DNA of 35,434 bases. It comes from Anaerolineae bacterium. GTDB lineage: Bacteria; Chloroflexota; Anaerolineae; JAADDB01. Every line of letters starts with the position of its first letter. Positions within the stretch are counted from its first letter, which is position 1. Below are positions 1 through 35,434 of this stretch, piece after piece. The DNA lies in assembly GCA_015490995.1 (NCBI GenBank), contig WFWT01000059.1, positions 1 through 35,434 of the forward strand. Direction: 5' to 3'. The notes beneath the pieces are model-generated. The model searched no databases and was not told the origin of the DNA. It saw only the letters and a list, made by a program, of their open reading frames with translations. Made by a program: the position numbers and the translations under genes.

Positions 1-2291
1 ACCAACGTTCGGTGGAACCTTGCGGCAATGATAGCGCGGTCCACCCCCCGGCGCAAGTCCTCCAAAATCCCCTCCACCAGTCCCCGCCAATCCCACCACC
101 CCAAACGTGGCGCGTTGTCCTGATCGGGAAAGACATCTGCAGTCGGTTCCTGCAGGATGAGGGGATACCCTTCGTCCACCGGAGCGGTGACCAAATACTC
201 CAACGCCATAGCCGCCTGTCCCTCGAAGGACACTTCCTGATGCACGTCCAGCAATGCGGCCACCGCGTCAAACAGGCGGCCTACACTGGTAGTAAGCGGT
301 GCGTTGACCCGCCGTGCCAGCACCTGGCCTAGGAGACGTCGTTCCGACGGCGAAAGCGCGCGCACCGGCGCGAGGTGCTCCCAAGCAAGGACCGCGTCAC
401 CGTACAGTTCCCACAACAAGGCCACAGCCACCCGTCGTGGGGCCTTGATGGCCGCATCCCCCCCGGGCAGAGGAAACGGCCGCAGCGTGGCCACCCGCTC
501 CACCGCCTGCGCGTTGCCCAACAGAAACTCCCCTCCCCAGATGGTGCCGTCCAGGCCATATCCGGTCCCGTCCCAAGTGACGCCCAGCGCCCGCTCGGAA
601 AGGCCATGCTCCGCCAGGCATGCAGCCAGGTGCGCGTGATGGTGTTGGACGGGCACCAGATACTGCACCGTTTCGAGCAAGGAAGGGGGAAAAGTCTCGG
701 ACATAGGGACGGACCCGGCATCTCCAGACACCAACAGCGGCCCTAAAGGAACGCCCGGTGTGGAAAGCACGGTCGCGTCAAGGCAACGGCTCACTCGCTC
801 CACCCACCGGGTGCTGGCATAATCCGGGTGCATGTCACAGGCAATGGCCACCGGCCGCGCGTCGTATAACCGTAAAAAGTCTGCGATCACTCGCTCAAAC
901 GCAGCCTGGGCCTCTGCGGTGTCCAGATCGCCGATGTGCTGGCTGATGAACACATGTCGGCCCACGCTAAGGGCCACGGTGTTTTTGAGATGCCCCCCTA
1001 CGGCCAAGATGGTAGGCACCTCCCCGGCGAGGACGACGGGCAAGGGCGCATACCCCCGTGCTCGGCGCAACAGGCGGGGACGGTTCACCATAATGGCGAC
1101 CACGCTGTCATCCACATGCCGGGCGATGGGCCGGTTGTGCACCAAAAACACGTCCGCCACCGTCGCCAGCCGTTGCATCGCTTCCCACTCGTCGGTGCAT
1201 ATCGGTTCGTCGGTCAGGTTGCCACTTGTGGCCACCACCGGACCGCCCACGGCCTGGAGGAGCAGGTGATGTAGGGGAGTATAGGGCAACATGATCCCCA
1301 AATACGGGTTGTTTGGGGCCACATTGTCGGCCACTGCGGTGTTATTTCGTCGTGGCAACAACACAATAGGGGCCTGCGGAGAAGTAAGGACTGCCTCGGC
1401 CTCAGGTGAGATAACGCACAACTCTCGGGCCTGGGCCAGATCACGCACCATCAAAGCGAACGGCTTGTCCCGCCGGGGCTTGCGCTCACGCAGCCGGGCG
1501 ATAGCCGCGTCATCCTGAGCGTTCACCATAAGATGAAAGCCCCCTAACCCCTTCACCGCCACGATGCGCCCTGCCTGCAACGCGCTCGCAGCCTGGCGCA
1601 AGGCCATATCCCCTACCCCGATCAGCACATAATCCCCGTACTGCGAGGCGAACGCCTCGGCCTCTATGTCATCCGTGGTGCCGGCAAACACAGTGGACAC
1701 ATCCTCCGGTCGGGCATAACATGCCAGGGCAGGACCACACTGTGGACACGCGTTGGGCTGCGCGTGAAAGCGCCGGTCCCTTGGATCATCGTACTCTGCC
1801 TGACACCGGGAGCACATCGTAAAACGGCGCATGGTGGTGTTCGGTCGGTCATATGGGAGGCTCTCGATGATCGAAAACCGCGGTCCACAGTTGGTACAGT
1901 TGGTAAAAGGATACTGGTATCTCCGATCGTGGGGGTTCAGGACTTCCTCCAGGCACTGGGAACACGTTGCGACGTCGGGCAACACCAGAACCGTCCGCGT
2001 ACCGCCCCCTTCGCTATCCCGGATTTCAAACCGCGTGTAGCCCTGTGGGGGCAGTTGGGTCACCTGCAGGGAGAGAATGCGCGCTATAGGGGGCTTTTCG
2101 GCCTTCAAACGCTGGACAAACACGTGCAGACGGGACGGTTCTCCCTCAACTTCGATGCACACACCCTGCGTGTCGTTAAGGATCCAGCCGGTCAGCCCCA
2201 GCTGCGTGGCCAGACGGAACACGAAGGGGCGAAAACCCACTCCCTGCACCGCGCCCTGAACCTGAATGTGCAGGCGCCGACGGCGACCCAT
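1..2291 (-). CDS. hypF: Carbamoyltransferase HypF (3' end beyond the window)
   Basis: HypF makes the CN ligands of the NiFe-hydrogenase iron from carbamoyl phosphate, passing the group to HypE. Reading the minus strand from ATG 2291 gives an open frame of about 763 residues to the window edge. An acylphosphatase domain comes first (GVGFRPF near residue 18). Four CxxC pairs then form the two zinc fingers, followed by a YrdC-like domain and a Kae1-like carbamoyltransferase domain with the HHHAH motif and WDGTGYG. The family is usually 750-800 residues, so only some tens of residues are missing. A GGGAGGG ribosome site precedes the start. It is the last gene seen of the minus-strand maturation operon, 28 bp after hypB. 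HypC, HypD and HypE are not in the window and may lie further left. Confidence 0.95.
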   Translation of the reverse strand, partial: MGRRRRLHIQVQGAVQGVGFRPFVFRLATQLGLTGWILNDTQGVCIEVEGEPSRLHVFVQRLKAEKPPIARILSLQVTQLPPQGYTRFEIRDSEGGGTRTVLVLPDVATCSQCLEEVLNPHDRRYQYPFTNCTNCGPRFSIIESLPYDRPNTTMRRFTMCSRCQAEYDDPRDRRFHAQPNACPQCGPALACYARPEDVSTVFAGTTDDIEAEAFASQYGDYVLIGVGDMALRQAASALQAGRIVAVKGLGGFHLMVNAQDDAAIARLRERKPRRDKPFALMVRDLAQARELCVISPEAEAVLTSPQAPIVLLPRRNNTAVADNVAPNNPYLGIMLPYTPLHHLLLQAVGGPVVATSGNLTDEPICTDEWEAMQRLATVADVFLVHNRPIARHVDDSVVAIMVNRPRLLRRARGYAPLPVVLAGEVPTILAVGGHLKNTVALSVGRHVFISQHIGDLDTAEAQAAFERVIADFLRLYDARPVAIACDMHPDYASTRWVERVSRCLDATVLSTPGVPLGPLLVSGDAGSVPMSETFPPSLLETVQYLVPVQHHHAHLAACLAEHGLSERALGVTWDGTGYGLDGTIWGGEFLLGNAQAVERVATLRPFPLPGGDAAIKAPRRVAVALLWELYGDAVLAWEHLAPVRALSPSERRLLGQVLARRVNAPLTTSVGRLFDAVAALLDVHQEVSFEGQAAMALEYLVTAPVDEGYPLILQEPTADVFPDQDNAPRLGWWDWRGLVEGILEDLRRGVDRAIIAARFHRTL

Positions 2292-2319
2292 AATCCCTCC
2301 CTCTGGATGGCCGTTCAGA

Positions 2320-3000
2320 CTACGGTGTGGTCGAAGGGTGCACGGCCTCCTTCTGTGCCAGCAACCACCGGACCCACTCGGGTACTCCCATGTCGGTTTT
2401 GCAGGAGAGCACGAACACAGGAGCGTGTGGGTTCACCATAGCCACGCCCCGGCGAAAGGCGTCGAGGTCAAAGGCAAAAACATCTATCATGTCTGCCTTG
2501 TTCAACACGACTGCGTGGGAGCGGGTGAAAACGCCGGGATACTTGTACGGCTTATCATGCCCTTCGGGCACGCTGGCTACCACCACGTTCAAATGGGTTC
2601 CCAAAGCGAACTCGGCCGGACAGATCAGGTTGCCGACGTTTTCCACGAAAAGCAGGTCCACCGTCTCCAGGGGCAGGTGGGTGAGCGCCGAACGGATCAT
2701 AGGCGCGTCCAGGTGACACGCGCCTCCGGTGTTCACCTGCACGACGGGAATGCCCGCGGCCGCGATGGTTTCCGCGTCAATGCGGGAGGCCACGTCCCCT
2801 TCCACCACGCCCAGGCGCACATTGGCCGGCAGGTGGCGGGCCGTAGCCAAGATAAGGCTCGTTTTCCCTGCGCCGGGAGAGGCCATCACGTTCACCGCGA
2901 ACACTTGATGGCGTGCCAACGTGCGGCGGTTTTCCTCCGCCACCTGTTCGTTGGCACTTAAGATAGCCTGAACCACCGGGATTTCCCTAGTCCTCGTCAT
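2320..3000 (-). CDS. hypB: Hydrogenase nickel incorporation GTPase HypB
   Basis: HypB is the GTPase that, with HypA, delivers nickel to the hydrogenase large subunit. The 226-residue product has the P-loop SPGAGKTS at residues 41-48. It also has the metal-site residues Cys95-His96 and Cys127 (in NLICPAE) that form the G-domain Ni/Zn site in this family, and a NKAD guanine-recognition motif. It lacks the His-rich N-terminal stretch some HypBs use to store nickel. I chose ATG 3000 because it starts the conserved sequence and gives normal length; this start overlaps the 3' end of hypA by 14 bp, suggesting translational coupling. A longer frame exists upstream but lies inside hypA. Confidence 0.95.
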   Translation of the reverse strand: MTRTREIPVVQAILSANEQVAEENRRTLARHQVFAVNVMASPGAGKTSLILATARHLPANVRLGVVEGDVASRIDAETIAAAGIPVVQVNTGGACHLDAPMIRSALTHLPLETVDLLFVENVGNLICPAEFALGTHLNVVVASVPEGHDKPYKYPGVFTRSHAVVLNKADMIDVFAFDLDAFRRGVAMVNPHAPVFVLSCKTDMGVPEWVRWLLAQKEAVHPSTTP

Positions 3001-3343
3001 CCTCCACCTCGATGCTGCGCACGTAAAAGCTGGTACCACCGGTCACCTGTAACTGCGAGCTGCCACAGGCCGGACACATCGGTGTCAACGGAGGTGTCAC
3101 TGCAAACGTGTGGCCACACCGTTGACAGGACCCGCGCGCTGGCTCGCGCTGAAAACACAGGCGTGCGTCTTCAGCCAGGGTGCCTTGGCTCAACAGGTCA
3201 AAGTAGAACTGAACAGAATCGTCCACAATGCCGGTCAGCGCCCCCACCACCACGTGCACAGTACGCACCCGACGAGCCCCGGCTTGGTGGGCCGCGTCCA
3301 GGACCGTTTTCAACAACGCCTGGGTTACCGACAGCTCGTGCAC
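2987..3343 (-). CDS. hypA: Hydrogenase nickel chaperone HypA
   Basis: HypA binds nickel and docks on the hydrogenase large-subunit precursor with HypB. The 118-residue product begins MHEL, where the N-terminal Met amine, His2 and Glu3 form the known Ni site. A structural zinc site is formed by Cys73/Cys76 and Cys90/Cys93. The start is GTG at 3343. The open frame runs further upstream, but only this start yields the invariant N-terminus needed for nickel binding. It begins 4 bp after the stop of the endopeptidase gene, and a run of G residues upstream can serve as the ribosome site. The length matches the family. Confidence 0.95.
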   Translation of the reverse strand: MHELSVTQALLKTVLDAAHQAGARRVRTVHVVVGALTGIVDDSVQFYFDLLSQGTLAEDARLCFQREPARGSCQRCGHTFAVTPPLTPMCPACGSSQLQVTGGTSFYVRSIEVEDDED

Positions 3344-3347
3344 CGGG

Positions 3348-3824
3348 TTACCCCCCGCTGAGAGCGTGTACTTCCCGCGCCACCGCCGCGACCAGCGCGT
3401 CCAGTTGGGCGGCCACGGGCGGAGACAGCTCCGATCCCAAGTCGACACAAGCGGGCACCATCCCCCAAACCACCAGGGAAGCCGGCCATCGTCCCAGGGC
3501 CCGGGCCCAGGTCAAAAGCTCCGCCGCGCCCGCCTGGTGCACGGCAAGGGGCCGCGTTGCTGTTTCCACCACCTCCTCTCCGGTGAGACGTATCAAGGTC
3601 CCCGGCGCGTAAGGCGCCAGAATAGCGTCCACCAGCACCACATGAACATCGGGAGAGAAGTGGTCCACCAAGCCTATGCCCCGGATCCCTCCGACAATCA
3701 AACGTACGCTGTCGGGAAACCGATAGTGAGCCCGCAGGCGCTCCACCACACGCACGCCCACCCCTTCGTCCCGACGCATGGGGTTGCCGATGCCCAACAC
3801 CACCACACCTCTATCCCCGCTCAT
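3348..3824 (-). CDS. Hydrogenase maturation endopeptidase (HycI/HyaD/HybD family)
   Basis: This family clips the C-terminal peptide of the NiFe-hydrogenase large subunit after nickel insertion. The 158-residue product has the glycine-rich start GIGNP followed by DEGVGV (residues 19-24). Glu20, Asp66 and His96 correspond to the three Ni-sensing residues of HybD-type proteases. The ATG at 3824 follows a GGGGAGGGG ribosome site; an in-frame 43-residue upstream extension looks non-coding. It is the first gene of the minus-strand hyp operon and divergent from the hydrogenase operon whose large subunit (7455-8759) is its probable substrate, since that subunit has a ten-residue tail after its last ligand motif. 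The exact subfamily name is not assigned. Confidence 0.92.
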   Translation of the reverse strand: MSGDRGVVVLGIGNPMRRDEGVGVRVVERLRAHYRFPDSVRLIVGGIRGIGLVDHFSPDVHVVLVDAILAPYAPGTLIRLTGEEVVETATRPLAVHQAGAAELLTWARALGRWPASLVVWGMVPACVDLGSELSPPVAAQLDALVAAVAREVHALSGG

Positions 3825-3913
3825 ACCCCTCCCCGAGGACAACATTACCTGCGCCCGGGACACGCAATAGCTCTTGCCAAAAGGGCTCATCATACCGGCT
3901 ACACTCCCCTTAA

Positions 3914-3944
3914 ATAATACCTCACCGCTAGCCCGTACACCCAA
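3914..3944 (-). promoter_or_regulatory. Candidate promoter of the hyp operon
   Basis: On the minus strand TATTAT (3919-3914) is a good -10 hexamer about 90 bp upstream of the endopeptidase start. The only possible -35 is TTGGGT (3944-3939), with a wide 19-bp spacer. It is the best AT-rich promoter-like element in this divergent region for leftward transcription. The assignment is tentative. Confidence 0.4.
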
Positions 3945-3975
3945 CCCTTGCACCTAAAGCCATCGTACCGCGCTT

Positions 3976-4004
3976 TCGACAAACAGCATCTCATATGGTA
4001 TACT
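3976..4004 (+). promoter_or_regulatory. Sigma70-type promoter of the hydrogenase operon
   Basis: TCGACA (3976-3981) and TATACT (3999-4004) are each five-of-six matches to the -35 and -10 consensus, with a 17-bp spacer. TG one base upstream of the -10 makes it an extended -10 promoter. Transcription would start near 4011, leaving a leader of about 125 nt before hydB. Confidence 0.7.
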
Positions 4005-4013
4005 ACTCCCGAC

Positions 4014-4024
4014 ATGACGGTCAT
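4014..4024. promoter_or_regulatory. Candidate operator at the hydrogenase transcription start
   Basis: ATGACGGTCAT is a perfect inverted repeat (two 5-bp arms around one central G) beginning 10 bp after the -10 hexamer, that is, at the predicted start site. A protein bound there would block initiation, so a repressor site is plausible. No regulator of this operon is identifiable in the window. Confidence 0.35.
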
Positions 4025-4136
4025 CATACCTAAGGTTGGTCACCTGTGGTTATCTGTGTGGTAAGAGGTACCCGACATCCCCAAACGCGTGCGGTCGACC
4101 CCCGTGATTCAGGCGAACGACGAACAGGAGGGGCAC

Positions 4137-5300
4137 ATGCGGCCAGACCTCAGCGCGATGGACACCCTACCTCCTTCCCCCGGCTCAACCGTGGCTTTTG
4201 AGAAGACCGCGCTGGATATCCTGATCGCTACCTTACGCCAACGCGGGTACACGGTTGTGGGGCCCACCGTACGCGATGACGCGATCGTGTACGATGAGAT
4301 CGGAGGCGTAACAGACCTGCCCATCGGCTATGTGGACGAACAGGAAGCGGGCACCTACCGCCTACGACGCTGGGAAAAGGACACCTTCTTTGCCTACACG
4401 GTGGGACCGTATGCGTGGAAGAAATTCCTATACCCACCGGAGGAGCGCCTCTGGGAAGTCCGCCGGGAGAACGGCACCCTACGCTTTACCGAAGCCCCCC
4501 TTCCCACAGAGCAGTACGCGTTTATCGGTGTGCGCAGCTGCGAACTGGCTGCCATCCGCATTCAGGACCGTATCTTCACCGGTGGGCCCTATGTCGACCC
4601 CCGATATCAGGCCCGCCGTGAACGCCTGTTTATCCTGGCGGTGAACTGCACCCGCGCGGGGAACACCTGCTTCTGTGCTTCTGTAGGATCCGGTCCCCAG
4701 GCAGAAGGCCCGTACGATATCGCGCTTACCGAGCTGGACGAGGTGTTCATCGCCCACGTGGGCAGTGTCCTGGGCGGCCAGATCCTCGCCGAAGTCCCTC
4801 ACCGTCCTGCCACCGAAGAGGAGCGCGCGGCCGCAGCCGAACGGGTCCAGGCCACAGCTCGCACCATGCGACGTGCACTGGACACCACCGACCTGCGAGA
4901 CCTGCTGTTCAACCATCAGGAACACCCCCACTGGGAGGACGTGGCTACACGCTGCCTCGCGTGCACCAACTGCACCCTGGTATGTCCCACCTGCTTCTGC
5001 TTCTCGGTGGAGGACCTGACGGACCTTCAAGGGGAGAGCGCCTGGCGAGTGCGCCGGTGGGATTCTTGCTTTTCCCAGGCCTTTACCTACACCGCGGGAC
5101 GCCCCGCCCGCCAGTCCATTGCTTCTCGTTACCGTCAGTGGCTCACCCACAAACTGGCCGGATGGGTTGACCAGTTCGGCGTCCTGGGGTGTGTGGGATG
5201 TGGCCGTTGCATCACATGGTGCCCGGCCCAGATTGACATTACGGAGGAAGTGGCACGGTTACGGGAACAACCGCCACAGACGGAAAGGAGTCCATCATGA
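4137..5300 (+). CDS. hydB: Group 3b NiFe hydrogenase beta subunit, 4Fe-4S protein (HydB)
   Basis: The beta subunit carries electrons between the flavin subunit and the hydrogenase dimer of cytoplasmic NAD(P)-linked (group 3b, sulfhydrogenase-type) enzymes; it is related to anaerobic sulfite reductase subunit A. The 387-residue product has two C-terminal ferredoxin-type clusters, CLACTNCTLVCP and CVGCGRCITWCP, each CxxCxxCxxxCP. A second cysteine-containing stretch (NTCFCASVG) lies mid-protein. ATG 4137 sits behind AGGAGGGG; an in-frame ATG at 4089 has no such site. It is first in an operon with hydG, hydD and hydA, and its last four bases overlap the next start (ATGA), a sign of coupled translation. 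Confidence 0.92.
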   Translation: MRPDLSAMDTLPPSPGSTVAFEKTALDILIATLRQRGYTVVGPTVRDDAIVYDEIGGVTDLPIGYVDEQEAGTYRLRRWEKDTFFAYTVGPYAWKKFLYPPEERLWEVRRENGTLRFTEAPLPTEQYAFIGVRSCELAAIRIQDRIFTGGPYVDPRYQARRERLFILAVNCTRAGNTCFCASVGSGPQAEGPYDIALTELDEVFIAHVGSVLGGQILAEVPHRPATEEERAAAAERVQATARTMRRALDTTDLRDLLFNHQEHPHWEDVATRCLACTNCTLVCPTCFCFSVEDLTDLQGESAWRVRRWDSCFSQAFTYTAGRPARQSIASRYRQWLTHKLAGWVDQFGVLGCVGCGRCITWCPAQIDITEEVARLREQPPQTERSPS

Positions 5301-5782
5301 GCGCCGAAACCGTTGCTGATCTCGTTACCCGGCTGGAACAACATCCCTTTACTCAAGGATTTCCCACCTCTGCGCTGGACAAACTGACCCAGGCCGCTAC
5401 CCTCCAGACCTTCCAGCCGGGGACGTTCCTCCTGCGCGAGGGACGGGATGCCGATCACTTCTACCTGCTTCTACAGGGGCAGGCCGCGATTGAGCTGTAC
5501 CTGCCTGAACGCGGGGTCATCCGCCTGCAAACGGTAGGTCCCGGGGACGTAGTCGGTTGGTCCTGGCTCTTACCTCCCTATCGGGCCGCGTTCGACGTCA
5601 CGGTTATCAACACCGTCCAGGCCATCACCTTTGACGCGGCCAGATTGCGTCGGCTACTGGACGACGATCCCACCCTGGCCGCGCACTTCCTGCGACGTCT
5701 GGTCGCGGTAATTGCCCAGCGAGTCCACGCCACACGGTTGCAGCTCATCGACATGTACGCGGTGAAAGGAGGTCGCCCATGA
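5297..5782 (+). CDS. Cyclic-nucleotide-binding-domain protein within the hydrogenase operon
   Basis: The 161-residue product is essentially one Crp/Fnr-type cNMP-binding beta-roll. Visible features are GTFLLREGRDADHFYLLLQG, then the phosphate-cassette-like region GDVVGWSWLL...RAAFDV, and a C-terminal helix. There is no helix-turn-helix domain afterwards, so it is unlikely to be a DNA-binding Crp. The gene overlaps hydB by 4 bp upstream and hydG by 4 bp downstream, so it is made in step with the hydrogenase. It may be a regulatory or assembly subunit that senses a nucleotide. The usual Glu of the GExxGE signature is replaced (GDVVGW), so cAMP binding itself is uncertain. Confidence 0.85.
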   Translation: MSAETVADLVTRLEQHPFTQGFPTSALDKLTQAATLQTFQPGTFLLREGRDADHFYLLLQGQAAIELYLPERGVIRLQTVGPGDVVGWSWLLPPYRAAFDVTVINTVQAITFDAARLRRLLDDDPTLAAHFLRRLVAVIAQRVHATRLQLIDMYAVKGGRP

Positions 5783-6654
5783 TGCCCACACCCCCCTCGC
5801 CCGCGGCCCAACCCACCGGCCCCACGGGCAACGCGTGGGTACCCATCCCATTCACCGTGGTCCGGCGACGTCGCGAGATCCCAGGTACGGTGACCCTGTG
5901 GCTTGCCCCACCGGAGGGGTATCCCTTCGCGTTTCGGCCTGGGCAGTTCAACATGCTCTACGTGTTCGGGGTCAAGGAAGTGCCCATTTCTATCAGCGGT
6001 GATCCGGGCACACCGGTGCCTGTAGCCCACACCATCCGTCAGGTAGGCATGGCAACTCAGGCCCTGGTCAACCTGAAGCCAGGCGACGTGGTAGGCGTGC
6101 GGGGTCCCTTCGGCTCCGCTTGGCCCTTGGAACACGCCCGGGGACACGACGTGGTGATCGTGGCGGGAGGTATTGGCCTGGCGCCCTTGCGCCCCGCCAT
6201 CTATTCTCTCCTGCGCCACCGCCCCCAGTACGGCAACGTGGTGCTGTTGTACGGCGCACGTTCGCCCCGAGAGCTCCTCTACGCCCGCGAGCTGGAACGG
6301 TGGCGGGGACGGTTCGACATGGAAGTGCTCGTCACCGTGGATCGCGGTGATCGAACATGGCATGGGCATGTGGGTGTGGTCACCACCCTCTTCCCACAGG
6401 CAGATGTCTTCTTCTCACCGCAAAACACGATAGCCTTCATTTGCGGTCCCGAAATCATGATGCGGTTTACCGTGCGCGAGCTGCTGGACCGGGGTGTCCC
6501 CCCGGAACGCATTTTCGTCTCCTTAGAACGAAACATGCACTGCGGGCAGGGGCTGTGCGGCCATTGCCAGTATGGTCCGTTCTTCATCTGCAAGGACGGC
6601 CCGGTGTTCCCTTATCAGAAGCTGGCCACCCTCTTTGGCATCCGGGAAATATGA
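5779..6654 (+). CDS. hydG: Group 3b NiFe hydrogenase gamma subunit, FAD/NAD(P)-binding (HydG)
   Basis: This is the diaphorase subunit that exchanges electrons with NAD(P)H; it belongs to the ferredoxin reductase/PyrK-like family. The 291-residue product has an N-terminal FAD-binding barrel (FRPGQFNML), a nucleotide-binding domain beginning at VVIVAGGIGLAPLRP, and CGPEIMM near the end of the NAD(P) fold. A C-terminal [2Fe-2S] site has Cys255, Cys260, Cys263 and Cys271. The ATG at 5779 overlaps the preceding stop by 4 bp behind an AAAGGAGG ribosome site. Preference for NADP over NAD cannot be told by eye. Confidence 0.93.
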   Translation: MMPTPPSPAAQPTGPTGNAWVPIPFTVVRRRREIPGTVTLWLAPPEGYPFAFRPGQFNMLYVFGVKEVPISISGDPGTPVPVAHTIRQVGMATQALVNLKPGDVVGVRGPFGSAWPLEHARGHDVVIVAGGIGLAPLRPAIYSLLRHRPQYGNVVLLYGARSPRELLYARELERWRGRFDMEVLVTVDRGDRTWHGHVGVVTTLFPQADVFFSPQNTIAFICGPEIMMRFTVRELLDRGVPPERIFVSLERNMHCGQGLCGHCQYGPFFICKDGPVFPYQKLATLFGIREI

Positions 6655-6682
6655 CCGGTAAACCAAAGGAAAGGAGCACATT

Positions 6683-7486
6683 ATGCCCGGAGGACAGCGC
6701 AAACCCAAACTCGCGGTGTGGAAGTTCACCTCCTGTGATGGGTGCCAGCTCTCCCTGCTGGACCTGGAGGAACACCTCCTCGCCATTGTTGGTCGGGTAG
6801 AAATTGCCTACTTTTTGGAGGCCTCTCGCGCCACGGTTCGCGGGCCGTATGATATTTCCCTGGTGGAGGGTAGCATCTCCACACCCCATGAGGCAGAGCT
6901 CATCAAGGAAGTACGCAAACAAAGCCGATTCCTAGTAGCTATCGGTGCCTGCGCCACCGCGGGGGGCATTCAGGCCCTGCGCAACTTCGCGGACGTCCGC
7001 GCGTTTGTTGACATTGTCTACGCGCACCCGGAGTACATCCGCACCCTGCGCGAGGCCCGGCCCATCGCCGATTACGTGACGGTAGACTTTGAGCTGCGGG
7101 GATGCCCCATCAGCCGGTACCAGCTGCTGGAGTTAATCAGCGCGTACCTGCACGGCCGTCAGCCCAGTATCCCCACGTACAGCGTGTGTGCGGAGTGCAA
7201 GCGGAAAGGCGTGGTGTGTGTGCTTGTGTCTCAGGGGGTGCCCTGTCTGGGTCCCGTCACCCAAGCGGGATGTAACGCGCTGTGCCCAACCTATCGACGG
7301 GGATGTTACGGCTGCTTTGGTCCGATGGAATCGCCCAATCCCCTCTCGTTGGGCCGCCGCTTTGAAACCCTAGGTGTCCCACCGGCAGACATCATTCGCC
7401 TGTACCGCACCTTCAACGCGTTCGCACCGGCATTCCGCGAAGGGAGTGAGCACTATGAGCAAACGAGCTCGCACGCGCACGATTAA
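6683..7486 (+). CDS. hydD: Group 3b NiFe hydrogenase small subunit (HydD)
   Basis: The small subunit houses the iron-sulfur relay closest to the NiFe site. The 267-residue product begins with [15 protein letters not shown], whose Cys18 and Cys21 are the first ligands of the proximal [4Fe-4S] cluster. GACATAGGI supplies a further ligand, and the C-terminal half is rich in cysteines ([30 protein letters not shown]). There is no twin-arginine signal peptide, as expected for a cytoplasmic group 3 enzyme. AAAGGAG precedes ATG 6683. The last 32 bp overlap the start of hydA in another frame, so the two subunits are translationally linked. Confidence 0.94.
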
Positions 7487-8759
7487 CGTTAACTACCTGG
7501 CCCGGGTGGAAGGCGAGGGCGCACTGTACATCAAAGCCCGTAACGGACACATTCAGGAACTGCGTCTCACCATCTTTGAACCGCCTCGCTTCTTCGAAGC
7601 CTTCCTGCGCGGTCGCCGTTACGCCGAAGCCCCGGACATCACCGCGCGTATTTGCGGCATCTGCCCGGTGGCCTATCAAATGAGCGCAGTACACGCCATG
7701 GAAGCTATCTTCGGCGTCCAAGTGCAGGGCCCCCTGCGCGAGCTGCGTCGTCTGCTCTACTGCGGTGAATGGATAGAAAGCCACGCCCTCCACGTGCTCA
7801 TGCTGCACGCGCCCGACTTCCTCGGCTACCAGAGCGTGATCGACATGGCCCAGGACCACCCTGAGATCGTGCAAAAGGGGCTAACTCTCAAGCGCACAGG
7901 CAACGACCTGGTGGAGTTCATCGGCGGCCGCGAAATTCACCCCATCAACGTGCGGGTCGGTGGCTTTTATTCCGTCCCCAAACGCAAAGACCTGCAACAG
8001 TTCATCGGCAAACTGGAACAGGCACGCGACATTGCGGTCGAGCTGGTTCGCTGGGTAGGCACCTTCACCTTTCCGGACTTCGAACAGGACTACGAGTTCG
8101 TCGCCTTGCGCCATCCAGACGAATACCCTCTCAACGAAGGCCGCATTGTTTCTAACAAAGGCATTGACATCGCAGTACACGAATATGACACAGCCTTTGA
8201 AGAGTACCAGGTGCCCCATTCCACGGCGTTACACTCCCGCGTCCGAGGCCGCGACGCGTACATGGTCGGCCCCCTGGCTCGCTTCAACCTTAACTTCGAC
8301 CGCCTTACCCCCACCGCCCAGGAGGTGGTGCGCGAGCTGGGCTTCTCCCTTCCCTACCGTAACCCGTTCATGAGCATCATCGCGCGCGCGGTGGAACTCG
8401 TCTACGCGTGCGAAGAAGCGCTGCGTATCGTGCGCACGTACGAAGAACCGGACCGTCCTTACGTGCCCTATGAAGTGCGCGCCGGCACCGGCCACGGGTG
8501 CACCGAAGCCCCACGCGGGATCCTGTACCACCGTTACACCGTCGACGCCGAAGGGATTATCCAGGAAGCGCGCATTGTGCCCCCTACAGCCCAAAACCTT
8601 CACCAGATGGAACAAGACCTGTATCACTACGCTCCCCAGGTGCTGGAACTCCCTCTGGAACAGGCCACGTGGCTGTGTGAACAGGCCATCCGAAACTACG
8701 ACCCCTGCATCTCCTGCTCCGCGCACTTCCTGCGCCTGGACATCGACAAGGACGAGTAA
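7455..8759 (+). CDS. hydA: Group 3b NiFe hydrogenase large (catalytic) subunit (HydA)
   Basis: The catalytic subunit binds the NiFe(CN)2CO centre. The 434-residue product has the N-terminal ligand motif RICGICPVA (Cys67, Cys70) and the C-terminal motif DPCISCSAH (Cys418, Cys421, His424). Ten residues follow His424 and form the probable tail removed by the endopeptidase encoded at 3348-3824. A terminal glutamate-rich tail and the absence of signals fit a soluble enzyme. I chose ATG 7455, behind AGGGAG. The frame is open 81 bp further upstream, but that part lies in hydD and looks non-coding. Motif form and gene order (beta, gamma, delta, alpha) place it in group 3b. Confidence 0.95.
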
Positions 8760-8778
8760 CACGCCGCCCACTGTGTGC

Positions 8779-8809
8779 CAGGAGGCACGGCGGACGGCCG
8801 TGCCTCCTG
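8779..8809 (+). terminator. Hairpin after the hydrogenase operon
   Basis: A perfect 13-bp stem (8779-8791 with 8797-8809) and a 5-nt loop lie 20 bp after the hydA stop. No U-run follows, so it may be a terminator of the GC-rich, U-poor kind or an mRNA 3'-end stabiliser. Confidence 0.65.
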
Positions 8810-9230
8810 AGATTCCCCCTTTGTGGCTTTCATTTTCAGTCCCTCCGTGTCGGAAATCCGCTGTCTCACCCCGTAACGTTTGGGCACCTTCCACGTCTTT
8901 AGTACAAGGACGTTACCAACGCATCGCGCGGGGTGACGCACATCTCCTCAGACACACATGATGGGAGGTCTTCTAACCCCGAAAGTCAACTATTACGGTG
9001 ACCCACCGTTCTATCCCTACCGACAGGGGATCTTTGATCTACCACAAAGACGGACGTAACCCACTTGACTACACTGAGGGTGGCGTTGAAGGGAGAACCG
9101 GTGGAAGAGAGCATCCGGGAAATTCATGGCCTGTAAAGGTCTCACGGGGAAACACGGGAGGGCTCTCACCCCAACGGAGAAGTACGTTTCCGAACGGTCT
9201 CACGGAATAATGGGACCCCCAAACGACATT

Positions 9231-9278
9231 TTCAGGATTTTTTCAGTCGGCGTCGGGCCCTGTTCAGGATGACTTCAG
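9231..9278 (+). promoter_or_regulatory. Paired TTCAG direct repeats upstream of nirS, probable regulator site
   Basis: TTCAG occurs at 9231, 9242, 9263 and 9274. Spacing within each pair is 11 bp, and the two pairs lie 32 bp apart, so all four fall on about the same helix face. TTCAGGAT-N3-TTCAG is repeated as a 16-bp unit. This layout is typical of OmpR/PhoB-family binding sites, and such a regulator is encoded at 22412-23137. A related pair occurs before the Met-rich gene (24537-24553). Confidence 0.55.
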
Positions 9279-9302
9279 GCCAGCCTAGTATAGTGACATA
9301 GT
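9274..9302 (+). promoter_or_regulatory. Candidate nirS promoter
   Basis: TTCAGG (9274-9279), the last repeat, lies 17 bp before CATAGT (9297-9302), giving a poor -35 that would need an activator. TATAGT (9289-9294) is a better -10 match but lacks a -35 at normal spacing. Either hexamer is possible; initiation would fall within about 65 bp of nirS. Confidence 0.4.
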
Positions 9303-9372
9303 GGACGAAGTGTGCCCGGCCACCGTAGGACCAACTCAGCATATGGGCGTAAGTTGGTAAGGAGGGGAACAC

Positions 9373-11520
9373 ATGATGTCGTTCAAACGTGGTGCTATCG
9401 TTGCGGTCGCGGTACTCTTTGTCCTGATCGTGCTGGTCGCCTGTGGCCAAAAGGCCACCCCGACGCCTACACCCACACCGGTACCGCAGCCGAGCCCGAC
9501 GCCTGAGGCGAAGACCGAGCAACCGTCCGCGCCTCCGGCGACCACACCGGAAGAAAAGGCAGAAACGCCCAAGGAGGAGGCAGAGGAGAAGGACGTCAAC
9601 GCCCTCGCCGTGACCGCCATGCAGCGGGTCGGCTGTGGTGGTTGTCACGTGATTCCGGGGGTACCAAACGCCCAGGGCGCGATCGGCCCAGATCTCTCCC
9701 GCATGGGGGAAATCGCGGCCCAGCGGATAAAGGACCCCAAGTACGAGGGCAAAGCGAAGACGGCCATCGATTACATCCGCGAATCCATTACCGATCCGGA
9801 TATCTTCATCGTGCCTGAATGTCCTAGCGGGCCCTGCATGAAAGGGCAGATGCCCAACATGACGGGCGCCCTGAGCGAAGAGGAGCTGGAGGCCATCGTC
9901 CAGTACCTGGCTGCACTGCCCAGCGAAGCAGTGGAAGCACCGGCAGAAGCCACCCCCGAGGCGGTGGCCATGCAGCCGCCCCCCTTGACCCCCGAGGAGT
10001 TCGAGAAGGCCAAGCAGATCTACTTCAACCGCTGCGCGGGATGCCACGGTACACTGCGCAAGGGCGCGACCGGACCGGCCCTGACACCGGATCGCACCTT
10101 GCCCAAAGGCACAGCGGCCCTGGCGTCCATCATCTACAACGGCACACCCGGCGGCATGCCCGACTGGGGCAAGCAGGGCATCCTGAGCAAGGAAGAAGTG
10201 GAACTGATGGCCAAGTTCATCCAGAACGAACCGCCGCCGCCGCCCGAACTCTCCATGCTCCAGATGAAGGAGACATGGAAACTGTACGTGCCGGTGGAAG
10301 AGCGACCCACCGAACCTCAGTACAAGGGCGATTGGGAGAACCTCTTCTGCGTGGTCGAGCGTGACGCGGGACGGGTCGCCATCATCGACGGTGACACCAA
10401 AGAGATCGTCACCCGCATCAACACCGGCTTCGCGGTCCACATCTGCCGCATGTCCGCGACCGGGCGGTACGTGTACACCATTGGCCGCGACGGCAAGGCC
10501 ACCCTCATCGACCTGTGGACGGAAGTACCTACCCTGGTGGCCGAGGTGCAGGCCTGCTATGACTCGCGGTCCATCGACTCCAGCAAGTACAATGGCGAAC
10601 TGGGCGATTACCGGGACAAGTACGCCATCGTCGGGTGTTACTGGCCACCGCACTTCGTCATACTCGACGGACAAACCTTAGAACCTATCAAAGTGGTCAG
10701 TACGAGAAGTTACACCTACGACACCGAAGAGTACCACCCCGAACCGCGCGTGGCGAGCATCGTGGCCTCCCACTATCGGCCCCGCTGGATCGTCACGGTC
10801 AAGGAAACGGGGATGGTCTGGCTGGTGGACTACAGCGACCCCAACAACCCGACCATCAAGATGATCGAGGCGGAACGGTTCCTCCACGACGGTGGGTGGG
10901 ACGCGAGCCGTCGTTACTTCCTGGTAGCGGCCAACCAGCGTAACAAGATCGTGGTTGTGGACGCGAAGGAGGAGAAACTGGTCGCTACCATCGAGACGGG
11001 CAAGCTGCCCCATCCCGGCCGTGGGGTGAACTTCGTCGACCCAGAGTACGGCCCGGTATGGTGCACCGTGCACCTGGGCGACCCGCTCCTCGCCTGCATC
11101 GGCACCGACCCCGAGAACTACCCCGAATACGCCTGGAAGGTGGTTCGCCGGGTCGAACTGCCGGGCAGCGGGAGCCTCTTCGTCAAGAGCCACCCGAAGA
11201 GTCAGTGGATCTGGGTGGACTTCACCATCAACCCGGACGAGAAGCTGCAGCGAACTATCTGTGTCATCAACAAGCAAGATCCTTCCAAGGTCGCCAAGTG
11301 CTGGGAGGTGGCAGATTACGGCCGGGCCGTGCACTTTGACTACAACAAGGCCGGCGATGAAGTGTGGGTCAGCGTCTGGGGCAAGAAGGACGAGCCGGGC
11401 CGCACCGGGGAGATCGTGGTCTACGATGACAAGACCCTGCAAGAGAAGACCCGGATCAAGGGCTTGGTGACGCCCACCGGTAAGTTCAACGTGTACAACA
11501 CTGCCCGTGACATCTACTAA
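9373..11520 (+). CDS. nirS: Cytochrome cd1 nitrite reductase NirS with an extra N-terminal cytochrome c domain and lipoprotein anchor
   Basis: NirS reduces nitrite to nitric oxide on the outer face of the cytoplasmic membrane. The 715-residue product starts with a hydrophobic signal ending in LVAC (lipobox, Cys24), then a Pro/Thr/Glu-rich linker to about residue 75. A first cytochrome c domain follows (CGGCH 88-92, possible Met160 ligand), then a second (CAGCH 221-225, Met262 in GGMPDW). The heme d1 beta-propeller begins near 320. It keeps the proximal d1 ligand His356 (AVHICRMSATGRY) and both catalytic histidines, His467 (ASHYRP) and His547 (PHPGRG). Usual NirS has a single c domain and is soluble, so the extra c domain and lipid anchor are unusual. 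AAGGAGGGG precedes ATG 9373. No heme d1 synthesis genes are in the window. Confidence 0.93.
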   Translation: MMSFKRGAIVAVAVLFVLIVLVACGQKATPTPTPTPVPQPSPTPEAKTEQPSAPPATTPEEKAETPKEEAEEKDVNALAVTAMQRVGCGGCHVIPGVPNAQGAIGPDLSRMGEIAAQRIKDPKYEGKAKTAIDYIRESITDPDIFIVPECPSGPCMKGQMPNMTGALSEEELEAIVQYLAALPSEAVEAPAEATPEAVAMQPPPLTPEEFEKAKQIYFNRCAGCHGTLRKGATGPALTPDRTLPKGTAALASIIYNGTPGGMPDWGKQGILSKEEVELMAKFIQNEPPPPPELSMLQMKETWKLYVPVEERPTEPQYKGDWENLFCVVERDAGRVAIIDGDTKEIVTRINTGFAVHICRMSATGRYVYTIGRDGKATLIDLWTEVPTLVAEVQACYDSRSIDSSKYNGELGDYRDKYAIVGCYWPPHFVILDGQTLEPIKVVSTRSYTYDTEEYHPEPRVASIVASHYRPRWIVTVKETGMVWLVDYSDPNNPTIKMIEAERFLHDGGWDASRRYFLVAANQRNKIVVVDAKEEKLVATIETGKLPHPGRGVNFVDPEYGPVWCTVHLGDPLLACIGTDPENYPEYAWKVVRRVELPGSGSLFVKSHPKSQWIWVDFTINPDEKLQRTICVINKQDPSKVAKCWEVADYGRAVHFDYNKAGDEVWVSVWGKKDEPGRTGEIVVYDDKTLQEKTRIKGLVTPTGKFNVYNTARDIY

Positions 11521-11525
11521 CGGCT

Positions 11526-11558
11526 CAAAGGGGGTGATCGTGCCGATCACCCCCTTTG
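11526..11558 (+). terminator. Terminator-like hairpin after nirS
   Basis: A perfect 15-bp stem (11526-11540 with 11544-11558) around a 3-nt loop lies 5 bp after the nirS stop and is followed by TATAGG, with no long U-run. It probably ends or trims the nirS transcript. Confidence 0.7.
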
Positions 11559-11598
11559 TATAGGCGCTATTCCACGTGTTGGTCGGGGAGGTAAGGAC

Positions 11599-11626
11599 GG
11601 TACGCCGGGCATGTGCCCGGCGTACC
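11599..11626 (+). terminator. Second perfect hairpin between nirS and the heme-copper genes
   Basis: GGTACGCCGGGC (11599-11610) pairs exactly with GCCCGGCGTACC (11615-11626) around ATGT. It comes 40 bp after the first hairpin. It may be a second terminator, or a 5' stabilising structure for the mRNA of the next genes. Confidence 0.5.
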
Positions 11627-11669
11627 CCCTAGCACTCCCCTCCGCAGCACAGGTTTAGGAGGTGCTCCC

Positions 11670-11852
11670 ATGAGTGGACCGCAGGCGGAGAAGCACCAAC
11701 CAACGCAGGAACAAAAAGAGCGCATCCCCCTCGGTCAAATTGTGTTCGACCAGATCTTTCTCCTCTTCTTGTTGTCCCTGGTGTTGAGTTTCGTCCTCTA
11801 CAACGTGTGGGGGCTGATGGAACTGTTGAACGTTCCCATCGCGCCCTACTGA
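11670..11852 (+). CDS. Small single-helix membrane protein, putative subunit of the heme-copper reductase
   Basis: The 60-residue product has a charged N-terminus rich in Gln, Glu and Lys, then one transmembrane helix around residues 26-50 (IFLLFLLSLVLSFVLYNVWG). ATG 11670 follows AGGAGGTG; the open frame extends 57 bp further upstream into a hairpin and is not needed. It lies 49 bp before subunit II. Small one-helix subunits are known in other heme-copper enzymes (subunit IIa of ba3 oxidase, CcoQ of cbb3), so a structural subunit is a reasonable inference. I do not recognise the sequence itself. Confidence 0.75.
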   Translation: MSGPQAEKHQPTQEQKERIPLGQIVFDQIFLLFLLSLVLSFVLYNVWGLMELLNVPIAPY

Positions 11853-11901
11853 ACCGAATCCCTGAAAGGAGAGAACGCACACCGGGAAGGAGGTAAGCAT
11901 C

Positions 11902-12423
11902 ATGATTGCACCACCGCGTGTCTGGTGGAAACCCTTAGGACGGTTGGAACGCAGCTGGTTTAAGCTGGCCTTCGTTTGGTGCATCTTTCTAACCGCAATG
12001 ATGCCGCTCTGGTTCTTCCTGGGCCGACAGAACGTTCCGACCACTACGTATCGAGTGACGGCAGAACAGTTCCAGCGCCAAGTGGACGCCTTCATCCAAC
12101 AGTATCAGGTTGGGACGGAAAACGGTTTTCCGGTGGTCGAGCCTCCACCGGGCAGTGACGTTTACATGCTGGCACGGATGTGGCAATGGACACCGGTGTT
12201 GAAGCTGAAGCGAGGGGCAACGTATCGTCTGCACTTATCCTCCACGGATGTCCAGCACGGTTTCTCCTTACAACCGCTTAACCTGAACTTCATGGTACTC
12301 CCCGGATATGACTACGTGGTGACCATTACCCCCACGACCGCCGGGGAGTTCAGCGTGGTGTGCAACGAGTACTGCGGTATCGGCCATCACCTGATGATTG
12401 GCAAGATCATCGTAACCGAGTAA
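11902..12423 (+). CDS. Heme-copper reductase subunit II with CuA site
   Basis: Subunit II accepts electrons from cytochrome c at the CuA centre and passes them to subunit I. The 173-residue product has one N-terminal membrane anchor (about residues 22-41) and an extracytoplasmic cupredoxin domain. All CuA ligands are visible: His119, then Cys154, Glu156 and Cys158 in CNEYCGIGHHLM, His162 and Met165. A single anchor and short length are typical of B-family (ba3-like) subunit II and its NO-reductase relatives. GGAAGGAGG precedes the ATG. It lies 16 bp before subunit I. A CuA site means the electron donor is probably a c-type cytochrome or the heme c domains of neighbouring proteins, not quinol. 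Confidence 0.92.
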   Translation: MIAPPRVWWKPLGRLERSWFKLAFVWCIFLTAMMPLWFFLGRQNVPTTTYRVTAEQFQRQVDAFIQQYQVGTENGFPVVEPPPGSDVYMLARMWQWTPVLKLKRGATYRLHLSSTDVQHGFSLQPLNLNFMVLPGYDYVVTITPTTAGEFSVVCNEYCGIGHHLMIGKIIVTE

Positions 12424-12439
12424 GAAAGGAGAGCGAGCC

Positions 12440-14158
12440 ATGGCAGTGGCAGCGATTCCGCGCCGAGAAACCACGGTGTTCCGCACCTGCTCGGCCACAG
12501 GGTTAAAAGTAGACGTGGCTGCGGAACGCCTTATCATCGCCAACGCCGTCGCAGCTGTGGTGGCCCTGCTGGTGGGAGGCATCCTTGCCTTGCTTATCGC
12601 CCTCACCCGATGGCAGGCCATCCACCTCTTGAATCCGGTGTGGTTTTATCGTCTGACGACCCTTCACGGCATTGACATGCTCATCGCCTGGATCGTGTTT
12701 TTCGAGGTAGCCGGCCTTTATTTCGGAAGCACCGTGGCCTTAAACGCCCGAATGGTCAAGCCGGCCATTGGTTGGCTGGCCTTCGCCCTTATGGTTGTTG
12801 GCGGCGCGCTGCTGAACATTGTGGTACTCACCGGCGGCGCGGATGTGATGTTTACCGCCTACGTGCCCCTCAAGGCCCACCCCCTCTTCTACCTGGGATA
12901 CATTCTCTTCGCGGTCGGCGCGCTGGTAGCGGTGGGCTTGTTCTTCACCAACATCATTGTGGCGAAGGCCGAAGGGCGCTATGAAGGGTCATTGCCCCTC
13001 TTCGTGTTCGGCCTGGTGACCGCGTCAATCATCGCGACGTACACCCTCCTCTCGGGAGCGATGTCCCTGGTACCGGCCTTCTTCTGGTCCTTGGGCTGGA
13101 TTGAAAACTACGACGCCGGCTTCTACCGCAACCTGTTCTGGGGCTTCGGCCACCCGGCGCAACAGATCAACCTGGCCGCCATGGTGGCTATCTGGTACGT
13201 CCTTGCGGGTATCACCACGGGTGCTGTCCCCCTCAACGAGAAGCTCTCGCGCCTTGCGTTCATTCTCTACATTCTCTTCATTAATCTGGGCGCCGCTCAC
13301 CACCTGCTGGTAGACCCCGGCCCCAGCTTTGCCTGGAAGGCAACCAACACCTCGTACGCAATGTACCTGGCCGTGCTGGGCAGCCTGATCCACGCGTTCT
13401 CCATCCCGGCCGCGGTGGAGGTAGCGCTGCGACGTCGAGGCCATAAACGAGGTCTGCTGGAATGGTTGCGCCGCGCGCCGTGGCGCGAGCCCGGTTTCTC
13501 CGCCCTCGTTATTTCCATGATTGTCTTCGGGTGGATCGGAGGCGTCACCGGGGTCACTATCGGCACCGAACAGATTAACATGATGGCCCACAACACCATG
13601 CGCGTGCCGGGGCACTTCCACGCCACCGTAGTCGGCGGCACCACGTTGGCCTTCATGGGACTCACGTATTACCTCATCCCGCTGATTTTCCGCCGAGAGC
13701 TGAAGTTCAAGAAGTTGGCCATCTGGCAACCGTACGTCTATGGCATCGGTATGGCCATTGTGTCGGTCGGCATGGTCGCAGCGGGACTGCAGGGCGTCGC
13801 CCGCCGCCACTGGGATATTACCTTCACTCAGGCCCCCTTCCAGTCCCCGGTGCCGGGCACAGTACACCTGGCCCTGGCCGTTCTGGGCATTGGGGCGATC
13901 ATCGCCATCATCGGCGGCGCGATGTATCTCATCGTGGTGCTGGCTTCGGTCTTCACCGGCAAACGCGTCGAGCCCACCTCGCCAACCCTGGTTATTGACC
14001 CGCCACCTGCTATGGGTTACCTGAGCGAAGAGGAGGAGAAGGATCCTCAACTGCAACCGCGAGGCACCTTTGTCCTGGTGCTGGCCTTCTTGATGTTCTT
14101 TGCTGCCTACTACCTGAGCAACTGGTGGCTCCTCGGCCGCGCGTGGATGGTGCGATGA
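12440..14158 (+). CDS. Heme-copper reductase subunit I lacking the oxidase tyrosine; probable nitric oxide reductase (eNOR-like)
   Basis: The 572-residue polytopic protein is a heme-copper superfamily subunit I closest in pattern to B-family ba3 oxidases (HNTxxVPGHFH). Metal ligands are present: His76 and His394 for the low-spin heme, His392 for the high-spin heme, and His238, His287 and His288 for CuB. In O2 reductases of the A and B families the helix VI motif is H-P-x-x-Y, with the Tyr cross-linked to the His. Here it is HPAQQ, so Gln242 replaces the Tyr. The alternative C-family Tyr position, six residues before the HH pair, is Ile281. Loss of this Tyr is a mark of NO reductases in the superfamily, and the gene sits after nirS, so NO reduction to N2O is the best reading. 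The exact family (eNOR, sNOR or other) needs a tree. An oxidase is not excluded. Confidence 0.85.
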   Translation: MAVAAIPRRETTVFRTCSATGLKVDVAAERLIIANAVAAVVALLVGGILALLIALTRWQAIHLLNPVWFYRLTTLHGIDMLIAWIVFFEVAGLYFGSTVALNARMVKPAIGWLAFALMVVGGALLNIVVLTGGADVMFTAYVPLKAHPLFYLGYILFAVGALVAVGLFFTNIIVAKAEGRYEGSLPLFVFGLVTASIIATYTLLSGAMSLVPAFFWSLGWIENYDAGFYRNLFWGFGHPAQQINLAAMVAIWYVLAGITTGAVPLNEKLSRLAFILYILFINLGAAHHLLVDPGPSFAWKATNTSYAMYLAVLGSLIHAFSIPAAVEVALRRRGHKRGLLEWLRRAPWREPGFSALVISMIVFGWIGGVTGVTIGTEQINMMAHNTMRVPGHFHATVVGGTTLAFMGLTYYLIPLIFRRELKFKKLAIWQPYVYGIGMAIVSVGMVAAGLQGVARRHWDITFTQAPFQSPVPGTVHLALAVLGIGAIIAIIGGAMYLIVVLASVFTGKRVEPTSPTLVIDPPPAMGYLSEEEEKDPQLQPRGTFVLVLAFLMFFAAYYLSNWWLLGRAWMVR

Positions 14159-14165
14159 CCTGTCC

Positions 14166-14193
14166 GGGCGCCGGGCTCATCGGCCCGGCGCCC
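14166..14193 (+). terminator. Terminator hairpin after subunit I
   Basis: An 11-bp perfect stem (14166-14176 with 14183-14193), a 6-nt loop and a following TTTCCC lie 7 bp after the stop. It probably separates the reductase genes from ctaA. Confidence 0.7.
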
Positions 14194-14324
14194 TTTCCCG
14201 GTACGTCCCACAACGACCGGCGGGCCACAGGCACTTCCCCACGTCGAGGCGTCTGTGGCCGGGACAGCCCTTCCCTGGCTCGGCTACAGGCGCTTCGCCC
14301 TTCCATTCCCTTTCACACTTGAGG

Positions 14325-14330
14325 TATACT
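14325..14330 (+). promoter_or_regulatory. Candidate -10 element before ctaA
   Basis: TATACT lies about 155 bp before ctaA. No good -35 sits at 16-18 bp; TTCCAT at 14301 is a poor match. The gap after the upstream terminator suggests a promoter here, but this one is weakly supported. Confidence 0.35.
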
Positions 14331-14360
14331 TAACCCGGCCAACACAGGAGGACAGCACCG

Positions 14361-14474
14361 GTGAAGGGCACACACGTCACCGGTAACAACATGACCGACA
14401 GGCGTCACCCTGTGGCACAGGCGAAGGATGAAACCGGCACAGGGGACGTCCGTCCACAGGAATCCAACAGATAG
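14361..14474 (+). CDS. Possible 37-residue leader peptide before ctaA
   Basis: GTG 14361 lies 9 bp after AGGAGG and opens a frame of 37 residues ending in TAG at 14474, 14 bp before ctaA. The peptide is polar, with four His/Arg-type residues in RRH and no membrane segment. It matches no family I know. The strong ribosome site is the only support; it could be a translated leader that regulates ctaA, or chance. Confidence 0.3.
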   Translation: MKGTHVTGNNMTDRRHPVAQAKDETGTGDVRPQESNR

Positions 14475-14488
14475 CGAAGGAGGCGCCA

Positions 14489-15445
14489 ATGGACGTTTCG
14501 GTCGTGTCCACATCTCAGGGACGTACCGCGGAGCATCGACTTGCACTGTTGGCGGTGACAGCACTGATTTCCACCATTCTGTTGATCCTGATCGGCAGCA
14601 TCGTGCGGGTCACCGGGTATGGCCTGGGATGCCCCGACTGGCCTCTCTGTTATGGTCAACCCATTCCCCCCTTCCTGGTAGGGGCCTGGTTTGAGTTCAC
14701 CCATCGTCTGGTGGGCCTGCTGGCCAGCGTGCAAATTGTAGCGCTAGGGATCCTGGCCGCCCGCCGATACCCTCACGTTGCCTGGCTACGGGTGCCGGGC
14801 ATTTTGGCCATTGTGCTCCTGGCGATACAGATCCCCCTGGGAGGCATTCACGTCCTGTTGGAAATCCCACCCCTTACCGGACTCATTCACACCGCGTTTG
14901 CCTTGGCCATTGTAGGCCTCATCGCCCTCATGTTCGCCATCCTGCACCCGAGCACGGTGGCACTGCGGGCAGAAGGGTCTCGCCTGGCACAGAACCGCCG
15001 TTTCGTCACGTGGGTAACCGTCACCACGGTGTTGTTGTACGTGCTGTTGCTCACAGGCTCACTTGTCACCCGCACCGGCGCGTCGCTCGTTTGTCCGGCA
15101 TTTCCCTGGTGCGGTGCTACCGGCACCGAGTGGCACAACTTGATCTGGATCCAGATGCTCCACCGCTATACGGCCTTTACGGTGACCTTCCTCATCCTCG
15201 TCACGGTGATATGGATTCGCCGACAGACGGAGAACCCGTCCTGGCGACGGTTTGCTTATGTGCTGTTGATCACCTTGATCGCGCAGTTTACACTGGGTGT
15301 GTTGAACGTGTTGCTGCGGTTGCCTATCTGGACACGCGCGCTTCACCTGACCGTGGGGGCCACGCTGTGGGTGCTGGTGGTCATTCTGTGGGCAAGCGTG
15401 TGGTTGGGCACCCGCCGGGATTTACTGCAGGTCGAGCAGGCTTAA
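14489..15445 (+). CDS. ctaA: Heme A synthase CtaA/Cox15
   Basis: CtaA oxidises the C8 methyl of heme O to a formyl group, making heme A for heme-copper enzymes. The 318-residue polytopic product has the four conserved heme-ligand histidines: His72 (EFTHRL), His134 (GLIHTA), His225 (QMLHRY) and His286 (RALHLT). Both cysteine pairs of the Bacillus-type enzyme are present, Cys48/Cys54 in GCPDWPLC and Cys202/Cys208 in CPAFPWC. AAGGAGG precedes ATG 14489. Its place next to the reductase suggests that the enzyme contains heme A. The heme O synthase gene (ctaB) is not in the window. Confidence 0.93.
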   Translation: MDVSVVSTSQGRTAEHRLALLAVTALISTILLILIGSIVRVTGYGLGCPDWPLCYGQPIPPFLVGAWFEFTHRLVGLLASVQIVALGILAARRYPHVAWLRVPGILAIVLLAIQIPLGGIHVLLEIPPLTGLIHTAFALAIVGLIALMFAILHPSTVALRAEGSRLAQNRRFVTWVTVTTVLLYVLLLTGSLVTRTGASLVCPAFPWCGATGTEWHNLIWIQMLHRYTAFTVTFLILVTVIWIRRQTENPSWRRFAYVLLITLIAQFTLGVLNVLLRLPIWTRALHLTVGATLWVLVVILWASVWLGTRRDLLQVEQA

Positions 15446-15450
15446 ACACA

Positions 15451-15504
15451 GGCTCATCCCCCGGGGAGGGCAACGGGCTTTCCAAGCCTTCCCGGGGGTG
15501 GGCC
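15451..15504 (+). terminator. Imperfect hairpin after ctaA
   Basis: GGCTCATCCCCCGGGGAGG (from 15451) can pair, with a few mismatches and G-U pairs, with GCCTTCCCGGGGGTGGGCC (15486-15504). It is a plausible weak terminator between ctaA and the DsbD_2 gene. Confidence 0.45.
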
Positions 15505-15513
15505 CCCAATAGC

Positions 15514-15527
15514 GACATGCGCATGTC
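15514..15527. promoter_or_regulatory. Perfect 14-bp palindrome upstream of the DsbD_2 gene
   Basis: GACATGCGCATGTC is fully self-complementary and ends 21 bp before the start at 15549. It could be an operator for a dimeric (for example metal-sensing) repressor, or fold near the ribosome site in the mRNA. No regulator is assigned. Confidence 0.4.
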
Positions 15528-15548
15528 AATATCACGAGGCGGGGAATA

Positions 15549-16268
15549 ATGGAGTTCATGCCTATCTCCCTGCTCATGCTAGGACTGCTAGGCAGCTTTG
15601 GCCATTGTGTGGGCATGTGCAGCCCTGTGACCCTCTTGCTGACCCGTCCAGCACAGCGGGGCAAGAGCTCCCGGGCGGTACACGGGTGGCTGCCATTGCT
15701 TCACGCGGGCCGTTTGAGCACGTACGCGCTGTTAGGCGCGCTGGCCGCCGGGGTGGGTCAGGCCCTTACCCGTGCTGTGCCGCAGGTACGCTACGTGCAG
15801 GGCTTGCTGGCCCTGGTCGTCGCCGGTGTTCTGATATACATGGCACTCGCCGCGGCCGGACGCGTCCCCCCGGTGGAACGCGCGTTCACCGTGCTAACCC
15901 GCCGATGGGGTGATGCTGTCCGTCAGTGGACGGTACTGGCTACCCCAAGACGATACCACGCGTTCCTGCTGGGCGGGTTGTGGGGCCTTTTGCCCTGCGG
16001 TCTGGTTTACACCGCGCTTCTCATCGCCACAACGACAGGAAACCCCTTAAGCGCGGCCGTGGGCATGGCACTGTTTGGCGTGGGCACGTTGCCTGCCATG
16101 CTGGGCCTCGGGTGGCTAAGCACGCAAGGCCATCTGCCCAGCCGAGAGGTTCTCCGATACCTGGCAGCCGGTCTGATCTTCCTCTTCGGGATCCAGATGG
16201 CCCTGCGTGGCCTGGCCGCATGGGGGTGGGTGGCACACACGCGCGTGGGAGGGATTATGCTGTGGTAA
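15549..16268 (+). CDS. DsbD_2/TauE-SafE-type membrane protein, probable metal or assembly factor
   Basis: The 239-residue product has about six membrane helices and the glycine-rich repeats of the DsbD transmembrane-like family (annotated as sulfite exporter TauE/SafE or cytochrome biogenesis protein). Near the N-terminus GHCVGMC (His19, Cys20, Met23, Cys24) is a likely metal site, and LLPCGLVYT is the second family signature. Relatives often sit beside CcoI/CopA ATPases and heme-copper oxidases, where they support copper delivery; the next gene here is such an ATPase. The ribosome site (GGCGGGG) is weak. The gene overlaps the ATPase start by 7 bp. The substrate cannot be told from sequence. 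Confidence 0.82.
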   Translation: MEFMPISLLMLGLLGSFGHCVGMCSPVTLLLTRPAQRGKSSRAVHGWLPLLHAGRLSTYALLGALAAGVGQALTRAVPQVRYVQGLLALVVAGVLIYMALAAAGRVPPVERAFTVLTRRWGDAVRQWTVLATPRRYHAFLLGGLWGLLPCGLVYTALLIATTTGNPLSAAVGMALFGVGTLPAMLGLGWLSTQGHLPSREVLRYLAAGLIFLFGIQMALRGLAAWGWVAHTRVGGIMLW

Positions 16269-18586
16269 CGAAAGTAACCTGTTCCCTTTGTGGCCTCTCC
16301 ACCACCGCACCGCTTTACGACCGAGAAGGACGCCCCTATTGTTGTCCGGCCTGTCAGGAAGTGGCCCAGCTCCTTGAAAGTTCTGCTGAACCTGCCGGCG
16401 AAGTCCGGCCGCCAAGTCCTCCCGACACCGCCACGGAAGAAGCCACCCTGGCCCTGGGTGACTTATGGTGTACATCCTGCAGCTGGCTGATCGAAGAAAC
16501 CCTCAAACGAACCCCGGGCGTTGCCCAAGCGCAGGTCAACTTTGTACGCCGGGAAGCACGCGTGGTCTACGATCCTCAACGGGTAGACCTGAATCGGTTG
16601 GCCAAACGGGTGCGCCGGCTGGGGTATCGGGCCTGGCTGCCCGGCGAAACCCCGCAGGATGAGGAGGAAGCGCTGGTCAACCGCCTGCTCATCAGCACGG
16701 TATTCGTGATGCACATCATGGTTACCAGCTTTATCCTCTACGGTCGTGATCTCCTTGGCCTTTCATCGCCGGACACTCAATGGCTGGTCCAGTTCTTCCA
16801 CATCACGCTCTTCGTCGCTGCGCTCCCTGTCATGTTCCTTCTGGGATTGCCCATCCTGCGGACCGGGCTGGTTAGCCTATTACGCCGCCAACCTAACATG
16901 CACACCTTAATCGCCATCGGTGCGTTTTCAGCGTTCATCCTTTCCACCCGCAACCTTATCCTGGGCTACGAGCACGTGTATTTTGACACCGCGGCCATGC
17001 TCCTCTTCCTGGTTACTATTGGGCACTGGCTGGAAGTCCGAGCGCGTAACGAGGGGAGCAAGGCGGTCGAACGGCTGTGGCGCCAGGTTCCCCGGGAAGC
17101 GCTGTGGATCTCCCCGGAGGGGGAGAAGCGGGTACCGGTGGACGTGTTGCCCCCCGGTGCTCGCGTGCGGGTGCAACCGGGAGAACCTTTTCCGGTGGAT
17201 GGCGTGGTGGCCACCGGTGCCGGGGACGTGGACGAAAGCCTCCTCACCGGGGAGCCGGTGCCGGTTTACCGCCAGCCCGGCGACACGGTCCACGCGGGCA
17301 CCATCAGTGTGGATGGCACTTTTGAAGTCATCACCACCGCGGTCGGAGGGGATACGGTAGCCGGCCAAATAGGGCGACTGTTGCATCAGGCCTTGTGGCA
17401 ACGGGCACCGGTGGAACGCTTGGCCGACCGTCTGGCCGCGCTGATGGTCCCCTTTGCAGTCCTCCTGGCTATTGGGACATTTGTGTTCTGGTCGCGCACC
17501 GCGGGCTATGAGCCCGCGCTCATGTACGCGCTCTCGGTGCTCCTCATCGCGTGTCCGTGCGCCCTCGGCTTGGCCACGCCGCTCACCTTATGGGTGGGCT
17601 TACAACGAGCCACCGAACAGGGGATGCTGGTCCGTAACACCAGCGTGCTGGAACGCCTGGCTCACGTGCGCCATGTATTTTTCGACAAGACGGGCACACT
17701 CACCCGCCATCCGCTCCGGTTAAGCGCGGTGCACGTTCGTCACGAAGACCCGAACGCGTTTCTTGCCCGGGTAGCGGCCGCGGAAGCACCGGCCCGTCAC
17801 CCCCTGGCAGAAGCCATCGTCGCCGCCGCACGGGCGCGCGGCATCGAGCCGCCACCGGTACATGACTTTGAAGCCCTGCCCGGCCAGGGCGTTATCGCCC
17901 GTCTGAACGGCCAGACCTTATACGTGGGCAACGAACGCCTCCTCGCCCACGCCCAACTCACCCTTCCATCGGACCTGCAGGAGGTCGGAGAACAACTCCG
18001 CCAGGCGGGAATGTCCGTCGTGTACGCAGGGTGGGACGGGCAGGTACAGGGAGTTATCGGGCTGGACGAAGACCCCCGCCCGGAAATCCAAGAGGTCATT
18101 AAAGAACTCCACGCCCTGGGCTGTGACGTGACCATCCTCACCGGAGACGCGCCTTCGGCCGGTGAGCGGTGGGCCCACATGCTGAACGTACCGGTGTATG
18201 CCGGATTAACCCCAGAAGAGAAAATGCACTACATCCAACAAGCTAGAGGACCGGTCGCGGTGGTGGGGGATGGCATCAACGACGGGCCTGCGCTGGCCGC
18301 AGCCGATATCGGCATTGCTGTCGGCCAGAGCACGGATATCGCTCGCGCGGCAGCGGACGTCATCCTGATCAAGGACGATCTGCGAGGCATTCCCTGGCTG
18401 CTTCGTCTGGCCCGCGCTGCCATGCGTAAAGTCCGCCAGAACCTGGCCTGGGCGTTCGTGTACAACCTTATCGGGCTCGGCCTGGCCGTTGCCGGCCAAC
18501 TGCAGCCCATCCTGGCCGCCTTTGCCATGGTTGCCAGCAGCCTCCTGGTCACCACCAACGCGCTCCGTCTCCGACGCTTCACCTGA
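16262..18586 (+). CDS. Copper-translocating P1B-type ATPase (CcoI/FixI-like)
   Basis: This ATPase pumps Cu(I) out of the cytoplasm, either for export or to load copper enzymes. The 774-residue product opens with a cysteine-rich part (Cys7/Cys10, then Cys27, Cys28 and Cys31 in YCCPAC) typical of the FixI/CcoI branch. A heavy-metal domain follows with CTSC (70-73). The membrane metal site CPC is at 431-433, the phosphorylation site DKTGT starts at Asp475, and TGD and GDGIND occur later. I chose GTG 16262, which follows GGGAGGG and overlaps the previous stop. The open frame extends 336 bp upstream, but that sequence lies inside the preceding gene. The CcoI-like N-terminus and the neighbourhood point to copper supply for the reductase. 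Confidence 0.92.
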   Translation: MVTKVTCSLCGLSTTAPLYDREGRPYCCPACQEVAQLLESSAEPAGEVRPPSPPDTATEEATLALGDLWCTSCSWLIEETLKRTPGVAQAQVNFVRREARVVYDPQRVDLNRLAKRVRRLGYRAWLPGETPQDEEEALVNRLLISTVFVMHIMVTSFILYGRDLLGLSSPDTQWLVQFFHITLFVAALPVMFLLGLPILRTGLVSLLRRQPNMHTLIAIGAFSAFILSTRNLILGYEHVYFDTAAMLLFLVTIGHWLEVRARNEGSKAVERLWRQVPREALWISPEGEKRVPVDVLPPGARVRVQPGEPFPVDGVVATGAGDVDESLLTGEPVPVYRQPGDTVHAGTISVDGTFEVITTAVGGDTVAGQIGRLLHQALWQRAPVERLADRLAALMVPFAVLLAIGTFVFWSRTAGYEPALMYALSVLLIACPCALGLATPLTLWVGLQRATEQGMLVRNTSVLERLAHVRHVFFDKTGTLTRHPLRLSAVHVRHEDPNAFLARVAAAEAPARHPLAEAIVAAARARGIEPPPVHDFEALPGQGVIARLNGQTLYVGNERLLAHAQLTLPSDLQEVGEQLRQAGMSVVYAGWDGQVQGVIGLDEDPRPEIQEVIKELHALGCDVTILTGDAPSAGERWAHMLNVPVYAGLTPEEKMHYIQQARGPVAVVGDGINDGPALAAADIGIAVGQSTDIARAAADVILIKDDLRGIPWLLRLARAAMRKVRQNLAWAFVYNLIGLGLAVAGQLQPILAAFAMVASSLLVTTNALRLRRFT

Positions 18587-18654
18587 ACTCGACCGTATTC
18601 ACCGGCATTATTCCCTCTGTTCGGGCCTAAAATCGCCCAAATCGGTCCGATATT

Positions 18655-18670
18655 TTTGCGCCGGCGCAAA
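18655..18670. promoter_or_regulatory. Perfect 16-bp palindrome upstream of the cytochrome b fusion gene
   Basis: TTTGCGCCGGCGCAAA is fully self-complementary and lies 117 bp before the gene start. An AT-rich CATAAT (18692-18697) 21 bp downstream may be a -10. A dimeric regulator could bind here. It does not match the FNR/Crp consensus exactly. Confidence 0.45.
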
Positions 18671-18787
18671 GACAAACACACTATTGCAAGGCATAATAGA
18701 TTTGTCATCGGGGAAGCGGTGACCCAGGAGCTTGACTCCTATGTACCCACCCTTCCCTCAAGACCCACAACACACCTAGGAGTGGCT

Positions 18788-20881
18788 ATGCGCAGAACCA
18801 CCTATTTCCAACGCCGCGGGTGGCGGCAAGCCGAACGCTTCTGGAGTTACGTTGAAGCAGGCATCAACCGGCTTACTTCCACCCGCTTCAACCCGCTATA
18901 CCACCTGGGTACCTTGGCCCTCTTCTTGCTGGGCGTCCTCCTGGTGACGGGCATTTACCTCACCATTTTTTACCGTCCAGGAGCAGATCGCGCTTATGAG
19001 ACGGTGGCGGGCATCAGCGCCAGCCCCCTCGGGCTCCTGATGCGCAGTGTACACCGCTATGCGGCCAACGCCCTGGTGGTCGTTGTGGTGTTACATGCTC
19101 TGAAGATGTTGCTCAGCGACCGGTTCTGGGAAAGTCGTTGGGTCGCTTGGGTCACCGGATGGGCCCTCCTGGGGCTCATTTGGTTTATCGGCGTGATGGG
19201 CTACTGGCTGGTCTGGGACCGCCGAGCCCAGTGGCTGACGGAGTACGGCGCCAAACTGGTGGGAGGTTCGGTAGCCCTTACCTTCCTGGGGCCTGACCTG
19301 GCAAGTCGCAGTTTTGCCTTTTTTGTCATTGTGCTCTTCTTGCACGTCTTCCTTGGGATACTCATCTTTCTCGGTTTTCTGTTACACATTCTCCGGCTCA
19401 CCCGACCACGTTGGTTGGCCCCCCGCTGGCTGATGGTGGAAGCCAGCCTGGCGCTGCTCCTGCTGGCCCTGCTCCAACCCGCCACATCCCTGGAGAAAGC
19501 GGATTTCAGCCGGGTCGTAGATAACATCCCTGTGGATTGGCTTTACCTGGGCTTTCTGCCCCTCAGCAGCCGCTGGGGAAACACCCTCTTCTGGGGTGTG
19601 GCTCTTGCCCTCTTCCTCATTGCCGTCGCCCTCCCCTGGCTCTTGCCCGGCCGTAGCGCAGGACCGGTCCAGATCACCGAGCACTTGTGTACCGGCTGTG
19701 CCCTGTGTGCGCTGAAGTGCCCGTATGAGGCGATCGAGATCGTCCCCCGCAGCGACGAATCCGGGTTCAAATCCTTGGCCGTTATCCGTCCGAACCTGTG
19801 CGTGGGATGTGGGCTCTGTATCGGCACCTGTGCAGCCATTGGCATTGACCTGCAAACCATGCCCACATCGGCCTTCCTGGACCGGTGGCACGATGCACTG
19901 GCCCAGGTCAATGGGGAAGATCAACGGCCTCTGGTCATTATCACGTGTCAACGCCACACAGCCCTGGGCACCTTTCCCACCTCCACTATCCCCCAAGAAA
20001 CGCCTCACGTAGGTGTGGAACGCTTCACGGTTGACGGGATTTCCCTGCCCGTGGTGACGGTGACGTTCCCCTGTGTGGGCATGTTGAACCCCGAATGGTT
20101 GCGTCCCCTGTTCCGCGAACCGGCCTCTATCGAAGGGGCCCTGGTAGTTTCCTGTCCCACGGATGATTGTGCTTTCCGAGAAGGACCGTACTGGCTGGTA
20201 CAGAATCTTAAATATCGACGCAAGCTGCTGGAAGCACCGCTGTATTGGATAGAAGGTGCACCTGGGGACCGGGGCTTGGTTGTGAAGTGGCTGCGCGATT
20301 TCGTGCGAGGGGAGATGGCACCTACTACTCGCGCCCAAGCCTGGATACAAGCACGTCTCCAGGAAGTGCCTACGTGGTGGCCTCGTCAACTACGCCCCTT
20401 CCTGGCCGGCCTGGCCGTATTAGTCCTGGTGACCGGTCTCGGTTGGATAGCCGAACGCCCAGCAACCACGGCCAGCCCGCCCGCGCTCGTCCGAGTGTTG
20501 ATGGTGCACCCCGGAAAGCTTAAAACAGTACAGGGCACCCTCTCCGGGGAAATGGCCGCTAAACTGCCCCCCGGCCTTACGGAAGCCCAGGTCCTGGGCG
20601 GGGAACGGTACCCGGTGCAGCTGCGAGTTGAAATCGACGGGCAGGTGATCTGGGAAGGTACTTATGCCCCCAGTGGTCTACGCCGTGAGGGTCTAGCGTA
20701 CGCGCTGGAAAATTTGCCCGTCACACCCGGCAACCATCGGGTGCGCATTCAGATGATGGACGACGGCGAAACCTGGCGTACAGTGTTCAACGGGGAGGTA
20801 ACCATCGCTGCAGGCCGGGTGGTCACTTTATTGTACGATGAAGAACAGGAAGCCTTTGTGGTGTTTTCCCCACAACCCTAA
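18788..20881 (+). CDS. Cytochrome b / 2x[4Fe-4S] / FlpD-MvhD-like fusion with extracytoplasmic tail
   Basis: The 697-residue product is a chimera. Residues 40-205 form a four-helix b6/bc1-type cytochrome b with two bis-His hemes (His89, His103, His186, His200; both pairs spaced by 13 residues). Further helices run to about 288. A ferredoxin part follows with Cys301, 304, 307, 311 and Cys338, 341, 344, 348. Residues 381-483 resemble MvhD/FlpD, the electron-transfer subunit of methanogen hydrogenase/heterodisulfide reductase: FPCVGMLNPEW (Cys429) and SCPTDDCAFREG (Cys456, Cys461). A transmembrane helix (536-553) and a ~140-residue beta-rich tail without heme motifs complete it. ATG 18788 follows AGGAG. 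It probably links a membrane quinone pool to a cytoplasmic partner, but direction and partner are unknown. The stop overlaps the convergent kinase stop by 2 bp. Confidence 0.88.
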   Translation: MRRTTYFQRRGWRQAERFWSYVEAGINRLTSTRFNPLYHLGTLALFLLGVLLVTGIYLTIFYRPGADRAYETVAGISASPLGLLMRSVHRYAANALVVVVVLHALKMLLSDRFWESRWVAWVTGWALLGLIWFIGVMGYWLVWDRRAQWLTEYGAKLVGGSVALTFLGPDLASRSFAFFVIVLFLHVFLGILIFLGFLLHILRLTRPRWLAPRWLMVEASLALLLLALLQPATSLEKADFSRVVDNIPVDWLYLGFLPLSSRWGNTLFWGVALALFLIAVALPWLLPGRSAGPVQITEHLCTGCALCALKCPYEAIEIVPRSDESGFKSLAVIRPNLCVGCGLCIGTCAAIGIDLQTMPTSAFLDRWHDALAQVNGEDQRPLVIITCQRHTALGTFPTSTIPQETPHVGVERFTVDGISLPVVTVTFPCVGMLNPEWLRPLFREPASIEGALVVSCPTDDCAFREGPYWLVQNLKYRRKLLEAPLYWIEGAPGDRGLVVKWLRDFVRGEMAPTTRAQAWIQARLQEVPTWWPRQLRPFLAGLAVLVLVTGLGWIAERPATTASPPALVRVLMVHPGKLKTVQGTLSGEMAAKLPPGLTEAQVLGGERYPVQLRVEIDGQVIWEGTYAPSGLRREGLAYALENLPVTPGNHRVRIQMMDDGETWRTVFNGEVTIAAGRVVTLLYDEEQEAFVVFSPQP

Positions 20882-22380
20882 CGCCCTTCTGGCTCTCGGA
20901 GGTCCACCGATTCGTGAGCCTTCGGGAGCCAGAAGGTAAAGACCGCGCCCTCGCCCGGCGGGCTTTCTGCCCATATGCGCCCGCCGTGAGCCTCTACCCA
21001 CTTACGGGCAATCGCTAACCCCAGGCCTGTACCTCCAGTCTCCCGCGAACGGGACCGGTCACCCCGCCAGAAACGTTCAAACACAAAGGGCAACTGATCA
21101 GGCGGAATGCCGGGACCCGTATCCCGCACTTGGCAGTAGACGTGGTCACGCTCTTCCCACGCCCGGACGGTGACCGTTCCCCCATGGGGCGTGTGTCGCA
21201 GGGCGTTGCTCAGGAGGTTCAACAACACCTGTTCCAGGCGCTGTCCGTCCCCCCGGACGATGAGGGGGGTGTCCGGCAGATCCACCACCAGGTGAATGCC
21301 TTTGTTGCGGGCAGCCGATTGCATGCTTGCCGCTGCCTGACGGATTACTTCCCGCATGTCCAGGGGCTCACGTGCCATGTCCAGCTCGCCCGCTTCGGCG
21401 AGGGCAAGCTCCCGCAAGTCGTTCACCAACCGGGTGAGCAGTTGCGTCTGTTCGTAGATGGGCTGAATGTTTTCCGGGGTAGGGGGAAACACGCCGTCCA
21501 GTAACGCCTCAGCTTGGGCTTGGATCACACTTAACGGGGTGCGAAGCTCGTGGGCAATGTCGTTCATCAACTGACGCCGCAGGCGTTGCTGTGCCTCCAG
21601 GGCTACGGCCATGCGGTTAAAGGCCAAACTCACCCGCGCCAGGTCATCCTGACCCTCCACGGGCACCCGAACGGTCAGATCCCCTCGTGCAACGCGATAC
21701 GCGGCCATGGCCAACCGTCGCAGCGGCGCGGTGATCTGGCGGGCAATGAACGCAGCTATTCCCAGAGCCAGGACACTTATGCCCAACGCGACCCACACCA
21801 CCGCCCGAGTGACCGTCTCCAGGAACAATTGTTCCGGTGTGTTTCCCGCAGCCAGGGGAGTGACCAACACCTTGCCCACCACGGTGCCGTCCAGGGCGAT
21901 GGGCAAGGCCAATTCCCACGCTACGGCCGGCATGGTGTTTCCTGTCCATTCCCCACCGGTGTCCGCTACCACGCGACCGTCGGCATCGGCCACTACCACC
22001 CGCAGCCCCATGCCGGTCCACATGTCCACGTCCCCCATCATGGGATCTTGGCCCATCATGCGGCGGTGCAAGCGCTCCATCTCCTCGGCCGGTACTCCCA
22101 TCATCATCGGCATCATCATAGGCATGCCGCCACTGCCCACCAGGAACTGTTCGACGCCTTCCCATGAGCCGGATGTACGGTAGTACGCGGCCAGTTGAGG
22201 GGCTAACCACTGGGCCCAACGCGCGCTGTCCCGGGTAACGTACACTTCAAACTGGCGCGTGGTCACCTGGTTCACCAACACAATTACTCCGCTGGCCCCG
22301 AGAAAAATGATCAGCGCAAAAGCCGCGGTCAAGCGTACCCATAGAGACTCTTGCCAGATCTTCCGCACCCGCTGCCACAT
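20878..22380 (-). CDS. Sensor histidine kinase with Met-rich sensor loop, probable copper sensor
   Basis: The 500-residue membrane kinase has helices at about 17-37 and 192-213 bounding an extracytoplasmic sensor domain. Residues 86-124 of this loop hold 14 methionines, including two MMM runs, a composition typical of Cu(I)/Ag(I) binding. A HAMP domain follows, then the H-box NDIAHELRTP with phospho-acceptor His277. N-box, DTGPGIP and GGTGLGL motifs of the ATPase domain come after. It lies 31 bp after the response regulator gene, its cognate partner. The closing genes of its operon encode Met-rich exported proteins, supporting a metal signal. Copper as the ligand is inference. Confidence 0.92.
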   Translation of the reverse strand: MWQRVRKIWQESLWVRLTAAFALIIFLGASGVIVLVNQVTTRQFEVYVTRDSARWAQWLAPQLAAYYRTSGSWEGVEQFLVGSGGMPMMMPMMMGVPAEEMERLHRRMMGQDPMMGDVDMWTGMGLRVVVADADGRVVADTGGEWTGNTMPAVAWELALPIALDGTVVGKVLVTPLAAGNTPEQLFLETVTRAVVWVALGISVLALGIAAFIARQITAPLRRLAMAAYRVARGDLTVRVPVEGQDDLARVSLAFNRMAVALEAQQRLRRQLMNDIAHELRTPLSVIQAQAEALLDGVFPPTPENIQPIYEQTQLLTRLVNDLRELALAEAGELDMAREPLDMREVIRQAAASMQSAARNKGIHLVVDLPDTPLIVRGDGQRLEQVLLNLLSNALRHTPHGGTVTVRAWEERDHVYCQVRDTGPGIPPDQLPFVFERFWRGDRSRSRETGGTGLGLAIARKWVEAHGGRIWAESPPGEGAVFTFWLPKAHESVDLREPEGR

Positions 22381-22411
22381 GGCTTACCTGCAAGCTCCTT
22401 TCCCGGTTCCC

Positions 22412-23137
22412 CTACCGGTCTGACGTCACCTCACCGATAAACTTATACCCCACCCCGTAAACCGTCTGAATATAGCGCGGATGGCGGGGATCATCGCCCA
22501 ACTTTCGACGCAGGTTCTTAATGTGCACGTCCACACTCCGCTCGTACCCCTCGAAGGCAAGCCCTTGCACCCGATCCAGGATTTCCGACCGAGTAAAGGG
22601 ACGGCCTGGATGGCTCATGAGGAGGTACAAAATCTCGTACTCGGTAGGTGTGAGGTCGACCAACTGCTCCTGAACCCGCACTTCCCGCCGCACAGGATCC
22701 AGGGTAAGATCGCCGGCCCGCAACAGGGCCGTACGTTGTGTCCGGCCGGTACCGACCGGTTGCAACCGTCGCATAAGTGCTCGCACCCGAGCGACCAGCT
22801 CTCGCGGGCTAAAAGGCTTGGTAACGTAATCATCCGCCCCCAGTTCCAGCCCAAGCACCCGGTCCGTCTCTTCCACGCGAGCGGTAAGCATAATGATGGG
22901 CACATCCGCTACCGTAGGGTCGGGATCCCGACGCAGGGCCCGGCACACGTCCAGGCCATCCATCTCCGGGAGCATCAGGTCCAGGATGATGAGATCCGGC
23001 TTTTCCTGTCGGGCCATAAAGTAACCGGTACGGCCGTCATAAGCTACCAACACCTCAAACCCGGCCTGTTCCAGGTACCCCCGCAAGGTGCGCGCCAGCT
23101 GTTTTTCATCCTCAATGATGAGCACCCGATGTGCCAT
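22412..23137 (-). CDS. OmpR-family response regulator
   Basis: The 241-residue product has a receiver domain with the acidic pair Asp10/Glu11, phospho-acceptor Asp53 (LDLMLPEMD), Thr85 and Lys107 (TKPFSPREL). An OmpR/PhoB winged-helix DNA-binding domain follows (VDVHIKNLRRKLG, YGVGYKF). I chose ATG 23137 (MAHRVLIIEDE), preceded by AGAGGTGA; an upstream in-frame ATG at 23167 adds ten unrelated residues. Regulators of this class bind direct repeats spaced about 11 bp. Such repeats occur upstream of the Met-rich gene of the same operon and of nirS, which makes them candidate targets. Confidence 0.94.
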   Translation of the reverse strand: MAHRVLIIEDEKQLARTLRGYLEQAGFEVLVAYDGRTGYFMARQEKPDLIILDLMLPEMDGLDVCRALRRDPDPTVADVPIIMLTARVEETDRVLGLELGADDYVTKPFSPRELVARVRALMRRLQPVGTGRTQRTALLRAGDLTLDPVRREVRVQEQLVDLTPTEYEILYLLMSHPGRPFTRSEILDRVQGLAFEGYERSVDVHIKNLRRKLGDDPRHPRYIQTVYGVGYKFIGEVTSDR

Positions 23138-23152
23138 GACTTTCACCTCTCG

Positions 23153-23170
23153 TCCACACGTTTCCACACG
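23153..23170. promoter_or_regulatory. Direct repeat just upstream of the response regulator gene
   Basis: TCCACACG occurs at 23153-23160 and 23163-23170 (10-bp spacing), 16-33 bp upstream of the chosen start. It could be an autoregulatory site for an internal promoter, but no clear -10/-35 pair was found. Confidence 0.3.
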
Positions 23171-23231
23171 TTCACGTGACCTACGTCCGATTGTCCCTCA
23201 TCTCACCGGTGCGTTCCGGTTCTCAACGCGT

Positions 23232-23266
23232 GGGTGTGGCCGCAGGCCTTGCCCACGGCCACACCC
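23232..23266 (-). terminator. Hairpin between the small membrane gene and the response regulator
   Basis: An 11-bp stem (23266-23256 with 23242-23232 in minus-strand order) with a 13-nt loop follows the small gene by about 35 bp. No U-run is present. It may lower read-through into the kinase/regulator genes. Confidence 0.5.
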
Positions 23267-23301
23267 TCCACCGTCCTACTACCCACAGCCGCGCTGTTTA
23301 C

Positions 23302-23604
23302 TTATCGGGACTCGCCATCACTCAACGGTGTCCCATCATAGGGACATACCGTCCACTCCGCGGCCATGGGTCGGCCACAGCTCGGGCAGGTCCGGCCAGA
23401 GGGCGGAGCGGCAGGTGGACTGGACGACACGCCGACGCCGGTTCCCGGCCGTGTACCCGTCACCTGACGCACCAGCCATATGATGCCCAAAATCAGCAGA
23501 ACGAGCAACCCGATGTTAAAGATCAACCCGATGATCCACCCGAACATACCCCAGCCGGTCCAGCCACCCCAGCCTCCCATCATACCACCCCATCCGCAGC
23601 ACAT
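23302..23604 (-). CDS. Small Met/Gly-rich membrane protein with C-terminal zinc ribbon
   Basis: The 100-residue product starts MCCGWGGMMGGWGG, a Cys/Met/Gly/Trp-rich stretch. One or two hydrophobic segments follow (about 22-46, ending WLVRQ). A Pro/Ser linker leads to a zinc-ribbon-like end with CPSCG and CPYDG. AAGGAGGTGA precedes the ATG. It lies between the Met-rich exported protein and the response regulator and probably shares their transcript. The N-terminus could bind a soft metal such as copper. I recognise no named family; the function is unknown. Confidence 0.8.
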   Translation of the reverse strand: MCCGWGGMMGGWGGWTGWGMFGWIIGLIFNIGLLVLLILGIIWLVRQVTGTRPGTGVGVSSSPPAAPPSGRTCPSCGRPMAAEWTVCPYDGTPLSDGESR

Positions 23605-23654
23605 GATTTCACCTCCTTTGCATTAGTCTGTTGGTTGTGCAGGTCAACCGTAGG

Positions 23655-23678
23655 GGGAGGGCCGATGTCGGCCCTCCC
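23655..23678 (-). terminator. Hairpin between the Met-rich gene and the small membrane gene
   Basis: An 11-bp stem (23655-23665 with 23668-23678) with a two-base loop lies 7 bp after the Met-rich gene stop in the direction of transcription. It is probably a partial terminator or a 3' stabiliser, making the first gene the most abundant product. Confidence 0.5.
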
Positions 23679-23685
23679 TCCGGGT

Positions 23686-24411
23686 TTAATGTCCTTCCTC
23701 GCCCTCTCCCGGGTATACCATGCCCAGGTACCGGCCATGCCAGGTGTGTGGCCATACCTGGCCCGTATACCCGTTGACACTCAACATGCCCACGATATTA
23801 CCATCTTGCAAGACGTGAATGGTGTAATAACCGTAGAAAGCATCGGCCTCCTCGTCAGCTTCCAGGCCGGATCCGGTGCGATCCAGGTACTCCTGGGCAA
23901 TGGCGATGGCCTGTTCCGGGGTGATGGGCATCTCATCCGAGGGGGATGCCCCCCACCATCCGCCCATCATATCCCCCATCATGCCACCCCAGCCAGCCAT
24001 GTGTCCGTACTTAGTGTTCCACATCATGTTGGGACCCGGTTCGGGATACACGGCCCCACTATACCGGTCGATGAGGAATTCAAACGCGTACCGGCCGGTG
24101 CTCTTCTCCCGCGCCTGACCGTAAAACTGGTTGTCAAACGCCATTATTTCCGCCACCTCCAGGTCCGGGTTCCCATAACTGGCCACATAATCCTCCGCCA
24201 GGGCAATCGCTTGTTCATCGGAGATCGGCGTCCCGCCGCCGGGCCACCCCGGCATACCCATTCCGGGCATTCCCCATCCCGGGCAATTCCATCCCTGTCC
24301 GTAACCGCCCATCATCCCCCCACCGGGCCAGGGTCCCATGGCCCACGCGGCCACGGTGAGACCGACCAGCAACAATGTTACCACACCAACGGCCACTGCA
24401 ACCCGTTTCAT
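23686..24411 (-). CDS. Exported Met-rich protein with two PepSY-like repeats, probable copper binder
   Basis: The 241-residue product has a signal peptide (MKRVAVAVGVVTLLLVG..., cleavage probably near Ala25). A Met/Gly/Pro/Trp-rich region follows (MMGGYGQG, GMPGMGMPG). Two copies of a PepSY-like unit come next: PISDEQAIALAEDY at about 62 and PITPEQAIAIAQEY at about 162, each followed by a beta-rich part ending in YSGAVYP or YTGQVWP. A second Met-rich spacer lies between (MAGWGGMMGDMMGG). ATG 24411 follows AGGAGGAG; the frame has an upstream start at 24429 that adds six residues. It heads the kinase/regulator operon. Copper binding outside the membrane is inferred from composition and context. 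Confidence 0.82.
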   Translation of the reverse strand: MKRVAVAVGVVTLLLVGLTVAAWAMGPWPGGGMMGGYGQGWNCPGWGMPGMGMPGWPGGGTPISDEQAIALAEDYVASYGNPDLEVAEIMAFDNQFYGQAREKSTGRYAFEFLIDRYSGAVYPEPGPNMMWNTKYGHMAGWGGMMGDMMGGWWGASPSDEMPITPEQAIAIAQEYLDRTGSGLEADEEADAFYGYYTIHVLQDGNIVGMLSVNGYTGQVWPHTWHGRYLGMVYPGEGEEGH

Positions 24412-24512
24412 GATGTCTCCTCCTACCATCGCCTGCGTGCTGTTTTGCTCCTTGTTGAAGGGGGCCTGCTGTTCACTTCTTTCCTCCCACCCAACTCGAG
24501 ATTAACAGGTCA

Positions 24513-24553
24513 TTGTTAGGCCAGTTTGTGGGAATTGTGAAGATTTCGTGAAG
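24513..24553 (-). promoter_or_regulatory. Promoter with direct repeats for the Met-rich/kinase operon
   Basis: On the minus strand CTTCAC occurs at 24553-24548 and again at 24542-24537, an 11-bp spacing. The second copy overlaps a -35-like TTCACA (24541-24536), which is 17 bp from TAACAA (24518-24513). A regulator bound to a repeat overlapping -35 is the PhoB-class arrangement. The repeats resemble the TTCAG pairs before nirS. Confidence 0.6.
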
Positions 24554-24631
24554 CATCGCCCTTTTCCTTGGGCCTTCATGGCCTCCGTGAGGGACGGGAA
24601 AATGTCCCCCCCTCTAAACCGGTCCCCCTGT

Positions 24632-24661
24632 TTGGCACCCCCTCTCCGACCGTCCTATAAT
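24632..24661 (+). promoter_or_regulatory. Sigma70 promoter of sucCD
   Basis: TTGGCA (24632-24637), an 18-bp spacer and a perfect TATAAT (24656-24661) form a near-consensus promoter about 85 bp before the sucC start. Confidence 0.8.
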
Positions 24662-24745
24662 GGAGGATGTGACCTAATTTCTTTCAGATCCGCGATGACC
24701 ACACTTCGCGTCGGCAACGCGGCCGACGTCAGCGGAGGGGAAGCC

Positions 24746-25885
24746 TTGAACCTGCACGAGTACCAGTCCAAACGCATCTTTGCCCGATATGGCATCCCCG
24801 TCCCCCAGGGTGAGGTAGCGACGACTCCCGAAGCCGCGCGACAGATCGCCGCGCGCCTTGGAGGACCGGTCGTGGTGAAAGCCCAGGTACTGGTGGGAGG
24901 ACGGGGTAAAGCCGGAGGTATTCAGCTGGCACAGACGCCGGAAGAAGCAGAAGCCGTTGCCAGGCGCATTCTGGGCATGCGCCTGAAAGGGTTGCCCGTG
25001 CGTAAGGTGCTGATCGACCCGGCCGTGACGATCCGGCAGGAAATTTACCTGGGCGGTGTGATCGATCGGGCACAGGGCCGAATCGTGATGATGGCCTCCA
25101 GCGAGGGAGGTGTGGACATCGAAGAGGTGGCCGCCCGATCCCCAGAAAAGATTGTGCGAGTAGCGGTAGATCCCTGCCTGGGCCTGCGAGCATATCACGC
25201 CCGCCACATGGCCCAAACTATCGGCCTCCCTCGCGCGTACTTCCGCCCCTTTGCCGAGATCGCACAAGGCCTGTACCGGGCCATGGTGGAAAATGACGCT
25301 TCCCTGGCCGAAATCAACCCGCTGGTGATCACCGACGAAGGGACTCTGGTCGGGGTGGACGGTAAAATGGTCGTGGATGACAACGCGCTCTTCCGACACC
25401 CGGACATCGAAAAGCTTCGAGACGCCGAGGAGGAAGATCCGTTTGAGGTGGAAGCTCGTCAGCACGGGTTGAGTTACGTCAAACTGACGGGCAACATAGG
25501 GTGTATGGTCAACGGCGCGGGCCTGGCCATGGCCACCATGGACATTATTAAATTGTATGGGGGAGAACCGGCCAACTTCTTGGACATCGGGGGTGGCGCG
25601 TCCGCGACCCGCGTGACAGCAGCTTTACGCATCATCCTATCGGACCCCAACGTGCGGGCTGTGTTGATCAACATCTTTGGTGGCATTACCCGCTGTGACG
25701 AGGTGGCGCGAGGCATCCTGGCAGCCATGGACGAGGTCCAACCCCAGGTGCCCTTTGTGGTCCGGCTCATCGGCACCAACCAGGAAGAAGGGCAACGCCT
25801 GCTTAGCGACGCCCACCTGGTCACGGCCAACACGTTGGCCGAGGCTGCACAGAAAGTGGTACGCCTGGCCCAAGGGACGTCGTAA
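24746..25885 (+). CDS. sucC: Succinate-CoA ligase beta subunit
   Basis: SucC is the ATP-grasp subunit of succinyl-CoA synthetase, forming ATP (or GTP) from succinyl-CoA in the TCA cycle. The 379-residue product begins with the family N-terminus [20 protein letters not shown] follows in the nucleotide-binding lobe, then EINPLV with the metal-binding residues, and the CoA-binding-side motif [13 protein letters not shown]. The TTG at 24746 behind GGAGGGG is the best start because it matches the family N-terminus; an ATG at 24695 is in frame but has no ribosome site. The sucD gene begins 54 bp after its stop. Confidence 0.95.
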
Positions 25886-25939
25886 CGTTTCACAACACGT
25901 CCCGGTGTGACCAACCTATCCTATGAGGAGCACGCGACG

Positions 25940-26812
25940 ATGAGCATACTCGTCGACAGCAATACCCGAGTGGTCGTACAGGGTATCACCGGCCGCGAGG
26001 GCCGGTTCCACACGCGGCAGATGCTCGATTACGGGACCCGTGTGGTGGCAGGAGTGACGCCTGGCAAAGGGGGACAGGAGGTAGAGGGCGTGCCGGTGTT
26101 CGACACCGTCCATGAAGCGGTGGCACGCACCGACGCGAACACGTCCATCATTTATGTACCTGCCCGCTTTGCGCCCGAGGCCATCCTGGAAGCGGCGGAT
26201 GCGGGCATCCGGTTAATTGTGTGTATCACGGAAGGGATCCCAACCCTGGACATGATCACCGTACGGCACTACCTCCGCCAGGTGGGCGCCCGCCTGATCG
26301 GCCCCAACTGTCCGGGCGTCATCACCCCAGGCGAGAGCAAAGTGGGCATTATGCCCGGTCATATTCACCGACCTGGACCGGTGGGCATCGTCTCCCGCAG
26401 TGGGACGCTGACATACGAAGCGGTTTACGCACTAACCCAGCGCGGCATCGGTCAATCCACGGTGGTGGGCATCGGCGGTGACCCCATTGTGGGCACGACC
26501 TTTCTGGATGTGCTACGCATGTTCCAGGACGATCCCCAGACGGAGGTGGTCGTGCTCATTGGCGAGATTGGAGGGACCGAAGAGGAACGCGCCGCCATGT
26601 ACATCCGAGATGAGATGAGCAAACCGGTCGTGGCCTTCATCGCGGGGCAGACAGCCCCACCGGGAAAACGCATGGGCCACGCAGGCGCGATCATCGCCGG
26701 GGGCACCGGCACAGCAGCCGAGAAGATCGCGGCCCTAGAAGCGGCCGGTGCTCATATCGCCCGCCACCCCGAGGAGATCGCTGACCTGGTAGCCACCCTC
26801 CTCGGCCGGTGA
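25940..26812 (+). CDS. sucD: Succinate-CoA ligase alpha subunit
   Basis: SucD binds CoA and carries the histidine phosphorylated during succinyl-CoA synthetase turnover. The 290-residue product has the Rossmann CoA-binding start ([11 protein letters not shown]), GPNCPGVI (121-128), and the active-site His247 in GHAGAI. ATG 25940 follows GAGGAG; the frame extends 33 bp upstream without a good signal. Length and motifs match the family, and it forms an operon with sucC. Confidence 0.95.
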
Positions 26813-26866
26813 GGGTGCCCTCCACACAAAACACCAAATCCACAAAGGGCAAAGGTGTAACAGACA

Positions 26867-28471
26867 ATGGCCACAGTAAAATTAGACGCATTCGGAGAGG
26901 AGGTGTGCAGGCAACTACAACAGCGTGGGTTCACTCCTTACCCGGTGGGTGGGTACGTGCGTGACCTACTGCTCGGCCGCACGCCTGTAGATCTGGACAT
27001 CATTGTGCCGGACGAAGGCCGACGAGCCGCCCGGCTGTTGGCCGATGCCCTGGGTGGCTCCTATTATTCCCTGGACGACGAAACCGATACCGGGCGAGTT
27101 ATTCTGAAACGTGACGGCGTCCGCTACATCATCGACATCACCCGCCTGCGCGGGAGAACCCTCACCGAGGACCTGGAACAGCGGGATTTCACCATCAACG
27201 CCATTGCCTTCGACCTCGCCCGCGGGGAAGTAGTCGATCCCTTCCACGGGTTGCGCGACATGGAGCGCAAACAGGTGCGCATGTTGCGCCCTGCCATCTT
27301 CCTGGAAGACCCGGTCCGCCTCCTGCGAGGGCCTCGCCTGTGTGCCCAGCTGGGTTTCACCCTGGAAAAGGACACCCAAAAAGCTATCGCCACCTTCGCC
27401 TCTTTGATCCAACGTGCGGCGGCCGAGCGGATACGTGACGAGCTGGTGCGTCTCCTGCGCGCGGACCAGGCTGCAACCTGGCTGGATTTCCTGGACCAGG
27501 TTGGATTGCTGGAGCCGATTCTGCCGGAGGTCAAAGCACTGCAAGGCGTCCCCCAACCTCGCCCACATTACTTGCCCGTCTACGAACATACACTGGAAAC
27601 AGTACGCCACACGCTTTGGCTCATGGCCTGGCTGGAAGGCCGAGTTGAACCCCAAAATGACATCGAAGCCCAGGTTGCGGACGTTCTCTCACCGTGGCGA
27701 GAGCAGTTACTGGCTCACCTCCGACAAGACCTGACCCGAACGCGCGCCCACTGGGATTTCCTCCCTTGGGGCGCGCTGGCACACGATTGGGGCAAACCGA
27801 AGACGTACCGGGTGGACGAGCGCGGCCGCATTGTTTTCTTCAACCACGAACGGGTAGGAGCTGCCATTACCGCGGATGCCATGCGTCGCCTGCGCTTTGC
27901 CCGCCGGGAAGTGGAACACATGGTAGCCATCGTTCGCCACCACATGCGCCCCTTTGCTCTCATCCGACAGGTTGTCAAGGACCAACTGGAATCTCCCAGC
28001 CGACGGGCTATTTATCGCTTCTTCCGAGACGCGGGCACGGCCGGAATAGACATTCTCCTTATTAACTTGGCCGATGATTGGGCCACCTACGGCCCGCGAT
28101 TGCGGTTGCCGTACTGGCAACAGCGCCTGAGCATTCTGCCCCCCCTCTTCGACGCGTACTTCAACCGCCCACACGAGGTCGTCCGTCCCCGTCCCATGCT
28201 CAGCGGCCGGGAGCTTATGGACGCCCTGGGCTTGGAACCCGGCCCCACACTGGGCCGTCTACTTAACGCGCTGGTAGAAGCCCAGGCCGCGGGCGAAGTG
28301 CGCTCCCGTTCTCAGGCGCTCAAATGGGTGCGCCAGTGGCTGGAAGAACACGCTGTCCAGCACGAAGCGCCTGAAGCGCCCGAAGCCAACGGGGGCGAAC
28401 CGACATCCCAGAACGAGAACATCCCCCAGGTCGAAACCGAGGCACCCCAGGCCGAGGAGAAGCGGTCGTGA
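26867..28471 (+). CDS. tRNA nucleotidyltransferase (CCA-adding/poly(A) polymerase family) with HD domain
   Basis: This class II nucleotidyltransferase family adds or repairs the CCA end of tRNAs. The 534-residue product has the helix-turn GGYVRDLLLG (28-37) and catalytic aspartates in DLDIIV (Asp42, Asp44). RDFTINAIA and a variant of the RxxRxxRFAxxLGF motif (RLLRGPRLCAQLGF) follow. An HD domain sits around residue 305 (AHDWGKPK, HHMRPF). The C-terminal 50 residues are Glu/Pro/Ala-rich and probably disordered. The ribosome site is weak (AAAGGTG). The last 4 bp overlap the ogt start. Whether it adds C, A or both cannot be told here. Confidence 0.88.
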   Translation: MATVKLDAFGEEVCRQLQQRGFTPYPVGGYVRDLLLGRTPVDLDIIVPDEGRRAARLLADALGGSYYSLDDETDTGRVILKRDGVRYIIDITRLRGRTLTEDLEQRDFTINAIAFDLARGEVVDPFHGLRDMERKQVRMLRPAIFLEDPVRLLRGPRLCAQLGFTLEKDTQKAIATFASLIQRAAAERIRDELVRLLRADQAATWLDFLDQVGLLEPILPEVKALQGVPQPRPHYLPVYEHTLETVRHTLWLMAWLEGRVEPQNDIEAQVADVLSPWREQLLAHLRQDLTRTRAHWDFLPWGALAHDWGKPKTYRVDERGRIVFFNHERVGAAITADAMRRLRFARREVEHMVAIVRHHMRPFALIRQVVKDQLESPSRRAIYRFFRDAGTAGIDILLINLADDWATYGPRLRLPYWQQRLSILPPLFDAYFNRPHEVVRPRPMLSGRELMDALGLEPGPTLGRLLNALVEAQAAGEVRSRSQALKWVRQWLEEHAVQHEAPEAPEANGGEPTSQNENIPQVETEAPQAEEKRS

Positions 28472-29028
28472 CACGCTATCACGCCACAGTGGACACCCCC
28501 TTGGGCTGGGTGGCAGTACTGGCCACCGAAAAGGGCATCCGCCGCGTCACCCTGCCCCACCCCAAGCGGGAGGCCGCGCTACACCACCTCCGCCAGAAAG
28601 AGGGGGATTTAGGTCACCACGCGCCCGAACGCCTGGCACCGGTATTGGACCGACTGCGCCGTTACTACCAAGGCGAACCGGTGTCCTTCACGGACATCCC
28701 CCTGGACTTCACCGGACGTCCGCCGTTTGCCCAGGCCGTGTGGACGCTGGTACGCGGGCTGCCGCGCGGACATACCCTCACGTACGGCGAAGTAGCCCGA
28801 CGGCTAGGCCGCCCTCGCGCCGCCCGCGCCGTAGGTCGCGCCATGGCTACCAACCCTGTTCCTCCCATCGTCCCCTGTCACCGCATCCTCGGCAAAGGTG
28901 GACAACTCACCGGTTTCGGCGGTGGCCTGGCCTTGAAAGCCCACATGCTCGCCCTGGAAGGCATCACCCCGTACCGCCCCGATACTCTGGTTTGCCAGGA
29001 GGAAACACACCGTGCACATCGGCATTGA
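28468..29028 (+). CDS. ogt: Methylated-DNA-protein cysteine methyltransferase
   Basis: This suicide repair enzyme transfers alkyl groups from O6-alkylguanine to its own cysteine. The 186-residue product has the N-terminal fold of Ogt/AdaC-type proteins and the active-site motif PCHRI with Cys137. Tyr106 (TLTYGEVA) and Arg120 of the base-flipping helix-turn-helix region are also present. The start is GTG 28468, overlapping the previous stop in the sequence GTGA, with GAGGAG upstream. The 3' end overlaps the next gene by 17 bp, so these genes are co-transcribed. Confidence 0.94.
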   Translation: MTRYHATVDTPLGWVAVLATEKGIRRVTLPHPKREAALHHLRQKEGDLGHHAPERLAPVLDRLRRYYQGEPVSFTDIPLDFTGRPPFAQAVWTLVRGLPRGHTLTYGEVARRLGRPRAARAVGRAMATNPVPPIVPCHRILGKGGQLTGFGGGLALKAHMLALEGITPYRPDTLVCQEETHRAHRH

Positions 29029-30124
29029 TGCACGGCTCATCTACTACCGCAAAGGGGGCATCGCACGGTACACCATTCGCCTGGCCCGCGGCCTGGCACG
29101 GGTGGACACGGAAAATACCTACTGGCTCCTCCAGCACCGTAAACACCAGGAACCCATCGTCAAAGCGCCCAACTTTCAACGGGTGGACATGTGGTCCCCC
29201 ACCCACCATCCTCTGGAACAGCTCCTCCTGTGGCTTGAACTGCACAAGTTACGCCTGGACGTACTGCACAGCCCGGATTTCATCCCTCCCCTACGGCACA
29301 TCGGCGCCCGCCGCGTTATCACGGTTCATGACCTGGCTTTCCTGCGCTACCCTCACCTGCTCACCCGCTCCTCGGCCCGCTATTACGGGCAGATCGACCG
29401 GGCAGTTCGGCAAGCCGATCACATTATCGCGGTCTCTCACAGCACCGAACAGGACCTCATCAACCTTCTCGGGGTACCCGAAAACAAGATCACGGTCATC
29501 TACGAAGCGGCCGATGAGGTGTTCCGCCCCCTGCCCAAAGAGGAGAGCGCAGCCGAAGTACGACGCCGATATAACCTGCCCGCGGATTACATCCTCTTTG
29601 TGGGGACCATTGAACCACGCAAAAACCTGAACACCCTTCTCCTGGCTTACCACGCACTGCGTACCCAGTACCGACTGGATCCCCCTCTGGTGTTTGCAGG
29701 GGAACATGGCTGGTTGGCCGAGGAGGTCTACAGCTTGGTGGACGAACTGGGCCTGCAGGACCACTGCTATTTCCTGGGACGGGTGTCCACCACCGAGCTG
29801 GTTTACCTTTACAACGCCGCCCGCCTTCTGGCCCATCCTGCCCTGTACGAAGGGTTTGGCCTCCCCCCGTTGGAAGCCATGGCGTGCGGAATACCCGTAG
29901 TGGTCTCCAACGTCTCCAGCCTGCCCGAAGTGGTGGGCAACGCGGCCCTGCTGGTGGACCCAACCGACGTGGAGGCCTGGACCGTGGCCCTTCACCGCCT
30001 GCTGACCGACGATACCTTGTGGAAGGAGTTACAGGAAAAGGGCTTTGAACGAGCCCGCCAGTTCTCCTGGGAGCGCACCGCGCAGGAAACCCTCGCGGTG
30101 TATCACCACGTCTTGCAAGGATAA
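29012..30124 (+). CDS. GT4-family glycosyltransferase
   Basis: The 370-residue product has a GT-B fold: an N-terminal acceptor domain ([10 protein letters not shown]...GGIARYT) and a C-terminal donor domain. The donor domain has [10 protein letters not shown] and the EGFGLPPLE motif (the E-x7-E signature of retaining GT4 enzymes). It would transfer a sugar from a nucleotide donor to a lipid or polysaccharide acceptor in the cytoplasm. The start is GTG 29012 behind AGGAGG, inside the end of ogt. Substrate is unknown. It sits directly before a second glycosyltransferase, so both may serve one glycan. Confidence 0.92.
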
Positions 30125-30139
30125 CGAGGGAACTCACCG

Positions 30140-31420
30140 ATGCACACCACAGTTCGCCCGCGTGTGCTGATGTTCACCCCGCAATCCCCTTATCCTCCAC
30201 ACCAGGGGACGACCCTGCGTAACTACCACCTGCTTTCCCGATTGGCCCGCCACGCGGATGTGACACTGGTGACGTTTGTGGAACCTGGACAGCCTGCCCC
30301 CATGAGCACCCCTCTGAGCGAACTATGCTGGCGCATTCACGCCTGTCCTGCCCCACGCCGCACACTTCGGCAGCGACTGTGGAACCTTCTCACCTCCACC
30401 CGGCCCGATCTGGCCTGGCGCTTGCACGCTCCGGGCCTGCACCAAGCCATTGCCCACTTGGCCACCACCGATCACTTCGACGTACTGCTGGTGGAAGGGC
30501 TGGAGATGGCCCCCTACCTGGAAACCTACCTCGCCCACCATAAAGGACCACGCCCCCGCGTGGTCCTGGACGCGCACAACGCGGAATACGTGCTTCAGCA
30601 GCGCGCGTTTCAGACCGACATCACCCGTCCCACACGATGGCACGCTGCCCTCTATTCCCTTATCCAATGGCTCAAACTGCGACGCTACGAGCAGTACATC
30701 CTATCCTTGACGGATCACGTAGTCGCCGTGTCTGAACCCGACCGAACGAACCTCCAACGTCTGGGAGTGACCCCACCCATCAGCGTCGTGCCCAACGGCG
30801 TGGATGTGCGCTATTACGAGCAGGCAACGGCGGAAGCCGCTCCGCTGCCCCCGGCCAGCCTGGTCTTCACGGGCAAAATGGACTTCCGCCCTAATGTGGA
30901 CGCGGTGAGCTGGTTTGTGGAACAGGTGTGGCCCCGCATTCTCGCCGACGTCCCAGAAGCCCACTTCTACATTGTAGGGCGCTCGCCTCACCCGCGCATC
31001 CTCCAGTACGGCGAAATGCCCGGGGTGTTCGTTACCGGCGAAGTGGCCGACGTCCGCCCCTACCTGTGGGGCGCACAGGTGTACGTCGCGCCCCTCCGAG
31101 TAGGGGGAGGAACCCGCCTGAAACTCCTGGAGGCCATGGCAGCACGGCGGGCCATCGTTAGCACGTCCTTGGCTGCGGAGGGCTATCCCGTGCAACCCGG
31201 TGTTCACCTCCTGCTGGCCGACACCCCCGCGGACTTCGCGGCGGCCGTGGTAACGCTCCTGCAAACGCCTGCCCGCCGCGCCGAGTTGGGTGAGGCCGCC
31301 CACACCTTTGTCCGCGAAAGGTACGATTGGGATATCCTCTTCCCACGTTTCCTGAGGGCGGTGCTGGGCAATGGCCCTCGCACCCCACGTCAGGCCACAA
31401 CCCCTGCGGTGACGTCATAA
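30140..31420 (+). CDS. GT4-family glycosyltransferase, PEP-CTERM/stp1-like type
   Basis: The 426-residue product begins VLMFTPQSPYPPHQGTTLR, the donor-fold start typical of GT-B enzymes of this type. VLDAHNAEY follows, then VPNGVDVRYY, FTGKMDFRPNVDAV and GGGTRLKLLEAMA in the donor domain. These last motifs are common to a GT4/GT1 subgroup found in exopolysaccharide or wall-glycan loci. GAGGG precedes ATG 30140, 15 bp after the previous gene. Donor and acceptor are not known. It is the last gene of the operon before a bidirectional terminator. Confidence 0.9.
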   Translation: MHTTVRPRVLMFTPQSPYPPHQGTTLRNYHLLSRLARHADVTLVTFVEPGQPAPMSTPLSELCWRIHACPAPRRTLRQRLWNLLTSTRPDLAWRLHAPGLHQAIAHLATTDHFDVLLVEGLEMAPYLETYLAHHKGPRPRVVLDAHNAEYVLQQRAFQTDITRPTRWHAALYSLIQWLKLRRYEQYILSLTDHVVAVSEPDRTNLQRLGVTPPISVVPNGVDVRYYEQATAEAAPLPPASLVFTGKMDFRPNVDAVSWFVEQVWPRILADVPEAHFYIVGRSPHPRILQYGEMPGVFVTGEVADVRPYLWGAQVYVAPLRVGGGTRLKLLEAMAARRAIVSTSLAAEGYPVQPGVHLLLADTPADFAAAVVTLLQTPARRAELGEAAHTFVRERYDWDILFPRFLRAVLGNGPRTPRQATTPAVTS

Positions 31421-31458
31421 TCCTTATAGGGGAAGCCAGTATAGCCTTTTGCCCCGCG

Positions 31459-31498
31459 AAAAGGGGGCACGGCGTAATGCAAACCGTGCCCCCTTTTT
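31459..31498. terminator. Bidirectional terminator between the glycosyltransferase and ribosomal operons
   Basis: AAAAGGGGGCACGG (31459-31472) pairs with CCGTGCCCCCTTTT (31484-31497) around an 11-nt loop. The plus strand ends in TTTTT and the minus strand also ends in a T-run, so it can stop both converging transcripts. Confidence 0.85.
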
Positions 31499-31565
31499 GG
31501 GTGACTCACAGGCAGCAGGACGATGCCACACCCGAGCGGCCTATGCGGCCATCGCCTTTGGCGCG

Positions 31566-31955
31566 TTACTTGATCTCCACCACCGCGCCTTCGCCCTCCA
31601 GGAGTTTCTTGGCCTCCTCGGCCCGCTCCTTGTCGACCCCCTCCAAGATGGTGGTAGGGGCCTTCTCCACCAGTTCTTTCGCCTCTTTAAGACCCAGGTC
31701 GGGAATAAGCTGGCGCACCGCCTTAATAACCTGGATCTTCTTAGCGCCGACGTCCTTCAAGATAACGTCGAACTCGGTCTTCTCTTCCGCGGCCTCAGCA
31801 GCAGCGCCAGGGGCTGCACCCGGTACCGCGGCCACAGCGACCGGTGCCGCGGCGCTCACCCCCCAGCGTTCCTGCAAGGTCTTGGAAAGCTCCGCGGCTT
31901 CCATCAGGGTAAGTGACTCCAACAACTCAATAATCTGTTCCAACTTCTCGGACAT
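31566..31955 (-). CDS. rplL: Ribosomal protein L7/L12
   Basis: L7/L12 forms the stalk that recruits GTPase factors to the large subunit. The 129-residue product has the N-terminal dimerisation domain ([17 protein letters not shown]), an Ala/Pro-rich hinge (about 34-58) and the conserved C-terminal domain ([27 protein letters not shown]). ATG 31955 follows GGAGGG. It is the last gene of the operon; rpoB does not follow, as the glycosyltransferase operon converges on it from the other side. Confidence 0.96.
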
Positions 31956-32017
31956 TGTGCTCCCTCCTTCACGTGTATCCGTGTGAGTTCCCATAGGCTT
32001 GTCTACACTGCCACCCT

Positions 32018-32551
32018 TTAGGCGGCCTCGGCTTCCCCCTGCTCCGAACGAGCCTGGAGGACCTGGACGATCTCACGCAGCGGGGCCTGGATCACGCCCA
32101 GGAGATTGACCAACGGCGCCTGGATAGCCGCTACAAGCTGCGCCCGCAGCTCTTCCATGGGCGGCAGCTTGGCCAGCGTCTCCACCTCCTCCACGGAGAT
32201 AATACGACTGTCCAGCAGACCGCCCTTCAGGCGCAAATTTTCCGCCTCTTTGGCGTACTCCACAAAGGCCTTAGCAACCGGTGGCACATCCTGCAGGCCG
32301 AAGCCGGCCACCGTAGGCCCCACCAACATGTCAGCAGGCACCGGCTGCTCCAGGCGCTCCAGTGCAATGCGCAACAGGGTGTTCTTCACCACCTGAACGT
32401 GTCCCCCCGCCTCCTTGACCCGACGGCGCAGCTCCTGCATTTCCTTTACCGTCAGACCCCGGTAGTCGGCCAGGATCACCCCATGACTGTTGCGGAGCAG
32501 GTCCATGTAACGTTCAATAAGCTGGTCCTTCTCCTTCCGTGTGAGTGGCAA
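32018..32551 (-). CDS. rplJ: Ribosomal protein L10
   Basis: L10 anchors L7/L12 dimers to the stalk base. The 177-residue product starts with the typical [17 protein letters not shown] and has [28 protein letters not shown] and a C-terminal helical arm for L7/L12. I chose TTG 32551, which follows AAAGGAGGG; the open frame runs 162 bp further upstream, but that is the untranslated leader and attenuator. Expression is probably autoregulated through that leader. Confidence 0.93.
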
Positions 32552-32648
32552 CCCTACTCCCTCCTTTCCGTGTGTTCCGAGATGTTCCTGCGAAATTCCC
32601 GGTCTATACCGGTACACACTCTGACCTGGCCCCACCGGGCCACGGTCG

Positions 32649-32693
32649 AAAAACAAACAGGGCAACCGGCCGCATGCAGGCACGGTTGCCCTG
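32649..32693 (-). terminator. Attenuator hairpin in the rplJ leader
   Basis: In minus-strand order an 11-bp stem (32693-32683 with 32668-32658) is followed by TTTGTTTTT (32657-32649). It lies inside the rplA-rplJ gap, about 100 bp before the rplJ start. This is a true U-rich intrinsic terminator, so read-through into rplJL is likely controlled. Confidence 0.8.
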
Positions 32694-32719
32694 TAGATCA
32701 CACCAGTCAACACCCGCTC

Positions 32720-32825
32720 CCTCTGCCTCAGCAGGCTCCCTTGCGGGATTTAAGCCACCGCACCTGCCGTCAACGGCCGGAGTTCTACCAATATGGCTTT
32801 GTAAGTCCTATCGCCGGCTATCTGC
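32720..32825 (-). ncRNA. L10 ribosomal protein leader (approximate limits)
   Basis: The sequence between rplA and the attenuator contains the pattern GCAGGTGC ... AATCCCGCAAGGGAGCCTGCTGAGGC (minus strand), similar to the conserved core of L10 leaders bound by L10(L12)4. Limits are estimated by eye. A covariance-model search would decide it. Confidence 0.6.
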
Positions 32826-32831
32826 CCTCCG

Positions 32832-33551
32832 TTAAGGTACCTGGAGCGCTGCGGCTTCTGCCGGATCAACACGAATGCCCGGTCCCATAGTGGGAGCTAC
32901 GACCACCCGTCGAATGTATGCCCCCTTGGCCGCGCTGGGACGGGCCCGCAGGACAGCCTCCATCACAGCGGCCAGGTTCTCCAACAATTGCTGCTCGCTG
33001 AAGGAGCGTACCTTCCCAAAGGGGATATGGAGGTTGCCCGAACGGTCGACCCGGAACTCCACACGTCCCTTACGCACCTCTTCAATGACCCGGGGAAGAT
33101 CCTCTCCCCGCACCACTGTGCCCGCCTTCGGGCTGGGCATCAACCCACGGGGACCAAGGATACGTCCCAGACGGGCCACCTTCCCCATCACCTGTGGGGT
33201 GGCCAGGGCGACGTCAAAGTCCAACCACCCTTCCTTCTGAATCTTTTGGATGTACTCATCGCTACCGACATAATCGGCCCCTGCTTCCTCGGCAATGCGG
33301 GCATCTTCCCCCTCTGCAAAGACGAGGATCTTCCGTTCCTTGCCCGTGCCGTGTGGCAGGACCACCACCCCCCGCACTTGCTGATCTGAGTGGCGGGGGT
33401 CTACCCCTAGACGGATGTGCACCTCTGCCGTGGGGTCGAACTTGGTGTATGCGACTTCCTTTAGAAGGCGGATCGCCTCTTCAGGGGAGTAATTACGGGT
33501 GCGATCCACCTTTTGCAGTGCTTCTCGGTACTTCTTACCTCGCTTTGGCAT
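32832..33551 (-). CDS. rplA: Ribosomal protein L1
   Basis: L1 forms the mobile stalk at the ribosomal E site and often represses its own operon. The 239-residue product has the L1 start ([16 protein letters not shown]), [21 protein letters not shown], and the signature [28 protein letters not shown] precedes the ATG. It follows rplK by 55 bp. Confidence 0.97.
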
Positions 33552-33606
33552 GCTTCACCTCCTGTGGTTCCAGCGGAGCAACGCTCCTCCCACGGGTTTA
33601 AGTGGT

Positions 33607-34032
33607 TTAATCCACAACTTCGATGCCCATACTGCGGGCCGACCCTTCAATAATGCGCATCGCCGCATCGATGTCGTAACAGTTTAGGTCCCGCATCTTC
33701 AATTCCGCGATCTCACGGATCTGCTGCCGAGTAACCTTGCCCACCTTTACCCGGTTGGGCTCGGACGATCCCTTTTCAATGCCAGCGGCCTTCTTCAAAA
33801 GGTCGCTGGCCGGTGGGGTTTTCAAGATAAAGGTGAAGGAGTTGTCGGTGTAGACCGTGATTTCTACCGGCACAATAGACCCGGCCATGTTGGCGGTGCG
33901 GGCGTTGTACTCCTTGCAAAACGCCATGATGTTCACGCCGTGTTGACCCAGGGCCGGCCCAACAGGGGGAGCCGGCGTCGCCTTGCCCGCCGGCAACTGT
34001 AACTTGATAATCGCCTTCACCTTCTTGGCCAT
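33607..34032 (-). CDS. rplK: Ribosomal protein L11
   Basis: L11 binds 23S rRNA at the GTPase centre. The 141-residue product has the typical start ([32 protein letters not shown]), [11 protein letters not shown], and the C-terminal RNA-binding part ([10 protein letters not shown]). Length and motifs are standard. It starts 1 bp after the nusG stop, so the two are co-translated. Confidence 0.97.
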
Positions 34033-34033
34033 C

Positions 34034-34759
34034 TCACACTTTCTCCAATTGCAAGAAGTCTACTTCCACGGGAGTCTCGCGGTTGAAAAAGGACACAGCT
34101 ACCCTCGCTTTACCTTTGTCCGGATAAATCTCCACCACTGTGCCCGTAAAATCGGCAAAGGGGCCCGAAGTGATGCGCACCCGCTCGCCCACCCGAAAGT
34201 CAACCTTAAGCTGAGGTTCTGGCGATTCGATGCGCCGCATAATCTCATCCACCTCTTCATCGCTCAAGGGGGTGGGCTGGCTACCGATGCCCACAAAACC
34301 CGTCACTCCGGGCGTATGACGCACTACATGCCATGATTCATCGTCCAGGATCATGTGCACCAGAATGTATCCAGGAAACACCCGGCGTTCTACCCGGCGC
34401 CGCACCCCGTCGCGCAACTCTATGGTTTCCTCGGTGGGCACAATCACTTCAAACACCTTGTCCTGAACGCCCATGGATTCAATACGAGCTTCGAGATTGC
34501 GCTTGACCTTTTGCTCCATGCCGGAATAGCAGTGGATAACATACCACTTGGCCTGCGCGCGCCGGGCAGCTTGGTCTTCTGCTTCAGGGTCTGTGGGTTC
34601 CCCTTCAGCCGTCTCTGCCTCCGCCACGGGCGCAGACTCCTCGCCCTCCGCCTCGGGAGAGGGGTCTACCGACATCGAAGCATCAGCTTCCCCCACGGAG
34701 GCGACTTCGGCCTCTACCGTCGTTTGTGTCATCTCGCGTTCGTCACGCTCGTCCTTCAC
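34034..34759 (-). CDS. nusG: Transcription termination/antitermination factor NusG, acidic N-terminal extension
   Basis: NusG binds RNA polymerase and links it to Rho or the ribosome. The conserved NGN domain begins at [11 protein letters not shown] (Trp72 with this start) and has [12 protein letters not shown]. The C-terminal KOW domain has [15 protein letters not shown]. Before it lie about 65 residues rich in Glu and Ala, not found in short NusGs. I chose GTG 34759, which follows GAGGAG; GTG 34783 and ATG 34732 are alternatives, so the N-terminus is uncertain. It follows secE closely. Confidence 0.92.
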
Positions 34760-34784
34760 TGCCTTATCTCCTCGGCCATGCACC

Positions 34785-35006
34785 TCACGCCCCTAAAATC
34801 CACCGGAAAATAGTCGCAAAAATCGCGTCGACCAGGCCCAGAAACGCGGCCATACTGAAGGTAACGGCCAACACAATGGCCGTCAAGCGCAACGCCTCTT
34901 CCCGGGTTGGCCACGTTACTTTGCTCATCTCGGCCCGCGTTTCCTTGAAGTAGCGGACAATCGCGTTATCCCCTGTCAACCAAGAGCTTGCCTTCGCCAC
35001 CGCCAT
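34785..35006 (-). CDS. secE: Preprotein translocase subunit SecE
   Basis: SecE stabilises SecY in the export channel. The 73-residue product has the cytoplasmic amphipathic part (RYFKETRAEMSKVTWPTREEALR), whose KVTWPT motif is the family signature, and one C-terminal membrane helix. AAGGAGG precedes the ATG. It follows rpmG by 30 bp. Confidence 0.95.
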   Translation of the reverse strand: MAVAKASSWLTGDNAIVRYFKETRAEMSKVTWPTREEALRLTAIVLAVTFSMAAFLGLVDAIFATIFRWILGA

Positions 35007-35036
35007 GTCCCTCCTTGAAATGTCGCACGTGTGGTA

Positions 35037-35201
35037 TTATCGGGTCTCCCGGTGCAGCGTGTGGCGTCGGCAACGCGGGCAATACTTGCGTAACTCCAGC
35101 CGCCCCGGGTCATTATGCCGGTTCTTGCTGGTCGTGTAATTGCGTTCTTTGCACTCGGTACACTGCAGTGTGACCAGAATGCGTGCTCCCTTCTTGGCCA
35201 T
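35037..35201 (-). CDS. rpmG: Ribosomal protein L33
   Basis: The 54-residue product [17 protein letters not shown]... carries two zinc-binding CxxC pairs (Cys14/Cys17, Cys41/Cys44), the zinc form of L33. The motif [20 protein letters not shown] and length match the family. GAGGGAG precedes the ATG at 35201. It lies between tuf and secE, a common bacterial order, but the tRNA-Trp gene often present before secE is absent. Confidence 0.95.
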
Positions 35202-35222
35202 GACTCCCTCACCTTAAACATG

Positions 35223-35254
35223 CCTGTGGGGCGAACGCGTGTTCGCCCCACAGG
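35223..35254 (-). terminator. Hairpin between tuf and rpmG
   Basis: A perfect 14-bp stem (35223-35236 with 35241-35254) and 4-nt loop lie about 30 bp after the tuf stop. No strong U-run follows in the minus direction. It may lower read-through from tuf. Confidence 0.6.
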
Positions 35255-35284
35255 TGGGTTCGCTGCGGTATGCCCAGGGTCGTC

Positions 35285-35434
35285 TTATTCGATGATATCG
35301 GTGACAACGCCGGCGCCCACGGTGCGCCCACCTTCACGTATCGCAAACCGCATCCCCTGCTCCACCGCCACCGGCTTCATTAACTCCACCGTCAAATTCA
35401 CATTGTCCCCAGGCATCACCATCTCCACACCCTC
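35285..35434 (-). CDS. tuf: Elongation factor Tu, C-terminal end (5' part beyond the window)
   Basis: The last 49 codons of EF-Tu are present on the minus strand, ending at TAA 35285. They encode [18 protein letters not shown], then [20 protein letters not shown], which is the standard end of domain 3. The gene continues off the right edge. Confidence 0.95.

Follow-up and report, generated by a model that had tools for sequence, protein, structure and literature searches.

The heme-copper nitric oxide (NO) reductase eNOR makes nitrous oxide. In the literature searched, the electron supply of this enzyme is not settled. One organism in culture that carries eNOR is Ardenticatena maritima 110S (PMC4653789). 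eNOR and a nitrite reductase of the C1-C2-NirS type have been described in Chloroflexi, where eNOR is recognized by a glutamine in the active site and consists of two subunits, with no third component described (PMC8756737). Table A3 of the same paper contains a Chloroflexi ORF, RME88945.1, that combines cytochrome b6, a DMSOR-beta-like Fe-S part, FlpD and a C1 cytochrome c; it is listed only as a carrier of the C1 domain and is given no function or link to a reductase (PMC8756737). From the heterodisulfide reductase (Hdr) systems, HdrA2 is known as a fusion of HdrA and MvhD that carries a [2Fe-2S] centre in its MvhD domain and interacts with ferredoxin (PMC5296606), and MvhD serves as a docking point for interchangeable input modules, such as hydrogenase, formate dehydrogenase and MetFV (PMC6085437). 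A literature search for a cytochrome b with FlpD or MvhD returned no description of such an architecture or complex, and a targeted eNOR paper or its supplement might mention the gene.

The window, i.e. the whole stretch of 35,434 nucleotides analysed here, carries eNOR genes and, downstream of them, a gene in which a cytochrome b core, two [4Fe-4S] motifs and an FlpD domain are joined in one chain (Table 1). With a confidence a little better than even, we propose that this protein (cytochrome b-Fer4-FlpD) is an accessory electron-transfer subunit of eNOR-type NO reductase, through which a cytoplasmic donor and the quinone pool would be connected with NO reduction. Its carriers occur across Anaerolineae, Nitrospirota and one more phylum. 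A conserved third component would be a concrete and testable answer to the question of how eNOR receives electrons.

Table 1. Positions of the cytochrome b-Fer4-FlpD gene, its parts and its neighbours in the window
Feature	Position	Strand	Remarks
Two-cytochrome-c plus cd1 nitrite reductase (C1-C2-NirS type)	9373..11520	+	same cluster; compare PMC8756737
eNOR subunit II, cupredoxin	11902..12423	+	CuA-type CNEYCGIGHHLM motif
eNOR subunit I, heme-copper reductase	12440..14158	+	GHPAQQ: Gln in place of oxidase Tyr
CtaA-like heme A synthase	14489..15445	+	named from its sequence
TauE/SafE-like membrane protein	15549..16268	+	named from its sequence; same position in most Anaerolineae relatives
Copper P-type ATPase, CcoI/CopA type	16244..18586	+	named from its sequence; directly upstream in most Anaerolineae loci
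Cytochrome b-Fer4-FlpD-TM-beta gene	18788..20881	+	697 aa plus stop
Cytochrome b core	18869..19654	+	residues 28-289; six membrane helices; H89/H186, H103/H200; cd1 segment MGYWLVWD; PEWY-like VDWLYL with D250
Two [4Fe-4S] motifs	19670..19852	+	residues 295-355
FlpD/MvhD domain	19865..20311	+	residues about 360-508; Cys 387, 429, 456, 461
Seventh membrane helix	20381..20449	+	residues 532-554; AlphaFold2
Extracytoplasmic beta domain	20453..20878	+	residues 556-697; no cofactor motif recognised; separate gene in some relatives

The start of the gene is backed by an AGGAG five bases upstream and by homologues with the same start. Pfam places Cytochrome_B at residues 28-153 (2.4e-14), a Fer4 dicluster at 301-349 (2.4e-9) and FlpD at 422-482 (5e-6), and the FlpD score in homologues reaches 5.9e-18. 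The AlphaFold2 model (pLDDT 87.9, pTM 0.88) has six membrane helices, then the Fe-S part, the FlpD part, a further helix (532-554) and an end rich in beta structure (566-693). By Pfam, AlphaFold2 and the homologue starts, the first-pass annotation had the frame, coordinates and domain order right, and the late membrane helix and beta-rich end that it described are seen in the model. The N-terminus of a cytochrome b is usually cytoplasmic, and an even number of helices precedes the Fe-S part; the Fe-S and FlpD domains would therefore lie in the cytoplasm and the beta domain outside. A fold search with the beta domain gave nothing below E 1e-3. The protein represents a conserved family and not a chance match.

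All four heme ligands of the core are practically invariant in the family, in agreement with the two bis-His hemes noticed earlier in a b6/bc1-like core. Among solved structures, the sequence matches are cytochrome b6 and bc1. Foldseek aligned about 290-320 columns to the bc1 cytochrome b, which indicates that the match extends past the b6 part, and a profile alignment to ordinary Chloroflexota cytochromes b (E 1.6e-30) runs through helices E and F. In this alignment V249-D250-W251 is placed on P-E-W of the PEWY motif, and D250 is invariant among 33 family members; the cd1 and PEWY-type segments of the Qo site are both present in a variant form. The position of b6 Cys35 is taken by His39 (Trp or Tyr in Nitrospirota), so that a heme cn of the b6f type is not expected. 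The protein is like the cytochrome b of the bc1 and b6f complexes (PF00033) in its fold, four heme ligands, helices A-F, cd1 segment and PEWY-type motif, but it differs in having xDW(Y/F/L) for PEWY, in having no adjacent Rieske gene and in the added Fe-S/FlpD cassette and outer beta domain. An ordinary bc1 cytochrome b was rejected as its identity, the other Chloroflexota b genes being separate standard proteins. According to family searches, on which all statements about the window's whole genome (99% complete) rest, it is the sole bc-type cytochrome b found there; a bc1-type Rieske protein was not found in the same genome, the single match being a small soluble ferredoxin.

The conserved Qo segments with their invariant acid D250 bring in another explanation, namely quinone-based bifurcation. 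Quinol would be oxidised at the Qo-type site, one electron passing to CuA or cytochrome c and on to NO or O2, the other via bL and bH through Fe-S/FlpD to NADH or reduced ferredoxin. A low-potential chain on the n-side and a CuA partner on the p-side are both present, the NuoF-like protein considered below could serve as NAD+ reductase, and ferredoxin is an interaction partner of HdrA2 (PMC5296606). However, this Qo has no Rieske protein or other known single-electron acceptor to dock there, the short form itself lacks a redox centre on the p-side, and the FlpD centre is lost in one clade. We consider bifurcation unlikely. It seems rather improbable that the protein forms a complex III without Rieske protein, dividing the electrons of quinol between NO (or oxygen) reductase and an outlet of the Hdr type in the cytoplasm; if this were true, NO respiration would drive the reduction of NAD+ or ferredoxin by quinol.

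The eight cysteines of the two CxxCxxCxxxC clusters (301/304/307/311 and 338/341/344/348) are practically invariant in the family. In the FlpD domain all four cluster cysteines are present; three of them had been recognised before, and C387 had been missed. The FlpD profile matches MvhD chains in the PDB (9sw2_D, E 1.8e-12; 5odc_D, 4.7e-11), and the cysteines of the cluster are aligned. In NCBIfam, positions 569-771 of the 777-residue HdrA2 model are matched in a single stretch by residues 286-504 of a Nitrospirota copy (9.1e-26), and a second copy reached 1.1e-32; the match of Fer4-FlpD is thus continuous over the final 200 residues of HdrA2. Like HdrA2 (HdrA-MvhD fusion, NF040770), the protein has Fer4 motifs followed by FlpD with cluster cysteines. 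In contrast to HdrA2, the FAD-binding HdrA part is absent, and only the C-terminal cassette matches, carried here on a cytochrome b. The joining of the complex III quinone core to an input cassette from heterodisulfide reductase is relevant to the question of how the quinone pool can be connected with low-potential pools in the cytoplasm.

The MvhD-like cysteines are conserved in most members and lost together in one Anaerolineae clade (12 rows in the tree), which has kept the eight [4Fe-4S] cysteines and is still linked to eNOR. The FlpD residues R464, E465 and W469 are still at least 90% conserved, which shows that the domain remains under constraint. Judging from the sequences, the [2Fe-2S] site is a real family trait that is dispensable in one clade, because all four cysteines were lost there while the eNOR linkage was kept, and it is not essential for the association with eNOR.

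The first-pass annotation had read the fusion as a route between quinones and a cytoplasmic low-potential partner, possibly the hydrogenase encoded nearby or an Hdr-like complex. The general idea of such a route fits a Qo-type cytochrome b with an HdrA2-type Fer4-FlpD, but the named partners fail. Hydrogenase genes do lie about 10 kb upstream in the window, and FlpD domains dock to hydrogenases in Mvh. However, a gene-neighbour survey found no hydrogenase of the window's kind next to any homologue examined, and a full HdrA was not found in the carrier genomes G088, G400, G401 and G409. In the window's genome FlpD occurs once, in this protein, and HdrA is represented only by a 382-aa HdrA-like ORF elsewhere. 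The hydrogenase was therefore rejected as partner, as was Hdr as a general rule, and a partnership with the HydABDG hydrogenase or an Hdr complex is hardly credible. The hydrogenase cluster itself (4089-8759) is group 3b-like, includes a cNMP-binding regulator and is not conserved beside the homologues.

The conserved gene partner proved to be eNOR, in three phyla; NirS and NOR enzymes had been named earlier as an alternative for co-purification. The usual order in Anaerolineae is eNOR II, eNOR I, TauE/SafE-like, CcoI-type ATPase and cytochrome b-Fer4-FlpD, often with a gap of -29 to +11 bp to the upstream same-strand gene, which is consistent with an operon. The flanking stretch contains eNOR genes in 21 Anaerolineae loci and lacks them in three, and three further loci end at contig ends. 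The linkage repeats in 10 Nitrospirota loci and in 6 genomes of the phylum to which a Thermodesulfobacteriota genome belongs (the third phylum), all counts being inflated by related genomes and MAG linkage and the assignment to these two phyla resting on the titles of the loci used as search centres. The third phylum usually shows eNOR II, eNOR I, SCO, cytochrome b-Fer4-FlpD and a TM-beta gene, and the fullest Nitrospirota order is eNOR II, eNOR I, often CtaB and SCO, copy 1, a NuoF-like gene and copy 2. In the neighbouring eNOR I sequences read in Anaerolineae and Nitrospirota, GHPAQQ or GH(S/A)SQQ replaces the tyrosine motif of oxidases, in agreement with the glutamine by which eNOR is recognized (PMC8756737), and a CuA-type motif is present in all eNOR II sequences read. 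Distances of the cytochrome b and of eNOR I are correlated (Spearman 0.78 overall, 0.89 in Chloroflexota), which shared species history could explain.

In one draw of 400 Chloroflexota genomes, eNOR was found in 12/12 carriers, 10 of which belong to one family, against 29/400 genomes overall (hypergeometric 1.8e-15, ignoring kinship). A stronger argument than this p-value is that the linkage recurs in three phyla with differing genes in between. Seventeen eNOR genomes of the sample are without the cytochrome b-Fer4-FlpD gene, and no homologue was found in the eNOR neighbourhoods fetched from non-carrier genomes; since many Chloroflexota eNORs do without it, the gene is not required for NO reduction in general. 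Conversely, several homologues have no eNOR in the flank examined (L036, L038, L055, L114, L115, L118, L163, L165 and L166). Taken together, gene order makes the association with eNOR well supported. A NuoF-like gene adjoins the cytochrome gene in seven Nitrospirota genomes, and only in Nitrospirota (TIGR01959, 6e-137, below the cut-off of the model); its product is distinct from the further NuoF homologues of the same genomes (about 43% identity).

In Anaerolineae the gene directly follows a CcoI-type copper ATPase, and a role in maturation comes into question: the protein might be a functional stand-in for CcoG, reducing Cu(II) during copper loading into eNOR. The order of helices, two [4Fe-4S] clusters, late helix and outer beta domain resembles that of CcoG/FixG/RdxA (PMC7558416), and no FixG_C domain was found in the window's genome. 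On the other hand, the Nitrospirota loci and those of the third phylum have eNOR, SCO or NuoF next to the gene and not CcoI. The beta domain matches FixG_C neither in sequence nor in fold, and one would not expect a copper reductase to contain a full Qo-type cytochrome b. CcoG proteins differ further in that the protein here has a cytochrome b core and an FlpD domain. Such a maturation function is very improbable. True homology to CcoG was rejected by the family and fold searches, which detected no FixG_C Ig-like domain.

The preferred reading, an accessory subunit of eNOR, builds on anatomy, conservation, the Qo core, cassette homology and genetic linkage to eNOR and, in one phylum, to NuoF, all read from sequence. 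The protein would be a complex-III-type cytochrome b with no Rieske partner, bearing an HdrA2 Fer4-FlpD cassette on the cytoplasmic side. Provided that the predicted cofactors are loaded and that a physical complex is formed, a cytoplasmic donor would reduce either the [2Fe-2S] centre of FlpD or, directly, the [4Fe-4S] clusters; the donor may be NADH via the NuoF-like protein in Nitrospirota and ferredoxin or another module elsewhere. Electrons would then reach hemes bH and bL, with quinone exchange at the retained Qo-type site, and would leave on the outer side for CuA of eNOR subunit II, directly or via a c-type cytochrome. Cytoplasmic entry is favoured by the homology of the cassette to HdrA2 and by the NuoF-like neighbour, exchange with quinone by the retained Qo site, and delivery on the outer side by the CuA of eNOR II and by the cytochrome c that the long form carries. 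Several points stand against it: the sequence does not fix the direction of flow, the clade lacking the four FlpD cysteines keeps its eNOR linkage, NuoF is adjacent in Nitrospirota only, homologues occur away from eNOR and many Chloroflexota eNORs occur without the gene, and the short form has no redox site between cytochrome b and CuA.

Alternatively, the protein may be a reductase from a cytoplasmic donor to quinone that merely shares an operon with eNOR, the latter receiving its electrons from alternative complex III and a soluble cytochrome c. NrfD-type proteins in the window's genome are compatible with alternative complex III, eNOR II has CuA, and some homologues lie away from eNOR. But this leaves unexplained why the gene is linked to heme-copper reductases in three phyla, why there is an outer beta domain and why the fused-cytochrome-c paralogue lies beside an oxygen reductase. 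We regard such an arrangement as fairly improbable.

In the tree, the Nitrospirota members, the members with fused cytochrome c and those without FlpD cysteines form clades that each make up one side of a strongly supported branch. The long-form paralogue with fused cytochrome c (PF00034), which RME88945.1 probably represents, directly follows a heme-copper reductase with GHPLVYFW; since this motif keeps the tyrosine, the enzyme looks like an oxygen reductase. Members from the third phylum and from two Nitrospirota genomes have the helix-beta part encoded by a gene of its own, which indicates a separable module.

Some further loci deserve mention. A Candidatus Bipolaricaulota contig (L044) has an Anaerolineae-type cluster, owing to horizontal transfer or misbinning. 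A second cytochrome copy at L048:8031-9101 is without its N-terminal half, by deletion or assembly error; an intact copy is found in L049. C1-C2-NirS shares the window's cluster with eNOR (9373-11520 and 11902-14158), and L032 does likewise; no other denitrification genes were reported near such nirS in the genomes examined previously (PMC8756737). Heme-copper-like proteins with FWGGGH at L049:18727-20124, L049:4018-5442 and L048:10692-12083 are without the paired His of CuB, and the one tested had no NCBIfam match. A relative recurs in L137-L139 near eNOR and, in other Nitrospirota, near the cytochrome cluster.
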